This document shows, piece by piece, positions 1-64,000 of a stretch of DNA of 64,000 nucleotides. How positions within the stretch are numbered: the first letter of the stretch is position 1; each line of letters opens with the position of its first letter. The position numbers were made by a program, and so were the translations under genes. Origin of the DNA: Aphrocallistes beatrix (taxonomy: Eukaryota > Porifera > Hexactinellida > Sceptrulophora > Aphrocallistidae). The notes below the pieces were generated by a model, which saw only the letters and a program-made list of their open reading frames with translations, searched no databases and was not told the origin of the DNA. The stretch spans positions 1,488,001 through 1,552,000 of the forward strand of contig OY725492.1 of assembly GCA_963281255.1 (NCBI GenBank), in the 5' to 3' direction.

Positions 1-1367
1 CATGCAATTCTGGCCACTCGACAGCTTTTGTTGTTCTAATCGGAATAAACAACTTGGAAGATCAAACTTTTGTGCTAAATATCCTCTCTTATTTGGGTTG
101 CTCTGTTTCCATTATCTGTCTAGTGATGAGTATCGCCATCTATCTCATATTCGGACTTAAACTTTTAAAGAAAGTCTATCACTTTGCTCATTTCCAATTA
201 TCCTTCTCACTATTGCTACTCTACATAGCTTTTCTGTTTGGCGTGGAGCTCGCCTACGTTGACGTATGGTTCTACATTCCTTGTAAAATGGTGACGGTTC
301 TAATAGAGTATCTCCTGTTAGTCGTGTTCCTATGGATGTTGTTAGAGGGAGTAGTTATCCTTATTATGGTCATATGGCCTTTCCATGTATTTAACTGGAA
401 GCATTTCTTAACTTTCTTTTGTGTGGCTTGGTTGATACCTCTCCTGTATGTAATTCCTTTTATACCATTTTTTCACGATTTCTACCTTTCCCCGCCTATT
501 TCTAGCAATGTCTCTTCCGGCGCCAATTACTGCTGGCTGCATTCAGATGCAAATACGTACATAATCTACTCAGTCACTGTCCCGATAGCTCTGATCATTC
601 TCGTTAATTTGGTCATAATAACTATCGTAATTGTTCGCTATATTCTACTCGTTGCGAAACAGAGGAGTTTATCTAAATTCCATCGAGTCCAGAAAACTGG
701 GTTACGTCTGTTAAGACTGATTCTTGTGCTATTTCCAGTTTTAGGATTCGGCTGGGCATTTGGGTTATTGGCGGTTTACTTTAACCGTGTTGTTTTTGCT
801 TGGATGTTCACGATTCTGTGTAGCTTCCAGGGTTTAAGCATTTTGATATTTGTTCTATTGTTGCGTCGTGATATCCAAAAGTCCATTGTGAAGAAACTCA
901 ATCTCAAGTCACACTTCTCTACTATACAGTTCCGTCTTTCTGACCGATCTTCTAAGCAAGTAGATACAAATGTATATGTTAATCGCCAGCCGGCTATTTC
1001 GACCTTTCAAGAACCTTTAGTAATGAGTGAGGAACCGGAGATAGATTTAAATGCGCCTCCCTCTGTCATTACAGTGGAAAAAGAAGATAGTTATCGTAAC
1101 GAAATTGAAGAGTTCAATTTCGAAAAATCAACTCCTGACATGGAAATTGATGACTCATCTAATCAGACAGATACTGAAGGTTTTGTTGATAGTCAGATTG
1201 ATTGGCAACGCGAGATTAAAGAGTTTAAACTCAAGAATTATTTATCGGATAACTTTGTATTTTATGAAGGTATAATTGAGGATTTGACGGTCTTTTACGA
1301 AGGCATGCTTCATGAAGAGTTAGAGCAAGTTGGGGAAGACAATATTGAAACGTTTGATAATTCTTGA
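1..1367 (+). CDS. Adhesion GPCR, 3'-terminal exon (partial)
   Basis: Seven-transmembrane receptor of the adhesion (class B2) family. The frame is open from base 3 and starts CNSGHSTAF, which matches the last Cys-x-x-x-His-x-(T/S) part of a GPS autoproteolysis motif. The exon therefore opens inside the GAIN domain, and the N-terminal ectodomain lies to the left of the window. Hydrophobic segments follow in order: LNILSYLGCSVSIICL (TM1), FQLSFSLLLLYIAFLF (TM2), a Cys at the start of TM3 (CKMVTVLIEYLLL), TM4 near 400-480, the ECL2 motif NYCW that pairs with that Cys, TM5, TM6 (LFPVLGFGWAFGLL) and TM7 (CSFQGLSILIFVLLL). A cytoplasmic tail of about 155 residues is acidic and repeats a (R/N)EI(K/E)EF motif. 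The stop is TGA at 1365-1367. The first ATG-like start in the exon is irrelevant because coding comes in from upstream. Ligand unknown. Confidence 0.88.
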   Translation, partial: CNSGHSTAFVVLIGINNLEDQTFVLNILSYLGCSVSIICLVMSIAIYLIFGLKLLKKVYHFAHFQLSFSLLLLYIAFLFGVELAYVDVWFYIPCKMVTVLIEYLLLVVFLWMLLEGVVILIMVIWPFHVFNWKHFLTFFCVAWLIPLLYVIPFIPFFHDFYLSPPISSNVSSGANYCWLHSDANTYIIYSVTVPIALIILVNLVIITIVIVRYILLVAKQRSLSKFHRVQKTGLRLLRLILVLFPVLGFGWAFGLLAVYFNRVVFAWMFTILCSFQGLSILIFVLLLRRDIQKSIVKKLNLKSHFSTIQFRLSDRSSKQVDTNVYVNRQPAISTFQEPLVMSEEPEIDLNAPPSVITVEKEDSYRNEIEEFNFEKSTPDMEIDDSSNQTDTEGFVDSQIDWQREIKEFKLKNYLSDNFVFYEGIIEDLTVFYEGMLHEELEQVGEDNIETFDNS

Positions 1368-2955
1368 TAATATGATGGCTTAATTAAGTGATAGAAGTAA
1401 AATGATTAAACTATTTATCTATTTAAATTTTTTTTTCCTTAGATACTAAGTAAATCACTTTTCTAAAGTTTCTTATACATTTTATTACTTTACATATTTT
1501 ATTATCACTTTATTATCAATTGTGATCATTTCAGATAAGGGGAAGAATATAATACAATGGTTCGAAACTATAGCTAGACTACTAGTAGTCTCGTCTATGG
1601 TCAAATTCGATTCCGAGGTGTGTTCTGATTCACCTTAACATTCATCCTACTGTTGTATTTGAGTTTTGAGGAACTATAGACATCGTAACCCACCTGACAT
1701 GTCACGAAAGAACTGATGCGTGGTCAAAATGTGTCCTGGGGACCATCTTCAGCCCTGATTTGACATGACAAACACCCGGCAATGACCTAATTAGGAAACA
1801 TAATCTACAGAAAATCTACACTTGAGACTTAAAAATTGGTTGCTAATAGGCGAACAATATATCCTAAAAATTAAGATTCTAATCTATTTTCATCATTAAT
1901 GGCGTTTTGAAATGTTTATAAAATAGATGCTAGTATATATACTAGCTTCTATTTTATAATTCTATTGCATAACCTCAATAAATATAATAGATTGAAATAA
2001 ATTAGATATATCAAAATAATTTTTCATCCTTAAAACAATTTAGTACAAGTAAATTGAATCTTAAAATAATTATTTTACTTTTGATATTAATTGTCAATAC
2101 AGTTTGAATTTCATCTCTATCTAAATATTAGCTCATTCAATAAATTTTAATTATCTAACAAGGTAATGAAAGTAGTGTATCTTCGATTCCCTTATTCTAT
2201 TCCTTGGGAGATTAGTTTAGATTTGTTCTGATAATTTAATTTCCATGGTTGCTACACTCGAATTATGTCATCGGTTTAGGGTACTCTCGCAGGTTGGAAT
2301 TTTCACGTTGAAAATGACATATAAATATTGGGAATAATTTTACTAATAATATCATTAAGAGTTTATCATTGGCCTTACTACCGTCTACCAAGGAATTAAC
2401 GGTATCGCACGTAATACCTCTCACTTTTCCCCAGGAATTATTAGCAGATAAAACTACCAAAAAGTTCAGAAGCAGTGTTTAGTCCTGGAATGAGCCAGCA
2501 TGATTGACGAAAGCGGCAAGATTAGTGATTAGTTAGTTCGTGCGTATATACTTGATCTGAATTGGAATCGGGTCCATTTTTTAGATTCCAAACTGGTCCT
2601 CCAGTTTGGGGCCCTGGACACAAGTTTAGCAAAATAAGTTTGCCCCCAGGGCCAAGTTTAGCAACCATAGCTAGTCCCTAATACTAAGTTTAGTCGGACA
2701 GTTTTGTATGACATGACAGCACCTGCTTTTGCTGACAAAATCTGAATTAGAGAAATCCTTTATAAAATACTCAAATTCCTTCATTAATTAATAAACTTTT
2801 AAAATAAATAGGAATGTTGAAAAATTTACTTATAAAATGTTCCCAACTTTCGTTTTATTCATAACTTCAGAATCTATCAGTTCATTATCTTGTATTTTCC
2901 GATATTGTAGAGATCACTCGCTTTATATAAAACCGCCTTAGTGATAATTATAGGT
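1368..2955. other. Intergenic, AT-rich; no gene seen
   Basis: The 3' flank of the GPCR exon. A possible polyadenylation hexamer AATAAA lies near 1977. The ORFs here are short and show no recognisable motif. Around 2570-2700 there are short G/C-rich inverted words (CTGGTCCTCCAG) but no clear element boundary. Confidence 0.5.
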
Positions 2956-3087
2956 CTATCACGAAAATTTTGGTCCGGGGGGCCAATTTTTTCATGGAAA
3001 ATTGGTCCTCCCCTGAAAATTTTGGTCCTGCAATAGACCATTTTTTTCAGGGAAAATTGGTCCCCCGGACCAATTTTCCAGTGACAG
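2956..3087. repeat. Short palindromic MITE, GGTCC/AAAATTTT type
   Basis: The ends CTATCAC and GTGACAG are imperfect inverted copies, followed inward by AATT(TT)GGTCCGGGGG and its complement. The body repeats AAAATTGGTCC several times. No convincing target duplication was found. It would fold into a strong hairpin. Confidence 0.5.
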
Positions 3088-3209
3088 GTTACTTACTGCG
3101 ACAATCTACAGGGTGACCAATAAGCTCTGTCCCAAGTTTGATTAGGTTTAAGAGTTTTTATACGCAAACAATCTTAGTTATTATGCTCTTTAGAGATTGT
3201 AATCCGAAT

Positions 3210-3690
3210 AGTTTCAATGATGTTAATACAAGTAACTGATTGCCTCTCGAGGTTAGACTCAGAGATCGACGGGCAGATCGATGATGAAACCGAACATTTC
3301 GAGAGGCACATATACCAGTTCGATAGGGACAACTTTCATGAGAGCCTTAAGAAGGCCCAGCTGGATTACCCAGCTACAAAAGTAGCTATGGAACAGCTCA
3401 TCGAAACAGGGACTGTATCATATGGCCCATTTTTAAGAAGTACTTCAGCATGTCCATCTCGAACGGCTTACTCTGCATGGGGAGGAAGGTGATCATACCC
3501 CCACTCTTGAGGGAAGAGGTTCTAGGCATAGTACATAATGAAGGACATTTTGGCATTGAGAAGACTAATCTCCTTCTCCGAGAGAAATTCCACTGAAGGG
3601 GCATGAATTATGACATCGCAAAATTATGCAATCGTTGCCAAACTTGTCTCAAGAATAAAACTAGAACCGAGAAGAAAGAAAAGTTACGAT
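3210..3690 (+). pseudogene. Ty3/gypsy-like pol fragment (end of RNase H to integrase zinc domain)
   Basis: Two frames together give VTDCLSRL (RNase H/integrase linker) and then VHNEGHFGIEKT followed by CNRCQTC, the HHCC zinc-binding domain of retroelement integrases. There is a frameshift near 3425 and a Trp-to-stop change at about 3595, so it is dead. No LTR is visible. The nearest relatives are probably Ty3/gypsy elements of marine invertebrates. Confidence 0.65.
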
Positions 3691-3989
3691 GCGATGCAGG
3701 CAGTATTTTGGTGGATTTAGTGATAGTGAAAATACTGGGTTAGTAAATTCACGAGATGCAGATACTCTCAGAGAAGAGTTGCAGCAACCCCCATTTCAAA
3801 ACGAACAAGGCACCATCGAGTCAGTGTCCTATATTTACGTACATACGAGTATTAATTAATTTTATGAATTATTTTAAAAGAGTAAATAAACCCAAATTTA
3901 CTCACGGTTGCATAGAGGATCTGATAAACATAATCAAATGGTTTTGTATGAGGAAGTTAAAATAAATGACTACACTATCACAATAGAAA

Positions 3990-4130
3990 CCATTGTACGA
4001 CACTACAATAGATCGTTATTGTTATTAATACTTCAAAGCCACAACTTATGTTTGATATTTTAAACGTATTATAGTGTATAGCAATAAAAAAGATTATGTA
4101 CATATTTTCACACCTTTATATACATAATTT
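3990..4130 (-). repeat. Dispersed repeat copy (TAGTGTCGTACAATG family)
   Basis: The reverse complement matches 48825-48945 and 51108-51235 closely. Shared landmarks are CTTTTTTATTGCTATACACT, then TTCGAAGTATTAATAACAAT, then TAGTGTCGTACAATG. Non-coding, class unknown. Confidence 0.6.
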
Positions 4131-4141
4131 CACACCATTTG

Positions 4142-4370
4142 ACGAATTTTGAAAAATATGCTAGAGACTAGCTTCCAACGGGCGACATGGGTTTTAGGGG
4201 TGTAGATTTCGAACATAATATTTTTATATTATCTATATGATAAATTATTTGTTTACTCTTGTTTGCAATAGATACATAAAGTAAACCAATCTCAAAGATA
4301 TGCTAGAAACTGGCTTTCAACGGTTGACATGGGGTTTTCAGGGGTGTAAATTTGGAATATCGTATTTTCA
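4142..4370 (+). repeat. Satellite-like repeat, ~150-bp unit (GCTAGAGACTAGCTTCCAAC)
   Basis: About 1.5 units. Each contains ATGCTAGA(G/A)AC(T)(A/G)GCTT(C/T)CAACG, GGGGTTTT(C)AGGGGTGTA and an ATATTTTCA run. Related copies occur at 36640-36830, 57490-57815 and, inverted, 48585-48690. Confidence 0.6.
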
Positions 4371-4638
4371 AGTAAATTTGATAATTCATTTGTAATAAAA
4401 TATTATACGATACATACTTCGAAACAAAGAACAAAAACATAGAATAAACCAAAAATACCCCTAAATATAACCAAGAGCACATTATTACTCTGGCTGGTAT
4501 ACCAAAGTATAGGTTATCAAGCACTTCGTATCCACCTAAATATATAATATTTTTAAGAATCAGCAGTGTCTCTCCCTATCCACTAAACTTGGACTTAAAC
4601 TAAGTCCAAACTGAGTCAAACTAAGTTTTGGTTTTGAT

Positions 4639-4955
4639 CTAAGTTGACTAATTCATTGAAAAATGGCAAAGAATTATGAATTATTCGAATAATTCATAAT
4701 TCAAGCATGAATTAGTCAATCATAAGCTAAGTTGACAAATTCATGAATTAATGAATAATTCGAATGATTCATAATTCAGGAATTCTGAATTATTCCAATA
4801 ATTCATAATTCTGAATTCTGAATTATTCGAAAAATTCATTCATATAATTCATGATATTTTCTTGTAAAAAACTTTCATTTTGAATAATTGTTCTCAGGGT
4901 TGATGTATTATGAATTATTCGAATTATTCATTAATTCATGAATTAGTCAACTTAG
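4639..4955. mobile_element. hAT-like MITE with 8-bp target duplication
   Basis: Terminal inverted repeats CTAAGTTGACTAATTCAT and ATGAATTAGTCAACTTAG are flanked on both sides by the identical octamer GTTTTGAT (4631-4638 and 4956-4963). The interior is built from GAATTATTCGAATAATTCAT palindromes. An 8-bp duplication is typical of the hAT superfamily. No coding capacity. Confidence 0.8.
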
Positions 4956-4963
4956 GTTTTGAT

Positions 4964-5651
4964 ATTGTGACTGTTGATCATTAAACTAGACACAGTTTCA
5001 TAACAGCAAAATTTCATCTTTACCACTAGTATAATGCGTAATATGGTAGTATGGCCTTTATCTAGCGTCATCATGATGGCATTGTTAATTTATTGTAATG
5101 TACACAATTTATCTTTTTGGAATTGAAAAATTGAAAGATCTAAAATAGAAGTTGAAATCATAATAATAATGCAAAATACATATTTAAAACAAGTTCAGTG
5201 AACTCGACATCACTAATTTTTTTCTAAGAATTGTCGAGGTTTTTAGAAAAATTGATTGAATTTCAGGTAATTCTAGGAAAAATTCTCAGAATTTACGATA
5301 GAATTTTAGTGAATAAGGCCCCAGATCCCTCCCCCATACTTTTTGGTTAATCTGATGCCCTGATCAAGCTACCGATTTCCTGGCAAGACAAGAATATTAG
5401 GTATCTCGAACGTGCCTAGTTTAACATAAATTTAATTATTTAAACAAATAGACCCTGCTACTTGAACTGTCCTGTAGATCGTTCAAACATTACATAATTA
5501 TTATCGCTAAAATGGCCCAAACATACCTTACCCCTTCAGTCACACCATGTCACAAGATAGATACCCCCTCCTTCAACATTACATAATGCTAACAAGAGGA
5601 ACTAAAATAGTCCGCAGTATATTTATTAATAGTACACAAGATAATAATGAA
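4964..5651. other. Non-coding AT-rich stretch
   Basis: No ORF, tandem array or inverted terminus could be supported here. Confidence 0.4.
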
Positions 5652-6020
5652 TTAATTCTCAATTTCGTAATATAACACGAACCTTGCTTGTAAATTATTT
5701 GCCTTGGTCATGCTGATAATTGCTGGAACGCCGTATATCAAATAAATTTCAGAGAGTGCGTTGATAACTGATTTCGTTGTTTTGGACTGTAATGCTCTTG
5801 CAGCAACAAACTTGGTTAGGTAGCATACAACCACTAACACATGTATGTATCCTTCTGGATTATCTGGCAAATCAGTTATCAAGTCCATCCGATATGATGC
5901 CAAGGAGACTTTGGTGGTGCTATTGGTTGCAATTTTCGCTGAGGTTGTGGCAAAATAGGAGCTTTCATTTGGCACTTGTGACAACTTTTACTCTATAAGC
6001 AAAATTTAATCCTCACGGAT
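5652..6020 (-). pseudogene. Retroelement integrase catalytic-core fragment
   Basis: The minus strand reads YRMDLITDLPDNPEGYIHVL then VCYLTKFVAARAL and YGVPAIISM. This is the first part of an rve integrase core, including the first catalytic Asp (MDLITDLP) and the G-(V)-P segment before the second. Upstream, another frame shows CHKCQMKAPILPQPQRK and SPWHHIG, the usual lead-in to the core. A frameshift near 5905 and loss of the rest of the core make it a relic of a Ty3/gypsy or BEL-type element. Confidence 0.65.
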
Positions 6021-6757
6021 CAGTGTTTGGTGTCAGAACTAAGTTTTAAAACGATTTGCAAATTTTTACTGCAGATTCCTATCGCATAGTTATGCAAAAT
6101 TCGAATAAAAATAAGAAAGTTGAAGGGAGAATTTTTTATTCCCAAATTGGGACCAAATTTTGTAAACCTTCACTTAATAGCTTCACATGTTTAACGTATT
6201 TATATTTGTTAAATCTTTTTTAAAATCTCACGGTAGTAGAAATCTCATGCAACAGGACTACTAGACATTTGTCATCGAGTCCGAAATGTTCAAGAGGGTC
6301 ATTTTGAATTCTAGCTGATAATAAATATGAAAAATTACATTCTGATGTTAGTCTATCTAAGAAAAGGTAACGCCATACATGTATGCTTAAAACTTGTGAA
6401 AGTTTACGGAGTTAATATACCCCTAAATCCAATCAATGTATAACCTTTCTTAAGAAATCGAATCAAAAATTATTTTGATACAGTGGGGCAGAATCGTTTT
6501 TCATTTGGATGTCTTTCTGACCGAGAAAAAGTCCTTTCAGATGATGCAGTGGTGGTGGGTAGGCAACAGTAGATTTTTAAATATGAATGGATACGTAGTA
6601 GGAGAAAAGTCTTGACCACATTCGGCGAGTGCTTCGACGGGACATATCGGTTGTTTCATTTTCGCGATCTTCTCCCATTTCAAAATTCACCTATCGTACT
6701 CTCCTCGTAATTCAATAGTTAAATATGGACAACAATTCTGTAAACACTATTATTTCT
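6021..6757. other. Non-coding; one short dispersed repeat
   Basis: No gene seen. Bases 6228-6265 (CACGGTAGTAGAAAT then CATGCAACAG) recur at 41664-41690, just 5' of a broken RING-finger ORF, so this is a copy of some dispersed sequence. Confidence 0.4.
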
Positions 6758-8490
6758 TCATATCTCTAAATTCGTACTTTTCGACGTAGCATGGCAATAG
6801 CGGGGTAATTCTGTCGTGTTGTGCTTGTCGAAACTGTCAATGAGGTCGTTGATTATTTTGTCGAGGTAAGATCTTAATATCGAACGTTTGAAGTACTCGC
6901 CTGAATTTGAAGCAGTCATGTTAGCTCGATTTCGTTGATGTCTCGTAATGCACGGTTGTTGTAATTCCTCTTTTAACATCTTTTCCGCTTCTGTTTGGAG
7001 TTCTATCATGATAGAATCGACATTATCACGTTTAATCTTTAGCACATCACGCCAAATGTATTTCTGATAAACACTGTATAAGATGCTTGCCCACTATCTG
7101 AAGCTTCTCGGAAACAGGTTTAGTGACGGCCAACACGTTCTCCATCGTCAACAGTGAAATGACAAACTCATGCTTCAGTATTGACGCCTTGAACGTCCAT
7201 GCTTTAGATCAGAGTGGACCATGGGTCACTTACAGTGACCCATGACCCATTGCATGTGTGACCCATGACCCAGTGACCCAGTGACCCAGTATGTGACCCA
7301 GTGACCCAGCACGTGACCCAGTGTAATACTCAATCACATAAATTTGTTGTGGTTACCTACAAACACTTTAATTATAAAGAAGTTTTCGAATCGTTTGTTT
7401 GCGACTATACAATAGTATAGTCGCCAACTATAAAAATGAGCGGCTATATATTATATATTATATATATAGGTAACTGGGTCAAGGGGTTGTGACCCATGAC
7501 CCATCGACTTATGTAGCCCATGTGACCCATAACCCAACTGACCCAGCGATTTATGTGACCCAAGTGACCCATGACCCATGACCCAGTGACCCATGGTCCA
7601 CTCTGCTTTAGATCACGCCACTTTGATATCTCCTCAAATACCATGGTAACTTCCTCAAAGAAATCTGGAGATTAATTCGTGTCTGTAAACCCAACTTGTC
7701 TCGTAAAGCCTTGTTAACCCTTGAAAGCATTTGGGATTTTTCTATTTATAGTAGTAACCCCAAACTTGTATGGCTTCCCCATTGAAAATGGCTTAAACCG
7801 GAAATGACGCAACACATTCCTGTGGCAAGCGTGGGTTAAACGCCTCTTTGCACCAACATCAGGAGCATCCTTAGTTTTCTCGATGGAACAGTGCAGTTGT
7901 TTTGCCGAAGCGTTGATACCACTTCACTCATTTTTCCAAAGGTGTTTCGTATAGCTTGTACCGTTGATGCCTTGGACAATGAAAGGTGCAGGCAATGTGA
8001 ACTACAATATACATACGAAGCAGTTGGTCATTCACTCCTTATTTCGGATTGCACACTTTTAAATTCTCCTGACATGGCACTCGCACCGTCGTATCCCTGT
8101 TCGATTACTTTTCTAAGTTGAGGTTATAGACTTTAAGTGTGTCAAGTATGGATTTCGCGAGGGCTTAGTAACGCATACAAATGTTCATTTGTTTTATGCC
8201 ACTTATATCGGTTGTTTCGTTGGCTAGCACTGAGAAATAACAACTGTCATTTATTCGTTTTAATAATACTTCAAGAATCTGATCCCCACAAATATGTATT
8301 ATTTCATTTTGAATTTCGTGGTGCAGATATCGGGCATTTTTTGGAGCTGTAAATATTTTTTCGGAAACGACCATAACCAGAGTCCGCTCGAAATCGTAAC
8401 AAAGCGCGCAAGTTGCCATCGTTATATGTTGGCTGGTCTAGGGTCAAATTGTCATTGTCTCGATGTCCTCTCAACGCAAGTCCGTTTCTA
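6758..8490 (-). pseudogene. Decayed hAT transposase, P52rIPK/THAP0-like
   Basis: Read right to left. The series starts near 8480 with LRGHRD, then HHEIQNEIIHICGDQIL, FSVLANETTDISGIKQMNIC (DUF4371-like, catalytic-Asp region) and, in shifted frames, VISLLTVENVLAVTKPVSEKL. It ends with QPCITRHQRNRANM and YFKRSILRSYLDKIINDLI, the pre-C-terminal part of P52rIPK-like hAT proteins. There are several frameshifts and stops, and no zinc-finger N-terminus. The element at 7210-7605 is inserted within it. Confidence 0.7.
7210..7605. mobile_element. hAT-type MITE filled with a GTGACCCA minisatellite
   Basis: Terminal inverted repeats CAGAGTGGACCATGGGTCAC at both ends are flanked by perfect 8-bp duplications CTTTAGAT (7202-7209, 7606-7613). 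The interior arms at 7228-7325 and 7470-7600 are arrays of GTGACCCAT/GTGACCCAG. The array merges with the terminal repeat, suggesting that the subterminal region was amplified. A unique core of about 140 bp lies between. Confidence 0.88.
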
Positions 8491-8595
8491 CCGCGAAAAC
8501 ATGAAAAGCAATAGTACTTTATTTGTATTCATTGTATATACGTAATTATGTTTACAATTCCCGGATGCAGGGCTTCTTATACCAGGGTATCGAAT

Positions 8596-8979
8596 CATAG
8601 GCGCCAAGTGTGGGTACCTGGGGGGGGGAGCGCCCCCCCCCAGGTTTGGAGCCTGTGGGGCGTCGTGGTGCTGGGCAATGGAACAGTGGAGGAAGCTGTG
8701 GTATGGCAGAACTCCACACAAACTTATAGGTTACAACTAAACCCCAAAATTATGTTAATCGAGTCCAAATATATATCCCAATTACATTTTTCTTCCACTA
8801 TAGTCCGAGATTTTCTTTCCCCTAGGTAACAACAAAGGCTGTATATCGATATTTGAGCATCTAAGATTTAAATTTTTTTCTGGGGGGCAAGCCCCCTGAC
8901 CCCCCCCTTATCATCGCTTGCTTCGCTCACTCTTGGCCTCCCCAGGTTTTATTCTATTTTCCAAAACCTGGCTCCTATG
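8596..8979. mobile_element. hAT-type MITE, CATAGGCGCCA ends
   Basis: The ends CATAGGCGCCAAGT and ACCTGGCTCCTATG are inverted. Flanks TATCGAAT and TATCGGAT form an 8-bp duplication with one mismatch. Poly-G/poly-C palindromes lie just inside both ends (8620-8645 and 8882-8910). No transposase. Confidence 0.72.
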
Positions 8980-9445
8980 TATCGGATAGTAATAGAAATA
9001 TTGAATCCGGGAATTATCCCAATCTTCGAGAACCAGGTTCAACTCATCTTAAGTAATAATTGTACGATCAAAACTTTAGGATATTTTATGTGGGGGAGGC
9101 GACCGCACGATCGCCGCTGCCACTATTAAGATATGTTGCTACTTGTATGTACATTATATCTTATTTGTCGTTTTAGATCTAATATTCAAGAAGAGAATTG
9201 TTTTTAGTGAGGAGCATTCAAAAAGATAAAATACTACCAAATACCTCGAATCAACCTAAATATCTCGGTTCCTTCGAGACAATAAAGGTAACAAAAGTCA
9301 CTTAGTCACAATAAAAAATGAAACTCAACGTAATGTTACCTATCCTCTTTCCCTATCTAAAAAGTATACTCAGCACAAAATCGAATTCCAGGAAAACGAA
9401 ATTTGTTATTTTCAAGGTGCCTTACTTGTGTGAGTTATCTTATGG

Positions 9446-9578
9446 CAGTGGTTCCCAACCTGGGGTCCATGGACCCCTTAGTGGTCCACAGAAGATATCA
9501 GGAGGTCCACAGGATTCGAAATTTTGTGTTACAGTTAATAGGAGGGGGTCCACAGTCAAAAAAGGTTGAAAACCGCTG
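9446..9578. mobile_element. Charlie-like hAT MITE, 133 bp
   Basis: It begins CAGTGGTTCCCAACC and ends GGTTGAAAACCGCTG, the classic Charlie-type terminal repeat. Perfect 8-bp duplications TCTTATGG lie at 9438-9445 and 9579-9586. Confidence 0.9.
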
Positions 9579-9586
9579 TCTTATGG

Positions 9587-10380
9587 GGTCATACTGCTTG
9601 TAGCCACCCAATGAGTGTACTCCTGCTACTTTTTTCAGAGAAAATGAAGGAACAGTTGATATTGGAACTACAATAGATGAAACAACAAACGCATTTATTT
9701 CATCCTGAAAAGGACAATCTCAATTGAAAAATACAGATATGTCACCTAATTCTGTATGCAAGACGTCCAAAGTATAGCATATGATGATAAAAATATTTGT
9801 TTCAATTATTCTTTGTACAATTCAACAATGTAATAATCTTAATATATATCGAATGTTACCAAACAGCATCCGTATGTATTCGGCATTTCACGAGAATCAA
9901 TAGTTGAAGAATTAAATCTGATCAAAGTTTATTAAGGTGAATATTTTAATTAAACTTGCTATTCAGGTTACCAACTCTCAAGCCGTATTACTATCACTGA
10001 GCAATGGCAAAATATGCCACCCTATTGTATATGTTACGTTGATTTTGACGGACTAGTATTGTATTTTATACCTCAACAATTTCGTTCTTTAACTTGATCG
10101 CTTTGTTTTAACAATTGACAGAGTATTGGCCAAGTATGTACTAATTAGTTAAGCTAGTTAATGATCGATCTCAATTAAGAAACTAAGATGCTTAGGGAAT
10201 ATACTTGTATATTGTGGAATTTTATATAGTAAAGTGAGTATGAATCACGTGGACATCGAGCCAAGTATGATTCTATGAATGATTCAGGAATTTATGATCA
10301 CATTAGTTAAAATCATACACTAGCTGGTATCCCTTGTCCAGTAATACTAGTTAGTTAAGACTACACCCAACAGTTCTACA
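9587..10380. other. Non-coding stretch
   Basis: AT-rich. No coding or repeat structure could be supported. Confidence 0.4.
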
Positions 10381-10470
10381 AGACCGTAGACACAGGTGTG
10401 AAGTGGTCCTGTTGGGACTAAAAAATGGTCCGGTTGAAACCAAACTAACCGGACCGGTGGCTACGGTCCT
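10381..10470. repeat. Short MITE, CCGTAGCCACAGGT ends
   Basis: Inverted ends GACCGTAGACACAGGT and ACCGGTGGCTACGGTC enclose GGTCC..GTTG words. A longer relative is at 15851-16004, so this is a family. Confidence 0.55.
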
Positions 10471-10630
10471 GTTATATTAATTAAATAAATTAATGTATCA
10501 CTGAGCCAGTGTTTATATTCTTTTAATCATTATACAAGTATAATAAAAAGGCACAAAATGCAATTGCATGTAAAAGTAAAATATTATGTGTATAATAGCA
10601 AAAAAAGAAGATGTAAAAATAAACCTCAAT

Positions 10631-11929
10631 TCAGAAAAATTGTAGCCTATTCTTCGACTTTCCATCACACACAACAAAACGACTATCTTTCATTAAAGCT
10701 AAACCACGAGGACAATACAACTCTCCAGCTTCTCTTTTCTCAGTTTTTTCTCTGCCAATGGTAGCTATGAGCTTTCCTGCCAATGAAAATACAAGTACCT
10801 TGTGAGTTGAGACGTCACTAACTATCAAATTTCTTTTTAAATCAATGCAGAAATGGAGTATCTTGCTAACAGAATCTTGTGAAATGATAGTTCTGAGGAG
10901 ATTTCCATTTCTACTGAAAGATTGTAGAGGATATGGAGACTTTAAAAAGAGAACATAGAGTTCATCTTTCAGTGTTTTTAGGTCGTAGATTTTAGTGGAA
11001 TTCTCAGTAAAGTGAGGAGTATAGAGCGTTAATTCTGAAATTTTTTCGAGGGTGCGGGGGTGGATATTCCAAACAGAGTTAGTGCAGACAAGACAAGAAA
11101 ACAACATTCCAGTTTCCTTGTCAAAGGTAAGAGCGACCATATCTACACCTGGTTCTAGAAAAGCTAGCTTTTTCCCAGTTTTCTTATTCGCTTTCAGGGT
11201 AAGACCACTTGTTGTATCTGTAGAGATATAACAGAACTCAGAAACTATTACGATCCCGTAGGGCCACTTCATTCCTTCAACTGTAAAATTCCTAATAAAT
11301 AAACCATTTTTATTAAAAACTGCCATTCTATGATTGTCTTTATCTGCCACATAGATATCCTCGTTTTCATCATCAACTGCCACACATCTAGGAGTATGAA
11401 GCTGGCCATCTCCTGGTCCTGATATTGCGACACTCCATAAAGGCACCTGTCTCTCTGTATAAGGGACAATGTCCTGAATCAGAGAGGTGGTAGCAGTTGG
11501 ATCTCTCTTCAAGACGACACAACTCTCTCGGATCGCTGCTAACAACTCGGAATCTCTCCATTCCAGCTCAATCACCTCTCTCTCATTAATAAAAGTCAGC
11601 TGATGCTCTAGCTCACACAACTCGGTATTAACAACTTCTAATAGTTTGTCTTTCATAACTTGAAAATCGTTCCTCTTCATTTTCTCTTCCAGCTCTCCTT
11701 GTGTCTGTTTCAGCTCTCTCCTCTTCTCATGCAGATCATCAGCTGATATAAGAAAATCATCCAATTCTGATATCAGTGATTGTTCCTTCCCATACAGCAT
11801 ACGATGATACTCCTGGAAGTGATGATTCAGTTCTTGTTTAGCTAACTGGATCTGTTCTCTGAAGGATTTATGAACTCCTACTTCTTTCCTATCATCTCTA
11901 CTTTTTAGTTTTGCTCCCTGAGATGACAT
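10631..11929 (-). CDS. Coiled-coil/NHL-repeat protein (TRIM71/TRIM2-like, no RING)
   Basis: An intact single-exon ORF of 432 codons starting MSSQGAKLKSRDDRK. Residues about 20-165 are charged and heptad-like, a predicted coiled coil as in the BBC region of TRIM proteins. From residue ~170 there are NHL-type beta-propeller repeats: SGPGDGQLHTPRCVAVDDEN then IYVADKDNHRMAVFNKNGLF, a later KILHFCIDLKRNLIVSDVST, and a final CPRGLALMKDSRFVVCDGKS ending NRLQFF. The N-terminal RING and B-box of true TRIM-NHL ligases are missing, so it may act as an adaptor rather than an E3. Such RING-less, intron-less NHL genes are, as far as I recall, expanded in demosponges. The start Met has no competing upstream in-frame ATG nearby. 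Function is unknown; protein or RNA binding by the propeller is the family expectation. Confidence 0.85.
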   Translation of the reverse strand: MSSQGAKLKSRDDRKEVGVHKSFREQIQLAKQELNHHFQEYHRMLYGKEQSLISELDDFLISADDLHEKRRELKQTQGELEEKMKRNDFQVMKDKLLEVVNTELCELEHQLTFINEREVIELEWRDSELLAAIRESCVVLKRDPTATTSLIQDIVPYTERQVPLWSVAISGPGDGQLHTPRCVAVDDENEDIYVADKDNHRMAVFNKNGLFIRNFTVEGMKWPYGIVIVSEFCYISTDTTSGLTLKANKKTGKKLAFLEPGVDMVALTFDKETGMLFSCLVCTNSVWNIHPRTLEKISELTLYTPHFTENSTKIYDLKTLKDELYVLFLKSPYPLQSFSRNGNLLRTIISQDSVSKILHFCIDLKRNLIVSDVSTHKVLVFSLAGKLIATIGREKTEKREAGELYCPRGLALMKDSRFVVCDGKSKNRLQFF

Positions 11930-12457
11930 TGTACCTAGTTAATAATTTAAAGCATTATATTTTTTAGCTTAAAATAAAAATTAGTGCTTCTATCATTGCA
12001 CTTATACTCTTTTATGTTTCAATTGATACAATACACATCCTCAACCAGTGTGACCATGAATGAATGAAATGAATTAGCGCTATCTTAGTGATGCACTAAC
12101 TAGGTCCAAATAGTCATATGAACAGTGAACTGAATTACTATAATTCTGAAAGCAGTGTTATGACTTTTCCTATTATGCAAGTGAACTTTGCTATAGTTCG
12201 TCTTATCTTTATCTAAGTTCCGTGTTATATAGGATGTTATTGTAGCTACTTAGATTACAGGTAGGGTGATTATAGTTATCGTAAAACGAAAAAACTAGTC
12301 CTGTAATGCATTTACATTTAAGTATTAATTCTGAGTGCTATTAAATGTATACCATATTTGTAGATAATATGCTCTCTCCCATTTGATATTCTTAAGCAAA
12401 TGCCATTGTGCCATTCAACGGCATAGAAATTGCTCTACCTCGATTATTCTTTTAAAT
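11930..12457. other. 5' flank of the NHL gene; no other gene
   Basis: The AT-rich upstream region of the minus-strand NHL gene presumably contains its promoter. No TATA box could be singled out among the many AT runs. Confidence 0.35.
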
Positions 12458-12549
12458 CAGTGGTTCTCAACCTGTTTTATCTCGTGACCCCATTATACAA
12501 TTTTGAATCCCTTGCGACCCACTAAAGAAGGCATTATGATTTTGATATG
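12458..12549 (+). repeat. Truncated Charlie-like hAT terminus
   Basis: It starts CAGTGGTTCTCAACC and continues with GTGACCCC and GCGACCC words, as in Charlie-type ends. No matching right end was found; it runs into the next MITE. Confidence 0.6.
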
Positions 12550-12721
12550 TACAGTCAGGGTCGCTGATTGTAAACCACCAGGTGACCAAAAAATATGTTC
12601 ATAATAGAGATACTTCATTTTAAGCTAACTTGATTCAATACAAATCCTATAAAAAATGAAATTGGGACCAGGAGGTTGGTTCATAATAAACGAATGTTCA
12701 TATTAAGCGACCTCGACTGTA
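12550..12721. mobile_element. Pogo/Tigger-type MITE
   Basis: The ends TACAGTCAGGGTCGCT and AGCGACCTCGACTGTA are imperfect inverted repeats with a TA at each border, as in Tc1/mariner-pogo elements. 172 bp, non-coding. Confidence 0.65.
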
Positions 12722-12779
12722 TAATACAGTGTTTCCAGATGAACTGCTTAGCATCTTCATACCACATACCTTCAAATGT

Positions 12780-12880
12780 TATATATGTAACGAATTGATT
12801 GAAGAAATTGCCAGGCGCAGAAAGCTGATTTTTGGCATGTGGGAGTCTTTTGGCTATGGCTCCACTAAGTTCGGACAAAT
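12780..12880 (+). repeat. Helitron-family fragment
   Basis: It contains the family landmarks GTAACGAATTGATTGAAGAA, CAGAAAGCTGATTTTTGGCA and TGGCTATGGCTCCACTAAGT. Both ends are missing. Confidence 0.65.
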
Positions 12881-13031
12881 TGTTTAGAAATATGTGGAAA
12901 TTTTCATCGGAATACTAACACATTCCTGCGTTGCTAGGAAAATGTAATTTGGACTATATCTCGAGATTTGCAAATGCTAGACACCAATAAATACCATCAG
13001 GTAGGCAATAGGCGACTTCCTATTCACCAAT

Positions 13032-13156
13032 ATTACATTTTATTTCTCTGAATACGACAGTTATGCAGTTATGGCAATATATAATTTTTGACATACATGG
13101 TAAACCATACCACTCCATAAATGTATAACTGTCGTATTCAGAGAGATATAATGTAT
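13032..13156. repeat. Hairpin MITE, ~35-bp inverted arms
   Basis: The arms TTTCTCTGAATACGACAGTT and AACTGTCGTATTCAGAGAGA are near-perfect inverted copies bordered by ATTACAT/ATGTATT. Short spacer, no coding capacity. Confidence 0.6.
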
Positions 13157-13179
13157 TATATATAGCAATTTTAATAAAA

Positions 13180-14495
13180 CAAGCGCGCTTCGCTTGCTTG
13201 CGCTGCGCGATTGGCGGACACTTTGTGTCTGACAGAGGCGCCTGGGGTCACATTGATTAATTATAAGGGAGATAGCATCTCTAAATACGTCTGCCCTACT
13301 GTTTTAATCGATATCGCACGAAAAATCATCAAATTTGTCTATTTTTAAATTTTTGATGCTTAATGATGACGTCATAACAAAGTGCTGAGTCATCATTTTT
13401 TGATGATAGTTGCATCATATGTGAAGTATATTAATATACACATTCTATTAAAATTTCAGCCTTCAATCACCCAAAATGGCTGAGTTAAGGTTGAAGAACT
13501 GAAATTTCTAGTTATAAAAAATGTCGGTCGACAGACCGATAGTGCAGCTCCAGGAAGTGACTCGATGGAACATGAAATGTAAATATCGGAATACATCGGG
13601 AAATACTCATTTTAGGGCATCCTAAGTGTGAAATTTGAATCTACATATTTAATACCCTATAATAGCCGTTGAGAGCTCGCTTTTAGCTTAAAATAAGATT
13701 TTTTTCCAAAAGGTGTCAAAATATGTATATAATCTTAAGTAATAACTCATAAAATATTCACATTATTACTTATAAAATGTGAAAATCGGATTCCACATCT
13801 TAAACTATCCTAGATTAGTCGATGAGAACTCGCTTTAAACTCAAAATGAATATTTTTTCAAAAGGTGTGAAAATATGTATATATCAATATGTTAATAACT
13901 CATAAAATATTCCTATTAATTACTTTAAAAGTGTGAAAATCGGTATCTACATATTAAAATTCCCTATATTAGTCGTTGAGAGCTCGCTTTTAGCATAAAA
14001 TAAGAATTTTTTCAAAAGATGTGAAAATATGTATATATATCAATATGTTAATAACTCATAAAATATTCATATTATTACTTTTAAAGCGCGAAAATCGGAT
14101 TCTACATATTAGAATACCCTACATTAGTCGTTGAGATCTTACTTATATCTTCAAACAAAGCTTTGCAGTGGTGGTGTTAAAATATGAATATATACTTATA
14201 AAAACCGGAAGTGATGACATTTTGCGAAAAAATGTTGACGGTGCACATCTACACCATAATGAGATTCTACATGCAAAATTTGGTAAAAATTGGACTATTA
14301 GATTTCGCAGTAGCGCGCGTACGGACATACATACATATGTACATATTTAGTGGAGCCATACCCAAAAGACCCCCACATGCCAAAGAGATCAGCTTTCTGT
14401 ACCTGGCAATTTCTTCAATCAATTCGTTACAGGCAATTTCTTTAATCAATTCGTTACATATATATACACACATTAATCGAGTTTTAATAGTAAGG
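13180..14495 (-). mobile_element. Non-autonomous Helitron-like element, copy A (1.3 kb)
   Basis: The GC-rich hairpin end (CAAGCGCGCTTCGCTTG) is at the left and TTAATCGAGTTTTAATAGTAAGG at the right, so in transposon orientation it runs right to left. The left border reads CTTG followed by T, as in all copies. The right border lacks the usual initial T. It is longer than its siblings because of the internal tandem array at 13600-14165. The short ORFs inside are not conserved between copies. Confidence 0.72.
13600..14165 (+). repeat. Tandem repeat, ~155-bp unit, about 3.5 copies
   Basis: Each unit contains TAATAACTCATAAAATATTC, GTGAAAATCGG, CTACATATT, GTTGAGAGCTCGCTTTTAGC and AAAAGGTGTGAAAATATGTA. 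The phrase TAATAACTCATAAAATATTC recurs near 13741, 13893 and 14050, giving periods of about 152 and 157 bases. It lies inside Helitron copy A only. Confidence 0.72.
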
Positions 14496-15381
14496 TCAGG
14501 ATATACTCAAACTTAGAAATATTGCGGTTTAAATACCTTTGGATATATTGAGAGTTTCATTCAACATATTATCAATGTGAATACATTGATTCATAATTTG
14601 GGAGTATATTAATCATGTTTTATTCATTTGAGTATTTAGAGTATAATATGTCAACGAAGGTGTTCTATTTAGAACTTTCGAGGAAATACATCCCGGAATT
14701 AGAACACCAATGGGCATGATTAGATTTAGATGTATATTTGAACACTAAAGTATTTCCATGACAATTATTATTCTTTAGTATTATTCTCGTTTTCTTATGA
14801 AATGTTCTCTTATTAAACGTGTTTAACTTAATGAGACAATTTCAACCCCCAGATAGAGGTAGCTTGACCCAAGATAATAAGTTAAGAATAATATGTTAGA
14901 AGTACCCCAAAGTTTAGCTATCTCAGTATTTAAACATTTTATGTGCCACCAATAAAATTAATTGACAAATAAAATATTCCCAAAGATTATATATCCCGTG
15001 CACGTCCAGGAATGTTGAAGTGAAAGTGAAAGTGAAAGTGAATTGAAAGTAAACTGAAAATGAAAGCTGGGTCATTTCTATTTATACCTTTGACCCCAAG
15101 TATTCCTCGGGATTTATTAAAGAAATACATTGATAAACGTGGAATAATGGGACAAAGTCACCCTAGTTTAAGGTGCATATAATGGTATTATTAGTTTTAA
15201 ATGGTAAATTTTAGATTTACACATAAACAAGGAATTATATAAGTGGGCATAAATTATGATACTATACTTACTATAAAATAATATAAAACGTATTGAAAAC
15301 AATATTTGTTGATTATATACTCATAGCAAAATAACAGCAGCGGGATGCTGATATTACTGAGAGTATCTGCATCATGATGCC
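14496..15381. other. 3' flank of the RNF213-like gene; one dispersed repeat
   Basis: Non-coding. Bases 15009-15113 (AGTGAAAGTGAAAGTG then GGGTCATTTCTATTTATACC then TTTGACCCCAAGT) are repeated at 48701-48799, so they form a second dispersed family. A possible minus-strand polyadenylation context is not resolvable. Confidence 0.5.
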
Positions 15382-35525
<20,144 letters not shown>

Positions 35526-35653
35526 CTATAAGAGAGAAAAAAGAAATCGAACAGATATGTAGATTAAAATACAACAAATGCTAAATTCTAGAATACACTT
35601 AAAATACACAAAGAACAAACAAAAAACAACTTTCCAAGTGTTTTTATATAAGA

Positions 35654-36403
35654 CAAGCGCGCTTCGCTTGCTTGCGCTGCGCGGCTGGCGGACACTTTGT
35701 GTCCGCCGGAGGCGCCCTTTAAGCGCCTGTGGTCACAATTGATTAATTATATGGGGGATGACATCTCTAAATACGTCTACCCTACGGTTATAATCGATAT
35801 CGCACGAAAGATCACCAAATTTATCAATTTTAAAAATTTTGATGCGTAATGATGACGTCATAATAAAATGTTGAGTCATCATTTTTTGATGATAGTTGCA
35901 TCATATGTGAGATATGTTAGTTTACAGATTCTATTAAAATTTCAGCCTTCTATCTCCTATAATGGCTGAGTTATGCTCGAATAACTGTATTGGTTAACTT
36001 TTAAAAATGTGACAATGACGTCATAATTCCATGATGAGTCGACATTTTGCTCTGAGCTCAGAACTTAGTGGAGCCATAGCCGAAAGACTTCTACATGCCA
36101 AAAGTCAGCTTTCTGTGCCTGGCAGTTTCTTCAATCAATTCGTTACATATATATATATATATACAGTCGACTCCGCTTAATAGGGTCACTGTTTAATTGG
36201 GTCAACCGCTTAATCGGGCCACTTTTGGCAGGACCGGAATAGCTCCCATACATAGAAGCTAATACAAAATATTTTCGGTTAATAGGGCCCTCCGCATAAT
36301 CGGGGCAAAATGTCCCCTGACCAATGTGACCCTATTAAGCGGAGTCGACTGTATACGTATATATATACACACATACACATTAATCGAGTTTTAATAGTAA
36401 GGA
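35654..36403 (-). mobile_element. Helitron-like element, copy E, with a pogo MITE inside
   Basis: The left hairpin is CAAGCGCGCTTCGCTTGCTT and the right end AATCGAGTTTTAATAGTAAG. Borders read A|TC and CTTG|T on the minus strand. The internal (AT)n tract is split by the MITE at 36162-36353. Confidence 0.8.
36162..36353. mobile_element. Pogo/Tigger-type MITE (TACAGTCGACTCCGC)
   Basis: Perfect inverted ends TACAGTCGACTCCGCTTAAT and ATTAAGCGGAGTCGACTGTA, continuing through AGGGTCAC. TA target inside the AT tract of Helitron E. 192 bp. Confidence 0.88.
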
Positions 36404-36409
36404 TATAGA

Positions 36410-36572
36410 AGGCTGAACATTTAATAGATTGTGTATATTAATATATCTCAAATATGATACGACTCTCATCACAAAATGATGACTCATCATCTGTTATGAC
36501 GTCATCATTACGCATCAAAAATTGAAAATTGACAAATTTGGTGATCTTTCGAGCGATTTCGATTATAACAGT
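36410..36572 (+). repeat. Helitron internal fragment, opposite orientation to copy E
   Basis: It contains AGAAGGCTGAA, ATGATGACTCATCATC, TATGACGTCATCATTACGCA and GATTATAACAGTA, the complement of the family interior. Both ends are missing. It is followed at 36583-36612 by CGACGAAACATTCGCCATTC, related to the end of the MITE at 58756. Confidence 0.65.
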
Positions 36573-36639
36573 ATTATTATTTCAATCTTGCGACGAAACA
36601 TTCGCCATTCGCCCCAAATATCAGTGTCTCCTCTGCACC

Positions 36640-37320
36640 TCCTAGAATTTTTAAAAAAATATGTGTAGATTTCGAAAGTTATATTTTGGATCTATTTGAT
36701 AAACTATTTGTTTACTTTTGTTTAAAATACAGTAGTTGCATAAAGTAAATAAATTCACAAAATATGTTAGAGACTAGCTTTTACCAGTTGAAGGGTTTTA
36801 GCTGGGTAGAAATTTAAGTATCATACTTTTGAAACTAAGTCATAGACTCCTTTAACTAAGGACTGGAGGGTCTCATACTCGGGTCCTGTAACTTGAGTCT
36901 ATTGCCTATCACTATAACTAGTCGTTATTTCGGTGAGAAATGTATTATTGTTGAATAGGAAGTCGCATATGGTGAATTCATTGGTCACATTGGCATACTT
37001 GAAATATTTGTGGTTCTTGAGTTTTGAGGTTTTCACACCTTTCCATATATGGTAATAATGTTGATAACTTGGAATTGGTTAACGTTAGACATGGGAAATG
37101 TATTATTATTGAATAGGAAGTAATATATAAAGAATCAATTGAGCACATCGACTTATCCTAAATGCTTCTAGTTTTGATTTTTGCGGTTTTCACACCTCCA
37201 TACATGGTCATATTATAGACTTCTTTAGAGAAGGACTGAAGCCTCCCATGCTCGGGGTTTGTAATTTGAGTCTTAAGGATTAACTTGAGTCCTGGGCTAA
37301 AATGACTTCTAGAAGGGCTA
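36640..37320 (+). repeat. Satellite-like copy plus a degenerate tandem duplication
   Basis: 36640-36830 repeats the GCTAGAGACTAGCTT unit. Then 36838-37040 and about 37090-37320 are diverged direct copies, with shared TGTATTATT.TTGAATAGGAAG, GAGGTTTTCACACCT and AAGGACTG(G/A)A. Non-coding. Confidence 0.5.
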
Positions 37321-37539
37321 GAGACACGATCTCGGGTCCATATAGGGGATTTTGAGGACGGCGAGTTCAATAGCGCCATTTTCAACACCGCCTGGTGTTA
37401 TCTTAAAGGTCCAAAGGTCATATTTCAAGGTTAAATAGGTGAATGGGTGAATAAAGACCGTTTCTCGCCTATCCATCTTCGCGACGAATCCAGACACAGC
37501 GGACTGTACAAGTTTCACTAGGCTGGAGGAGGTCTGCCA

Positions 37540-38075
37540 AATTATATCTACCTGCGCATGGCGGACAAAGACTTTGACTACGTTCTTTCTGCTATATTCG
37601 CGGATGAAGTTTTGGAAAAGTTTTTCGGCCAAGCCAGGCAAAGAAGAGGTGGAAACTTTTACATAGACGTAGTAGACATTATGGTTGCAGCTAAAATTGT
37701 AAACTTGCAACACTCATTAAGCATGACATTATGCCAGAATCTAGTTCTCGTGTGCTTGATTGCGACAAGAATTGTACAACTTTCGAAAATCCAGCTGAGC
37801 GAAGTGAACTCATTGACGAGATCACTCCTCAAGACACTGGACTTTTGGACTTTTGGAACTTTTGAGGTCTGATGATACCCTTAAGCATAAAGTTGTTTAT
37901 TTGGCCGGATACCTTGTTTATAAATATGGTGATAGCACTAGTATAGAGGAGATCATTGGCGATGAAGATGGTAACAAGGTGTCATCTGAGTTCCTAGATA
38001 ATTTGAATAGAGGTGGACTGAGTGTGCCGACTATGTCAACCGTCTTTTTTGTACACAATGCCTATAATTTGCATG
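37540..38075 (+). pseudogene. P-element/THAP9-like transposase C-terminal fragment
   Basis: One frame reads FADEVLEKFFGQARQRRGGN, then DVVDIMVAAKIVNLQ, matching the FFG.(I/V)R..GG.N..P motif near the end of P-type transposases. A second frame gives KHKVVYLAGYLVYKYGD and LDNLNRGGLSVPT, the YIAGYV and RGGL..P motifs of the same family. A frameshift is needed near 37860, and the assembly gap truncates it. Confidence 0.6.
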
Positions 38076-38275
38076 NNNNNNNNNNNNNNNNNNNNNNNNN
38101 NNNNNNNNNNNNNNNNNNNNNNNNNNNNNNNNNNNNNNNNNNNNNNNNNNNNNNNNNNNNNNNNNNNNNNNNNNNNNNNNNNNNNNNNNNNNNNNNNNNN
38201 NNNNNNNNNNNNNNNNNNNNNNNNNNNNNNNNNNNNNNNNNNNNNNNNNNNNNNNNNNNNNNNNNNNNNNNNNNN
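38076..38275. other. Assembly gap (200 N)
   Basis: Exactly 200 N, presumably a placeholder. Distance and continuity across it are not reliable. Confidence 0.95.
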
Positions 38276-40320
38276 AGTACACCACCACCACCTTAATGAA
38301 AATTTTAACATCATAAAACACATCACTGCTCCCAAACCACTCCCACTCCCGAACCAATGGAACTACACCCCACCCCCAGTATTTATCTATTCGACAGGGG
38401 ACCTACAAGTTGCGGTACTGCTCCAGCGATTAATGGAACACGGAAAATGCTTCCAAATACCTGTAAAACAATCGCCCACACATTTTCTAACACCCTTCAA
38501 GCACTTGCTGACACTAACCCGAAATACGCCACCCATGACCAAGTTCAACATAGAAAAAAAGAAAAACAACACATACCAAAAATTCCAACAAACGCTTAAC
38601 ACACTGGAACAGAAACTAAAACAACAACAGGCGACAGTACTATCAGCAGATAAGGGACCCGGACTATTAATAGTACAAAATGCAACCGTACTGCAACTAT
38701 ATAGAGAATACTTAAAACTCAATGCACATAACGTGCACCCGGCGATCTAGTACATAGACCACCTAAACAACATCAGGGACACACTCGCAAAACTGAACCC
38801 CCTCCTAACAATAAAGACAAATGATGACAGAGTTCCAACCTTCTATTTCAAAATAAAAACACACAAAGATGTATTCAACGCGCAGCCAACAAAGCATAAG
38901 GAGATCTACACATATAACATAGGGCCAATGGTAATATGTACCATAGCTCGCCCAATTGTTAACCACATCAACTCGATAACGGTCCTATGCTCCGACATAC
39001 TCCGGCCCCTCATCTCCCCAATAATCGAAAGGTGCAAATATCTAACGCCAGACATCTTTAAAACAATAGATGCACTCATGGCATACGGAGCATCATCTAA
39101 AATATATACAGGGGACATAGAGAAATTCTATCCGTCCACCCCACACACACTAATAATAACCGCTTTCCATCACTACAATACGCAACGAAAGAAGGAACTA
39201 CAACTACGATGGAAACAACTTCTACCACCTGGGCACGAAAGGGATCCCAATGGGAGTGCCACTGGCGCCGGAACTAGCACGTATGTGTACAGCGTACCCA
39301 CTAAGAAATTACGAACCACCAATAGGGGAAGCACTAACGCTATATTTTGATGATGTGGCAGCAACCTATCCCATCAAAACACTACCGCTAAAACCATTCA
39401 ACTTACTACCCACCACCGACAACACAACACAGGACGCAACATACGACACAGCTAAAAAAGAATTTTTGCCCTTGCAGCAAAAATACAGACAAGCCGTCCC
39501 GCTACATCCCCACTCATTCCATCCGTCGACCAAACTCGCAAAGAAGACCTACTTCGGTGCAGCATTCCGAGTCACTCAGATAGCGCACAACCCAGCAGAA
39601 GCACTGGACTACATGCTGAGAAAATACTTGCCAGCGCTACAACGGCTCGGACATGACTGCACCGAAGTAATAGAAAACATGGTCCGGATCACGTACTTTC
39701 CAAAAAGAACGGAAAAGAAAGACGCCAAATACACGCCCAGTATACAATACCAATATTCGGACACCAGACCGACTAAATCCCAACTCGAGCCTTACCAAAA
39801 CAACAAGGAATACAAAATCCAGGCAATCACACCCATGCCACCAATACTGAAACTCCTATGCTACATACCGAAGAGAAATAAAGCCAACCACGCGGTTTTC
39901 CCCTGCCCCAACTACAATTGTGCAATGTGCAGGCAATATGAACACATATAGAGCCTAAACACAAGTATCAACGTCCCAATCATCCCCTGCCTACGGAACA
40001 GGAGTACATATATACTATTTAAACGAAACGAGGAGCACATCAAACACGCCTACATAGGAACAACAAACCTACAAAAAACTAACATTTGCAATGTGGGGAA
40101 GTACAACAGGATACACATACATCTTATGGAAAGAAAAAACATTGGATGGCAATATCTAGCATTGTACGGCGCGAAAGACAAAATGCCACAAGGCGAAAAA
40201 CCAAGAAAACATAAAGAATGGGAAAAGAAAATTAAACATAAATACCCCAGAATCCGATTATTTCCAACAGACGAACTAACACGATTTTACGAAATATGCG
40301 ACACGTACAACCCAGAATAA
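38276..40320 (+). pseudogene. Decayed Penelope-like element: reverse transcriptase plus GIY-YIG endonuclease
   Basis: One frame runs from the gap to a TAG at 38748-38750 and resumes unchanged. It gives YFKIKTHKD, ARPIV and TGDIEKFYPSTP (RT motif A Asp). A one-base shift near 39230 leads to KGIPMGVPLAPELARM (motif B) and LYFDDVA (motif C, two catalytic Asp). Later come KKTYFGAAFR, a Cys cluster CPNYNCAMC, a TAG at 39949-39951, and then STYILFKRNEEHIKHAYIGT with a downstream His and Glu-rich region ending at TAA. The order RT, Cys-linker, GIY-YIG is that of endonuclease-positive Penelope-like elements. Two stops and one frameshift show that it is inactive. The N-terminus is lost in the gap. Confidence 0.75.
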
Positions 40321-41560
40321 AAAGACCACCACCATGTACACCGAATCTTCTAAACTCCTTCCTACCCCCGCATCAAAAGCCTAAAACTCCTCGAACTCTT
40401 ATAATCCCGCACGAAAAAACCCTCAAATCCAACTGCACTCATACAACCTCGAACGGAAAACCCCTCAAATCTCCCCGAACAACTACATTCCCCAACCAAA
40501 ACACCATTACCGCCCGCCCATTTATATGACTCGTATATTTACACTATCCAACTTTTTGCTACTTTTTATAATTCAACATTTGAAACGCTTCAACAAACCC
40601 GATTCCAAAGACAAAAACCCCAATTTCGATCCACTTAAAACCACTCCGAACCAAAAATGCCCTGTTGTCCCGGATTCCCATACACCCAACCGAAAAATGC
40701 CACCTTACACCGGATTCCCACCCTACTCCAACCAAAAACGCATGCTTACAGGTCCTGAGGATTAGATTCCAACTTAAAAAACACCTATTACCACCAGTGA
40801 ACCTAGCAACTAAACAAAAATGCATGCTTACAGCCCAGGAATTAGATATACAAACAAAAACGCATGTTCATTGACCTGGAATACGTTTCGTACACGCCAT
40901 TACCGCCCGCCCTTTTATATGACTCGTTTCTTTACACTATCCAACTTTTTGCTACTTTTTATAATTCAAGAAACCACAGTCTACTACTCTTTTTTATAAT
41001 TGAAGAAACCACAATCTACTACTCTTTTTTAATCCAAGAGAACTGAATCCGTTACCACTCCATAAGCCACGACAACAGAATCCACTACCCCTTATAATTC
41101 AAAACAACTGCACCTACCTTTACCACAGCGCTAATACTCAGAACTGACTACAGCCAGTGCTAATACACCAAAGTAGCAACAGAAGTCTACCTTTACCACA
41201 GCGCTAATACTCAAAACTAACTACAGCCAGCACAACACTAACTCAGTGCTAATACACTAAAGTAGCAACAGAAGACTACCAGTGCTATTGCATTCCAGCT
41301 ACTGCATTCACTACTACATCCGCAAATAGAATACTATGAACTACAGATCTACTTAGCAAGATACCAGAAAGAGAGAGCGTAGCAACTCAAGCACGCAAAC
41401 TGAACAGAGAAACTAAATAAAGAAACTAAATGAAGAACAAAACCAAACCAGACGTCACTGACTCAAACAAAATACAAACTAAATACAAAACATAACATAA
41501 TGAATCCAGAACTAAAAGGCACAAATCAGAATATTGAAACTTAAACAGACACAGAACTTG
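40321..41560 (+). repeat. G-poor 3' tail of the Penelope-like element with a ~75-bp direct repeat
   Basis: Non-coding, with very few G on this strand. A segment of about 75 bases (CATTACCGCCCGCC, ATGACTCGT, ACACTATCCAACTTTTTGCT) occurs at 40503-40576 and again at 40895-40969. Shorter duplications follow: TCTACTACTCTTTTTT twice, and CTACCTTTACCACAGCGCTA twice. They may be the element's terminal repeats or tail duplications. Confidence 0.55.
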
Positions 41561-41757
41561 AAAAGACTTAAATAGTCGAAAACAATTGTACTATCTTGTT
41601 CAACTTAACTTTAACTGTAATTTTGATTATTGACATTATTAAACTCAAAGGTAGTAAGAATATCACGGTAGTAGAAATATCATGCAACAGTCCTAATAAT
41701 TACTATTTTGGCTTATCGATAATAATTTTTGACTGTATACTTTTCGTCCTTTAGAAA

Positions 41758-42344
41758 ATGTCCTGTCTAAAAAATAAACGCGAATGTTCTTACGAGAAAA
41801 GTTTTGATAGTGATGCCCAGAGGAAGAAATTTGCGAGATTGAGTGATACCTCGGAGGCAAGGGAAGCCCGCCTTAATCGCCAAATGAAATACCCGGGTGT
41901 TCATTACGCACAGAACTCTCAGGAGAGGGCTGAGTGGCTTGAAGCATCTGAACGACAAGACTGCATATCGCGAGAAGTATAGCTCTCAGGAGAAGGCTAA
42001 GTGTCTTAAAACGCAGTTGAAATACCAGACTGCTAGGAATGCACTCTTTACAGAGATCTGTTCGCCTGAGCTATCAGAGAAACTCGATTCAACCAGATAC
42101 CAACCTGACAGGTATAATTAATGAAGAACACCAAAGCGATCCTTCATCAGATGTCGATGATGATGAAGATCAACAACAGGTTGACTGCTGTGTGTGCCTA
42201 TTGCGCAGAGAAACAACCGTAGTGTTTCTTCCTTGCAAGCATGCTAGATGTTGTGAGGATTGCAACATACATTGCAGCATACACTTGGAAAAATGTCCAA
42301 TATGCAGGTCTACAATAGTTCAAAGATTCCAAATATTTACTTAA
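41758..42344 (+). pseudogene. Broken RING-finger ORF with Arg-rich repeats
   Basis: Three frames combine. The first has charged repeats RLSDTSEAREARLNRQMKY then SQERAEWL. The second has YREKYSSQEKAKCLKTQLKY. The third has DSSDVD-like acidic PSSDVDDDEDQQQVDCCVCL followed by PCKHARCCEDC and CPICRSTIVQRFQIF. The last is a C3HC4 RING close to the IAP/MDM2 type. Two frameshifts separate the parts. Similar R..R..(E)Y repeats occur in transposon-encoded proteins; whether this was a host or mobile gene is unclear. Confidence 0.6.
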
Positions 42345-42635
42345 ATCTTTTGGTTACTTCTTCATTGTTCACTGTTTTCCCATTTGGTTACCTAATTTTC
42401 TTCATTTATTTATTCATATGCTATTTCCACTCTGATCAATTAAACTACTCTTACCACTAATCTGAATTTTCTTTTATTCACTAACATTCATAACTGAAAT
42501 TCTTAGAACTTTTTTGAATTTTCTACTTATAATTCTGAGAATTTGACTTCAAATTCTAAGAAAATTCCACAGCAATTCATAGAATGACATTAATAGAAAT
42601 TCTTAAGTGAAAGAGGCCCTCAATATCTTTGAAAA

Positions 42636-42775
42636 AGTAGATCAATTGCAAACCTTGATAAAGTCGATCAATTGCAAACTTTGATAAAGTCGATCAATTG
42701 CAAACTTTGATAAAGTCGATCAATTGCAAACCTTGGAAAAGTCGATCAATTGCAAACCTTAAGAGTCGATCAATT
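42636..42775 (+). repeat. Minisatellite, ~27-bp unit, six copies
   Basis: The unit is AAAGTCGATCAATTGCAAAC followed by TTTGAT or CTTG(G). Copies decay at both ends (GTAGATCAATTGC first, AGAGTCGATCAATTG last). Confidence 0.88.
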
Positions 42776-42884
42776 GTCGCGTCCCCCGATTAAATCCTAC
42801 ATATCAATAAATACTTTTTCTTGCAGTATCTCTCACTGATTGCCAGATATTGTGGGTCCCAGCAGTATTTGCTATCCTGATCAT

Positions 42885-42970
42885 AATGACGTCATAACAG
42901 AGTGATGAGTTATCATTTTTTGATGATAGTTGCATCATATGTGAAGAATATACGTATATATATACTATAT
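42885..42970 (-). repeat. Helitron-family fragment
   Basis: It holds ATGACGTCATAACAGAGTGA, TTTTTTGATGATAGTTGCAT and CATATGTGAAG. Ends missing. Confidence 0.6.
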
Positions 42971-43686
42971 GTGCATATCAATTTGTTGCTATACTGCCAC
43001 ACTAACATCCTACAAATGTGCTTAGCAATTCGCTACTATCGTGCATATTCATACCTTACAATAGTTATTCTTTTGAGCAATGGTTTAGCCAATTACTCTA
43101 CTCTATCTTTATTTTTTCTATTCTTCAAATGAACCTTTTTGTTATATACCTTTTTTTCGAATTTAATTTCTTTAAATTTGGTCATAATTTATAATTTATT
43201 TCATTTTATATTAAACAAGCGCGCTTTGCTTGTTTGCGGACACATTGTGTCCGCCGGAGGCGGAGGTCACTTGATTTATTATAAGGTAGATAGCATCTCT
43301 AAATATGTGTGTCCTACTGTTATAATTGATAATCGCACGAAAAATCACCTAATTTGTAGATTTTTAAAATTTTGATGCGAAATGATGAGGTCATAAAAGA
43401 GTGATGAGTCATCATCTTTTGATGATAGTTGCATTATAAATGAGGTATATTGATATACACATTCTATTAAAATTTCAGCCTTCTATCACTTAAAATGGTA
43501 GAGTTATAGCCGAAAAACTGAAATTTCTAATAATAAAATAGGTGACAATGACGTCATAATTCCATGATGAGTAGACATTTTCGTCTGAGCTCAGAACTTA
43601 GTGGAGCCATCACCAAAAGACCATCACATGCTAAAAATCAGCTTTCTGTGCTTAGCAGTTTCTTCAACCAATTCGTGACATATATA

Positions 43687-44915
43687 TCCCTACTATTAAA
43701 ACTCAATTAATGTTTGTTTGTATATACTTGTATATATATATATGTTACAGGGTATCTGTAAAATCAGGGTAATTGTAATTACCCTGATTTTTTTAGGGTA
43801 ATTGTAATTACCCTGATTTTTTTAGGGTAATTGTAATTACCCTGGTTCAATCAGGGTAATTGTAATTACCCTGACTTTTTTCAGGGTAATTGTAATTACT
43901 TGTTTTTTTAGGTTAATTATAGTGACCACTCATTGTATAGTGGATCATTTGTATAGGCGCAACTTGGGCCATTTTCACATGTCCATCCAGATTTGCTCAG
44001 TCTGTAATACACAAGTACGGGAAACACAATTTAGCTCACCTAAGAGCAATTGTCCTATTAATAGGATTCCTCAATTGACAGTTGCATTGTAACAGGTAAC
44101 ATTGCCCACCCTGAATTTCCCCCCCTGAATTCGCCCCCTTCCATACTATAAGTTAACAATTATACCACCTAAGTACCATATTAGGAAGTGGAGTTTTCTA
44201 AATGTAATTGTGTAACTTATAAAACTCAACTGGTACATTAATGGGTGTGTTATATGTACTATGTACTATGTATTTTCTGAAATTCTACAAGTTTCAAATA
44301 GGCTGTTAGATGTTCTCATCTAGAAAATTATAATTGAATTTTAACCGGGGAATGGGGGATAAACCAGTTTTATCCCGTCCCATGCTCCCCCACTTATGGA
44401 GGTTATACTGTAATTACAATTACCCTGAAAAAGTCAGGGTAATTACAATTATCCTGATTGAACCAGGGTAATTACAATTACCCTAAAAAAATCAGGGTAA
44501 TTACAATTACCCTGATTTTACAGATGCCCTGTAACATATATATCTGTAACGAATTGATTGAAGAAACTGCCAGGCACAGAAAGCTGATTTTTGGCTATGG
44601 CTCCACTAAGTTCTGAGCTCAGACGAAAATGTCGACTCATCATGGAATTATGACGTCATTGTCACCTTTTTTTATAATTAGAAATTAATATATCTCACAT
44701 ATAATATAACTATCATAAATAAATGATGACTCATCATTACGCATCAAAAAAATTAAAATTAAAAATGTGGTATCGATTATAACAGTAAGACAGACACATT
44801 TAGAGATGTTACCTCCCTTATAATTAATCAATGTGAGCCTAGGTGCCCAACGAGTTCCTCTGGTAGACACAAAGTGTCAGCTAGCCGCGTAGCGCAAGCA
44901 TGCGAAGCGCGTTTG
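43687..44915 (+). mobile_element. Helitron-like element, copy G, nested in F
   Basis: It starts TCCCTACTATTAAAACTCAA directly after ATATA and ends AGCGCGTTTG directly before TATATA. The insertion is therefore exactly between A and T, with no duplication. Orientation is opposite to F. Its own AT tract is occupied by the MITE at 43744-44535. Confidence 0.85.
43744..44535. mobile_element. MITE built of GTAATTACCCTGA palindromes (GTTACAGGG ends)
   Basis: Terminal repeats GTTACAGGGTATCTGTAAAA and TTTTACAGATGCCCTGTAAC are flanked by ATATAT. Inside each end are four to five tandem AGGGTAATTGTAATTACCCT palindromes, with the two arrays mutually inverted. The core (43920-44400) is single-copy and non-coding. 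Confidence 0.85.
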
Positions 44916-45189
44916 TATATATATATATAAACAAATACACATCAATCGTTTTAATAATAGTAAGGATTCATTTATTTTGAATCTTCTCTTGAGAACATGC
45001 CTTTTTAAATCTTTTAGATTAAGTCTCCGGAGCATCTTGCAGTAATGGTTATACTAGTCAATCTATCCTACCTAAATGATATTTCGCAGTACCAAGTCAT
45101 TTTTGATTTTCATGTTTATATTATTACAATTACTTATTTTAGTCATAGTTTGTTTCCTTGGATTTTTTTCATGATATTTACATGATGGC

Positions 45190-45840
45190 TTGTTACAAAA
45201 TATTTTGGAGACGTCCAAATTGAAATTCCGTGCTTGGAGCCTGTCGACGAGCTATTTTTCGAGCTGCCATGCCGAGAGAACGGTTTAAAGCAATTTTACG
45301 TTTTTTAAGTTTCGATGATCTTGCGACGCGTTTAACGAGAAGTGTTACTGACAGCTTGGCACCGATCAGATATATCTTCGAATCATTTAACGATGCTCTT
45401 AACTCTGCTTATTTTTTAATAATAATACTACATTACTCTCTTATGCACATACTAGATCTAAAACAGTCTTGTTAATTTCTAATATCCATCATACTAAAGA
45501 ACTTTCTAGTACTCCCAAACTGAAGCCACAACTAATATTAGATTATAATGTTCACAGGGGGGGGCATAGACAAGCTCGAGCAGATGATAAAATAGTCAAT
45601 TTGGTATCATTTATTCTTATCGTGTTATGTGTGAGAAAAAAACTCCACTAGCATTCGCCTGGATAGTAATCTGTACAGAAAGCTATAAATACAAACGATT
45701 TGAGACTATAGAAAAAATGGTAACTGTAAATGCTTGAGAAGAAGACTGAGGAGTTTTATTGCTCAAGATCAGAACAGGGAGAAATCGTCCTATCAGGGCC
45801 CGAAACCAACCTGGTGGCCGATTGAAATCACGTTTCAGGA
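45190..45840 (+). pseudogene. piggyBac-like transposase remnant
   Basis: It reads MPRERFKAILRFLSFDDLAT, then SLAPIRYIFESFNDALNS (the conserved M.R.RF..I.R.LHFDD and D..(A)PIR..F..FN block). After an internal deletion it continues with KPQLILDYNVHRGG (KP..I.DYN..(K/R)GG(V)D). The catalytic Asp triad region is missing. Confidence 0.7.
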
Positions 45841-45849
45841 CCCAGCAAA

Positions 45850-46650
45850 GTTGGTAAGAGAACAACAGCTATTTTGCTACACAGCAGCTTCAATACACCG
45901 CATCCCATGCCCCCAGACATTCCAACTCCTCCTCCTTATCCTTTGAGCAGGATCCCAGCTCCTCCTCCTGATATGCTGCCGCAACCGTCTACTCTATTAC
46001 CCACTCCACCTCCTCTCCCTCTTTACCCAAAACCATTTTTTTTAATCTTTGAGTGTATCTTAAAGTGTGAATTTTGTGTTTATTTCCCATTAAATTAATT
46101 CGAGAGTGAAATGTCCCAACTATTTCGTTACAAACTACTAAGAAATTGAAATCCATTAGAAACAATTTCTCATATTTGCGTACTAACAAAAATGTATCCG
46201 AACATTTGTGAACTAGCTAAAGTTTCATTTGTAGTTTGTTTCCATGCTTAATCGTGGTGATGAAGTAGAAAAGGGAGCCGATTGAATTGTAGACACAAAG
46301 TGTCCGCTAGCCACGCTGCGCAAACAATCAACTTTGCTTGTAACTTTCAACTTAAATATCATTGTTATTCTAGTATTAGTTAACAACAACATTGACATCT
46401 GCAAAATTATACGTTTATGATGAAAATATATCTTAAATATATGCTTATAAAGTTAAATAAAGGCATGCAAGAGACTAGATTCCAACGTTCTTAAGAAGAG
46501 TAGATATATTGGAGAGATACGCGTATTGAGCGAATTGTGAATTTGCAAATGATATTTCTTTTGAAGTGCTAATTTGGAAAAAATATGTGATAGAAGAAAG
46601 CCAGCAGATACAAAATAGGCAGGAAACTTAAGCATGCTTATTTCACAGTA
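45850..46650. other. Non-coding stretch with one Helitron hairpin scrap
   Basis: 45900-46030 is Pro/Ser-coding low-complexity CTCCTCCTCC sequence without a supported gene. Bases 46290-46345 (ACAAAGTGTCCGCTAGCC, then CAACTTTGCTTG) are a decayed Helitron 3' region. Confidence 0.45.
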
Positions 46651-46652
46651 TA

Positions 46653-46850
46653 CAAGCGCACTTCGCTTACTTGCCCTGCGCGGCGGACGCAAGCGTTTCT
46701 AATTATAAAAATGTTACAATGACGTCATAATTCCATGATGAGTCGATATTTTTGTCTGAGATCAGAAGTTAGTAGAGCCATAGCCAAAAGACTCACATGC
46801 AAAAAATCAGCTCTCTGTGCCTGGCAGTTTCTTCAATCAAATCGTTAAAT
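46653..46850 (-). repeat. Helitron-like copy, internally deleted
   Basis: The left hairpin CAAGCGCACTTCGCTTAC is joined, after a ~300-base deletion, to TTCTAATTATAAAAATG, GACGTCATAATTCCATGATG and GGCAGTTTCTTCAATCAAAT. The right end is lost. Confidence 0.68.
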
Positions 46851-47156
46851 TAAATATAGTATACTTACTAGTGAACGACCGAAATTGATTTCGGCCGAAA
46901 GTTTCGGTATCGGCTGCTTCACCGAAATCATGCTAATATTGTATTTGTAATACTTCTTATAGTAAGGAAACAATATTTATCAAGAATGCTGAATAAATAA
47001 TCAACATCCACAATCTACGTAGTTTTTCAATTGGCAAGCCATAGATATCCAATGTAATTTGCCAGTATGAGTTCGTATCTTATTTATAAATTATCAGGCG
47101 TGTATTCGTTTCTTAATCAGCAATATGTCCAGTAATCGTTCTCCTAGTTACGGGAT

Positions 47157-47756
47157 ACCGACATTTCGATACATGACAATTCGATACAGACAATTCGATA
47201 CACGACAGTTCGATACAAATTTGATTGGTTATTTATTATACACTTAAGATTATGAATGTAGCATTCAAATTACAGTATTTGTTTTGTAAATGTCATCTTA
47301 GTATTTGTAGTCTGACAGTTCTAATTTGTTGCATGTGTCATGTGTCGAATGAGCTCTTGAAATCTTTAAAAGGGATAAAAGTGAATTACTTTGTATAAGC
47401 AACTACATTAAATTCGTTAACCTTTTATTTTTGGCAAAAAATATACTTCGGTATTTGCTGCCGTGGTTCACCAACTTCCAATGCCTCAGGCGATCGATCT
47501 GGCATTGTATTTTGAGAAAACCTACATTGGACGAATGCTCCCCGGAGGATCTTTTCAGGAACCATTGTTTCCAATTGTTATGAAGAACCATCACTACGAG
47601 ACACCATTTGGACTACCGAGAACCACAAATGCAGTTGAAGCGTGGCATAGGTCATTCAATGCTACAGTTGCATGCCATCGGGACGGGTTAAGATACCCAA
47701 TTTCCGGGACGGTATCCCGTCTCGTCCCGGAAATTAGGCATGCCCGCATTAAGTAA
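47157..47756 (+). mobile_element. Internally deleted MULE (Mutator-like) with tandem-repeat left terminus
   Basis: The left end at 47157-47225 holds five degenerate copies of CGATACA(C)GACA(A/G)TT, the inverse of the terminus at 62975-63058. Next comes a transposase C-terminus: LALYFEKTYIGRMLPGGSFQ, then PRTTNAVEAWHRSFNATVAC. PRT.NA.E.WHR.FN is a MULE hallmark (also seen at 62600). The DDE core is deleted. Confidence 0.62.
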
Positions 47757-47825
47757 CCTATTTGATAGGGATAGGTTAGGAGTCTGCATTATATTTTAAG
47801 GTCACTAAATGATCCCGTGAGATTG

Positions 47826-48002
47826 ATTAAAGGGGTCCCAGGCGTCCAAAGGGCGCCTGGGATTCTGCGGACACGAAGTGTTCGCTAGCCGCACTAAGCA
47901 AGTGCGCGAAGCGCGCTTGTTTGTCGCTTGGAACCCGTAGGGCTATTCTACGGGCACAATATGTCCGCAAGCCGCGCAGCGTAAGTAAGCGAAGTGCGCT
48001 TG
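47826..48002 (+). repeat. Two Helitron hairpin ends in tandem
   Basis: Two 3' segments, 47826-47919 and 47920-48002, each contain GTGTCC-like GGACAC words, a GCC-GC palindrome and an AAGCGAAG(C/T)GCGCTTG end followed by T. The 5' parts are absent. Confidence 0.65.
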
Positions 48003-48054
48003 TATTAAGTAAATAAAGAGTTACATTTTCTGTTAACAGTTCTGAATTCTTCAC

Positions 48055-48345
48055 AGAGAGTTAGCAAAGACACTATACTTCGCTATTTAATTAAGGAATA
48101 CGATCGAAGCAAAGTCATATCATATTCCAGGCTACTGGGCAAAAGGAATTTTGCCTAGCAATTCACCAGATTTAAATCCCATTGAAAATCGATTATTCAA
48201 GCAGAGCTTGACAAGAAGAGACCAGCCACCAACTTGTCAGAACTCGCTAATTAACTGAAAAATATCTGGAATGGACTCACTCCTTTGATTTTGGAGAATT
48301 TAATTTCAGGGATGCCTGCTCGTATTAATTCTTGTATCTAGTAAC
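48055..48345 (+). pseudogene. Tc1-like transposase C-terminal remnant
   Basis: It reads GYWAKGILPSNSPDLNPIEN, containing the SPDLNPIEN box with the last catalytic position, and after one frameshift NIWNGLTPLILENLISGMPA (the W...P...L..SMP.R end). The N-terminal two thirds are missing. Confidence 0.72.
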
Positions 48346-48584
48346 TAAGAGGAGATTATATTGGCAAATAATATAAGATTTCGATACTTTAGTTTACTAG
48401 TAATGGGTATTTGTATTGTCACGAAATATTTGGTCCGTGTTACTTTTGGTTAGGCCGGACCAAATATATTACAGGTATCCCTCGCCGTTCATACTAAATC
48501 TAGAACATGAAATCATCTGGACGGACTAAAAAATACCCCGGACTAATATCGTCTGAAATATTTGATCCGGCCGGACCAAAAAAA

Positions 48585-48945
48585 TATAATATTCGAACTC
48601 TACACCCCTGAAAACCCAATGTCAACCATTGGAAGCTAGTCTCTAGCGAATTTTTAAAATTCATTAAATGGTGTTAAAATATGTATCCCTACTTTGCCTA
48701 GGAATGTTGAATTGAAAGTGGAAGTTAATCGAAAGTGAATTGAAATTGAAAATGAAAGTGGGGTCATTTCTATCTATACCTTTGACCCCAAGTCATCTTA
48801 GTGGTATATAAAGGTGTGAATATATACACAAAACCTTTTTATTGCTATACACTGTAATATAATTGAGACATCTATATAAGTTATTGCTTTGAGGTATTAA
48901 TAACAATGACAGCCCACAATTTACAATAGTGTCGTACAATGATGT
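48585..48945. repeat. Composite of three dispersed repeat families
   Basis: 48585-48690 is the inverse of the GCTAGAGACTAGCTT satellite. 48701-48799 matches 15009-15113. 48825-48945 matches 3990-4130 (inverted) and 51108-51235. The same two families are neighbours at 3990-4225, so they may belong to one larger element. Confidence 0.6.
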
Positions 48946-49210
48946 ATATTGTTAAAGTGAAGCCGTACATAGTATTGTATAGAAAAGGTGCGAAGATTCA
49001 TCATTTGACACCTACATGTCAATTTTCGTATCTCTACGACTTGCCAATTCTTCAATCAATTCGGACAAACAAACAAAATCCTAGCGTTTTAATATATAAG
49101 ATGTGCAAATTACTATATTTAGTTTGAGAGTTATAACAGCTAAGGGATTCATTATCAATACAAATACCCTACAATTGAAAGAAGATATATTCTAAAATTG
49201 AAAAACTGAA

Positions 49211-50337
49211 ATGGCGTCGTCTAGTAAAGAAAACTGCAACTTCTGCAAGAAAGATTTCGCAAAGGTAAAGCGGCACATACAACTCTGTCATCCTGAGGAA
49301 AACGTCTATGAAATCTTCTTCAAAAGCCGGGCAGACAAAAATAAAAGAAAGCCTCACGTCGTTGCCCATTCGTCGACGAAGACAACAAAGTATGCGATAA
49401 ATACGTCATGGAAGATGGGTATGTTATTATAATAGATTAAGACACTTGGTCAATACAATCAACCAGTATCTAAGTACTTCAGCTTATATTACTGCAAATT
49501 TAGATTACATCATCATCTAACCCGTGTGCACAACGTGAAAATAAAATCCCAATTCGGGAAAGAGCTGATACGTAGGGCACACGTAGCACATGCCGATTGG
49601 TACACCACAGTATGCCTCCCCAAAGTCATCACAGCAATAAATTCACAGCGTGAAAAGACGGGTGTCAGGGGAATTTTGCTCCATCATTATAATGCATCAT
49701 CTCACCCCGCACTCAGAACTCGCGAGTTTTTGGAATATTCTGGACTTAGAACACTGCCCCATCCTCCCTACAGTCCAGACCTAGCCCCTTGCGACTTCTA
49801 GCTGTTCCCTACGATAAAGAATGAGTTGCGTGGAAAGAGATTTTCATCGAATGAGGAGCTGGCGGGGCACTTTTCGAGGTGATCGAAACCATACCCAAAG
49901 ATGAGTGGAAAATGTGTTTTCAGAAGTGGTTTAGTAGAATGAAAAAAAGTATAGAGTCTCATGGAGAGTATTTTGAAAAAATGTAATATAAATCTTCATA
50001 CTAACTATTTGATATGTAGGTGAACGTCAAAACTTTTCGAGTGCCCCTCGTAGAGAAGGCCAAGCAGATGCAAGTTTCGGGAACCACTCTCAATGAAATA
50101 CAAAGGATCAACGACTCAATTGTTAAAGGTGCCATCGCATTGATGAACCTGAAATTTCAGATGTTGAGACAGGCGTCCCCATTATTAGTGATCCCTGATC
50201 TTTTACCAACGGAAGACGCTGTTGTTCATTTAACATTTAATCAAGAAGAACTCGGTCATATCGTCGAAGATTTTGACTTTTGGATCAGGGTAAACAAACA
50301 AATAAAACGAGATCTAGAGTATACACTCAAACTTTGA
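49211..50337 (+). CDS. Possible small C2H2-type zinc-finger gene, two exons (49211-49427, 50054-50337)
   Basis: Exon 1 starts AAATGGCG and codes MASSSKENCNFCKKDFAKVK followed by RHIQLCH, a CxxC...HxxxxH zinc-finger-like motif. It ends ATGG|GTATGT, a strong donor, leaving one base. The downstream ORF (EKAKQMQVSGTTLNEIQRIN, then LLPTEDAVVHLTFNQEELGH, ending EYTLKL) is in frame if the acceptor is the TAG at 50051-50053. Those TA bases are the mariner border, so the intron contains the mariner remnant. A polyadenylation signal AATAAA lies near 50567. The protein would be about 167 residues. Function unknown. The two ORFs could also be unrelated. Confidence 0.5.
49490..50052 (+). pseudogene. mariner-family transposase remnant with right terminal repeat
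   Basis: It codes VAHADWYTTVCLPKVITAIN, then LLHHYNASSHPALRTREFLE, HPPYSPDLAPCDF and, past a stop at 49799, IKNELRGKRF and FQKWFSRMKKSI. The usual HHDNASAH is HHYNASSH here, so the middle catalytic Asp is Tyr. The last catalytic Asp (APCDF) is intact. The right inverted repeat, read inward, is TACGAGGGGCACTCGAAAAG, a mariner-type ITR ending with TA at 50051-50052. The N-terminal helix-turn-helix part and left ITR are missing. Confidence 0.78.
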
Positions 50338-50585
50338 TTCACCTACTGGACATAACAGATAAGATGGAGGAGCATATGAAAAATGTGAAGATCGAACAGA
50401 GTAACAATACTTTTTTAAGAAAACGGACAACTATTTTATATTTTAACGAATTTTGGACAACTAAAACAGGAAAACAATTTTTCAATTTTGACTTGTAGTT
50501 GCAGAGATTAATTAAACACATCACATTAGATTAAACACAACATCTCAAATTGTAAACATTAACTTAATAAAGAAATAATGATACA

Positions 50586-50756
50586 TACAGTTGAAACTGC
50601 TTTTTTCTTACTATTTCATTACAGGTTCAAATAGTAAGAAAAACCGATGGAAATTAATATAGATTTTGAATTTTTTAAATAATTAAGATTCTGATATAGT
50701 AAGAAAAAATCGATAAATAAAGATAAACATGAGTGAGAAAAAAGGTTTCGACTGTA
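50586..50756. mobile_element. Pogo-type MITE (TACAGTTGAAAC ends)
   Basis: The ends TACAGTTGAAACTGCTTTTT and AAAAAAGGTTTCGACTGTA are imperfect inverted repeats with TA borders. TTACTAT and ATAGTAAG are also inverted inside. 171 bp. A truncated relative is at 15765-15810. Confidence 0.72.
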
Positions 50757-51107
50757 CTAATTAATCATTAACAGGGTTAACATAATAAAATTTCACTGTT
50801 TAATTATCAAGGATCGAACAATCGAAAATAATGTTTCAGCATGGAGATATCGCAAATTATGTTCATTGTAGTATTTCATTCGATTATGACTATTTTTATT
50901 TTCAAAATAGTTATATGGTGCTGAGCGACAATGTCGCTGACTCTTGCGATAATAACGCAGCGTTTTCAGTGGAGAATGCTACCATTTCAGATCGATTTAG
51001 CAGCATTTTCATTGATTTCCATCAAAGATTTTCATTGATTTCCATCAAAAAATGAATACATAAGAGTAATATCCCTGAAGGTTTCCATTTTTTGGACCAC
51101 CCGGTAA

Positions 51108-51350
51108 AAGTGTGAAAATATGCACATAACCTTTTTTATTGCTATACACTATAATAAATTTAAGATATCAAGCATGTGTTGTGGCTTCGAAGTATTAATA
51201 ACAATGACAATCTGTTGTAGTGTCGTACAATGATTTCTATTGTGAGAGTGAAGAGTCATCTTTATATTACAAGCGGGCTTCGCTTGCTTTCGCTGCGCGG
51301 CTTACGGACACTTTGTGTCCGCAGAGTCGCCCTGTGGGCGGCTGGAGTTA
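51108..51350. repeat. Dispersed repeat copy followed by a Helitron hairpin end
   Basis: 51108-51235 belongs to the TAGTGTCGTACAATG family. 51270-51350 is a Helitron 3' end in minus orientation (CAAGCGGGCTTCGCTTGC, then GACACTTTGTGTCCGC). Confidence 0.62.
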
Positions 51351-51639
51351 CTCAATCTAACCTATTTTGGAATTTGTTTAATTTATATAAATATTGTAAA
51401 CAAAAGTTAACAAATTGATTGTCAAATTGACTCGAAAATAAGAGTGCTTTTTTCTCTTTGACATTAGGAGAAATCAGCAGATAATTGAAAGTTTATGGAT
51501 TCAATTCCTCCGTATAAGTAATTCAGTGCAGTAGATATTTATGCAAGCTGTATATACTTCTCAGTTTAACATGGACTGGGTTTAATGTCATTATCCAGGT
51601 ATCAAGCTTGTTGTGCACACAAGAAGCATATTAGTAGTT

Positions 51640-54087
51640 GAATTCTATTCTGAGAACCGGACAGCTCTAAATTTCAACGCTCTGCGTTCCGACATTATCC
51701 ATTTATTTTTTACCCATAATTCTATACTCGCGATTTCTATTATATCATCTACATGATGTGTGTATTAAACTCAAGTTTAATTTTATTCTGAGATCCGGAC
51801 AGCTCTAAAATTCAATGCTCTGAGATCCGGACATTATCCATTTTTACTCTTACATGAACATTAGTGTAGGTATGGTTAAATACGATTTCTCTTTTCCAAC
51901 TTAATTAAAATAATGGCGACTACATCATCAAAGAAAAGGAAACATCAAGCAATTAGTCTCGAACTTAAGTTGAATATCATAGCAGAACTGTTGAAGGGCA
52001 AATCGCAGAGGTTAGTTTCAGATATTTTTCAGTTATCGAAGTCGACAATAAATGATATCTGGAGACAGAGAGAAAAGATTGAGCAGCATATAACGAGTTG
52101 TGATAATCCTACTCTAGTGAAGAAGCGATGTATAGTAAGGCACGTTTACTTCCCGGAGCTTGATAAGGTATGTCATATCTGGTTTTTGCAACAACGCTCC
52201 AAGAGCGCTCCTGTTTCAGGCCCTATTCTACAAGAGAAGTCTTTGCAATTATTTCCTAAACTTTATCCTTAAAGTGAGTTGGGTGCATTCAGTGCGAGCT
52301 CCGGTTGGCTCCAGAAATTTTGTCATCGTCATGGCATAAGAGCAGCTAAACTCCAAGCAAGGCTGGATTCGGTTAACCGGTTAACCGGCTAACCGCCGTC
52401 AATCACGGTTAACGGTTAAGAAAATTTTGGATCGGTTAGCCGATCTGCTTTATTTTCTAAATATTTAGACTAATTTCATTGTTTTTCGATGGAGATTCAT
52501 GAATATTACTTCTACAAGTAAAATTTTGATATTACAATATTACTTGTATTACAATTTTTCTAACCAAATAGTATATTTCGAGACCACTGAAGATTGTAAA
52601 TTTTTCAATATCAGGTTAAATATTAGTCGACAAATCCATATTTATACTAATTAATATTGACATCGGTTAACCGGTTAACCACCCTGGAGGAAACCAAAAT
52701 AACCGACCCCGAATATCGGTTAACCAACCCCAGCCCTGCTCCAAGGAGAGGCGCTCTCAGCTGACATCTCTGCTATCGAACCCTATCGCAAGGAACTACT
52801 GAGTATGATAGAAAAAGGAGGGTATACACGAGATCACATATTCAATGCCGACGAAACTGGGCTTTGGTGGAAATTAATGCCCTCAAAATCTCTCATTTCC
52901 GATGGTGAAACAAATGTTAAGAACTTCAAACTGTCGAAAGACAGAGTGACTTTACTTGCTTGCGCTAATGCTTCTGGATCTTGTCAAATTCCGCTGGCCT
53001 TCATACATCGGAGTGCCAGGCCTCGCTGCTTCAAACACACTAATATGGAATGCCTCCCAGTTAGTAATTTTGTACAAAAACGATCTTGGATGGATGCTAA
53101 AGTTTTTAACTTTGGTTTCAACTCAAATTCCTACCTTACGTGAAACAATTTTGTCAGAAGGTATCCATTGAGTATAAGGCACTCTTGTTATTAGACAATG
53201 CACCAGCACACCCTCCCGTTGAAAAGCTTCAATCAGAGGATGGAAGAGTAGTAACAATGTTTTTACCAGCGAACACCACTTCCATCCTCCAACCCATGGA
53301 TCAGGGTATCCTGGAGGCAATGAAACGGCGTTACAAAAAATGTCTATTACGCCATTTAATCCTTGAGGAACGTGCATTAGAATTATCGATACCTGAAACT
53401 AGTAACCATCAAAGATGCAGTGTACTGGGCGGCCCAGAGTTGGGATGAGGCAACTCCTGAAAGTTAATCAATGGCTTGGAATAAATTACTTCCCGATTCC
53501 TCTTTAGAGGTCGTAGATAGCACATCCTCGCCAAATAATGAATTAGGAGAATTCACAGATTTATTTTTGGAAATGGGATCTTCAGAGAATGATGAATGGC
53601 AGCAACCACACGAGTGGCTTGATGAAGATGATGATCCAGGATACCAACTTTTGAATGATGAAGAAATTATCTCAGAAGTTTTAACTACAAATGAGGTTGA
53701 AGAAGACACAACTGATACTAAACCTTGTGTATCCCAAGCGCAAGCATGTGAAGCCCTGGAAATCGTGTTAGAATGGCTGGAGTCACAAGGGGATACCCAG
53801 ATAGAACATTTGCTTTTAGTTAAGAAATGGAGGAACAGGGCTGCTGAAAAACGAATACAAACTACTAAACAGATAACAATATTGTCATTTATCAAAGACT
53901 AATAAGGAATATATTAATTATTTGTATTCAAATCAATTTTTAAAACCGAATTTTTCTTTTTTATGAATTTTTGTGTCGAATATTTCCATTGGTAGTAGAA
54001 AAAAATTATTAAATTTCGTGGAAAAATATGCCCGGTCTAGGGAGGTGTCCGGATCTAAGAAATCCGGATCTCGGAGGTTCGACTGTA
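51640..54087 (+). mobile_element. Tigger/pogo transposon (transposase gene decayed, interrupted by a MITE)
   Basis: The transposase begins at 51913: MATTSSKKRKHQAISLELKL, then STINDIWRQREKI (CENP-B/psq helix-turn-helix). After the inserted MITE (52358-52738) it has SAIEPYRKELL, HIFNADETGLWWKLMPSKSL (first catalytic Asp), LLLLDNAPAHPP (second Asp) and ILQPMDQGILEAMKRRYKKC (last Asp), all catalytic residues retained. The tail at 53471-53899 is acidic and ends TTKQITILSFIKD. It is broken by a stop at 52270, a frameshift near 53120 and a frameshift or stop near 53430. The right terminus ATCTCGGAGGTTCGACTGTA is at 54068-54087. Subterminal GAGATCCGGACA words occur at both sides (51790, 51820, 54050), but no left TACAGT end was found. 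Confidence 0.82.
52358..52738. mobile_element. MITE with GGTTAACCGGTTAACCG subterminal repeats, inside Tigger
   Basis: The ends CAAGGCTGG and CCAGCCCTG are inverted. CTCCAAG occurs on both sides (52351-52357, 52739-52745), a 7-8 bp duplication compatible with hAT. Removing it restores the Tigger reading frame through AAKLQ|GEALSADIS. The interior is GGTTAACCG-rich near both ends. Confidence 0.85.
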
Positions 54088-54596
54088 TAGTATATATATA
54101 TCTGTAACGAATTGATTGAAAAACTGCCAGACACAGAAAGCTGATTTTTGGCATGTGGAAGTCTTTTAGCTATGGCTCCACTATTTTCTGAGCTTAGACG
54201 AAAATGTCGAATCATCATGGAATTATGACGTCATTGTCACCTTTATTCTAATTAAAAATTTCAGTTTTTCGACCTTAACTCAGTGATTTAGGTGTTTTAA
54301 TAGAAGGCTGAAATTTTAATAGAATGTGTATATTAATATTATTCAAATGTGGTTCAACTATCATCAAAAAATGATGACTCATCACTCTGTTATGACGTCA
54401 TCATTACGAATCACAATTTTAAAAACTGACAAATTTGGTGATTTTTCGTGCGATATCGATTATAATAGTAGGACTGACGTATTTAGAGATGTTATCTCCC
54501 TTTTAATTAATCAATGTGATCCAAAGCGCCCATAGGGCGCCTCTGACGGACGCAGTGTCCGCGAGCCGCGCAGCGCAAGCAAGCGAAGCGCGCTTG
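54088..54596 (+). mobile_element. Helitron-like element, copy H (5' end lost)
   Basis: It starts in the (AT)n tract directly after the Tigger end, then GTAACGAATTGATTGAAAAA, CAGAAAGCTGATTTTTGGCA and GAATTATGACGTCATTGTCA. It ends GCGCAAGCAAGCGAAGCGCG followed by CTTG|T. The Tigger probably inserted into its AT tract. Confidence 0.72.
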
Positions 54597-54604
54597 TGTA
54601 TATA

Positions 54605-55046
54605 TACTGCCAAGCACAGAAAGCTGATTTTTGGCATGTGGGAGTCTTTTGGCTATGGCTCCACCAAGTTCCGACCTTAGACGAAAATGTCAATTCATCA
54701 TGGAGTTATGACATCATTCTCACCATTTTTATAATTTGATATTTCAGTTTTTCGACTATAACTCATCCAATTTATGTGATAGAAGGCTGAAATTTTAGTA
54801 GAATGTGAATATTAATGTATCTCACTTATGATACAATTCTCATCAAAAATGATTACCCATCAATTTGTTATGATGTCATCAGTACGTACCAAAAAAAATT
54901 AACGTATCAAAAAAAAATTAAATTTTGTGATTTTTGAATGATATTGATTATAACAATAAGACAAACGTATTTAGAGATGTTATCTACCTTAAAATTAATA
55001 AATGTGAGGCCAGCCTTGCAGCGTAAGCAAGCGAAGCGCGCGCTTG
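54605..55046 (+). mobile_element. Helitron-like element, copy I (5' truncated)
   Basis: It begins ACTGCCAAGCACAGAAAGCT, more diverged than H (for example GATGTCATCAGTACGTACC), and ends GTAAGCAAGCGAAGCGCGCG followed by CTTG|T. It lies head to tail with H. Confidence 0.68.
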
Positions 55047-55049
55047 TGT

Positions 55050-57131
55050 ATATTTAAACGCTCGGATTTTGTTCTTCCCTTCAAAAATCTCCTTTCTTTT
55101 GACATCTTTGTTAAACTTCGCCGCTGGGTTCCTACTTAAGTAATCAGCCACTACATTCTCACTTCCTTGTCTATACGTAATTATAAAGGGAATTTCCTGT
55201 AGCTCCATCATCCAACGGGCAAAGGTGTGTTTAGGATCCTTTTGGGACTGCAACCATTTGAGAGGGTTATGATCAGTAAGCAAAACGACACTGGAGGCCC
55301 CTTTCAGATATACGGACCACTTCCGAGTTGCCGCAATCAGTGCCCAAGCTTCCAATTGACCTGAGTAGTTCTTTTGAGAAGGACTTAGTGATGAAGAGAA
55401 GTATTGGATAGGTCTCAATTTTCCAGATAGTTCGTCTAGCTGCGACAGGACCAGTGGCAGATCCAGGAATCTCTGATGGGGGGGATATCAACCCAGCTGG
55501 GGGTCTGGGGGCGCTGTAAGCCCCCCGCCACTGGACAGGACTACTGCTACTCCTCTTAAACTTGCATCTGCCTTCCAATCAGGGTGTGCCAGTGTGATGT
55601 GCTCATTTACCAGCTGTCTACGTAGTTGATCAAATGCATCCCGACATTGCTTGTCCCATTCCCAGGGCTTACCTTTCTTTAACAGGGCGTAGAGGGGTTG
55701 AGCGATTTGGGAAAGATCCTTGACGTAGCATCTGTAATAGTTTATCGTACCTAAAAACCTCTGTAATTCTTTGCGTCTTTTGAGGAGGGGCATCTCCTGT
55801 ATGACTACAATTGAACTCATCCAGTCTACATCTATCGGGGCGTTTATGGTGGAGAGCAAACAACGATTCGTATTCAGTTGTGAGTTCCTAAAGCTGAGCT
55901 GCATTAGACCATGTCAGATCGCTAGAGATAAGTCCATTTGATTCCATGCCTTCTCCTTTCGAAATCTCTTCCTCTTGCTTTGCAATTCTTGCACGTGTCA
56001 AAGGTGTGGATCCACTCAAAGAGTCCTCCACTGGAACCCAGGAACTACCAAGCCGAATTCGCCTATTATTCCAGTCAAAGTTCACCGTACCATGATGTTC
56101 CATAAAGCTTCTGCCAAGAAGCAGAAGTGGCTCTTTGCTGTCTAGAACTTGCGTTCCGTTATCGGTTGGAGATCTCCTATGCAAATAGGAGCATCGACAT
56201 ATCCCTGAACTTTGACTAGGTTACTGCAGAGGCCAAATACTATCCTGCTTGAGGTGGGTATTAATTTACCCGCGAGATCTATTTGCACTGCTGTGTCATA
56301 GTCAATAACGCTAGGTTTCGCGCCTGTGTTCAGCATTGCAGCAACCTTATGGGAACCTATCTTGATTTGAACTGTCACATATTCCTCGCCGGATGATAAT
56401 TGAAGTACCCTGGGTTTCCGGGTTTCTCGTAATTTCTCGTCCCCGCTCCTGTTTCCACTCCTCCGAGGGCAATTATACGGTCTATGTCCCACATTGCCAC
56501 AGGTAAAACAGGGCCTACTCGGGCAAAATCGTACAAGGTGATTCGACGAGCCACATGCATAGCATTTTAGCGGTTCTGATCTTCTTTTATCTGCAGTTGT
56601 GCGTTTATACCGGATAGTTTGTACCGTAGACGATGGTGTCTCGGATGAGCTCGAGTTTGCACTTTCCGGATTTTCTTGCGACGCTTCCTTCTCGCCTATT
56701 CTTTCTTTTATGACCTGTACCCTAAGGCCTTTACTTACAGGTATTCCCTTTTCGGTGAGCGTTTTCCTCACCACCGTACTAAATTGAAGCGCATCTTCTA
56801 CCGACATGTCGTTTCCCTTGGGTATTATCCATTCTTTCAATTTAATTCGGGCCTCAGGTGGTACCTGGGATACCATGAGTATGCACGCTGTTTTAGCCGT
56901 CACCCCAGCCTTGAAGGCCTCCTCTAGATACCTTGCGAAAAAGTCCTGAAAGGGCTCTGGTATCCATGTCATCGCACGGAACCGAGCTGCAGAATCGAAA
57001 ATATCCTCCTCAGGATCCAAACGTTCCTTGAGATACGTGAATGCCTCTTCTAAGGTTTCCTTTGAAATTGCTACTAGCACTACCTTCTCCTCCAGTCTAC
57101 CACGTTTCACATACGCCGGTAGTAATTTCAT
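55050..57131 (-). pseudogene. Ty3/gypsy retrotransposon: gag, protease, RT end and RNase H
   Basis: Read right to left. A 329-codon frame encodes Gag, with two CCHC zinc knuckles (CYACGSSNHLVRFC, CFTCGNVGHRPYNC), running into a protease piece AMLNTGAKPSVIDYD. The family's active-site D-T-G is N-T-G there. The next frame has LLLLGRSFMEHHGTVNFDW (end of protease). An internal deletion near 55890 removes the RT palm. KELQRFLGTINYYRCYV, ALLKKGKPWEWDKQCRDAFD (RT thumb/connection) and RPIQYFSSSLSPSQKNYSG with VVLLTDHNPLKWLQ and VVADYLSRN (RNase H) follow. A MITE interrupts the last two. The integrase is not downstream; a piece lies inverted at 57201. No LTRs identified. Confidence 0.82.
55452..55533. 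mobile_element. 82-bp hAT MITE inside the gypsy pol
   Basis: The ends CAGTGGCAGATCC and GCCACTG are flanked by a perfect 8-bp duplication GACAGGAC (55444-55451, 55534-55541). Its G/C-run core resembles that of the MITE at 8596-8979. Excision in silico rejoins the RT connection and RNase H coding. Confidence 0.9.
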
Positions 57132-57200
57132 AGCTGCTTTCCTTGGGAACAGAATTGTAGTACCCTAAACTCACTTCGAAGAAGCTTCTTCTGGCTGAAA

Positions 57201-57473
57201 ATGGCACGTGATGTGAAAACGTTTTGCCAGGGGTGTTTGGTGTGTCAGAGAGGTAAAAGTAAGACAGCTGGTCGACAACCGATAAGGCCAATGAAGATCG
57301 GTGAAGGCATCCCAGGAGAGGCCGTAGCAATTGACATAGGCACCCTACCCTGGACAGACGATGAACATTCGGGGTATAGATACTTCCTATTAATGGTGGA
57401 CCTTTTTACCCGTTATGTTGAAGTTTTGCCGTTGAAAGACCAAGAAGCTGGTACCTTAGACTCGATGCCTTAA
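57201..57473 (+). pseudogene. Inverted gypsy integrase fragment
   Basis: The plus strand codes MARDVKTFCQGCLVCQRGKS (CxxC of the HHCC domain), then EAVAIDIGTLPWTDDEHSGY and FLLMVDLFTRYVEVLPLKDQ, with the first catalytic Asp in AIDIGTLP and a second in LMVDLFTRY. It lies head to head with the minus-strand gag and ends within the core. Confidence 0.75.
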
Positions 57474-57484
57474 AGCAAGGTTGG

Positions 57485-57555
57485 GTCTTGGGTCTCTAGA
57501 TCTCGAATATCGTATTTTCGAATCTATATGATCAATTATTTGTGTACCTTTGTGT

Positions 57556-57587
<32 letters not shown>

Positions 57588-58135
57588 CAGATCTCAAAAA
57601 TCAGCTAGAGGATAGCTTCAGCTGTTGACCTGTGGTTTTTGGAGGTTTAGATTTCGAATTTTGTATTTTCGATCTAATTTATGAAAATATTTGATTTGAT
57701 TTGTTTGTAATACAAGTAGATACATAATGTAAACAAATCTTTAAAAAACAAGTTAGAGACAACTTTCAATTGTTGACCTCGGGTTTTTAGGGGTGTAGAT
57801 TCCAAATATCATATTTTCGATCTTATATGGATATATTTTGGGGTCATATCTTGGAAACCGCAAGAGCTAGACATTCAAATTTAATTCCATTTGATAGCCA
57901 ATAGAGTACTTGTTATTTAACTATAATATAATTTCTATCTAAATTCAATGGTTTACGAGTTATTAGACAATTTATCATATTGATGACATTTAGGAATTAA
58001 CGAATATCTCGTAAATCATCGAATTTAGAAGTAGAAATTATATTACCGCTTAATAGGAAGTACTCTATTCGCTATCAAATGGAATTACATTTGAATGTCT
58101 CGCTTTTGCGGCTTTCAATATATACCCCAACTGAC
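57485..58135. repeat. Satellite-like units followed by a 295-bp hairpin repeat
   Basis: 57490-57815 has about 2.3 units of the ~150-bp family (TTGACCT(C/G)(G/T)GG, TTTTAGGGGTGTAGATT, ATATTTTCGATC), with an (AT)n run at 57558-57585. 57838-58132 is an imperfect hairpin: GGGGTCATATCTTGGAAACC and CAAGAGCTAGACATTCAAAT return inverted as ATTTGAATGTCTCGCTTTTG and TTTCAATATATACCCC. Confidence 0.62.
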
Positions 58136-58464
58136 AAAATATGTTTCCATAGTAACACTGGAATGTAGCAACATTCCATGAAAAAACTCCAAATTTTTCG
58201 CATCAATCCATTTACAGTTCAGTCCAATGCGAAAGATTTTATGATAAAAACACTTAGAAGTGCCCTTTCAAACGGCCTCTGAAAATCACTAAATTTGCCA
58301 CAAATAAAATCTATTTCGCAATCATACGACGACAAATCTAAATTTTAACAACGGATATGGGTACTTTGACACCATATTTATATATGCTGATAATACATTC
58401 CGAAGCTATATTGTGCATGGTTAATGATTTTAGGCAGCTCATGTATTAGTTCAACCGAGGTGCA

Positions 58465-58750
58465 TGCATTTGTCAGAATTTTGAGGTTGTCATTTGTCAG
58501 AATTATCCTAGTTGTCACTTGTCAGAATGTTTTTTAGGACTGCTTTCACTTGTCAGAATGGTTTTTAAGACTGCTGTCACTTGTCAGAATGTTTTTTTAG
58601 GACTGCTGTCACTTGTCAGAATGTTTTTTAGGACTGCTGTCACTTGTCAGAATGGTTTTTAGGAATGCTTTCACTTATCAGAATGTTTTTTAGGACTGCT
58701 GTCACTTGTCAGAATGGTTTTTAGGACTGCTGTCATTTGTTAGAATGGTT
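58465..58750 (+). repeat. Minisatellite, ~31-bp unit, nine copies
   Basis: The unit is CACTTGTCAGAATGTTTTTT followed by AGGACTGCTGT. The first two copies are shorter and diverged. The array ends a few bases before the MITE at 58756. Confidence 0.88.
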
Positions 58751-58755
58751 TTTAA

Positions 58756-59072
58756 GGAATGGCGTATGTTTCGTCGCTGATATTTCTTTGAATGAAATTA
58801 TTGAATCCCCATTTTCATTCTCCAATTCATTCTATCAAAAAATAAATGACAATCACCCACCCCCTCACGAAATAAAAATACCACTCTCGCGTGCCATTTT
58901 ATATTATTTCAAACTCAAAATGCCCACTTTCTCTTTGCTCTTATACAAAATATTCTCCAAAACGCCCACTCTCACTCTCCTATCAATTCGATTCACCTTT
59001 ATAACAAATTCATGTTTCCCAACAGTTTGCAATTCGATTCTAAAATATCAGCGACGAAACATCCGCCATTCC
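58756..59072. mobile_element. piggyBac-like MITE, TTAA target duplication
   Basis: The terminal repeats GGAATGGCGTATGTTTCGTC and GACGAAACATCCGCCATTCC extend about 30 bp through GCTGATATTT. TTAA lies immediately outside both ends (58752-58755, 59073-59076), the piggyBac target signature. Non-coding. Confidence 0.8.
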
Positions 59073-59380
59073 TTAATTTCAGCACTTCTGGGGGAAGTGT
59101 GTAGGATCTAGGATGCTAAAATATAAAATTTCAGAATTACGGCAATTGTTCAGGAATGAAACCCTATTTTCAATCCCAGAATTACGACCAAATTACTAAC
59201 TACATGTACAATCTATTCTTCCAGGATTCCAAATCTGATGAATAGAAAACATACTAATTCAAGAGTCACTAAATATACAAATAAATAACAATCTGGATCC
59301 AATAGTAAATGTAAAGAAAATCTATATAATGGACATTTAAAGCCTTCACTACATCTTAGTTATAAATTACATTTAACATA

Positions 59381-60695
59381 ATGTCGAAGAAGAGGACCTA
59401 TGATGAAAGCTACTTATACTACGGTTTCAATTTCCTCATTAAGGATGGATTACAAGTTCCGCAATGCGTGGTTTGTTTCAAAACCTTGTCTAATGGATGC
59501 ATGAAGCCCTTCCAATTGAAACAGTACCTCGCAACGCAACATCCACAATGGAAAGACAAAAAAACATTAGTTTTTTTAACTTAAAGTGCCGTCTCGCTAC
59601 AAATCGAAAGGCTAGAAAACGCCATACAATCAGTCCCTTTTCAAGCCATGCATCCTAGGATGCGGAAATTTGGTGCTTGAAGTTAAAGCTTCAGAAGAGT
59701 TAAAACAGATATCGCTTTCCAATGACACCGTGAAGTCAAGAATTGTGGAGATGTCAAGCAGCATAAAAGATCTATTTCTTTGGTGAAACGTAGAAATCCA
59801 AATGTCAAAGGTGTTCATTGCCTTATCCATAAAGAAGCTCTTGCCTCTAAAACTCTCCCACATAACTTTAATAGGCAACTTCAAAGTATAAAGTTGAACT
59901 ATATCAAAGGATCGGCCCTGAATACTCGACTTTTTCCTGAGCTTTGTGACACTATGAAAGCGAAGCACTTCGATATCCTTTTTTACACCCAAGTATATTG
60001 GCTATCCAAGGGAAATATGGTGAAACGCGTGTTTGAATTATTGGAGGAACTGAAAACACTCCTCAAAGATCATTAAAAACGTGAATTGCTGGCAGAATTT
60101 AATGAAGAAGGATTTCAGGAGCGTCTTGCATATCTCGTGGACATATTTGAAGTGCTGAACGATCTTAACATGAAGATGCAAGGGAAGGAATTGAACATAA
60201 TTCACCACGTCGATGCGATCAAGGGATTCTTGGCAAAACTTTCTCTCCTGAAAACCAGGATTGAGAAGGGCATCTATATATCCTTCAGCAATCTTTGTAA
60301 TGTCGTTGGAGAAAGTGAAATTCCATTTCACTTTCGAATTGAAGGTGGACATCATAAATCATTTGAGGGTCTGGGAGAAGAATTCCAGCGCTATTTTGAC
60401 GCAGACCTCGACACAAAGCGGGTGTATGACGAGGAATCCCTATTGTTGTGATGTAAATGACATTCCTACTGCACTCTAAGAAGAGTTTTTGGAGCCCCAA
60501 AATGACTCGTCGGCAAAAGACATAATCAAAGAGTCAGAATTGCATTATTTTTGGATGCAAATGACTCGTGTTTATTCAAAAACAAGTGAATACTATTCGA
60601 TTTTTTCATTGTTTGTTTCAAGTCATAGAGATATAAGATTGGCATGTACTAGGTGTCAAATGATCAGTCTACGATTAATTTTGAAGACCTAATAG
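59381..60695 (+). pseudogene. BED-finger hAT transposase (ZBED5/SCAND3/FAM200-like), decayed
   Basis: It starts MSKKRTYDESYLYYGFNFLI, with a BED-type finger CVVCFKTLSNGCM and LKQYLATQHPQW. Broken frames follow: SNDTVKSRIVEMSSSIKDL, then VHCLIHKEALASKTLP (an H...H motif), GSALNTRLFPELCDTMKA, WLSKGNMVKRVFELLEELKT, FLAKLSLLKTRIEKG and VNDIPTAL before QNDSSAKDI. At least five stops or frameshifts. Terminal repeats not located. Confidence 0.75.
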
Positions 60696-60699
60696 GTGA

Positions 60700-61265
60700 A
60701 ATTTTAAGACCGTTACAAGAAAAATGAAAAACAATTAATACAGTATAATGCAAAGTATGGTGCAGGGTCATCATTTGTCATAGGATCAATTGTCCCAAAA
60801 AAGAAATTTTTCAGAAAAATGGCGTGATGGATTATTTAGAATAGCTTTGGGAAGGCCCATTTGTAATTAAAGGGAAGAAAGTGAGCACGTCTTAATTTTA
60901 TATTTATTAATTCGTGATATTAATTTGAAACATTAATATATTTAGTGACTCTTAAAAATAATCGAAAGAATAAATAGGGCACACTTAAAGATAGGAATTG
61001 CACGACCATAAAAAGTGATCCCAAATCCATCCAGTATGATGAAAAAAGCCCCCGCTTTTGCCACCATAAAAATCGCGCTCCCGATTTAGAGCTGCGCCCC
61101 CGCTCGGGTGTACTTCAATGAGGCTCGAATTACGATCTATTTTACCAGAGTTTGTATTCTATGATCTGGAAAACAATTTTTGCCCAGTCTAAAACTACTA
61201 TTAATTCTTGATGTACATCATTGATTTTTAAGAGTGCCAAATATAGAGGTATTCTTCGATCAGCT
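60700..61265. other. Non-coding stretch
   Basis: No gene or clear repeat. 61030-61110 has a short C/G-rich patch (GCCCCCGC words). Confidence 0.35.
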
Positions 61266-61269
61266 TCGA

Positions 61270-63060
61270 TCTTCAGCTTCAGGCAAAAAGAGCAGGCCAA
61301 CCTAAAAAGAGAGAGGATATATCTATGGGATGCAGAGGAGAGCATGAGATGCTACACATTGGCTTTGTGAGCAGAGGGGGGTTTGTAAAGCAAGAGTTCA
61401 TACCAGAGTTGCACGCGGGCCGGCTCGTCCAGCAGGCTTGTGGGCTACCCGCGGGCTGCGGGCCGGAAATCTTGGCAGGACTCCCCGCGATGACAACCGA
61501 GACGGTGTTTTTAACTGTCACGAGGTACCAATTAAGGAATACTTACGTAAATGGAACTTTGTTAGTTTCCACTTATTTGTGTTTGCGGAAACTCACTCTC
61601 ATAAAAGGATTCCCTAAGTGTCTCTCTATAGTTAGTAACTAACAAAGTGGGCCAAAAATATTTATGCGGGCTTCTTGCGGGCCGAATAATTTAAGTGCGG
61701 GATTCTTGCGGGCCGCGGTTACAAATTTCGGCCCGCGTGTAACTCTGGTTCATACTAAGGGTATGGAAGTAGTAAAGCGTACGAATGAGCACACCCATGC
61801 GCCTAACGAGCAGGATGTGAGTTGCTGTGAGACGAAGGCTGGCATAAGGAGGAGAGCACGAGAGTCACTGGATAGTTCACACCATATAGTGAGCGAGAGC
61901 GTACAAATGATATCAGAGGGCACTGCTACCAAGCTACCAAAGCTGGATAGTCTGAAGCGAACGATACAGCGTGAGCGTGCTCATATGCTTGCAGCTCCGG
62001 TGCAACCCACTAGCCTGGACCAACTAACTCTGCCAGATGAATACCAGAAGACGGCCAAGGGAGAACAGTTCCTCCATCACGATTGTGGAGCAGCCGATGC
62101 GGAGAGGTTCCTCATATACGGCAATCGTCCAGGTGCTGGCTGGCTGATGGGACCTTCAAGACAGCGTCTTCCCTCTTCGCACAGGTGTACATGGTGCATG
62201 GACTCCGGGGAGGACCTGATCTTGCCAAGGATGGTCATCTGCTACCCAGTCTGTTCGTGCTATTGGCCAACAAGACGGAGGCTATTTACAGGAGGATGTG
62301 GGAGCAGATTCGCATACTCTGTCCCTATGCTCAGCCCCAGAGCATGCTCCTGTACTTCGAGAAGCTGCTTATATCAATGATGAAGACCTGGCCATGCGTA
62401 TCAGGCAGATACCCGCTCTCGCATTCGTACATCCCTTTGATGTATACGAGCTGTTTGATCGCGTTGCACCTCGCTTCCACCCACTGCCGAAGCAGCCGAA
62501 CTACTCGACTACTTTCAGAGGACCTATGTCGGACGCACACTCCTAAGCGGATACTACAGTGAGCCGACATTCTCTATCGCCCTGTGGAACTACCACTTGG
62601 ACACGCCTTTCGGGATGCCCCGGACTACTAACGCCGTGGAAACATGGCACGTAGCTTCAACGCTACTGTTGGGTGCCACCATCCCACATTATGGAAATTT
62701 ATTGCCGCCCTCAAGCGTGAGCAGGGGTTAGTGGAAGTGAGGCAGGCTAGGTTCCTTTCTGGTAACGCCCCGACAAAGAGAAAGCGGTCTCAAGCAAGTG
62801 AACAAGCCCTGATTGATTTAGTCTTGCACTATTTTGATGAAGATCGTACTAAGATGGAATTCTTAAGGGGTGTGGTACATCATTTCTGTTTGGGAGCGAA
62901 TTAAAGTATTTAATTTTAAAATAGTAGAACATTATACTTGTATGTACTCGTATAATAAATTAAATTGACCAATCAAAAGTGGTACGAATTGTCGCGGTAC
63001 GAATTGTCGTTGGTGCGAACTGTCGGGTGTGAATTGTCGTGGTGCGAATTGTCAGTGTTC
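61270..63060 (+). pseudogene. FLYWCH/MULE transposon (decayed) with tandem-repeat right terminus
   Basis: Around the inserted MITE, coding reads WDAEESMRCYTLAL then VHTKGMEVVKRTNEHTHAPN, the end of a FLYWCH-type zinc finger (C...HxH). Next comes DSLKRTIQRERAHMLAAPVQ. A shifted frame has DGTFKTASSLFAQVYMVHGL (first catalytic Asp of MULE DDE) and LLANKTEAIYRRMWEQIR. Then come LDYFQRTYVGRT, PRTTNAVETWH and SFNATVGCHHPTLWKFIAAL, ending HHFCLGAN. Frameshifts lie near 62090, 62330, 62540 and 62650. The right end at 62975-63058 has five GGT(A/G)CGAATTGTCG repeats matching the inverse of 47157-47225. Confidence 0.75.
61404..61747. mobile_element. hAT-type MITE inserted in the MULE FLYWCH region
   Basis: Inverted ends CAGAGTTGCACGCGGGCCG and CGGCCCGCGTGTAACTCTG are flanked by identical octamers GTTCATAC (61396-61403, 61748-61755). 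Several GCGGGCCG words lie near each end. Removing it restores ARVHTKGMEVV. Confidence 0.9.
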
Positions 63061-64000
63061 CCTTTCACCTACGAAAGAAACAATCACAACTCCAAGACTT
63101 GAACTTTTGGCCGTACTTATAGGAATTCATTCACTGAACTTTGTTCGAAAGGAACTTTTTGCAGATCACTTAAATATAATTGTGAACAGATTCGCAATGC
63201 GTTTTGAATCGAAAGATTTCCAGGATGGAATGGTTCCCTAAAAAAAGAATGATAAACATCACTTCAATTGCACCCGAGCGTTTGCAACAACGAGTCAACG
63301 AAAGCTCTTTTCATTGATGAAAGTTGAGACTTGTAGTATCTGTGTGTGCTTGAAGTATTCACTTTTCATACAGGCATTAGTATTTCTGAACAAATTAAAG
63401 AATCCCTTTGATTCATATATAATATCAACTCGGTTAGTACGTATGTATGTATAGCACGTAACTAACAGCAGAAAAGTATAGCAACACAAGAAAGATTATT
63501 GCAGGACTAATCAAAGGTCCATGCTTGAATGAAAAATATTATTTCAACAAAATAGATGTGTAGCAATAATAAATAATATGGAGAACATGGTATTGTTGTA
63601 TGTCTCCTCTACAAACTAAAGATAATCACCACACAAATGTACGTATGTTTGAAAATTGCGTGGAAAAGAATACGTAATATCAAAACACTACCAAAACAAC
63701 GAGATTCCAAGGGTAAGTGATTTCTTAAGACTTAAGTAATCTAAATATTCTAGAATCATGCATACACTCAAGTTTGTTAGAAAGAATTGCCTGAATTTAA
63801 AAGACTACGAAAAAGTGTTTATCTTCTCCCAATTTAGTGAATGTAATCCTCGTTACTCCAAAAACATAGGCATAAGAACCTTATTTAATTTGGATAAATA
63901 GAATTTATTCAAACGTGCCCCAAATTACAAGTACAAACATCGAAAGCCTGCTGGCTATCAGCTTGGATAGGAAAAATTATGATTTGGGCCTTAAGGTTTC
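63061..64000. other. Right edge; no gene recognised
   Basis: 63063-63240 has an open frame, TPRLELLAVLIGIHSLNFVR, that recalls the LELLAA..G.R..(N) of the RNase H region in BEL/Pao-type elements, but it is too short to call. The remainder is AT-rich and non-coding. Confidence 0.35.

Follow-up and report, generated by a model that had tools for sequence, protein, structure and literature searches.

Two groups of Helitrons are distinguished, and the canonical elements are described as beginning with TC and ending with CTRR, with a hairpin 10–12 nt from the 3′ end (PMC5148889). In Helraiser, a palindrome 11 nt from the end is assigned a terminator role and read-through is reported, and the same account states that CTTG ends were "also seen with maize Helitrons" (PMC4778049). 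In plants and bats, Helitrons joined head to tail and arrayed in tandem have been described (PMC5876387), and OTU domains are reported for Helentrons and for a subset of Helitrons (PMC4067079, PMC9741609).

The elements analysed here, from the sponge Aphrocallistes beatrix, resemble the bat element Helraiser/Helibat1, which is of the Helitron1 type, in their RepHel protein, 1,456 residues of which can be aligned, including the HUH motif and two tyrosines. According to the published descriptions of Helraiser/Helibat1, the TC start, the target between A and T without duplication, the 3′ palindrome, and the exact head-to-tail joints, known there from Helraiser circles, are also shared (PMC4778049, PMC5876387). 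The two differ in the 3′ end, which is CTTG in the sponge and CTAG in the bat, in the hairpin, whose predicted forms lie 0–1 nt from or overlap the end in the sponge and which lies 11 nt upstream in the bat, and in the C-terminal OTU domain and N-terminal repeats of the sponge protein. The fungal HELPO2 of Pleurotus ostreatus, likened here by description and not by sequence, is reported to have an AT target and a CTTG 3′ end (PMC4289320). The Csup_Hel1 insect Helitrons are described as having abundant short copies, a target between A and T, and a non-CTRR 3′ end (CTRY); they belong to another sequence family, and their hairpin is placed upstream of the 3′ end (PMC6544945). Helentrons/Helitron2 elements belong to the same rolling-circle RepHel class, some with OTU domains, but are characterized in the cited descriptions by T-run targets, asymmetric inverted repeats, and, in Helentrons, an AP endonuclease (PMC5148889, PMC4067079), none of which was found in the sponge family.

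CTTG ends, tandem arrays, and OTU domains are thus each already in print. The sponge elements form a new family within the canonical Helitrons, abundant and well documented, and not a new kind of element, the newness resting on the literature on Helitrons and sponges, where nothing was judged relevant. The known picture of Helitron integration is unchanged by them. They provide a clean high-copy case, with thousands of end matches, uninterrupted RepHel frames, near-identical empty sites, and countable arrays, and therefore a good natural system for studying how the Helitron 3′ terminator stops or is read through.

Copies in the window and the nest of F and G

The window, that is, the whole stretch of 64,000 nucleotides analysed (G000:C6:1488001-1552000), was compared with the 100.5-Mb genome of 28 contigs. 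A secretin-type GPCR and an NHL-repeat protein also point to an animal host. Non-autonomous copies of the family are often 480–580 bp long. The features of the window discussed below are as follows.

13629..14065, plus strand: repeat corresponding to the empty site of the gene-bearing copy A2 (three alignments) and of insertion L077
27761..28305, minus strand: 545-bp non-autonomous copy, A before TCCTTACTATT and T after GCGCGCTTG
34197..34742, minus strand: the downstream one of two units joined head to tail, with TCCTTACTATT at 34742 and CTTG at 34197
34743..35249, minus strand: the upstream one of these two units, whose CTTG end at 34743 abuts the TCC of the next unit; far end approximate, 5′ end unrecognised
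35654..36403, minus strand: 750-bp non-autonomous copy, A before TCCTTACTATT and T after GCGCGCTTG
43216..44966, minus strand: copy F, non-autonomous Helitron, 5′ TCCTTACTATTATTAAAAC at 44966 and 3′ GCGCGCTTG at 43216
43687..44915, plus strand: copy G, non-autonomous Helitron, inside an (AT)n run of F
about 43743-44536, no strand assigned: inverted-repeat element of a separate repeat family, inside G

T follows all 13 recognisable 3′ ends in the window, although the end at 55044 was matched two bases out of register. A precedes four of the six recognisable 5′ starts: 28305, 36403, and that of F at 44966 on the minus strand, and 43687 on the plus strand. The remaining two are 14496 (minus), without TC, and 34742 (minus), which is preceded by G because it abuts the CTTG of another copy at a head-to-tail junction. 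The original prediction that all other copies stand between A and T had missed this head-to-tail start. The repeat at 13629-14065 is built of units of about 150 bp, and related repeats occur in L004 and next to A2; other copies of it carry Helitron insertions (A2 and L077) at the same AT-rich spot.

The predicted nesting of G within F is real. F, whose 5′ T is at 44966 and 3′ G at 43216, is interrupted by G and aligns with a 545-bp copy only outside G, and other family copies continue across the insertion point of G without G. The start of G, TCCCTACTATTAAAAC at 43687, is preceded by ACATATATA, and its end, GCGCGTTTG at 44915, is followed by TATATATATATAAAC; the terminus is GTTTG, not CTTG. 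This arrangement had been taken as proof of insertion between A and T with no duplicated bases. The site reads ACATATATA, G, TATATATATATAAAC, with TA, TATA, or TATATA present on both sides of G. Since G lies in an (AT)n run, a duplication of any of these would be invisible; the absence of duplicated bases is unreadable here, and the nest fits the rule without proving it. The support for the rule comes from outside the nest.

About 790 bp of the 1,229 bp of G is the inverted-repeat element, the arms of which (TGTTACAGGG and CCCTGTAACA; 43731-43869 and 44410-44548) are 90% complementary. When compared with a typical 545-bp copy, G aligned only at its positions 1–62 and 850–1229. The inverted-repeat element thus interrupts G as G interrupts F, so that three elements are nested. 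In a genome search using G as the query, many matches fell in the inverted-repeat middle part. This element (43743-44536) holds inner copies of AGGGTAATTGTAATTACCCT and has many strong matches in the genome.

Flanking bases and empty sites

A genome search with the 5′ pattern TCCTTACTATTAAAACTCRATTAATG, allowing up to two mismatches, found 5,789 matches, and the reversed-pattern control found none. Among 30 loci cut out from this search, A precedes TC in 29; at the remaining locus, L020, which is a head-to-tail joint, the base is G. When exact termini were used, A was in front of the 5′ 19-mer in 4,087 of 4,291 cases (another base in 204), and T followed the 3′ end in 4,738 of 4,828 (another base in 90); the chance expectation for A or T alone is about one third (window G+C, 36.6%). 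One hundred of the 204 non-A 5′ ends were listed and comprised 69 with G, 19 with T, and 12 with C. At least 26 of the 204 are not explicable as head-to-tail joints, indicating that the rule of insertion between A and T has exceptions. Repeated 5′ termini were seen at L021:2278-2523, where eight 5′ ends, each after A, occur within 250 bp at intervals of about 28–40 bp.

Empty sites were sought by joining both flanks of an insertion and searching for matches spanning the junction. For a set of 36 insertions, searched in a non-genome-wide set of sequences, up to three spanning matches per junction were considered, with at least 78% identity and enough sequence complexity required. Fifteen insertions had a spanning match and 21 had none. 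Four of the 15 were readable outside simple repeat; the other spanning matches were AT-rich runs, the element's own end, or gapped. The empty site of L036 aligned without gaps (94.8% over 193 bases), and that of the two-copy array L076 reads GAATA/TTATAG, the slash marking the junction (86.6% over 202 columns). The empty site of L016 lies in another family member and reads TGTTA/TAATC. For L077 (81.5% over 130 columns), of the two paralogues among the matches listed, one shows no gap at the junction and the second is gapped there. The gene-bearing copy A2 gave seven empty alignments, none of them gapped within 5 bases of the junction and four gapless within about 15.

In addition, nine junctions were submitted in one query to a genome-wide search, in which the best 40 of 1,031 candidates were scored, so that the counts are lower bounds. 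The gene-bearing copy A3, for which no empty site was found in the non-genome-wide sequence set, gave at least 11 rows (no net length change in eight, −1 in two, and +3 in one), and the two-copy array L078 gave at least 30 (no net change in 26, −1 in two, and −2 in two); a net change between −2 and +3 was thus seen in seven of these 41 spanning rows. Two rows of each were checked base by base and were gap-free, the A3 site being CCCTACA/TGATTA. For the other seven junctions, no spanning match was present among the best 40 of the 1,031 candidates, and the non-genome-wide sequence set contained none for the gene-bearing copy A1 together with its follow-on unit. As read from these alignments, insertion at the readable empty sites, including those of A2 and A3, is between A and T with no net duplication or loss of the target; the target duplication named beforehand as refuting the original prediction did not appear there.

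These sites also bear on the idea of a cut-and-paste TIR/DDE element (MITE), the TA-type target duplication of which would be masked by AT-rich flanks. The F/G site and many other flanks are indeed (AT)n runs, in which a TA on either flank looks the same as a duplication. However, the non-repetitive sites of A3 and L076 given above show no duplication, the two ends, TCCTTACTATT and GCGCGCTTG, do not form an inverted-repeat pair, and the partner copies encode RepHel, which together make this explanation scarcely credible.

Gene-bearing copies and classification

The anticipated Rep/helicase partner with the same ends was found in the form of three gene-bearing copies of about 9.5 kb. The partner found encodes RepHel, and the second outcome named beforehand as refuting, a DDE transposase, did not appear among these copies.

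C7:523431 to 513922: gene-bearing copy A1, 9.5–9.6 kb, frame of 1,947 aa
C2:4508787 to 4499201: gene-bearing copy A2, 9.5–9.6 kb, frame of 1,970 aa
C2:3994039 to 4003543: gene-bearing copy A3, 9.5–9.6 kb, frame of 1,959 aa

A1 was read end to end; for A2 and A3, the reading covered the two termini plus the Rep region. The 5′ end of A1 and A2 is TCTTATATATTAAAACTC, preceded by A; in A3, A precedes the 5′ TCCTTACTATTAAAACTC and T follows the 3′ GCGCGCTTG. The last 121–151 columns of A1 and A3 are 83–91% identical to a short copy, as are the first 480 bp of A3 at 90%. In the Rep region, the nucleotide identity between the A1/A2 lineage and the A3 lineage is about 71%. The A1-type 5′ end, with up to two mismatches, has 1,248 matches (control, 2), and the PF14214 (Helitron_like_N) profile has 106 matches in the genome and none in any of the 14 control genomes. 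The stretch L086:1040-1523, which is the first 480 bp of A3, resembles most of a short copy. Judging by sequence, the short copies look as if they were deletion derivatives of A3-like elements, or as if A3 had started out within a short copy and run past the terminator of that copy.

The A1 protein contains the Pfam domains Helitron_like_N, PIF1, Pif1_2B, and, at the C-terminus, OTU. Its match to Helraiser (7lcc) scores 1,053 bits over the 1,456 residues (219-1674 versus 45-1495), and the HUH motif and both tyrosines are aligned with those of Helraiser in the alignment, which was inspected upstream of the helicase. The RepHel frame at L069:2327-8167 has N-terminal repeats of 23 residues (69 bp), the number of which varies among copies.

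F and G almost certainly belong, as non-autonomous copies, to a Helitron family of the canonical (Helitron1) type, the RepHel copies of about 9.5 kb sharing their ends. This reading is based on the flanking bases, the empty sites, the RepHel copies with the same ends, the domains and Helraiser match of the protein, and the head-to-tail junctions described below. The empty sites, the RepHel copies, and the junctions, not the nest, strongly support the predicted Helitron integration between A and T. Among the Helitron1 features, a RepHel with HUH, two tyrosines, and a Pif1-type helicase was found in the A1 protein, a 5′ TC in A1, A2, A3, and the short copies, and insertion between A and T without target duplication. 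The 3′ CTRR was not found as such, the end being CTTG in 58 of 76 copies and CTAG in one. We do not regard this departure as disqualifying, because CTTG is in print for HELPO2 and is mentioned for maize. The points counting against a canonical Helitron are this CTTG outside CTRR, predicted hairpins at 0–1 nt or overlapping the end, compared with about 11 nt, the exceptions to the rule of insertion between A and T, the seven spanning rows with a net length change, and the lack of greater similarity among units of one array, described below.

The OTU domain at the C-terminus would suit a Helitron2/Helentron-type element, since such domains are described for Helentrons (PMC4067079). In opposition to this, the target is between A and T and not TT or T-rich, the elements start with TC and have no terminal inverted repeats, and the protein matches Helraiser, a Helitron1, from end to end. 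No AP endonuclease was matched by Pfam in the A1 frame, and the 3-kb 3′ part of A2 contains no ORF longer than 133 aa beside the RepHel frame. A Helitron2/Helentron assignment is thus very improbable.

By analogy with the work on Helraiser, the Rep protein of this Helitron1-type family would nick between A and TC, and the helicase would peel one strand away. The 3′ hairpin may then signal the second cut, after CTTG, and the freed strand would circularise and join between A and T. Head-to-tail arrays would arise when the terminator is missed or the donor is multimeric.

Head-to-tail arrays and the 3′ end

A joint of GCGCTTG abutting TCCTTACTATTAAAACTC, up to two mismatches being allowed, was matched 178 times in the genome and not at all in the control. 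At A1, CACTTG directly adjoins TCTTATATATT, the start of a different, 618-bp unit. The two-copy arrays L076 and L078 each occupy one site between A and T. In the eight tandems in which both units are 350–800 bp, the units of the same tandem are 94.2% similar and those of different tandems 94.4% (28 pairs); by position across tandems, the values are 94.8% for first with first, 94.4% for second with second, and 93.9% for first with second. The units of one tandem were considered as proof of a single rolling-circle origin, and this was rejected, since similarity within a tandem is no higher than between tandems.

The arrays might instead have arisen by recombination or separate insertions and not be multimeric rolling-circle products. 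The equal similarities within and between tandems and the different unit after A1 are in line with this origin. A burst of near-simultaneous copies gives equal similarities too, however, and hence unit similarity does not decide the origin of the arrays. Moreover, the joints are exactly CTTG followed by TC, and the lack of an A or T in between means that separate insertions between A and T do not explain them; L076 and L078 each fill a single such site. We therefore consider recombination or separate insertions unlikely, and multimeric rolling-circle products remain our preferred reading.

The 3′ ends were examined in 76 copies anchored upstream (50 distinct), leaving out L001, which is the same DNA as the window. 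The 58 CTTG ends comprised 55 GCTTG and three ACTTG; seven ends were out of register, one was CTAG, and 10 were others. T was at the next position in 74 of the 76. A second set, also without L001, gave 75 T and one C, a count that is biased because only TG ends with an upstream match were kept. The CTTG end that had been predicted is the common one, though G itself ends in GTTTG.

Two mutually exclusive hairpins can form at the terminus: the flush hairpin CAAGCG/CGCTTG that had been predicted, and a competitor, GCGCG..CGC/GCG..CGCGC, which stops at CTTG. Both terminal folds sit 0–1 nt from, or overlap, CTTG. In the 50 distinct 34-mers, 264 of 300 cells of the flush hairpin are paired, with all six pairs in 29 of the 50, and 312 of 350 cells of the competitor, with all seven pairs in 20 of the 50. 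The outer stem of the competitor taken alone (173/200, 0.865) does not exceed the value obtained when it is slid by +2 columns (0.875), and the pair counts therefore do not decide between the hairpins. DNA folding energy prefers the competitor, both in the common 31-nt end (−9.5 kcal/mol, 80% of the ensemble) and in the A1/A2 end (−7.5 kcal/mol, 93%). Neither terminal fold beats shuffled sequences, as 62 (common end) and 71 (A1/A2 end) of 200 shuffles fold equally well.

The flush hairpin is present in the commonest end, and F (last 80 nt) folds flush, the left arm of the competitor being absent in F. Flush folding was also obtained for the 28 terminal nt of the common end, a stretch in which the left arm of the competitor is cut off. 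In A1 and A2, one pair of the flush hairpin is broken. The flush hairpin was accordingly rejected as an established terminator, the competitor being energetically better for the commonest and A1/A2 ends while F folds flush. The proposal that CTTG and the flush hairpin define an unusual subfamily is not well supported, given that CTTG is in print and the competing fold is the better one for the commonest end, although F folds flush.

A two-state terminator may be imagined, in which the two hairpins have bases in common and exclude each other, the flush one burying CTTG in its stem and the competitor leaving it exposed for cleavage, and leaky switching would lead to read-through and to head-to-tail arrays that integrate as units at one site between A and T. 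We regard this model as a long shot.

A further palindrome, GGCGGACAC-AAA-GTGTCCGCC, lies about 33 nt upstream of the 3′ end, with a z score of −6.3 and none of 200 shuffles folding as well. In 62 copies, its outermost pair was G-C in 42 and T-A in six.
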